IMG/VR virus record: IMGVR_UViG_3300020119_000010
Coordinates: 1 to 23,632 of that record
Reading direction: 5' to 3' (one strand)
DNA from: a virus
DNA length: 23,632 nt
Shown: in pieces, positions 1 through 23,632 of the stretch
Layout of the letters: every line of letters starts with the position of its first letter
Numbering within the stretch: position 1 is the stretch's first letter
Notes under the pieces: model-generated
Told to the model about the DNA's origin: nothing
The model's input: the letters and a program-made list of their open reading frames with translations, nothing else
Database searches by the model: none
Program-made: the position numbers and the translations under genes

Positions 1-778
1 CTGCCCTGGTGTTACCTGCCAGCCCGCTGTAGTTAGCCGGTCCATAGTTGCCGTTGTTATATGCCTGCTGTGTAGCTACCCGCTGGATGGCAGGTGCAGC
101 TTGCATGAACTTCTGGTACGCACCTGTCTTGTATACAGTCCATGCGTTCAGTCCTTGTGACTGATAGATAGCATAGGCAGCCTTGGCAGATTGCAACGGA
201 TCAAATACGTTGGTTGGATACCAAGGGTTGCCCTGATGTACTGAGTTGATCTGAAACAGACCTTGATCAATGGTGCCGTTAGGATTGCTATGTGTTGCAC
301 TCGGGTTCCAACTTGACTCAGCCATACCAATAGCCATGAAGGTAGGCACAAGAGATTCAGGGAAGCCAGCAGCACGTATCACGTTAGCTACACCCTGAGC
401 ACCACCACCTCCCCAGTCACCTGAGTAGCCATTGTTACCTAGCGCACCGAAGTTAGGATCGTTCTGACCATATGCCTGACCAGCTGCCTGAGCCGCAGCT
501 TGAGCAGCAGCCTGTTGACGTGCGAACTCCTGCTGAGCAAGTGCAGCGGTACGTGCTTTCTGTTGTTCCTCTATAGCAATCGCGCCAGCAGTGGCGTTAG
601 CTGAGTCCGCTCTGATGGTGTTGAGTCGGTCGTAGTAAGGTTGATCCGACAGGGAGCCAGCAGTAGGGGAGATGGTGTCCTGAGCAGACTGCTGATTGTA
701 CTTCTCAGTGATCTGCTGGTCAGTCTTCTCCCACTCAAGTTTGTTCTTGTTGGGATCAAGTAGAGAAGGTGCAGTCAT
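1..778 (-). CDS. Virion-associated lytic transglycosylase / lysozyme-like protein (3' end beyond window)
   Basis: The reading frame is open from ATG 778 to the window edge, giving 259 visible residues with no stop. Residues 1-110 are hydrophilic and rich in Gln and Ala (QQAAAQAAAQAAGQ at about 88-101). Residues 128-225 look like a lysozyme-fold transglycosylase domain: GMAESSWNP at 151-159 carries the presumed catalytic Glu154, followed by GLFQIN at 173-178 and a closing NAWTVYKTGAY block at 211-221. This family cleaves the glycan strands of peptidoglycan. The start lies one base after the TGA of the 1576-aa gene (TGACATG). Position at the end of the internal-protein series, without a signal peptide or holin beside it, suggests a virion enzyme that opens the wall during DNA entry rather than an endolysin. 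The domain call is firm; the entry role is inferred from context. Confidence 0.85.
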   Translation of the reverse strand, partial: MTAPSLLDPNKNKLEWEKTDQQITEKYNQQSAQDTISPTAGSLSDQPYYDRLNTIRADSANATAGAIAIEEQQKARTAALAQQEFARQQAAAQAAAQAAGQAYGQNDPNFGALGNNGYSGDWGGGGAQGVANVIRAAGFPESLVPTFMAIGMAESSWNPSATHSNPNGTIDQGLFQINSVHQGNPWYPTNVFDPLQSAKAAYAIYQSQGLNAWTVYKTGAYQKFMQAAPAIQRVATQQAYNNGNYGPANYSGLAGNTRA

Positions 779-779
779 G

Positions 780-3700
780 TCACCCCCTCATCAAGTTGAA
801 TATATCTTTTGACTTGATGTCGTCCTTGATTTCGTTACGTGCGATCTTCCGGTAAGTAGGCCGGTCAGTGTTCTGGATGTTCAAACCAGTCATGAAGTTC
901 AACAGGTTCTGATTGAAGAGTGTATTCTTCTCGTTCTGTTCCATCGCACGTTGTGGGTCGATCTTACCTTCCGACAGGAGGGACTCAAGTGATCCCGAAG
1001 GTGAGTAGCCAGAGAGGTTAGCAATCTGATTGACAAAGGGAATCGACTTGTCAATCCATTCACCCTTGTCAGGGATGTAGTGCTCGGAGTTAAGCGGGTG
1101 TGAACCAGAGACAATTCCCCAAGGTGTCTGGATCAGGGGGTTCAACATGCCAGCTAGGTTCTCTCCCACGTCACCATTGAACATAGATGCCGCAGCCTCA
1201 GGAGACGAACCAAAGTCCATCAATGAACCGCTATCACCAGGCACATCACTTGCCCCGAACGGACCACCAAGAGTGTTCCTCAGGAAACTAGGATACATCT
1301 GGTTAGCAGGGAACTGATCCTGCATATCTTTAGGGTTACCACCTAGCATGACGTTTAAGTTGAACTGTGCCTTAGGTACTGACATGACACGCGCCGGATG
1401 AGTGAGGGTGGTCATGAACAAGGTAGGCATAGCCTGCTTGAACCATGAGTAATAAGGCACCACACGGCGTGCATACTTCTGCTCAAAGGATGTCAGCCCC
1501 TTCACGTCAGGGTGGAACTTCTGAATCCGAGCAGTCAATCCGTTGATCATGCTCTCCACTGAGTCATACTGACGCGACACCTTAGGATAAGACATGAGTC
1601 CAATCAGATGAGCAAGCCGCGTGTTATCGCTGGATGCTGTAGACACCTTGCCAGCAAACTCAATAGGTCGAGTGCTCTCGATAGCATTAGAAGCTCTGGT
1701 CAAAGCACTCTTACCTGTGGCTTTGAGGATGTCCTCAGCAGGACGGTAGTCAAGTAGCAGACCAGACTGATGAGCAAACCAGTATATCTGGTTGTTAGAG
1801 AGTGACTGCTTGCCACCCTTCAAGGACACGTCCATCAGTTTTCCTGTCGGCTTAGGCATGTCCTTGCCAGTCAGGATACCAAGACTCTTGTATGCCTCAT
1901 CTAGGTTACCAGATTTAAGTGCCTCTGAGAACCCACCATTAGCAGCCTGCACCTTAGCTGCACGTCTGTAGTGAAGAGGGTGGTTCCTTATCCCAAGGTC
2001 CAGACCATTCTGCAACACGTCACCAATGTAGTTCCTGACCTGATGACCTGGCCGGATGATGGTGGTACTCGTCTTCCACAAGGACAAGAAAGGATCGAGC
2101 CAGTCAGATACCAGCTTGTGATTGATCTTCGTGTTCACGTCAATCTCACGTGAGTACCTAGCGAACTGCTGAGCAGCTTCCTTCGGATAGTACATGTCAG
2201 TGTCAATCACATGCGACAGGTCGGAGTGTCCTTGCGTCCTACTGATCTTGATGTACCCTGGCTTAGCTACCTTGCTACCAAACTCCTTTGTGAAGTACCG
2301 ACCGATACCTGACCTGGCAGCCAGTTCCATCTGAGCGTTGTGCATGTTGGCCAAGAACTGCCAGGGGTTATCAATGTCAGTCCACTCACGCCACTGCTCA
2401 GGTACCTCAAGGTTGTTGTCCTTGGGTCGGTAGCTCTGCTTCACACCATGCTTGTGCATGATTCCATTGATCGTCTCAGGATCAAGTGACTCCCGGAACA
2501 TGGCAGTGTCGCCCCACGAGTTGACACCCTTACTCATAGAGATGGCATCAGGTGACACAATGAGCAGGTCGTCATAAGCAGCAGCTTGCTCAGGTGTCAG
2601 GCCCTTCTTACCTTTGCCAGTGCGGAGAGCTTCAAAGGCAGTCTGTGCATCAGGTAGCGCGTGCTTAGCTTGAGCCTTGTCAATGACCGCCGCATATTTT
2701 CCAGCCGCATCTCCGAAGTGGTTAAGCTGTCCACGTCCCACAGCAAAGAAGTTGCCTTGACCATAGCCACCTGAGAAACGTGACAAGAAGCCGTGTAGCA
2801 ACTTACGGAAGAAGCCATCAGCTGTGAACCCAACAAGCTCATTGACTGGCACACCTTGTGCAGCACCGGCAGCTTGAATGGTGGTGATGGTTGAGTTCGC
2901 ATTAGTCTGTGTGGCCTGTCGAGCTTGCTGTGATGTACCAGCAGGCTTTGCCTTACCTGGCTGTGCCTTGCTACTAGAGTTCCACGTAGTAGAGTTAGCC
3001 TGCACATGACTATTTCTGGCTGTGCTCCTTGCTGTCGTCACATCAATGGCAGGGACATCACTAGCCATGCGTGCGTTAGCAGCGTGAGAAGCTACAGCAG
3101 CAGCACCAGCAGACGCACCACGCTCACGTACCAGTCGAGTTACCTCCTGGTTCACATGAGCAATGTCATCCATGCTGTCACCGATGCCCACCTCAGGATC
3201 ATTCAACCTGCGGACGACATCATCTGCTACCTCTTCACCTACCTGCTTGCCGATGACAGCATCACGTGTCTTGAAGGTCATCTCATTGTTGAGCATCTTC
3301 TTGTATAGCTCATCACGAGATGCCCACATGCCCTCAGCATTACGCCGAGCACGTGTACCGATAGATGAAATCTCTTGACCTGTCCAATGAGCACCAGGCT
3401 TAGCCGACAGGGCGGCAGCTATTTCTCTGATGGCCTTCTCTGAGTCGGTAACACCTGACTGGACGAGCGCGATTGTCTTGGCAGCAGCGGTGAGTTGAGA
3501 GCTAATGGGGATGTTTCGCTGGGTGAACTGCATATCTCGCAGGACTTTAGGAGGCAGGGCCTTCCACACATCTGTCGTACTGAGCCTATACGTGTTCCCA
3601 CTAGCACTAATCTCCGGGTATATCCCCTTCGCAATGTTCTCAGCCTCATGTGCTTCAAGCCTAGTCATGACCGTAGCCATCTTAGCTTGAGCTAGTTGCT

Positions 3701-5510
3701 CCCCTTTGAGCCCTGCTGCTGTCAGTTCATCATTCGTCTGCTTGACTACAGAGGCAGCATGACTCCACTGCGAACGCATATCAAGTCGAGCAGGCTCAGT
3801 GATCTTCCTGCCGTTCTGCAACACCTCGATAGGTTCAGTACCAGTGACAGTACGAGTGGCCTCATGAAGTGTAGCGTCAGTATCATTGGCGATCTGACGT
3901 GACACGTCCTCCACTGCTGCCTGAGGATGCTTACCTGCTGATGCAATGGCAGCGTTAATCTCAGGGCTTGGTGTCCCCTTAGGTGAGGTGACTTTACCGC
4001 CACGAGGTGTGTGAGGTGACGAGTCGCCATACAGAGCCTTGTATGCAGCCTTCTCATCTTGGCCGTACATGTATGCAGCAGCACGTGCCCTGTTAGCACG
4101 CACGTCCATCTCATTGGCATGGACCTCACGTGCTGCTGACCATGCGCTAGCTCGTGACTCAATCTGAGCAGGGGTCAGATTAGATTTGATAGGCTGTGTG
4201 GTAGCGGGTACCTCATCAACGATGTCAGCCACACCTTGATTGACCTGTGCCCTGTCGGCTTCCTGATTCAACTTGCGGCTGAGCTTCATCGCATTCTTGG
4301 ACGGAGGTCCAGCAGCGGCAGCTTCCTTCACCACATTGCGTAACTCAGGTGACCAACTCATTGGTATAGCAGCGACTTGATTCATTTCTCTCTGAGTGAA
4401 CAAGCCACGTGGAGCCCTACCGGCGACAGGTGTAGCCTCTTGAGCTACGTCCTCTGCCACCTTAGGTGCTACACTGGTCAAGTCACCTTTGCCGAACAGA
4501 CCTAACTGCTGTTCGCCTGCTTGCGCCGCAGCAGTAGGTCCGTTCAACCCCACACGTCGCAACTGTCGTGGGTCAGTTGCGGCGAAACTCTTTAGGTCAT
4601 CTCCCATCTTTTGTAGATCGAAGGCAGGAGCAGGCGCTTTCGGCCCCGCATCGGACAACCTATATGTATCACGTCCGAGTTCATCGAACAACGGGATTGT
4701 TTCAGGTGCCGTGCGTGGTGCGCCAAGCGTATCAGCCACAGACTGAAATGAGTTTCCACCATGTGCACTACCTGTGCTTGGCATACCGGGCAAGGGAGGT
4801 TGAGTCCCTCTACTTACCCGATTCATATTTGGCATACCAAGGTTGGCAGTGTTGCCAGCTTGTGCGCGCTTAGCATGTGACCGGGAGGCTACATTAGCTG
4901 CTGTCTGAGCAGCTTGTTGTGCAGGAGTTAAGCCAGGTGTGTTTGCAGCTATAGCATCAGCAGCACTTGTAGCCTCAGGGACTGCATGACCTATCTCTTT
5001 CTCAGCAGCAGTGACGAACTCTCCACCAGTAAGAGACTTTGCACCCTTTTGTGCAGCCTTACCTAGCCAACCAAGAGGTACAATGTTGAGAGGATCAAGA
5101 GCTACGTCACCAATGAACCCAACAAGACCCTTCGCCCAGTCAGCTGTTTCAGTACCACCGATCTTGTCACTCATGTCAATGACATCACGAGTGCTGGTCT
5201 TATCTATACCCGACAGGCCAGCCCACAAGGACTCAAGTGGATTGTCTGTGTTCGGGTCAGGATCAATGGTGTCCTTGACCAGGTTACGAACGGCGTACCC
5301 ACCGCGTGACAACACATCACCAATGCGAGAGATGATGCCAGGATCATTGTCTACAGGATCAGGAGCAGGCATACTCGACAGGTCGAACTTGTCCCAAGGG
5401 TTAGCTGCGTTGGGATCATACCTCTTTTTGCCCGCACCTGTACTAGCCTGTGCAGCAGCTAGTCTAGCTAGTGCCTGCGCAAGGTGAGTGAAGTTCTCCT
5501 GATTAGCCAC
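780..5510 (-). CDS. Very large internal virion / DNA-ejection protein candidate (1576 aa)
   Basis: Starts at GTG 5510, inside the TAGTG junction, with an AGAGAAG ribosome-site-like run upstream. The N-terminal half is low-complexity, rich in Ala, Thr and Gln and probably extended or helical; residues about 130-155 hold a mildly hydrophobic GFIGDVALDPLNIVPLGW stretch. From about residue 895 the sequence becomes more ordered, with FFRKLLHGFLSRF, IIRPGHQVRNYIGD (about 1150) and ARRVVPYYSWFKQAMP (about 1346). The last segment resembles a basic-aromatic-proline segment I associate with large phage internal and polyvalent proteins. Size and position, after adaptor and nozzle and before the transglycosylase, match the gp16-type inner-core protein of short-tailed phages. 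I see no catalytic motif within it. A tape-measure role is the alternative, but no tail-tube or chaperone genes are present. Confidence 0.7.
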   Translation of the reverse strand: MANQENFTHLAQALARLAAAQASTGAGKKRYDPNAANPWDKFDLSSMPAPDPVDNDPGIISRIGDVLSRGGYAVRNLVKDTIDPDPNTDNPLESLWAGLSGIDKTSTRDVIDMSDKIGGTETADWAKGLVGFIGDVALDPLNIVPLGWLGKAAQKGAKSLTGGEFVTAAEKEIGHAVPEATSAADAIAANTPGLTPAQQAAQTAANVASRSHAKRAQAGNTANLGMPNMNRVSRGTQPPLPGMPSTGSAHGGNSFQSVADTLGAPRTAPETIPLFDELGRDTYRLSDAGPKAPAPAFDLQKMGDDLKSFAATDPRQLRRVGLNGPTAAAQAGEQQLGLFGKGDLTSVAPKVAEDVAQEATPVAGRAPRGLFTQREMNQVAAIPMSWSPELRNVVKEAAAAGPPSKNAMKLSRKLNQEADRAQVNQGVADIVDEVPATTQPIKSNLTPAQIESRASAWSAAREVHANEMDVRANRARAAAYMYGQDEKAAYKALYGDSSPHTPRGGKVTSPKGTPSPEINAAIASAGKHPQAAVEDVSRQIANDTDATLHEATRTVTGTEPIEVLQNGRKITEPARLDMRSQWSHAASVVKQTNDELTAAGLKGEQLAQAKMATVMTRLEAHEAENIAKGIYPEISASGNTYRLSTTDVWKALPPKVLRDMQFTQRNIPISSQLTAAAKTIALVQSGVTDSEKAIREIAAALSAKPGAHWTGQEISSIGTRARRNAEGMWASRDELYKKMLNNEMTFKTRDAVIGKQVGEEVADDVVRRLNDPEVGIGDSMDDIAHVNQEVTRLVRERGASAGAAAVASHAANARMASDVPAIDVTTARSTARNSHVQANSTTWNSSSKAQPGKAKPAGTSQQARQATQTNANSTITTIQAAGAAQGVPVNELVGFTADGFFRKLLHGFLSRFSGGYGQGNFFAVGRGQLNHFGDAAGKYAAVIDKAQAKHALPDAQTAFEALRTGKGKKGLTPEQAAAYDDLLIVSPDAISMSKGVNSWGDTAMFRESLDPETINGIMHKHGVKQSYRPKDNNLEVPEQWREWTDIDNPWQFLANMHNAQMELAARSGIGRYFTKEFGSKVAKPGYIKISRTQGHSDLSHVIDTDMYYPKEAAQQFARYSREIDVNTKINHKLVSDWLDPFLSLWKTSTTIIRPGHQVRNYIGDVLQNGLDLGIRNHPLHYRRAAKVQAANGGFSEALKSGNLDEAYKSLGILTGKDMPKPTGKLMDVSLKGGKQSLSNNQIYWFAHQSGLLLDYRPAEDILKATGKSALTRASNAIESTRPIEFAGKVSTASSDNTRLAHLIGLMSYPKVSRQYDSVESMINGLTARIQKFHPDVKGLTSFEQKYARRVVPYYSWFKQAMPTLFMTTLTHPARVMSVPKAQFNLNVMLGGNPKDMQDQFPANQMYPSFLRNTLGGPFGASDVPGDSGSLMDFGSSPEAAASMFNGDVGENLAGMLNPLIQTPWGIVSGSHPLNSEHYIPDKGEWIDKSIPFVNQIANLSGYSPSGSLESLLSEGKIDPQRAMEQNEKNTLFNQNLLNFMTGLNIQNTDRPTYRKIARNEIKDDIKSKDIFNLMRG

Positions 5511-5647
5511 TACTGCGCCGCTTCTCTGGCGCTGGCCACAAACTCCCTAGCTGCTGCGTTAAGTGTTCCCGGAGGCACATCAATGCCGAGCGACTGAGCT
5601 TGCTGAGTAATCCACTGAGCGAACTCAAGTGCCGTATAGGGATTGAG
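5510..5647 (-). CDS. Coding-like 45-codon continuation after in-frame TAA (readthrough tail, broken gene end or tiny gene)
   Basis: Immediately after the TAA (5650-5648) of the 494-aa gene, the same frame stays open for 45 codons and ends at TAG 5512-5510. The peptide reads like real protein: LNPYTALEFAQWITQQAQSL, then GIDVPPGTLNAAAREF and VASAREAAQ. Its stop shares a base with the GTG of the next gene (TAGTG), the arrangement used elsewhere in this cluster at 9377. No ATG, GTG or TTG occurs in frame before a GTG at 5578, which has no ribosome site. So the segment is either reached by reading through TAA, or is the end of a gene cut by a recent nonsense change or sequencing error, or starts at an unusual codon. 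Without it, this 137-base stretch would be the longest gap in an otherwise gapless cluster. Confidence 0.5.
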   Translation of the reverse strand, partial: LNPYTALEFAQWITQQAQSLGIDVPPGTLNAAAREFVASAREAAQ

Positions 5648-7132
5648 TTAAGGATCAGATTCCTGTCCAAGGTTAGTCTGACGGTATTGTTCAAAGGCAT
5701 CTGCGATCTTCGCTACAGTCTGCTGAGAAAGCTCTTCGTCACCTGTACCATTGATCAAGATGCCGAGAGCACGTGATGCACCTGGGTAGTTACTCATGTC
5801 GAAGTTACCTTGGCCACCAGCCTTAGCTTGAGCAGCCATAGCATCGACATTCAGGTTACCGATAGCAAGTTCATTCTCCCAGTCCTGCTGCAACTCACCT
5901 TGTGCCGTGTTATGCAGAGCCATCTGATTCCCGAACAACTGTTGAATCTGATCTGCTTCCATACCTTGACCCTGCAAGCTGTAACCTGCATTGGCCCGCT
6001 GTGCTTCAAGGTCACGATTGGCAAGTGTCTGTGCCAGTTCAAGTGCAGTGGTGCTCTGCTGACCTGATGCATTAGCCTTGTTGATGTCAATGTTGGCTAG
6101 TAGATTCAGCAGTTGTGAATCTAAATCTTGCTGTGCACCAATGCCAGCACCCTCTTTAAGTAACCCGAACTGTGAGTCGTAGTTACCTTGCGCTAGCTTC
6201 TGCGAATCATAGAACTGCTGCTGTGATTCCGTACCTGCCGCAGCCTGATCTTGTGCATATGCCTGATTGTTGGCACCCTGCTGCAACATCTCGGGGGCAC
6301 TTGTTTCAAGTCCGAGAGCACCAAGTTGCTGGCCGACATTAGCATTAGCCGACTGCTGGTTCTCAGCTATGTCAGCTTGCTGGGCTTCACCTCTGGTGGC
6401 CTGCTCAGCCTTTGTCTGATCATACCTTTGGGCTGTCTCCGCTGCCTTTGCCGCAATGTCTTTGACAAAGTTGTCGTATAGTCCCTTGGTAGCTTCCTTG
6501 CTGGTTGCACCTTGAGCCTGAGCATTTGTTCGAGCAATGTCAAATGCTGCAAGGTAAGGGGCGAAGGCGTCGGCTGCGATCTTCTTTGCTTGTTCAGTGA
6601 AGTCACGCATCTCCACAGTAGGGATATTGAAGTTGTACGCCCCAGGTGCCTCAGGCATACCATAAGGGTTGTCACCTAAGCCAGGAATGTTATACCCTAT
6701 ATTGCCAGGTCCCTGAGGTTTGACTGCCGTACCTACACGTGGAGGTGTCTTACCAAAGGTGCCACCACCACCAGGTACGCTGGCACCTGATCCCGGACGG
6801 CCTGTACCGAAACCAGTTCTACCTTGAGGCTGAGGTACGTTACCAGTAGGTCCAGCCCAGTTACCTAGTGCTCCACTACCTAGAATCTCACCAGGGATGT
6901 CGCGGTTGGGATCATCCCAAATGGACCCCTGACCAATGGTGGTGTTGACTCCGATACTTGAGCGTGGCTGAGCTAGTCCGACAGGGTTCTTCATCTGACC
7001 GTTATTGGCCAGAATCATGTTGCCGCGTGCCTTGATGTTAGGTGTGGCAGTGCCTAACTGGTACGCCCTGATGTCAGCTGGACTGAACCCGTTGTTCTGT
7101 AGCCACTTGACCTGTGTGGCATTGAGGTCCAT
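5648..7132 (-). CDS. Gln/Ala-rich internal virion protein candidate (494 aa)
   Basis: Start ATG 7132 overlaps the previous stop as TAATG. After a short helical N-terminus (WLQNNGFSPADIRAYQ at 10-25), residues about 60-165 are rich in Gly, Pro and Asn and probably flexible. Residues about 170-450 are strongly Ala/Gln-rich and helical, with few Cys or Trp, as in podoviral internal proteins. The C-terminal part (SRALGILINGTGDEELSQQT) looks folded. By order it would correspond to a gp15-like inner-core protein between a smaller helical protein and the 1576-aa protein, but I recognise no family signature. The frame continues past its TAA for 45 more codons, so the natural protein may be about 540 residues. 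Confidence 0.6.
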   Translation of the reverse strand: MDLNATQVKWLQNNGFSPADIRAYQLGTATPNIKARGNMILANNGQMKNPVGLAQPRSSIGVNTTIGQGSIWDDPNRDIPGEILGSGALGNWAGPTGNVPQPQGRTGFGTGRPGSGASVPGGGGTFGKTPPRVGTAVKPQGPGNIGYNIPGLGDNPYGMPEAPGAYNFNIPTVEMRDFTEQAKKIAADAFAPYLAAFDIARTNAQAQGATSKEATKGLYDNFVKDIAAKAAETAQRYDQTKAEQATRGEAQQADIAENQQSANANVGQQLGALGLETSAPEMLQQGANNQAYAQDQAAAGTESQQQFYDSQKLAQGNYDSQFGLLKEGAGIGAQQDLDSQLLNLLANIDINKANASGQQSTTALELAQTLANRDLEAQRANAGYSLQGQGMEADQIQQLFGNQMALHNTAQGELQQDWENELAIGNLNVDAMAAQAKAGGQGNFDMSNYPGASRALGILINGTGDEELSQQTVAKIADAFEQYRQTNLGQESDP

Positions 7133-8028
7133 TAGCCAACCTTCTCACGTGTGATCTGCTTTCCACCTGTGCCCTGAGGCACCTCACCCAAGGTGATGGC
7201 ATACTTGGCAGCGATCTTGTTGACTGCATCTGTCAACGCTGCCTTGTCCATTGCATCCTGCTGACCAGTGAACGCATTCTTGGCCACGTCTTGTGTGTCC
7301 GTGCTTTCCTTGCGTCCCTGCAACAGGGTGTTGAGCCTGTCGGTGAAGTCGTTCCCGATGTCATTCTGAGCCTGAGCAAACATACCAGACCGGAGGACAC
7401 CGCGCCCTGCGAAGTCGTTCTCGTTGCCGTACAGAGCCTCGCCATATGCTCCCTGCGAGGGATCAAGTGACCATGCCTCATCTGCACCAGCACCGGCGAC
7501 AAGTCCCTGAGGTGCAGCAAATCTCTTGGCTTGTGCCTTAGGCAGGAAGCCCATACGTCGCTTGGCATCACCAAACTGACGGTCGTACTGATCACGTACC
7601 AATTTCTGCTGAGCAAGGAAGTCAGCCTTAGCACGTGCCAGATCAGCTACCGTCTTCTGATACCCAAGGTCTTGTTTGGCATCAGGAATGTCGATGGTTT
7701 CCATCACAGGTGGAGGGGGAGCAGGTGCTACATAAGGTGTAGCTACACCACCACCGCCACCTCCACCTCCACCATCACTTGAGCCACCACCGCCATCACC
7801 TCCGCCTCCACCGCCACCACAACTACCACTATCATCGTAGTAGATAGGTTGAGGCTTGGGACGGTTATATGTAGCGATGGCTTTCTTCTGAGGTGGAGGC
7901 TTCTGTACTGTCCCTAAACCAAAGCCACTACTAAAGCCACTACCTATACCTATACTAGCTGCTGGCTTAGGTGCAGCAGTACCACGTGCCTTTTTACTAC
8001 TCAAACCAAAGTCAAACATGGCAGGCAT
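7132..8028 (-). CDS. Gly-rich, then helical, virion protein candidate (298 aa)
   Basis: Start ATG 8028 forms TAATG with the 30-aa gene above it and has a GGAGG ribosome site eight bases upstream, which favours it over the ATG three codons later. Residues 1-68 are basic and Pro-rich. Residues 71-94 are nearly all Gly, with a few Ser and Asp, followed by a Pro-rich linker (APAPPPP at 101-107). Residues about 115-300 are helical and charged, with GRGVLRSGMFAQAQNDI near 206-222, a pattern I loosely associate with phage structural proteins. The Gly-rich linker separates a basic arm from the helical body. Its place just before the large internal proteins suggests a virion component, perhaps ejected. 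No family assigned. Confidence 0.6.
   Translation of the reverse strand: MPAMFDFGLSSKKARGTAAPKPAASIGIGSGFSSGFGLGTVQKPPPQKKAIATYNRPKPQPIYYDDSGSCGGGGGGGDGGGGSSDGGGGGGGGGVATPYVAPAPPPPVMETIDIPDAKQDLGYQKTVADLARAKADFLAQQKLVRDQYDRQFGDAKRRMGFLPKAQAKRFAAPQGLVAGAGADEAWSLDPSQGAYGEALYGNENDFAGRGVLRSGMFAQAQNDIGNDFTDRLNTLLQGRKESTDTQDVAKNAFTGQQDAMDKAALTDAVNKIAAKYAITLGEVPQGTGGKQITREKVG
7747..7821 (-). repeat. Poly-glycine coding tract
   Basis: Imperfect GGN-codon repeat (seen as CCACCNCC runs on the plus strand) encoding residues 70-94 of the 298-aa protein, with interruptions of Ser and Asp. Such tracts change length easily by slippage, so the linker may vary among relatives. Confidence 0.7.
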
Positions 8029-8120
8029 TAGACGTGCCTCCGGTAGCCTACCAGTGCCAGGAACAACAGAATCGTTGTCTCAATGGCAATGACGAGAATC
8101 AGAATCTGAGTCCAGTCCAT
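8028..8120 (-). CDS. 30-aa single-span membrane peptide
   Basis: A short ORF fills the space between the 133-aa and 298-aa genes. It begins at ATG 8120, one base after the previous TGA (TGACATG), behind a GGAAGGA ribosome site nine bases upstream. It ends in a TAATG junction with the next gene. The product begins MDWTQILILVIAIETT, is hydrophobic over about residues 5-24, and ends with basic GYRRHV, which by the positive-inside rule would place the C-terminus in the cytoplasm. Its first residues resemble those of the 125-aa membrane protein starting at 19616 (MDWWQALILI). Function unknown; a small holin-like or entry-related membrane peptide is possible. The exact fit at both ends makes it likely to be translated. 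Confidence 0.7.
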   Translation of the reverse strand: MDWTQILILVIAIETTILLFLALVGYRRHV

Positions 8121-8121
8121 G

Positions 8122-8523
8122 TCACACAGTCCTTCCGTCTGGTCCCCAGTCAACACCGTAAACATTACGTAGCCTACGGGGATTCATGGAAAAGTTCTGT
8201 TGGGTGCGGTCATACTGCTGATAGTCGTCGTAGGTATGACCCTTGTACTGATTAGGACTCTTGTACTCTTTGGGAATGTACCGAGGAATCCTGTCGTTGT
8301 TACCTCGTACTAGACTCCTGGTGTAGTCAGTACCCTTTTGACCCTCATGTTCATAGGCATTGTGATCTGTCTTATCTCCTGGAACACGCGGAGAGGCAGT
8401 ATACTCATGTCCACCACGAGGGTTAGAGCCCTGGTAACCTCTACCACCTGTCGTAGGAGGTTTCTTACCACCAGTCCTACGCCTAACCGCAGCCTGAGCA
8501 ATTTGTCGAGACGTGATACTCAT
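8122..8523 (-). CDS. Small basic protein with ITSRQ motif (133 aa)
   Basis: Starts at ATG 8523, three bases after the stop of the 192-aa gene, with an AGGACGG ribosome-site-like run upstream. It is rich in Arg, Gly, Asn and Tyr and looks largely disordered; the C-terminal half (DDYQQYDRTQQNF, then RRLRNVYGVDWG) may fold. Residues 3-12 (ITSRQIAQAA) match a segment in the 192-aa protein encoded just upstream. It lies in the block between nozzle and internal proteins, so a minor virion or DNA-binding role is plausible. No known family recognised. Confidence 0.55.
   Translation of the reverse strand: MSITSRQIAQAAVRRRTGGKKPPTTGGRGYQGSNPRGGHEYTASPRVPGDKTDHNAYEHEGQKGTDYTRSLVRGNNDRIPRYIPKEYKSPNQYKGHTYDDYQQYDRTQQNFSMNPRRLRNVYGVDWGPDGRTV
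8488..8517 (-). repeat. Direct repeat copy B (ITSRQIAQAA coding)
   Basis: Thirty bases that match 9001-9030 at 26 positions in the same orientation and reading frame. They encode the start of the 133-aa protein. The mismatches cluster around the V/I codon. Confidence 0.7.
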
Positions 8524-8526
8524 AGC

Positions 8527-9105
8527 CTACCGTCCTGTCTGCCATTGATATGCCTGTGGGTACATTTGAGAGGGGAGGTTGTACACGTCAGGACCCGCAC
8601 CCCATGCACCACCTAGACCAGGAATCCTGCTACCTAGACCAGTCTCAATGTAAGGTGGATACCCATTGTTATCGGGATACCTAGTGAGGTCCGGTGGAGG
8701 AAGTGGGTTACCGTCCACATCTGTCCTAGGCCAAGAACCTGCACCCGTTATGCCTCCCCGTTCACCATTCTTAGTTGGAGGCCAATTACTACCTGCCATA
8801 CCTGGATCATACCAAGGACCCGGCCACGGATTAGGTAGCGGGTTGTTGCTAGGGGAATCATCCCATACTGGTCGCCTACGTGACTCAATAGCAGCAGCAC
8901 TACTTCCACGCCTACCACGTGTCGGTGCTTGATAGGCACGTGACACTGAGTTGCGCCCTGTCTTCTTACTGGCGTCACCTCTGCTACGATTCTTGTTCGC
9001 CGCAGCCTGAGCCACCTGTCGAGATGTGATGGCACTAATGCCACTACCAACGCGCTTACCGATGTCACCACTTGATGGTGTCTTACGGTAGCTAGCTGAC
9101 GCCAT
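8527..9105 (-). CDS. Basic Pro/Gly-rich protein with ITSRQ motif (192 aa)
   Basis: Start ATG 9105 forms TAATG with the 90-aa gene and has GAGAGGTG upstream. The first 80 residues are strongly basic (Lys, Arg, Ser), with ITSRQVAQAA at 26-35. The rest is rich in Pro, Gly, Trp and Asn (PLPNPWPGPWYDPG near 88-101; LGGAWGAGPDVYN near 163-175), a composition typical of disordered arms. The basic N-terminus could bind DNA or membrane. The related motif in the next gene suggests partial duplication. No family is recognised; virion-associated by context only. Confidence 0.55.
   Translation of the reverse strand: MASASYRKTPSSGDIGKRVGSGISAITSRQVAQAAANKNRSRGDASKKTGRNSVSRAYQAPTRGRRGSSAAAIESRRRPVWDDSPSNNPLPNPWPGPWYDPGMAGSNWPPTKNGERGGITGAGSWPRTDVDGNPLPPPDLTRYPDNNGYPPYIETGLGSRIPGLGGAWGAGPDVYNLPSQMYPQAYQWQTGR
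9001..9030 (-). repeat. Direct repeat copy A (ITSRQVAQAA coding)
   Basis: Upstream partner of the repeat at 8488-8517, with 26 of 30 bases identical. It encodes residues 26-35 of the 192-aa protein. The two copies lie about 510 bases apart in the same frame. Confidence 0.7.
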
Positions 9106-9377
9106 TACTTCACACCTCTCAGATAGTTGGCATCCATGTAGTTGCCATTCTGAGCGGCCTGCAAACGTTGTAGAACCGCCTGCTTACGTGCGTTCTGCTG
9201 CTGGTCACGTTGTCCGTATCCCTGCATACCTTGCTGAGAGATAGGTCCCGAGGTGGCATTGGCTCGACCTTCGAGGCCATATCTCTTGTCACCTGCTGCG
9301 TAAGGATTGAAGCCATCGAGCTTCTGTTGCATCCCCATGCGTCGCTGACCAAGCTGGTTGCCGAGTGGACTTGACAC
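9105..9377 (-). CDS. Small Gln-rich protein (90 aa)
   Basis: Starts at GTG 9377, overlapping the nozzle stop as TAGTG, with AAGGAGA seven to eight bases upstream, so translation is probably coupled to the nozzle gene. The protein is hydrophilic and rich in Gln, Gly, Arg and Asn (QRDQQQNARKQAVLQRLQAA at about 56-75 is likely helical). It lacks membrane segments and cysteines. It stands where short-tailed phages place small internal or assembly proteins. Function unknown. Confidence 0.6.
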   Translation of the reverse strand: MSSPLGNQLGQRRMGMQQKLDGFNPYAAGDKRYGLEGRANATSGPISQQGMQGYGQRDQQQNARKQAVLQRLQAAQNGNYMDANYLRGVK

Positions 9378-11656
9378 TAGCTGGTCTCCTTCACAACAGT
9401 TTGCTTCTTCTTCATAAAGATGGTCAGATCATATATCCTCAATGAGGCGTCAGCAATACCCCCATTTGTCACCACGTCAAAAGTAAGGGTAAAGAATATC
9501 TGCCGGAATCGCACCTTCTTAAGCATCTTGATGAACTTACGTGCGTACCTACCAAGTGCAGGATAGATAGTAGTGGGGATAACAATGGGTGTGTTACTTG
9601 CCCATTGCTGACCTGCTGAAATGGCTGCACTATACTGACCATACTTGGTATATGCCTGACGCCATGTCATGTTCAAATTGGCGTTAGGAATGTTCAATAC
9701 ACCAGTGAACTTACCTGATGTTGCCACTGCGATACCCCACCACCAGATCACCTTGTAAGCATGAGGCACATCAAAGTCGTAGGTCTTGGTCTGAATAACA
9801 CCCTGGAAGACTTCTGCATTGACAGGAGAAGTAGTCAGTGTTGGAGCAAATGACATGTTAATACCGAAGGCAATACCTGTATCGACAGGTGTGTACGTCA
9901 GAGTCACAGGGTCACCACTCGCCGCATAGGCATATACCCTATTACCTAGTGCCGCATAACCTGAGATGGTAGTACCTTCTGCTGGCACAGTCACTACCTT
10001 GTTAGCACCAGTTAAGGTATAGCTAAGAGTCGCACTAGCTGACTTCCTACCACCAAAGAAGCTGACGACCATACTCTTCTCAGGTACCGTAGGAATAGCA
10101 GGAGCAGTAATAGAGCCACCAGAAGTAGGACCACCATTAGCTGCTCCCAGGACAGGGAGAGCATCAGTGGTACCTCTAATAGTTGCAGTGATATTCTTAA
10201 CAGCTACAGCCTGGCTAGAAGTGAAAGTATAGGTAGTGTCTCCTGCTACAAACTTCTTTCGATAGACACTGTACTCGATACCTATGAACAGGTCACCCAC
10301 CAGCTGTCTTGGTACTATTGTCTGCCAGCCAGCAGGAGGTGTGATAGTAGTAGCTGTAGAAGCTGTCGCAAGATTAGTCCAGTACACGTACACCCAGTCA
10401 CCTGCTACTGTGCCAGCGGCAGGTGTCATAACGGTGGCAGCACTCGTTGTAGTAACGGAAGCAGTACCAACTAATGTAGGTGCTGACACAGCGACGTTAC
10501 CTGAGAAGTCTACGCCTCTGACATCTTGGAATGAGTATGCCTCTGCTGGCTTAGCCTGAGAAGCACTCGTACCATAAGCAGTATCCAGGCCAACAGATGC
10601 ACTAGGAATCACCACCAAGTGAGAGAACTTCCTGTCGCTGATCCATCGTGACCAACGCTTCACACGCAGTGAGTACACGTACAGATACTTGAAGTACCTG
10701 ACGAACAACCTATCCCGGTGAAGTGTCAGGCCGTACTGATCCTTGGCGAACAAGTCCAAGTCAGTATCCTGAGTCATGGCAATGAGAGAAGAGATACGAG
10801 TATAGGTGTACTGAAACAACTCATACACAGCATTGTCATGTAGGACATAGATGGTGTTGTTGTTGTAGACCACGTTGCAGTTGATAGCAGGGACACCAAT
10901 GGTGGCGTCAACCTCATTCAACTCAGCCTTGCGAGGATCAGTGGTATATGTGAACTTATGTGTGCTGTGCTCTTTGAACAACACCAAGTCTTGTCCCAGC
11001 CTGACAAGTGACACTAGCTTCTGACCGTTGCCTGGTGCCACGTCAATGAAGTTGTTCACATCCCATGCAGCAGACGGGTCACCCACAGCAGAGAAATAGA
11101 ATCGTGAGGTGTTAGTTGTAGCCGACAGGCCGCACGCGATCCAGAGACGTTCCCTGTACTGAGCTACAGCCTCACCACGTTGCATCGTAGCGATTGTGGT
11201 ATATGTCGTGGTAGTAGATGTCGGTGCATCAAAGCATCCACCATTGCTCACACTGTCAGGAGTTGCTATCAAGTACAGCTTGTTGGCATACTGAATACAG
11301 GACAACGCCTTGATGTTGCTAGCGTAGGTACCACCCATTGTGTTTGTGGCAACATCAATCAACCTCACCTGACTGATAGCAGGGAGGTACACCACGATGA
11401 ACTGACGACCATCAGCAGGGAGGTAAGTCCCAATGAACTGCCACGCATTACCATTGGGATATACAGCAGACACATTGAACATGTTGATCTGCGGACGGTT
11501 GACAAGAGAACCATCGGTGTCAACCTCAAGATTCGTGAGGTCGTAGAGTTCTTCATTGTCGATGAACTCACCACTACCGGAGGCATTATGCAAGCCACCA
11601 GTAAACGGACCCAGCTTAGTAGCTCTGTCCTCTTGTTGTTGAACCGCAGCAGTCAT
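9377..11656 (-). CDS. Tail nozzle / tail tubular B-like protein (759 aa)
   Basis: Directly follows the adaptor gene (three-base gap; weak GAGTGG ribosome site). The N-terminus has the pattern of podoviral nozzle proteins: FTGGLHNA at 18-25, then a NLEVDTDGSLVNRPQ segment at 42-56. Residues about 60-350 are beta-rich and repetitive, as in a propeller-like platform. The C-terminus (YKVIWWWGIAV near 634-644, LRIYDLTIFM near 741-750) resumes that fold. Length compares well with T7 gp12 (about 790 aa). Residues about 385-607 form a Thr/Ser/Ala-rich beta segment with GDWVYVYW and PPAGWQ, resembling extra Ig- or adhesin-like domains of phage surface proteins, inserted into the platform. The product would form the distal tail channel and may also touch the host. 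Family assignment rests on pattern and order, not on a search. Confidence 0.75.
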   Translation of the reverse strand: MTAAVQQQEDRATKLGPFTGGLHNASGSGEFIDNEELYDLTNLEVDTDGSLVNRPQINMFNVSAVYPNGNAWQFIGTYLPADGRQFIVVYLPAISQVRLIDVATNTMGGTYASNIKALSCIQYANKLYLIATPDSVSNGGCFDAPTSTTTTYTTIATMQRGEAVAQYRERLWIACGLSATTNTSRFYFSAVGDPSAAWDVNNFIDVAPGNGQKLVSLVRLGQDLVLFKEHSTHKFTYTTDPRKAELNEVDATIGVPAINCNVVYNNNTIYVLHDNAVYELFQYTYTRISSLIAMTQDTDLDLFAKDQYGLTLHRDRLFVRYFKYLYVYSLRVKRWSRWISDRKFSHLVVIPSASVGLDTAYGTSASQAKPAEAYSFQDVRGVDFSGNVAVSAPTLVGTASVTTTSAATVMTPAAGTVAGDWVYVYWTNLATASTATTITPPAGWQTIVPRQLVGDLFIGIEYSVYRKKFVAGDTTYTFTSSQAVAVKNITATIRGTTDALPVLGAANGGPTSGGSITAPAIPTVPEKSMVVSFFGGRKSASATLSYTLTGANKVVTVPAEGTTISGYAALGNRVYAYAASGDPVTLTYTPVDTGIAFGINMSFAPTLTTSPVNAEVFQGVIQTKTYDFDVPHAYKVIWWWGIAVATSGKFTGVLNIPNANLNMTWRQAYTKYGQYSAAISAGQQWASNTPIVIPTTIYPALGRYARKFIKMLKKVRFRQIFFTLTFDVVTNGGIADASLRIYDLTIFMKKKQTVVKETS

Positions 11657-11659
11657 GAT

Positions 11660-12298
11660 CTACCACTCATACTCTGAATCGGTGGCGACCCACAGTTCGC
11701 CAATCATGTTCGTCTGAGCATTGGTATCTTCCAACAGCTTGTCTTCAAAGCTCTGACGCTGGTTGGCGTTAGCTGACCAGTCCTCATCTAGCTCATACGC
11801 CTTACTGTTGACGTACTCACAGATGCGGTCGAAGTACCTATCAGGCAGACCTAGAAAGTCCGCAGGGGTGGACACCACCTGAGGAGTCTTGCTGTAATTA
11901 ACGGTGATGGATTTGACAACATCGGGTACTGGCCAGAGATAGATAAGGTCAGCCCATGTGTACCAGAACTCAGGTGTCCCCTGCTGTGTGGTGTTCGCAG
12001 TTCCCAGTTGAGCCCTGATCCCCTCGAAGTTACGTGGCTGTAGGATATTACCATCAAACATCACCGACTCGATCTGAATAATGTCAGGAGGCACCGGGTA
12101 CGTCTGAGTCCCTGCAACTGAGTCCTGAGCCGCTGTCGCCTGAATCATGGGGTTCTTGTTGACGATTTCCATACATGCCTGATTGCACCACCGCGTGATG
12201 TCAGCGTCAGTGATCTGAACACCTGACTCGTCACCGAATTGACGTTTGGTATTGGTGATCACATCACCGAGCGTCTTTGTCGCTACCCCAAGTGGCAT
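11660..12298 (-). CDS. Head-tail adaptor / tail tubular A-like protein (212 aa)
   Basis: Start ATG 12298 shares a base with the previous TAA. The sequence is helical at the N-terminus, with DVITNTKRQFGD and ITRWCNQACMEIV (about 34-46) forming the usual first helices of podoviral adaptors. A central beta part follows (GTQTYPVPPDIIQIESVMFD, about 63-82; LIYLWPVPD), and the C-terminus is helical. Length matches T7 gp11 (about 196 aa), and the gene sits directly before the nozzle as in that group. The adaptor is expected to form a ring between portal and nozzle. Confidence 0.75.
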   Translation of the reverse strand: MPLGVATKTLGDVITNTKRQFGDESGVQITDADITRWCNQACMEIVNKNPMIQATAAQDSVAGTQTYPVPPDIIQIESVMFDGNILQPRNFEGIRAQLGTANTTQQGTPEFWYTWADLIYLWPVPDVVKSITVNYSKTPQVVSTPADFLGLPDRYFDRICEYVNSKAYELDEDWSANANQRQSFEDKLLEDTNAQTNMIGELWVATDSEYEW

Positions 12299-12750
12299 TA
12301 GTTTCGATACCTCTTCCCCTTGTGGTTGTATGTATGGAGATGAGACTTCATCATGGTGGCGAGGACATCCATGCGCTCATCTGTTTCCATCTGAATCCGC
12401 GTCTGCTCAGCAAGTTTAATGGCGTCGTTACGTGCCATCATCCTGTCAAAGATGTCGTTCGGATGATGCTTACGAAAGTCGTTCTCGAAGCACCACTCTA
12501 AGAGACGCTCGTCAATTTGGTCTTCTCGCCAGTAGGAGAGGAACTGAACTGACCCGTCTGGATGTATATGGACGATTGCGTATGGCCGCCCATCACCTTC
12601 GACACGATCTTGTGGATCAATCCAGGTAAGGCGAAGCTCAGGGTCATATTCATAGATAGCCGTGGCGATCCGCTTATGAAGCTGATTGACGAATCTTCCT
12701 GTCTGTTCGTCATACTTATACTTGTCCCCTAACAACGGATTGATCGTCAT
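12298..12750 (-). CDS. Conserved-looking protein of unknown function before the adaptor (150 aa)
   Basis: ATG 12750 overlaps the stop of the GDPD gene as ATGA, and its own TAA overlaps the adaptor start, so it is coupled on both sides. The protein is compact and charged, with regular secondary structure: N-terminal NPLLGDKYKYDEQTGRFV, a central strand pair (RPYAIVHIHPDG, QFLSYWRED), and a helical C-terminus rich in Met, Glu and Arg. No signal, membrane segment or catalytic signature is visible. By location it may be a head-completion or portal-ring accessory protein; the sequence itself does not prove this. Confidence 0.65.
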   Translation of the reverse strand: MTINPLLGDKYKYDEQTGRFVNQLHKRIATAIYEYDPELRLTWIDPQDRVEGDGRPYAIVHIHPDGSVQFLSYWREDQIDERLLEWCFENDFRKHHPNDIFDRMMARNDAIKLAEQTRIQMETDERMDVLATMMKSHLHTYNHKGKRYRN

Positions 12751-14372
12751 TTCTGCACCACCACAAAGTTCCTGAACCGCACTGTCCCTGGACCCTCCAC
12801 TGAGGCGATAGCCATATTCCTACAGATATGCATGTACGTGCCACGATAGGTTGTATCGCTAGCTGTCAACGTCTTGGGTGTTCCATCTGTTCTCTTGAGG
12901 ATGACCTGAGTCAAGGTGACCTCTACTTGAAAATGCATCCATTGTCCGGCAACGGGTAGGTCACAAAGAATAGGTCCAGCAATAGAAGTACCAGATGTGC
13001 TACCAACGGTATGACGATATAGCTGCATATTACCGTCAGCACGCTGGATGAAATGGTAGCCTCCCGAGTCATTGAGAGCTTGGAACTGATACTTCGTATC
13101 ATCAGGCTTACTGAAAGCAAGTCCAGCCGACAGGGTGAGCGTAGTTGGCAGCACAGTGAACTGCATGTCAAAGTCGATGGTGAACAGATTGCCAGCAGGA
13201 GACAAGCTACCTAGCAACACAGCTGGATTAGATGCTGTCTGATTAAGTGCCGCAGTGCCATCTGCCAACTTCATGGTCCGGGTGAAGTCATAGGCAAAGT
13301 CACCGGGGGACCACTTCATAGCAGCAAACTGATCTGTAGTACGGTTAGGTACATTCACTCTGGTATAGGGTTCCGCACTAGATACAATGCCCCTTATGCC
13401 GAGAGCGAAATACCGATTGCGTGAATAGCGTCGTGCCGGGCTCCATGTCAGGACTGGCTTACCAGTAGCCACATAACTAGCGATGTCAGCATCAGACATG
13501 CCGCCACCAGCAGTATCCGAACCAGGAACACCGATATAGTCGTACTGCGATGCAGTCGCAATCTGCGTGATGTCATCGACGTAGCACCACACCTTCATAC
13601 CCTGTGCCTTGGCTTGGTTCATACCAGACACATTGCCGACATGACTCTTCCAGATCACACTCTCCTTGTAGCGAGGGAAGTTAGCCTCAAGCAGTGCAAG
13701 GAGAGCAGTATTCTTTGGAGTAGTACCAGCCTTGTTCTCCAAGAACAGGACAGCCTTGTTGAAGAACAGAGCCATCATGTCTAGGAACTTAGGCATAGGC
13801 TGAGGATTGGTGATCCAGTACTGACCACAGTCAGGTTCCACAAGAGTAGTGGTAGCGATCTGAGCATCAGTCAACAGAGATGGATCACCTGTCCTGTTGG
13901 TTGTCCTGTTAAGCCCTGTCGCACCAGCGTCATGCAGGTGGAACCAAGTACCCTCTGCACCCTGCTGAACAGACATCTCAAGAGCCTGACAGCCCATGTC
14001 AAAGGCACCTTGATAGGCAACCTGAGAATGTTCAGGCCACACTGAACCTGAACCTCTGTGTCCTACCGTGAAGGTTGGCTGAGCAAACAACTGTGCAATA
14101 GAGATAGCAGGACCAGGAGCACCTGACTGGTAGAAGTCATCAATGTTATCAGTGAGTGAATCACTCACGCTACCATAGGTCTGGTAGTTGATGTACTGTT
14201 CTTCCGACAGGGAGCGTGTGTCATTGCCAGCGTAGAAGTTCTTCTCAAGGTCGTTCATGCTCGTCTTGAGGTCGCCAGCCCACTTCTTACGCCTCATGTC
14301 ATTGATGGAGAGGCCAGGACCATAGGTAGCGACCAGAGCTTCGTTCTCCTTATCGGTCAAACTCCCTACCAT
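12747..14372 (-). CDS. Tail protein with glycerophosphodiester phosphodiesterase (GDPD) domain (541 aa)
   Basis: I start at ATG 14372 because TTAGGAG lies five bases upstream; an ATG at 14411 has no clear site. Residues about 100-335 match the GDPD fold: GHRG at 104-107, PEH at 113-115, LEMS at 131-134, HLHD at 145-148, LFLENK at 209-214, and later a KSHVG strand (242-246) and VWCYVDD (261-267). The enzyme family hydrolyses glycerophosphodiesters. In a virion this suggests cutting of teichoic acid or a similar glycerophosphate polymer. The usual second metal-binding acid (ExD) is Ser134 here. Residues about 395-541 are beta-rich, with an FRNF end, like a concanavalin/LamG-type carbohydrate-binding domain. 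The first 95 residues may attach it to the particle. The gene overlaps the upstream membrane gene by 23 bases. The fold call is good; substrate and virion location are inferred. Confidence 0.8.
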   Translation of the reverse strand: MVGSLTDKENEALVATYGPGLSINDMRRKKWAGDLKTSMNDLEKNFYAGNDTRSLSEEQYINYQTYGSVSDSLTDNIDDFYQSGAPGPAISIAQLFAQPTFTVGHRGSGSVWPEHSQVAYQGAFDMGCQALEMSVQQGAEGTWFHLHDAGATGLNRTTNRTGDPSLLTDAQIATTTLVEPDCGQYWITNPQPMPKFLDMMALFFNKAVLFLENKAGTTPKNTALLALLEANFPRYKESVIWKSHVGNVSGMNQAKAQGMKVWCYVDDITQIATASQYDYIGVPGSDTAGGGMSDADIASYVATGKPVLTWSPARRYSRNRYFALGIRGIVSSAEPYTRVNVPNRTTDQFAAMKWSPGDFAYDFTRTMKLADGTAALNQTASNPAVLLGSLSPAGNLFTIDFDMQFTVLPTTLTLSAGLAFSKPDDTKYQFQALNDSGGYHFIQRADGNMQLYRHTVGSTSGTSIAGPILCDLPVAGQWMHFQVEVTLTQVILKRTDGTPKTLTASDTTYRGTYMHICRNMAIASVEGPGTVRFRNFVVVQK

Positions 14373-14586
14373 TATCTCTCCTAACACGTGGCCTGAACCA
14401 ACCAAGCACATTCTCTACTGGCAAGATACCCACCATTACCATGCCAATGATTAACATGACTACGGTGTTCGCTGACTCAGGATCAATCAGCGCAAAGATT
14501 ACTACGATGACACCTAACATAAATACAGTGATGCGCCTTACACCCTCGAAGGCTTTCCAGAACCTACTTCTCTCTTCATCTGTCAT
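14350..14586 (-). CDS. Small two-span membrane protein (78 aa)
   Basis: The chosen ATG 14586 has AGGGG five bases upstream and lies beyond the hairpin that follows the capsid gene. The earlier in-frame ATG at 14610 falls inside that hairpin without a ribosome site. The product has a charged N-terminus (MTDEERSRFWKAFEGVRR), hydrophobic segments at about 20-36 and 44-62, a short acidic turn (DPESANT) and a very basic tail (FRPRVRRDNGREF). This hairpin topology with a basic tail occurs in small holins, but also in unrelated phage membrane proteins. It lies next to the GDPD tail gene rather than a lysis gene. Function unassigned. Confidence 0.65.
   Translation of the reverse strand: MTDEERSRFWKAFEGVRRITVFMLGVIVVIFALIDPESANTVVMLIIGMVMVGILPVENVLGWFRPRVRRDNGREFDR
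14378..14384 (-). promoter_or_regulatory. Ribosome binding site fixing the GDPD start
   Basis: TTAGGAG in the mRNA, five bases before ATG 14372. It lies within the end of the 78-aa gene and decides against the longer reading from 14411. Confidence 0.7.
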
Positions 14587-14604
14587 GTGTGCCCCTATCA
14601 AGCA

Positions 14605-14640
14605 GGCCATGTTCAGCGGGTCGCAGCACTGAACATGACC
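14605..14640 (-). terminator. Strong hairpin after the capsid gene (terminator or processing site)
   Basis: In the mRNA, GGTCATGTTCAGTG pairs with CGCTGAACATGGCC around an eight-base loop. This makes a 14-base stem with two G-U pairs, the inner nine being a perfect inverted repeat (plus strand 14608-14616 and 14629-14637). It starts 15 bases after the capsid stop. The bases that follow (TGCTTGATAG) have only a poor T-run, so complete intrinsic termination is doubtful. Partial termination, RNA processing or stabilisation of capsid mRNA is as likely. Confidence 0.5.
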
Positions 14641-14655
14641 TTCCCAACAGGGAGA

Positions 14656-15885
14656 CTAGCTCTCCGTGATGTCCTTCATCACGAAGTGAGCGTTGCGGCG
14701 ATCAGTGCCGAGTTCGGAGTACTGGAACATCGTGGCCGCATAAGCGTCCTTGATGGTGCCAGCAACAGAGCCCGGAACACGATCCCACATACTTCCGTCG
14801 TAGTCCATCCACTCCCAGTCAGCATCACGGTAGAGCCGGATGTTGTTCTCCGACAGGCCGTAGATGGTGTTGTAGGGGCAGTCGATGTCAGCGACCATAG
14901 GTACTTCACCCTGATCTGTCGTGAAGACCAGACCGGCGTAGCCACCTGTGAACTCCTTGACGTTGCTGAAACGTCGCGCCTGAACCAACAGGTTCCAGTA
15001 CGCACGCTTAACGCCAAGTGAAGACACCAGAAGAGATGTCTTGCCGCCATTTGTCCGCACCGCGTGAACGTTGCGGATCATCGCGCTCTCAGAGAGAGGA
15101 CGGTTGGTGCCCGCGTTGGCATCAACAACAGACTTCCAGATCGGATAGGTGACAGGATCGACACCATACAACGTTCCACTGTTGTTGACGATGGCCTTGA
15201 GGCCAGTCCACTCACGGTTAGCACTACCTGTCCGCACGAGCACATGACCTGCTGCCCATGTGACAGAAGGAGACACCACGATGGTGCCTGCCGCCGTGTC
15301 CACAGAGGTGATGGTGACACCTGTCGCTGCTGCCGCACCATCTGCCGCGAGGGTAGCTGGCACGTACACATCAACAAGTTCACCCACCTGCAACAGGTTG
15401 ATGCCTGATGTGACAGTCGCCGTGGTGTTGGCACCCACCGTGCTGACCGTTGCAATGGCACCTGTGCCGTCACCATAAATCTGACGGTTGAGGTCCTTTG
15501 CAAGGTCATCCTTGAGGCCGTTCATCTCAAGGTCGATGCCCGCGACAAAAGTCTGCGGGTCCTTGTTGGCCAGACGCAAGGTCTGACCAGTCAAGGCAAC
15601 GGAACCATACAGGTACTTCAACCTCACCTGTGCAGGAGCCGTGCCCTGGTTACCTGCCACCGGCAGGTTCTCGTACTCACGACGACCACCGAGGCCGGTG
15701 TTACGAGACACATGAATCGGGAAGGTGACGTACTTGCCACCTACGTTGGTTGAGATGGTAGAACCGCCACCATTGCGGGCGATACTCTTGAGAAGTACGA
15801 CTTCGTTGTTGAACTGCTCACGCAGCTTCCCGTCGTACACCTCTTTCAGCACACCCGTCAGGGTGGCCATACTTGCGCCAGGCAT
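14656..15885 (-). CDS. Major capsid protein, HK97-like fold (409 aa)
   Basis: ATG 15885 lies two bases after the scaffold stop, with GGAGGAT at proper spacing, so it is preferred to the Met at codon 6. The N-terminal helix region (LREQFNNEVVLLKSIARN, 21-38) precedes a beta stretch (KYVTFPIHVSRNTG, 51-64) like the E-loop. An axial-domain-like segment follows (REWTGLKAIVNNSGTL at 224-239; SLLVSSLGVKRAYW at 284-297). Residues about 140-222 form an extra Val/Thr/Ala-rich beta domain between IYGDGTG and NREWTG, similar in position to insertion domains of other HK97-fold coats. The C-terminus (RRNAHFVMKDI) is typical. Preceded by a scaffold gene, as expected. It assembles the head shell. No protease gene is visible nearby, which favours assembly without prohead cleavage or with a protease encoded elsewhere. 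Confidence 0.85.
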   Translation of the reverse strand: MPGASMATLTGVLKEVYDGKLREQFNNEVVLLKSIARNGGGSTISTNVGGKYVTFPIHVSRNTGLGGRREYENLPVAGNQGTAPAQVRLKYLYGSVALTGQTLRLANKDPQTFVAGIDLEMNGLKDDLAKDLNRQIYGDGTGAIATVSTVGANTTATVTSGINLLQVGELVDVYVPATLAADGAAAATGVTITSVDTAAGTIVVSPSVTWAAGHVLVRTGSANREWTGLKAIVNNSGTLYGVDPVTYPIWKSVVDANAGTNRPLSESAMIRNVHAVRTNGGKTSLLVSSLGVKRAYWNLLVQARRFSNVKEFTGGYAGLVFTTDQGEVPMVADIDCPYNTIYGLSENNIRLYRDADWEWMDYDGSMWDRVPGSVAGTIKDAYAATMFQYSELGTDRRNAHFVMKDITES

Positions 15886-15887
15886 AC

Positions 15888-16799
15888 CTATCCTCCAGAG
15901 TTGACGAATTGCAACATCTGAACCAAGTGCGCCTGACGTTCTTCATCACTCATCTGACCAACAGATTTTTCACTCGTGGGAGCGATAGTACCTGTAGGAG
16001 GAATGATGTTAGGCGCAGGACGCCCTTGGTTCTGACGTGAGTACATACGCTGGAACACCTGCTTCTGTTCCTCAAACGCAGCGTTAGCATCAATGTTATT
16101 GCCCTGGTTCACCTGATTGAACATGCGCCCCAGGACATCTTGTACGTCAACAGCGTCACCGTATTTGCCAACCAGTTCCTGAATCTGTGTGTCGATTTGT
16201 TTCTGGTAGCTATCTACTTGCGCGTTGTATTGCTGCTCTTGAACGTACTGATCCATTGTCTGCTGACGCCGGTCAAGGTCAGCTTGCCGTTGTTCCAGCT
16301 GAACTAGATATGGGTCCTTCCCCATCTCTAGTGATTCTTGTTCAGGTGTCTGCTGGTCTTGAAGCAAGCCCTGCTGCCTGACGTAATCCGTAATGAGACG
16401 GTGAAGCTCAAGCGGATTCTCTTGCAGTTGTCGGACTAGGTTCAAGCCATAACCTAAAGCCTGAGGATTGACACCTTCGTAAGCCTGGTAAGGCTTGTAC
16501 TTACCCTCAAGCTCCTGGTACTTTGTTTCAAGGCCCCGGTAGTTATCATCCCAAGATTTCAGGTGAGTCTTGAGCTTGCTATGAAAGACATCCGGCACAC
16601 CTTGTAGAAAAGGTGCCCATGCCGGGTTGTCTGGTGTTGACGGCTGAGTTGTAACAGTCTGCTGAGGTGCGGCCTGCTGTGTTGAAGTATCAGCAGGAGC
16701 AGATGTAGCCGGGCTTGAGCCGTTCACACCTGAGAACGACTCAACAGTCAGACCTGTCCCTGACTCGAAGTCACTACCACTATCGAAACCTTCGGTCAC
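15888..16799 (-). CDS. Capsid scaffold protein (303 aa)
   Basis: Begins at GTG 16799, with AGGA seven bases upstream. The composition is that of scaffolds: an acidic Ser/Thr-rich, disordered N-terminus (1-60), a Pro/Gln-rich linker, then long helical, coiled-coil-prone stretches rich in Glu, Gln, Leu and Lys (about 85-215, including YLVQLEQRQADLDRRQQTMD), and a short helical C-terminus (MSDEERQAHLVQMLQF) that would bind the coat. No cysteine and no catalytic motif. Its place between portal and major capsid genes is the usual one for a short-tailed phage. It would guide assembly of the procapsid and then leave it. Confidence 0.8.
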   Translation of the reverse strand: MTEGFDSGSDFESGTGLTVESFSGVNGSSPATSAPADTSTQQAAPQQTVTTQPSTPDNPAWAPFLQGVPDVFHSKLKTHLKSWDDNYRGLETKYQELEGKYKPYQAYEGVNPQALGYGLNLVRQLQENPLELHRLITDYVRQQGLLQDQQTPEQESLEMGKDPYLVQLEQRQADLDRRQQTMDQYVQEQQYNAQVDSYQKQIDTQIQELVGKYGDAVDVQDVLGRMFNQVNQGNNIDANAAFEEQKQVFQRMYSRQNQGRPAPNIIPPTGTIAPTSEKSVGQMSDEERQAHLVQMLQFVNSGG

Positions 16800-16827
16800 T
16801 GCGATTCCTAACTAGAGGACTCCTGTA

Positions 16828-16844
16828 CTTGTCCTGGCGACAAG
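16828..16844 (-). promoter_or_regulatory. Small hairpin ahead of the scaffold gene
   Basis: CTTGTC and GACAAG form a perfect six-base stem around a five-base loop, in the 54-base gap between the 85-aa gene and the scaffold. No T-run follows. It may mark mRNA processing or may mean nothing. Confidence 0.3.
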
Positions 16845-16853
16845 CCCTGGAAG

Positions 16854-17111
16854 TTAAACGGGAATACCACCTGCGTTGGTTGCGTCATTGCGAAGGTAGA
16901 ACAACTTGTCCCAGATGCTTTCCTGAGCAAGTCTTGCAGCTGTCCAATAGGCAGCATTCAGAGCAGTCAGTCGTGCATCTAACGTCCTGATGTCCTGAGT
17001 CGCCAGGAAGTTAGCTGACACAGCAGGGCTCGCAACGTCAGTAGGAGTCCACCTTGGATCAGATACGGTGATGCCCATACCAAACCCAGGAACCATTGTG
17101 ATGTTAGTCAT
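16854..17111 (-). CDS. Small helical protein between portal and scaffold (85 aa)
   Basis: Preceded by the strongest ribosome site in the window (AAGGAGGTGA, three bases before ATG 17111, overlapping the portal stop), so it is probably made in quantity. After an extended N-terminus (MTNITMVPGFGMGITVSDPR) the sequence turns helical (IRTLDARLTALNAAYWTAAR and QESIWDKLFYLRND). No cysteine, signal or membrane segment. Its high predicted translation, in line with scaffold and capsid genes, suggests a head-assembly or minor capsid role, but I do not recognise a family. Confidence 0.65.
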   Translation of the reverse strand: MTNITMVPGFGMGITVSDPRWTPTDVASPAVSANFLATQDIRTLDARLTALNAAYWTAARLAQESIWDKLFYLRNDATNAGGIPV

Positions 17112-17114
17112 GAT

Positions 17115-17124
17115 TCACCTCCTT
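17115..17124 (-). promoter_or_regulatory. Near-perfect Shine-Dalgarno site
   Basis: AAGGAGGTGA in the mRNA just before ATG 17111, overlapping the TAA of the portal gene. This is almost the full anti-16S complement and is stronger than the sites of neighbouring genes. Confidence 0.8.
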
Positions 17125-19342
17125 ACATCGGTTGCTGTGGTGGTGTCGGCATTCCACCTTGCGGTGAAGGCGGCATTGGTGGCCCGCCGCCACCTTGCGG
17201 TGGTGGACCTGACTGACCAGGCATACCTTCCATACCAGGAGGTCCTTGAGAAGGATCACCTGACATACCCATTGCTCCGGGTGGCGCACCACCCATAGCT
17301 GCTCCCATCATGGGATTCATCATGGCAGCAAAAGCACGTGTCTCATGAAGTCTGATGTGCTTGGCGAACTGATCCTGAACAATAGGATCGAGCATCTCGA
17401 ACTCTTGAGACTTGCGGTAGTTGTTGTGTGTAGTGATGTGAACCTGATGATTGTCCCAGTCATTCACCTTGACGACAGGTGGGAACGTGGCAGCATTCAC
17501 AGGGTCGATAACAGGTAGGCCGGTCTGAGGATCACGTGAACCTTCGCCACCAACAACGGCGTTCTGAGACTGCTCCTGATTCCACTGAGCTACCTGTTGG
17601 GCAGTCAGCTTCTTCATGCGCAAGTTCTCGCGCTGAGCACATCTCATGTCAATACGCATCCTGTCTACCAGGACGTTAACGCTACCCATCTCCATCATGT
17701 CCAACATCTGCTGTGCTGTGATCGCACCAGATGTGAACAAGTCCATCAAGAAAGCCTGACGTGCAGACTTACTCATCGGCAGAGATGAACCAGGCTCTAC
17801 ACGTATATCGAGGCCATTTGCAATGTCCGAGCCCTTGAGAGCGAACGAGTCAAATGCCCTGTCGGTGCCCGCCACACGTATGATCCGTGGGATGTCCCAG
17901 AAGTCAACGACAAGAGATAGCCCCTGTCGAGATATTTTAGTGATGGCCTGCTCAACTGATGACATTGTGGTTGCGAGCATCGACTCGTCCTTCTCTTGAA
18001 GGTACGCAATCGCAGTTGCTGCAACAACACCTTGTCCGGGTGCCATGCCACGTGATACTTGATGCTGCCCGGAGACATCCTCCATGTCCGAGATAATGCG
18101 ACCGAGTTCTTCGAGCACATAATTAGGAATGGGTGTGAGAGGTAGTGGTTCGGGCTTACCCAATGCTGGCTTGTAGAAGACCAGCTTGCCTGGTTCAGAG
18201 GTGTACTTTGATGGGTCCATTGTTCCAATGGGCACCAACAACTGGGGACGTGCCATACGGTTCTTGGACTCGATGATCTGATTACGAGTCTGGTTGTATT
18301 CCTTCTGTAGCGGGTTGGTGTCATTAAGAATGGAATCAGCATAGAACTTACCATTCATCAGGTCTTTCACATGAGCGTATGGGTACTCATCATGTGAATA
18401 GGGCATACCCTCTTGGAAATTGACTACCTTGTCACCCACTAAGGTGATCAGTCCACCCTCTTTCAGGAGGGGAGTAGAGCCAGGCTTCACGTAAGCCTCA
18501 GTGATCAGCACACTGTCAGGTGCGGCATTACTAGCAGCGCCACCTGTGCTCTGGAAGTAAGCAGACTCGAAGATTTCAGTCTTCGCCACCATGCTTGCTG
18601 CGAACTGACCTTTGAAGAATCTGTTAGCCCATTCAACAGGGCGAGTATATGCCTCAATCACATGAGGCTGTTCCTCGATGTCTTCACACAGCAGATCAGG
18701 GACAAACAAGTTGTACGGCGTCACCACACCAAAGTTCACATTACCTGTGGTGGGCATACCCATGACTGTCTTGAGAGTCTTGTCTGTATAGTTCTGGTCA
18801 TACCACGTCTTGAGAAAGCCATTCCCGGTGATGACACACCAGAAGGCCATACGTTCCATCTTCCACTGTATATTACAGTGCTGGTATAGGAACTCCCACA
18901 CCGCCTCAGCTGACTGAGCGGCGAATAGGTCATCGTCCTCCCCCGACGCAGGAACCACCGTCACAGTGGGTTTCTGAGATGTCATGCGAGTTATCTCAGT
19001 GCGCACCAAAGGACGAGTCCTATTGGTAATGCTCCGCGTCCTATGACGCGGTGAGGGAGGGGTACCTAGTCTGGTCATACCAGACTTACCAGTCACCTCT
19101 TCAATGTACTGTTCACCTGAGTACATTTGGAGGTTGACATCCCACTGCCGCCTAATACGTTGGCGGTCAGTCTTCATCTTCTCGTACTGCTCTTTGACCC
19201 ATGATGCAAGCTGAGCCTGCACCTTATCGTTCGGCAGTTTATTCGTACTGCCCTGAGAGTTCGGATCGAATCCGTTCAAACTCATCTGAGGCAAGGTCGC
19301 CGGTGAACCCGGTTGCTTCATCATAGATGGAGCCGTCACCAT
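17123..19342 (-). CDS. Portal protein (739 aa)
   Basis: Portal features: a helical basic start (KEQYEKMKTDRQRIRRQWDV, 50-69), NRTRPLVRTEITRMTSQKP at 107-125, which is the usual stem-side segment, and WCVITGNGFLKTWYDQ at 168-183. A long middle region carries a helical KNRMARPQLLVP segment. It would form the dodecameric DNA channel at one capsid vertex. The last 65 residues or so are a Pro/Gly/Met/Gln-rich tail, likely disordered. ATG 19342 has GAAGAAG-type bases upstream and overlaps the membrane gene by 104 bases. ATG 19285 would reduce the overlap but has no ribosome site, so the start is uncertain by up to 19 codons. Order (terminase, two small genes, portal, scaffold, coat) supports the call. 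Confidence 0.85.
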   Translation of the reverse strand: MVTAPSMMKQPGSPATLPQMSLNGFDPNSQGSTNKLPNDKVQAQLASWVKEQYEKMKTDRQRIRRQWDVNLQMYSGEQYIEEVTGKSGMTRLGTPPSPRHRTRSITNRTRPLVRTEITRMTSQKPTVTVVPASGEDDDLFAAQSAEAVWEFLYQHCNIQWKMERMAFWCVITGNGFLKTWYDQNYTDKTLKTVMGMPTTGNVNFGVVTPYNLFVPDLLCEDIEEQPHVIEAYTRPVEWANRFFKGQFAASMVAKTEIFESAYFQSTGGAASNAAPDSVLITEAYVKPGSTPLLKEGGLITLVGDKVVNFQEGMPYSHDEYPYAHVKDLMNGKFYADSILNDTNPLQKEYNQTRNQIIESKNRMARPQLLVPIGTMDPSKYTSEPGKLVFYKPALGKPEPLPLTPIPNYVLEELGRIISDMEDVSGQHQVSRGMAPGQGVVAATAIAYLQEKDESMLATTMSSVEQAITKISRQGLSLVVDFWDIPRIIRVAGTDRAFDSFALKGSDIANGLDIRVEPGSSLPMSKSARQAFLMDLFTSGAITAQQMLDMMEMGSVNVLVDRMRIDMRCAQRENLRMKKLTAQQVAQWNQEQSQNAVVGGEGSRDPQTGLPVIDPVNAATFPPVVKVNDWDNHQVHITTHNNYRKSQEFEMLDPIVQDQFAKHIRLHETRAFAAMMNPMMGAAMGGAPPGAMGMSGDPSQGPPGMEGMPGQSGPPPQGGGGPPMPPSPQGGMPTPPQQPM

Positions 19343-19616
19343 AGCCTCGCTTCTTCAATCGCTCAATCTCAGCTGTATCGCTAGGATCGTAGTCGGATTC
19401 TAACACCGCACTATCTGCCGTGGCTACAACCTGATATGTCATCGGGTCCTTAGTAGACAGCAAATCAACTGCGTGTTTGAGAAGTGCAAGCTGTTCAGAT
19501 GAGGTTTGGGCCGTCCTCAACTGGGACTTCTGTTGCGAGGAAAGCATCAACCACATCATCAGGATTGAGGCTCCTAACACGCCCAATATAAGTATCAACG
19601 CTTGCCACCAGTCCAC
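19239..19616 (-). CDS. Single-span membrane protein with acidic tail (125 aa)
   Basis: I choose GTG 19616 as start because GGAGGA lies eight bases upstream; an ATG seven codons earlier has no site. The product begins MDWWQALILILGVLGASILM, with a membrane span at about 4-25. A helical stretch follows (QKSQLRTAQTSSEQLALLKH, 29-48), then an acidic, flexible C-terminus ending SELSGQYE. The start resembles that of the 30-aa peptide at 8120. It overlaps the zinc-type gene by 122 bases and the portal by 104, so nearly all of its span is encoded in sequence that is also coding in another frame. The tail would be cytoplasmic or periplasmic depending on orientation. Function unknown; its place between terminase and portal suggests a membrane role during assembly or packaging, but that is a guess. 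Confidence 0.65.
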   Translation of the reverse strand: MDWWQALILILGVLGASILMMWLMLSSQQKSQLRTAQTSSEQLALLKHAVDLLSTKDPMTYQVVATADSAVLESDYDPSDTAEIERLKKRGYGDGSIYDEATGFTGDLASDEFERIRSELSGQYE

Positions 19617-19893
19617 GCTGCATGTCCTCCATTGCATCTACGGCCATTGCCATCTGTCGCTTCATGATGTCGTTCTCTTCCATCAACGTGACAACCTCTT
19701 CACGTCGAATCAGGTCGAGTTCATCCACGTTCGCCATCTCACGCCCACACTCAAGGCACATGAGGAAAGCACCGTCATATTCCTTCGTGATACCGAAGTC
19801 GATCATATCTCGCTGATCGGTACCACAGATGGCACACGTACCAGGAAAGGGGAGGAATTGACGTTCGATGATTCTGAAACGATCGCTAGTCAT
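19495..19893 (-). CDS. Four-cysteine zinc-binding-type protein with helical tail (132 aa)
   Basis: Start ATG 19893 lies at the end of the terminase gene (8-base overlap), better than the upstream in-frame ATG 19968 buried deeper within terminase. CAIC at 20-23 and CLEC at 46-49 make a Cys4 pair spaced as in a zinc ribbon. The rest is helical and acidic (ELDLIRREEVVTLMEENDIM, 58-77), probably coiled-coil, with a flexible end. A zinc ribbon beside the large terminase could bind DNA or the terminase, as a small-terminase substitute or packaging accessory, but no helix-turn-helix is visible. The motif is seen; the role is inferred from position. Confidence 0.7.
   Translation of the reverse strand: MTSDRFRIIERQFLPFPGTCAICGTDQRDMIDFGITKEYDGAFLMCLECGREMANVDELDLIRREEVVTLMEENDIMKRQMAMAVDAMEDMQRGLVASVDTYIGRVRSLNPDDVVDAFLATEVPVEDGPNLI
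19625..19630 (-). promoter_or_regulatory. Ribosome binding site supporting the GTG start at 19616
   Basis: GGAGGA in the mRNA, eight bases before the GTG, lying within the coding region of the zinc-type gene. Confidence 0.6.
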
Positions 19894-21451
19894 AATCCAC
19901 TTCCATAAGGTTGTATCCCACTTGAATGTTCCAGGGTGTATCACGTTCACCTGATGAATCAGGACCAAACTTCTCGATGTATTCCCAAATGGTGCCTACA
20001 TCTTGTGGGTCTAAAGTGTGCTCTAATGAGGTACCCATGTCAAGACCCCACGCCGACAGGTCAGGCAGGAATGTGAAGAAGTACCGCAGAGCATCAGGTG
20101 CGTGATCGTCCTTCTTATGGATCGTCTCACGTGAGTTGTTGCTGTCCTCAAGTTTAGGTGAGGTGTAGTAATCCCAGTGCAACTGCTTCATCTCACGGAT
20201 AAGGTTCTGACAACCTAATGTACATTGCCAGAAGGGCATCCGGGTGGAAGGGTTCTGCTTTAGGTACTGGTTGATCTTGTCTACCCCTACAGAGACAGTC
20301 CTCGGTACGGAATCCAGCGCAAAGTAGATGCCCGCTTCTGCATACAATGTTTGGATACTGTTTCCTGACTGCGCCTGTCGTTGTTTCATAGCCGGATCGC
20401 CGGTACGCAAGAACACGTCGATGCCGTTGTCTATCTCCCACTGGATTATCTCACTCGCCCAATCTTGTACAATCTTCTCTCTGCCGTACATCTCATGAAA
20501 GGTCACAATCGACATTCCATCGGGAGACACGGCATGATGTAGAGAAGCAGTAGGATTGTTATAACCATGATCGAGACTGTGATAGATAAGCCAATCACGT
20601 GGCGGTCGCCACGATGCTGAGAGAGTACCGTGAACACTTGCCATAAAGTCAGGGTACACAAGGCCACCACGAGGTACAAACTTACCGTGTTCACGTTTGG
20701 CTCTTTCGTCATCGTCCAGGAAGGCAAGAGCCGTCATCTTTTCCTGGACTGAAAGATATGGGTTGTCTGCCATATCTACCTCAATGATCTTGAGGTCCTT
20801 ACGTGTCCCGGATTTACCTGGCAAGTACAGTGTGTTGTATGTCCACGTCAAACCTTGCACTGGTGTCATGGTGATCCACACTCGACCACCGACATCCATA
20901 GTACGAATCAGGTTCTCTTCAAAAATCCTCTTAGGTGGTTCTTCGTCAAAGTGGATAAAGTCGCGGGACGTACCGGCGTGTTTGTCGAGTTCCTGGTCGT
21001 ATGACTTGAAGTCGATCTGATTACCGTTGGCCAAGGTAAGAATACGTTCTGAGAGTGTCCATGATCGCTCCCATGATCCATCAATAAGGTCACTTGGTAC
21101 GATCCATCGCTTGAAGATAGGCAAGAGAATACCTTGCACTCCATTGATGAAATCAACCCCAAGAACTCGACCGTGGATGCTCTTGTCGGGAATCTTAATA
21201 TATGGGTGCCGACCTGTGATCCACCACAAATCTTCGATAACGCCACCAACCGACTTGCCTGATCTGTTGCCACCAATGTACAACCTCACCGTCTCTGTTG
21301 CTTCATGAAACATGCGCTGCTTTGTGTGAGGCAGATAAGCGTGCATGTTAGGTTCAGTGGCCTGGCGCTTAAACGCCTTGGCCATCATGTTAATCATCTC
21401 CGCCTTATCTGGCGGTTCTTCGTCTTCCTTCTTCTTACGGGGTGGTGGCAT
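19886..21451 (-). CDS. terL: Terminase large subunit (521 aa)
   Basis: Packaging motor: an ATPase domain followed by a nuclease domain. Walker A is GGNRSGKS at 60-67; Walker B is FIHFDE at 165-170, with catalytic Glu170; the coupling motif is VWITMTP at 191-197. The nuclease part shows the RNase H-type acids Asp294 (SLDHGYNN), Asp352 (TGDPAMK) and Asp448/449 with Asp453 (KDDHAPDALRYF). Length is usual for the family. It translocates DNA into the prohead through the portal and cuts the concatemer. The basic start (MPPPRKKKED) overlaps the His-rich gene by 17 bases. No small terminase gene with a helix-turn-helix is visible on either side; it may lie beyond the right edge or be replaced by the zinc-type protein downstream. 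Confidence 0.95.
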   Translation of the reverse strand: MPPPRKKKEDEEPPDKAEMINMMAKAFKRQATEPNMHAYLPHTKQRMFHEATETVRLYIGGNRSGKSVGGVIEDLWWITGRHPYIKIPDKSIHGRVLGVDFINGVQGILLPIFKRWIVPSDLIDGSWERSWTLSERILTLANGNQIDFKSYDQELDKHAGTSRDFIHFDEEPPKRIFEENLIRTMDVGGRVWITMTPVQGLTWTYNTLYLPGKSGTRKDLKIIEVDMADNPYLSVQEKMTALAFLDDDERAKREHGKFVPRGGLVYPDFMASVHGTLSASWRPPRDWLIYHSLDHGYNNPTASLHHAVSPDGMSIVTFHEMYGREKIVQDWASEIIQWEIDNGIDVFLRTGDPAMKQRQAQSGNSIQTLYAEAGIYFALDSVPRTVSVGVDKINQYLKQNPSTRMPFWQCTLGCQNLIREMKQLHWDYYTSPKLEDSNNSRETIHKKDDHAPDALRYFFTFLPDLSAWGLDMGTSLEHTLDPQDVGTIWEYIEKFGPDSSGERDTPWNIQVGYNLMEVDYD

Positions 21452-21719
21452 TAGTAATCCCGATCTTAGCTAGCTCATTGAGAATCTGATCGAGGATACT
21501 ACCCACATTGTTGGTACGCGAGCCAGTGATATTAGCCGACAGGAGCGGCGCACTTGTGTTGCCGTCATGGGTGTGATTACCTGGCGAGGCGTTACTTCTA
21601 CCCTGACCTAAGGAATGATGATGTGACTCAGGACGTGAGTCCACGTCATCATTACGATGGAAAGCTAATACTGCTCGTGCGTCAGGTTCCTCATTCGCAG
21701 TATTCTTAGGCGATGTCAT
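21435..21719 (-). CDS. Small His-rich virion protein candidate (94 aa)
   Basis: ATG 21719 overlaps the preceding stop as ATGA. The middle shows ESHHHSLGQG (31-40) and a GNHTHDGNTSAPLL run (47-60), then a helical C-terminus (VGSILDQILNELAKIGITN, 72-90). I recall similar SLG.G/GNHxHDG patterns in short tail-linked proteins of actinobacterial phages, though I cannot check. The HxH pair could bind a metal ion, as in tail-tip folds. It lies between the fibre proteins and the terminase, so a tail or fibre accessory role is likely. I cannot tell whether it is a tip, an adaptor or an assembly factor. Confidence 0.65.
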   Translation of the reverse strand: MTSPKNTANEEPDARAVLAFHRNDDVDSRPESHHHSLGQGRSNASPGNHTHDGNTSAPLLSANITGSRTNNVGSILDQILNELAKIGITNATTP

Positions 21720-22375
21720 ATCAGCGGCCTTACCAGTCTCGCCTTGAAGTACACGTTAGTGGCACCTAGTACTCCACCACTGTTCTGGAAGAAGTATGGC
21801 TTGAGCACATCACCTGCACTGAGCCACACAAGTTCCTTGCCCAAGTTCATGGTAGGCCAACCGTATTGTATGGCGTTGTTGACCTTCTCCCAAGCTGACT
21901 GGTTACTGCCATTCACCTGAATGCCAGTTAACCTATAGCCACCTGCTGTCGTGGCAGCCCATTTACACATATACTCAAGTTCATAGATACCCTTGACAGG
22001 TACCACCCAAGTACCGCCGGTAAAGTCAGCTGCGTTATCATTGACACCACCAGACATCTTAGTATGCCAGAAGTTCACACTAACCAAGTTATTGGTGAAT
22101 CCAGATGAGTGGTCAGCAGACAACTTGATCAGGTAGGGGTAGTTCTGCCAACGTTTGGTATTGCCAGGTGTGACATACCACGTGATAGCAGTATCAGTCT
22201 GAGCTACTAGCTGACCATCGAACTGAGATGCGACAGGTACGGATGTTGTCTTCTTAGTAGCTGTATATCCACTAGCATAGTCAACACGATCCCAGTTAGG
22301 TTGATTCGTGTTGATGTCAGTCTCGTTGAGCGTATCAACGATCAAACCTAATCTAGGTGAGCTAGTGGGTGTCAT
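21716..22375 (-). CDS. C1q-like tail fibre / receptor-binding protein, copy 3 (219 aa)
   Basis: ATG 22375 forms ATGA with the previous stop. It shares an attachment-like N-terminus with copy 2 (SPRLGLI at 6-12; NWDRVD at 27-32), then FDGQLV (52-57), a KRW..YPYL block (74-82) and a beta-rich C-terminus. That part has VVPVKGIYELEY (124-135), KWA, GGYRL, LSAGDV (185-190) and FFQNSGGVLGA (195-205), ending VRPLI. This pattern is that of C1q/TNF-like jelly-roll domains that form trimers at fibre tips. It probably attaches to the virion by the PRLGLI region and binds the host by the C-terminus. Confidence 0.7.
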   Translation of the reverse strand: MTPTSSPRLGLIVDTLNETDINTNQPNWDRVDYASGYTATKKTTSVPVASQFDGQLVAQTDTAITWYVTPGNTKRWQNYPYLIKLSADHSSGFTNNLVSVNFWHTKMSGGVNDNAADFTGGTWVVPVKGIYELEYMCKWAATTAGGYRLTGIQVNGSNQSAWEKVNNAIQYGWPTMNLGKELVWLSAGDVLKPYFFQNSGGVLGATNVYFKARLVRPLI

Positions 22376-23052
22376 AGTGGTGTCACCAACATCATCCTGA
22401 TGTAGTAGTCAGCGTTCAACACGCCACCTGTGTTCTGCCACAAAGCAGGACAGACAGTGGTACCTGCTACCAGTTTCTTAAACTGAGACACCGTGCTCAC
22501 TGTGCTGTTACCTGTGAGGCTGGTAGGTGTGTTAGCTTCGTTCTTAATTATCTCAGCTACGGTAATCACTGAGTTGTAGGCGATAGCTGCTGAACGATAA
22601 GCAGCACCGTTAGCGTTAACTGCCCACCTGACACTCAGGTTAATCTCATAGATGCCATCAAGAGGCGCAACCAAGGCCCCATTTACGACATCAGCCGCCG
22701 AAGCATTGATACTCTGCCCTGCCTGGTAGACCAAGCCACCTTGCAAAACACTAGCAGCACCACTGCCGATAGGTACGGCCGTGTTCTGTGCGAAGAGTTG
22801 ATATGGGTAGTGTAGCCACTTTCTAGTATATCCCCCTGAACCATCTGCCCGAGCAATCCAAGACTTGCCTGTTGTTGACTCACTAACAATCAGGCCATCA
22901 TATGTCTCAGGAGTTGGAGGAATGGTACCACCAGTCACCATACGTGCGCCGACAGCTGTGTCGATCACAGGCCAGTTGTAAGCGAACGGGTCGATGACCT
23001 CATCATCAGACTCTTTGATGAGCCCTAGGCGTGGTGTCAGGTCCTTACTCAT
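22372..23052 (-). CDS. C1q-like tail fibre / receptor-binding protein, copy 2 (226 aa)
   Basis: The start is ATG 23052, overlapping the previous gene's TGA as ATGA; an in-frame ATG 40 codons upstream lies inside copy 1 and gives a non-homologous N-terminus. Residues 7-12 PRLGLI and NWPVID (26-31) match copy 3. TGKSW (61-65), RKWLHYPY (77-84), APLDGIYEI (129-137), RWA, AAYR, and a LWQNTGGVL (204-212) end match both neighbours. The C-terminal half should fold as a C1q-like beta sandwich, forming a trimer. Sequence divergence from copies 1 and 3 is high outside the framework, as expected for receptor-binding surfaces. Confidence 0.7.
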   Translation of the reverse strand: MSKDLTPRLGLIKESDDEVIDPFAYNWPVIDTAVGARMVTGGTIPPTPETYDGLIVSESTTGKSWIARADGSGGYTRKWLHYPYQLFAQNTAVPIGSGAASVLQGGLVYQAGQSINASAADVVNGALVAPLDGIYEINLSVRWAVNANGAAYRSAAIAYNSVITVAEIIKNEANTPTSLTGNSTVSTVSQFKKLVAGTTVCPALWQNTGGVLNADYYIRMMLVTPL

Positions 23053-23632
23053 GTCGGCATCACACAGCACATGTACAAGTAATGATTGGTGTTCGGCTGA
23101 TCTGCTGGCGCTGTCTGCCAAGCTGCACCTACTACGGTGTCTCCTGCTTTGAGTGCCGTAGTATAGTAACACTGCTGAATAGCCTGGTTGTTAAAGCCAG
23201 GCACCTCAAGTGATTCCGTCTCAAGTGTCATGACAGTATCATTGACCTTGAGTTTGTAAGTCCTGATCCCGCCAGGTGAACCACCACCTTCCCAGCGCAT
23301 GATACTCACGATGCCATAGATGCCATCAATAGGGGCGACAGCCCGCCCACCAACCACGTCACTTATGGTGGCGTTCACTGACTCTGTGGCGTTGAAAGTG
23401 CTCCATCCCCACTCATGATCGGCTGCGTCATGTGCTCCGAAGGCACCAGCGTAGCTCGCCACCAGCAGCCAGGGATACTTAATCCACTTCCGTTGGAAGT
23501 TACCGTTGCTGTCCTTCTGAGCCCGCCACACCTTGCCGGTAGTAATCTCAGCAACGATGTCGCCATCAAACAACTGGTCATTACTAGGCACCACGTCAGC
23601 CGCGACCCATGTCGCACCCTGCGCCATATCTA
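23049..23632 (-). CDS. C1q-like tail fibre / receptor-binding protein, copy 1 (5' end beyond window)
   Basis: The frame is open to the window edge. An ATG at 23627 is available, but alignment argues that it is internal: D-M-A-Q-G here lines up with D-T-A-V-G of copy 2 and D-Y-A-S-G of copy 3, about 31 residues into those proteins. The attachment N-terminus with PRLGLI should therefore lie beyond the edge. Visible framework motifs: FDGDIVAEITTGKVW, RKWIKYPWLL, VAPIDGIYGI, MRWEGG, LKAGDTVVGAAWQ. It is the first gene of a tandem array of three related proteins. Confidence 0.7.
   Translation of the reverse strand, partial: DMAQGATWVAADVVPSNDQLFDGDIVAEITTGKVWRAQKDSNGNFQRKWIKYPWLLVASYAGAFGAHDAADHEWGWSTFNATESVNATISDVVGGRAVAPIDGIYGIVSIMRWEGGGSPGGIRTYKLKVNDTVMTLETESLEVPGFNNQAIQQCYYTTALKAGDTVVGAAWQTAPADQPNTNHYLYMCCVMPT

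Follow-up and report, generated by a model that had tools for sequence, protein, structure and literature searches.

A single in-frame TAA in a virion-module gene of a short-tailed phage is probably a nonsense substitution or a base error

An in-frame stop codon that is followed by a perfectly open extension raises the question of whether the site is used for recoding, separates two genes or results from mutation or sequencing error. Such a stop is found in the window, i.e. the whole stretch of DNA analysed here, which is a 23.6-kb record classed as viral by IMG/VR. A minus-strand frame opens with ATG at 7132 and runs to GAT CCT TAA (5650-5648), after which the same frame continues as CTC AAT CCC TAT and ends as GCG GCG CAG TAG (5512-5510). 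The 45 codons of this tail encode the peptide LNPYTALEFAQWITQQAQSLGIDVPPGTLNAAAREFVASAREAAQ, and the TAG overlaps the GTG at 5510, where a gene for a 1576-aa protein begins, as TAGTG. An earlier interpretation made from the letters alone (the sequence-only reading) had described the TAA, the 45 codons and this junction, and minus-strand translation confirmed its coordinates and peptide. It had proposed stop readthrough, a nonsense mutation or sequencing error, or a small gene with a non-standard start. Our analysis indicates, with a probability of about 0.88, that the 540-codon stretch 7132-5513 is one gene carrying a single substitution-type stop, which is present in this assembly only (Table 1).

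Table 1. Features at the interrupted gene and its downstream junction (window positions).
Feature	Position	Strand	Remarks
Upstream part of the interrupted virion-module gene, 494 codons	5651..7132	-	T7 gp14/gp15 position; putative function
In-frame TAA	5648..5650	-	No counterpart in any of eight orthologues
45-codon tail, C-terminal part of the same gene as the 494-codon part	5513..5647	-	Codon usage, profile match with shuffles, tblastn, domain model
TAG, probable original gene end, in TAGTG overlap with the next start	5510..5512	-	Orthologues likewise end near the next start
Following gene (GTG start) for a large, internal-protein-like virion protein of 1576 aa	780..5510	-	Weak ribosome site of its own

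The gene lies in the minus-strand structural module of a short-tailed, uncultivated phage, which comprises a terminase-like gene, portal, scaffold-like gene, major head protein, gp11/gp12-like tail genes, several small genes, the interrupted gene, the 1576-aa protein and a lysozyme-type transglycosylase. Gene order around the interrupted gene is the same in relatives. The encoded protein gave no Pfam match at E 0.001 and no PHROG match better than E 0.17. Its gene lies after the tail genes and before a giant internal protein with a lysozyme, as do those of T7-like internal proteins. In T7, gp14, gp15 and gp16 form the internal (ejection) protein cassette (PMC8954989). The present gene resembles this cassette in being located behind the tail genes and directly ahead of a very large protein, a lytic transglycosylase domain being encoded close by, and in having a helix-rich product; it differs in having no Pfam or PHROG sequence match, in the transglycosylase being encoded by a separate downstream gene and in a C-terminal domain which matches no solved structure. 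From its position at the gp14/gp15 place, the gene may encode an internal or ejection protein. The virion-gene placement suggested by the sequence-only reading is thus plausible from position, whereas its label of 'internal protein' stays putative.

It is important to establish whether the tail is coding sequence. The chance that 45 random codons contain no stop was estimated at ~0.11, or ~1 in 9 (61/64 to the 45th power), and the length of the open run alone is weak evidence for coding. Codon usage is stronger evidence. The tail scores +0.22 bits per codon in its own frame, whereas the two remaining forward frames of the region score -0.42 and -0.29 and the antisense frames -0.47 to -0.15. 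A score as high as this was reached by only 0.3% of 45-codon pieces taken off frame from known genes, and it lies among the values of in-frame, truly coding pieces, of which 20% score lower. A profile of the last 52 residues of the relatives had the tail as its best hit out of 831 six-frame pieces of the window (E 0.003, the next being 2.9), and 1 of 5000 shuffles matched its score. A longer profile gave matches in sequence order on the two sides of the stop, first to the last residues of the 494-codon part and next to the tail. When the tail is compared with one relative at a time, the similarity is weak (shuffle p 0.08, 0.017 and 0.38). These comparisons show that the tail is genuine coding sequence and belongs to the interrupted gene. 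Codon usage and the profile match indicate that the extension is under coding constraint, a state predicted equally by a newly arisen nonsense mutation. No decay is visible in the tail, and the truncation is therefore unlikely to be old; the intact state is compatible alike with a very recent mutation, with an error and with readthrough.

Eight distinct orthologues were obtained from viral contig scans: L001 (529 aa), L004 (547), L007 (565), L016 (529), L018 (563), L020 (534), L021 (563) and L022 (567). L023 and L024, being repeats of L022 and L021 here, were left out of this count. The orthologues are 24-48% identical to the window protein, and all eight are single uninterrupted ORFs of 529-567 codons, ending between 8 nt of overlap with the start codon region of the same large gene downstream and ~10 nt short of that start. 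The start of the 1576-aa protein, MANQENF, resembles MASKQNW and MADQQSY of relatives. None of the eight has a stop at the position of the window TAA; various sense codons are present there, with an alignment gap in L004 and L007. In tblastn, residues 1-543 of the 547 in the L004 orthologue and residues 5-555 of the 563 in the L021 orthologue were aligned, in each case through the window TAA with one stop. No internal stop was found by tblastn in the other window genes with homologues in relatives; the other stop-containing hits were read as spurious antisense or out-of-frame ORFs, or as extending just beyond a gene end.

The peptide scans, made on viral contigs, used as queries the whole protein, its C-terminal 106 residues, its neighbours and several alignments. 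No relative reaching the stop site exceeded ~48% protein identity in these scans, so that a stop fixed within a tighter clade would have escaped them. Four further contigs (L005, L006, L008 and L009) are related in tail or head genes and end before the junction. No homologue of the interrupted protein and no DNA match was found in the annotated phage collection, and the genome contigs gave no matches. L008 and L019 proved to be one 39,650-bp contig with both ends in the virion module. Neither an orthologue of the interrupted gene nor the greater part of the giant gene was found between these ends, and the contig looks like a linear or broken assembly.

The structure of the C-terminal region was predicted with AlphaFold2 from the last 110 residues using nine sequences (pTM 0.66). 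Four helices were modelled, at residues 21-33, 36-57, 68-85 and 91-109, with pLDDT near 90 for most helix residues. The stop column corresponds to residue 65 of this 110-residue model, in a low-confidence loop after helix 2. The tail is therefore predicted to supply helices 3 and 4, the second half of a four-helix C-terminal domain. A fold search of the predicted domain against the PDB and viral models gave no significant match. The full-length model was poor (mean pLDDT 54) and was kept out of fold searches.

The stop is best explained as a nonsense mutation that arose recently in the sampled phage, or as a base-call or assembly error, with roughly even odds between the two. The sequence-only reading had named this option and had advised aligning relatives across the junction; the sense codons or short gap that they carry there, in genes that are continuous, point to mutation or error. 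If the stop is real, ribosomes would halt after residue 494 and the protein would lack the second half of its predicted C-terminal domain. The 1576-aa gene, starting 138 nt further on, would probably lose some translational coupling. Loss of half a domain, together with a 138-nt gap before a weak ribosome site, suggests a cost and hence a recent event or an error, and the intact tail agrees with this. A survey of in-frame stops in otherwise intact prokaryotic genes counted only those present in at least two genomes, which excluded sequence error (PMC7918605). As in those cases, among which mobile and phage genes are over-represented, the stop described here is aligned to an amino acid in the orthologues with good alignment on both sides; unlike them, it is present in one record only and would not pass that survey's criterion. 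The case is an ordinary one. It advises caution, as an in-frame stop with a perfect open extension resembles recoding until relatives are aligned. Gene calls should take 7132-5513 as one interrupted gene, and the stop would be biologically important only if close strains turn out to keep it.

Readthrough of the UAA, confined to this lineage, would give mostly the 494-aa protein and a minority carrying the 45-aa C-terminal half-domain. The intact tail with its coding-like codon usage agrees with such a scheme, as do the position of the stop in a predicted interhelix loop and a hairpin ~20 nt downstream (60-nt window, z -2.16). Under programmed readthrough, the stop should be conserved and usually leaky, often with a stimulatory structure. 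The absence of the stop from all eight relatives argues against such readthrough. The hairpin looks ordinary for this genome, since 29% of 60-nt windows fold as well, and z is -0.85 when 100 nt are folded and -0.07 in a wider window. No Rfam match was found, and an RNA element was rejected; the window contains no tRNA gene, suppressor tRNAs included. The stop and its context (UAA-C) are not of the leaky type, although the C that follows is not the strongly terminating U. Both release factors recognise UAA, and among the stops used in bacteria it is the one least often read through (PMC5289835). The readthrough named by the sequence-only reading as the interesting case is therefore not supported and we consider it improbable; that it is functional, having evolved recently in this phage alone to give two lengths of a virion protein, is a little more doubtful still. 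The A1 protein of phage Q-beta is a virion protein extended by regular readthrough of a UGA stop. The present locus resembles it in having a stop followed by an in-frame coding extension in a virion-module gene, and differs in that the stop is UAA and is absent from all relatives.

The open frame directly after the stop, ending at the start of the next gene, could also be a small gene of its own, with translation beginning by reinitiation or at a non-standard start. However, no in-frame ATG, GTG or TTG with a ribosome site is present near the stop, in agreement with what had been noted earlier. The in-frame GTGs would leave 22 or 9 codons: the one at 5578 has a weak upstream ribosome site, and the one at 5539 is preceded by AGGGAG with a product of only 9 codons. 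Moreover, every relative encodes the homologous stretch as the C-terminus of a single long ORF. A separate gene is thus disfavoured and very unlikely. A 65-aa ORF in another frame (5700-5503) was rejected on its non-coding codon usage. Reassignment of TAA to an amino acid in this phage has nothing to recommend it apart from the in-frame TAA itself and is hardly credible: eight other ORFs of the window end in TAA, several of them overlapping the next start, the module holds a single internal TAA, and there is no suppressor tRNA in the window. It was rejected, TAA being an ordinary terminator in this phage.

Some further features of the window were observed. Only the C-terminal third of the 1576-aa protein matches actinophages, namely uncharacterised proteins of Microbacterium, Cellulosimicrobium and Arthrobacter phages, and these matches hint at an actinobacterial host. 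A block of ~200 residues at 10490-9830, within the gp12-like tail gene (11656-9377, minus strand), is missing in most relatives (L001, L007, L008, L020 and L022) and present in L005. The gene at 14411-12747 (minus strand) matches the tail-fibre and phosphodiesterase PHROGs 16641 and 17803 and probably encodes a virion-associated phosphodiesterase-like domain. Three adjacent genes of 192, 266 and 219 aa at 23627-21716 (minus strand) look, from their sequences, like tandem paralogues, the middle one being 31-33% identical to each neighbour.
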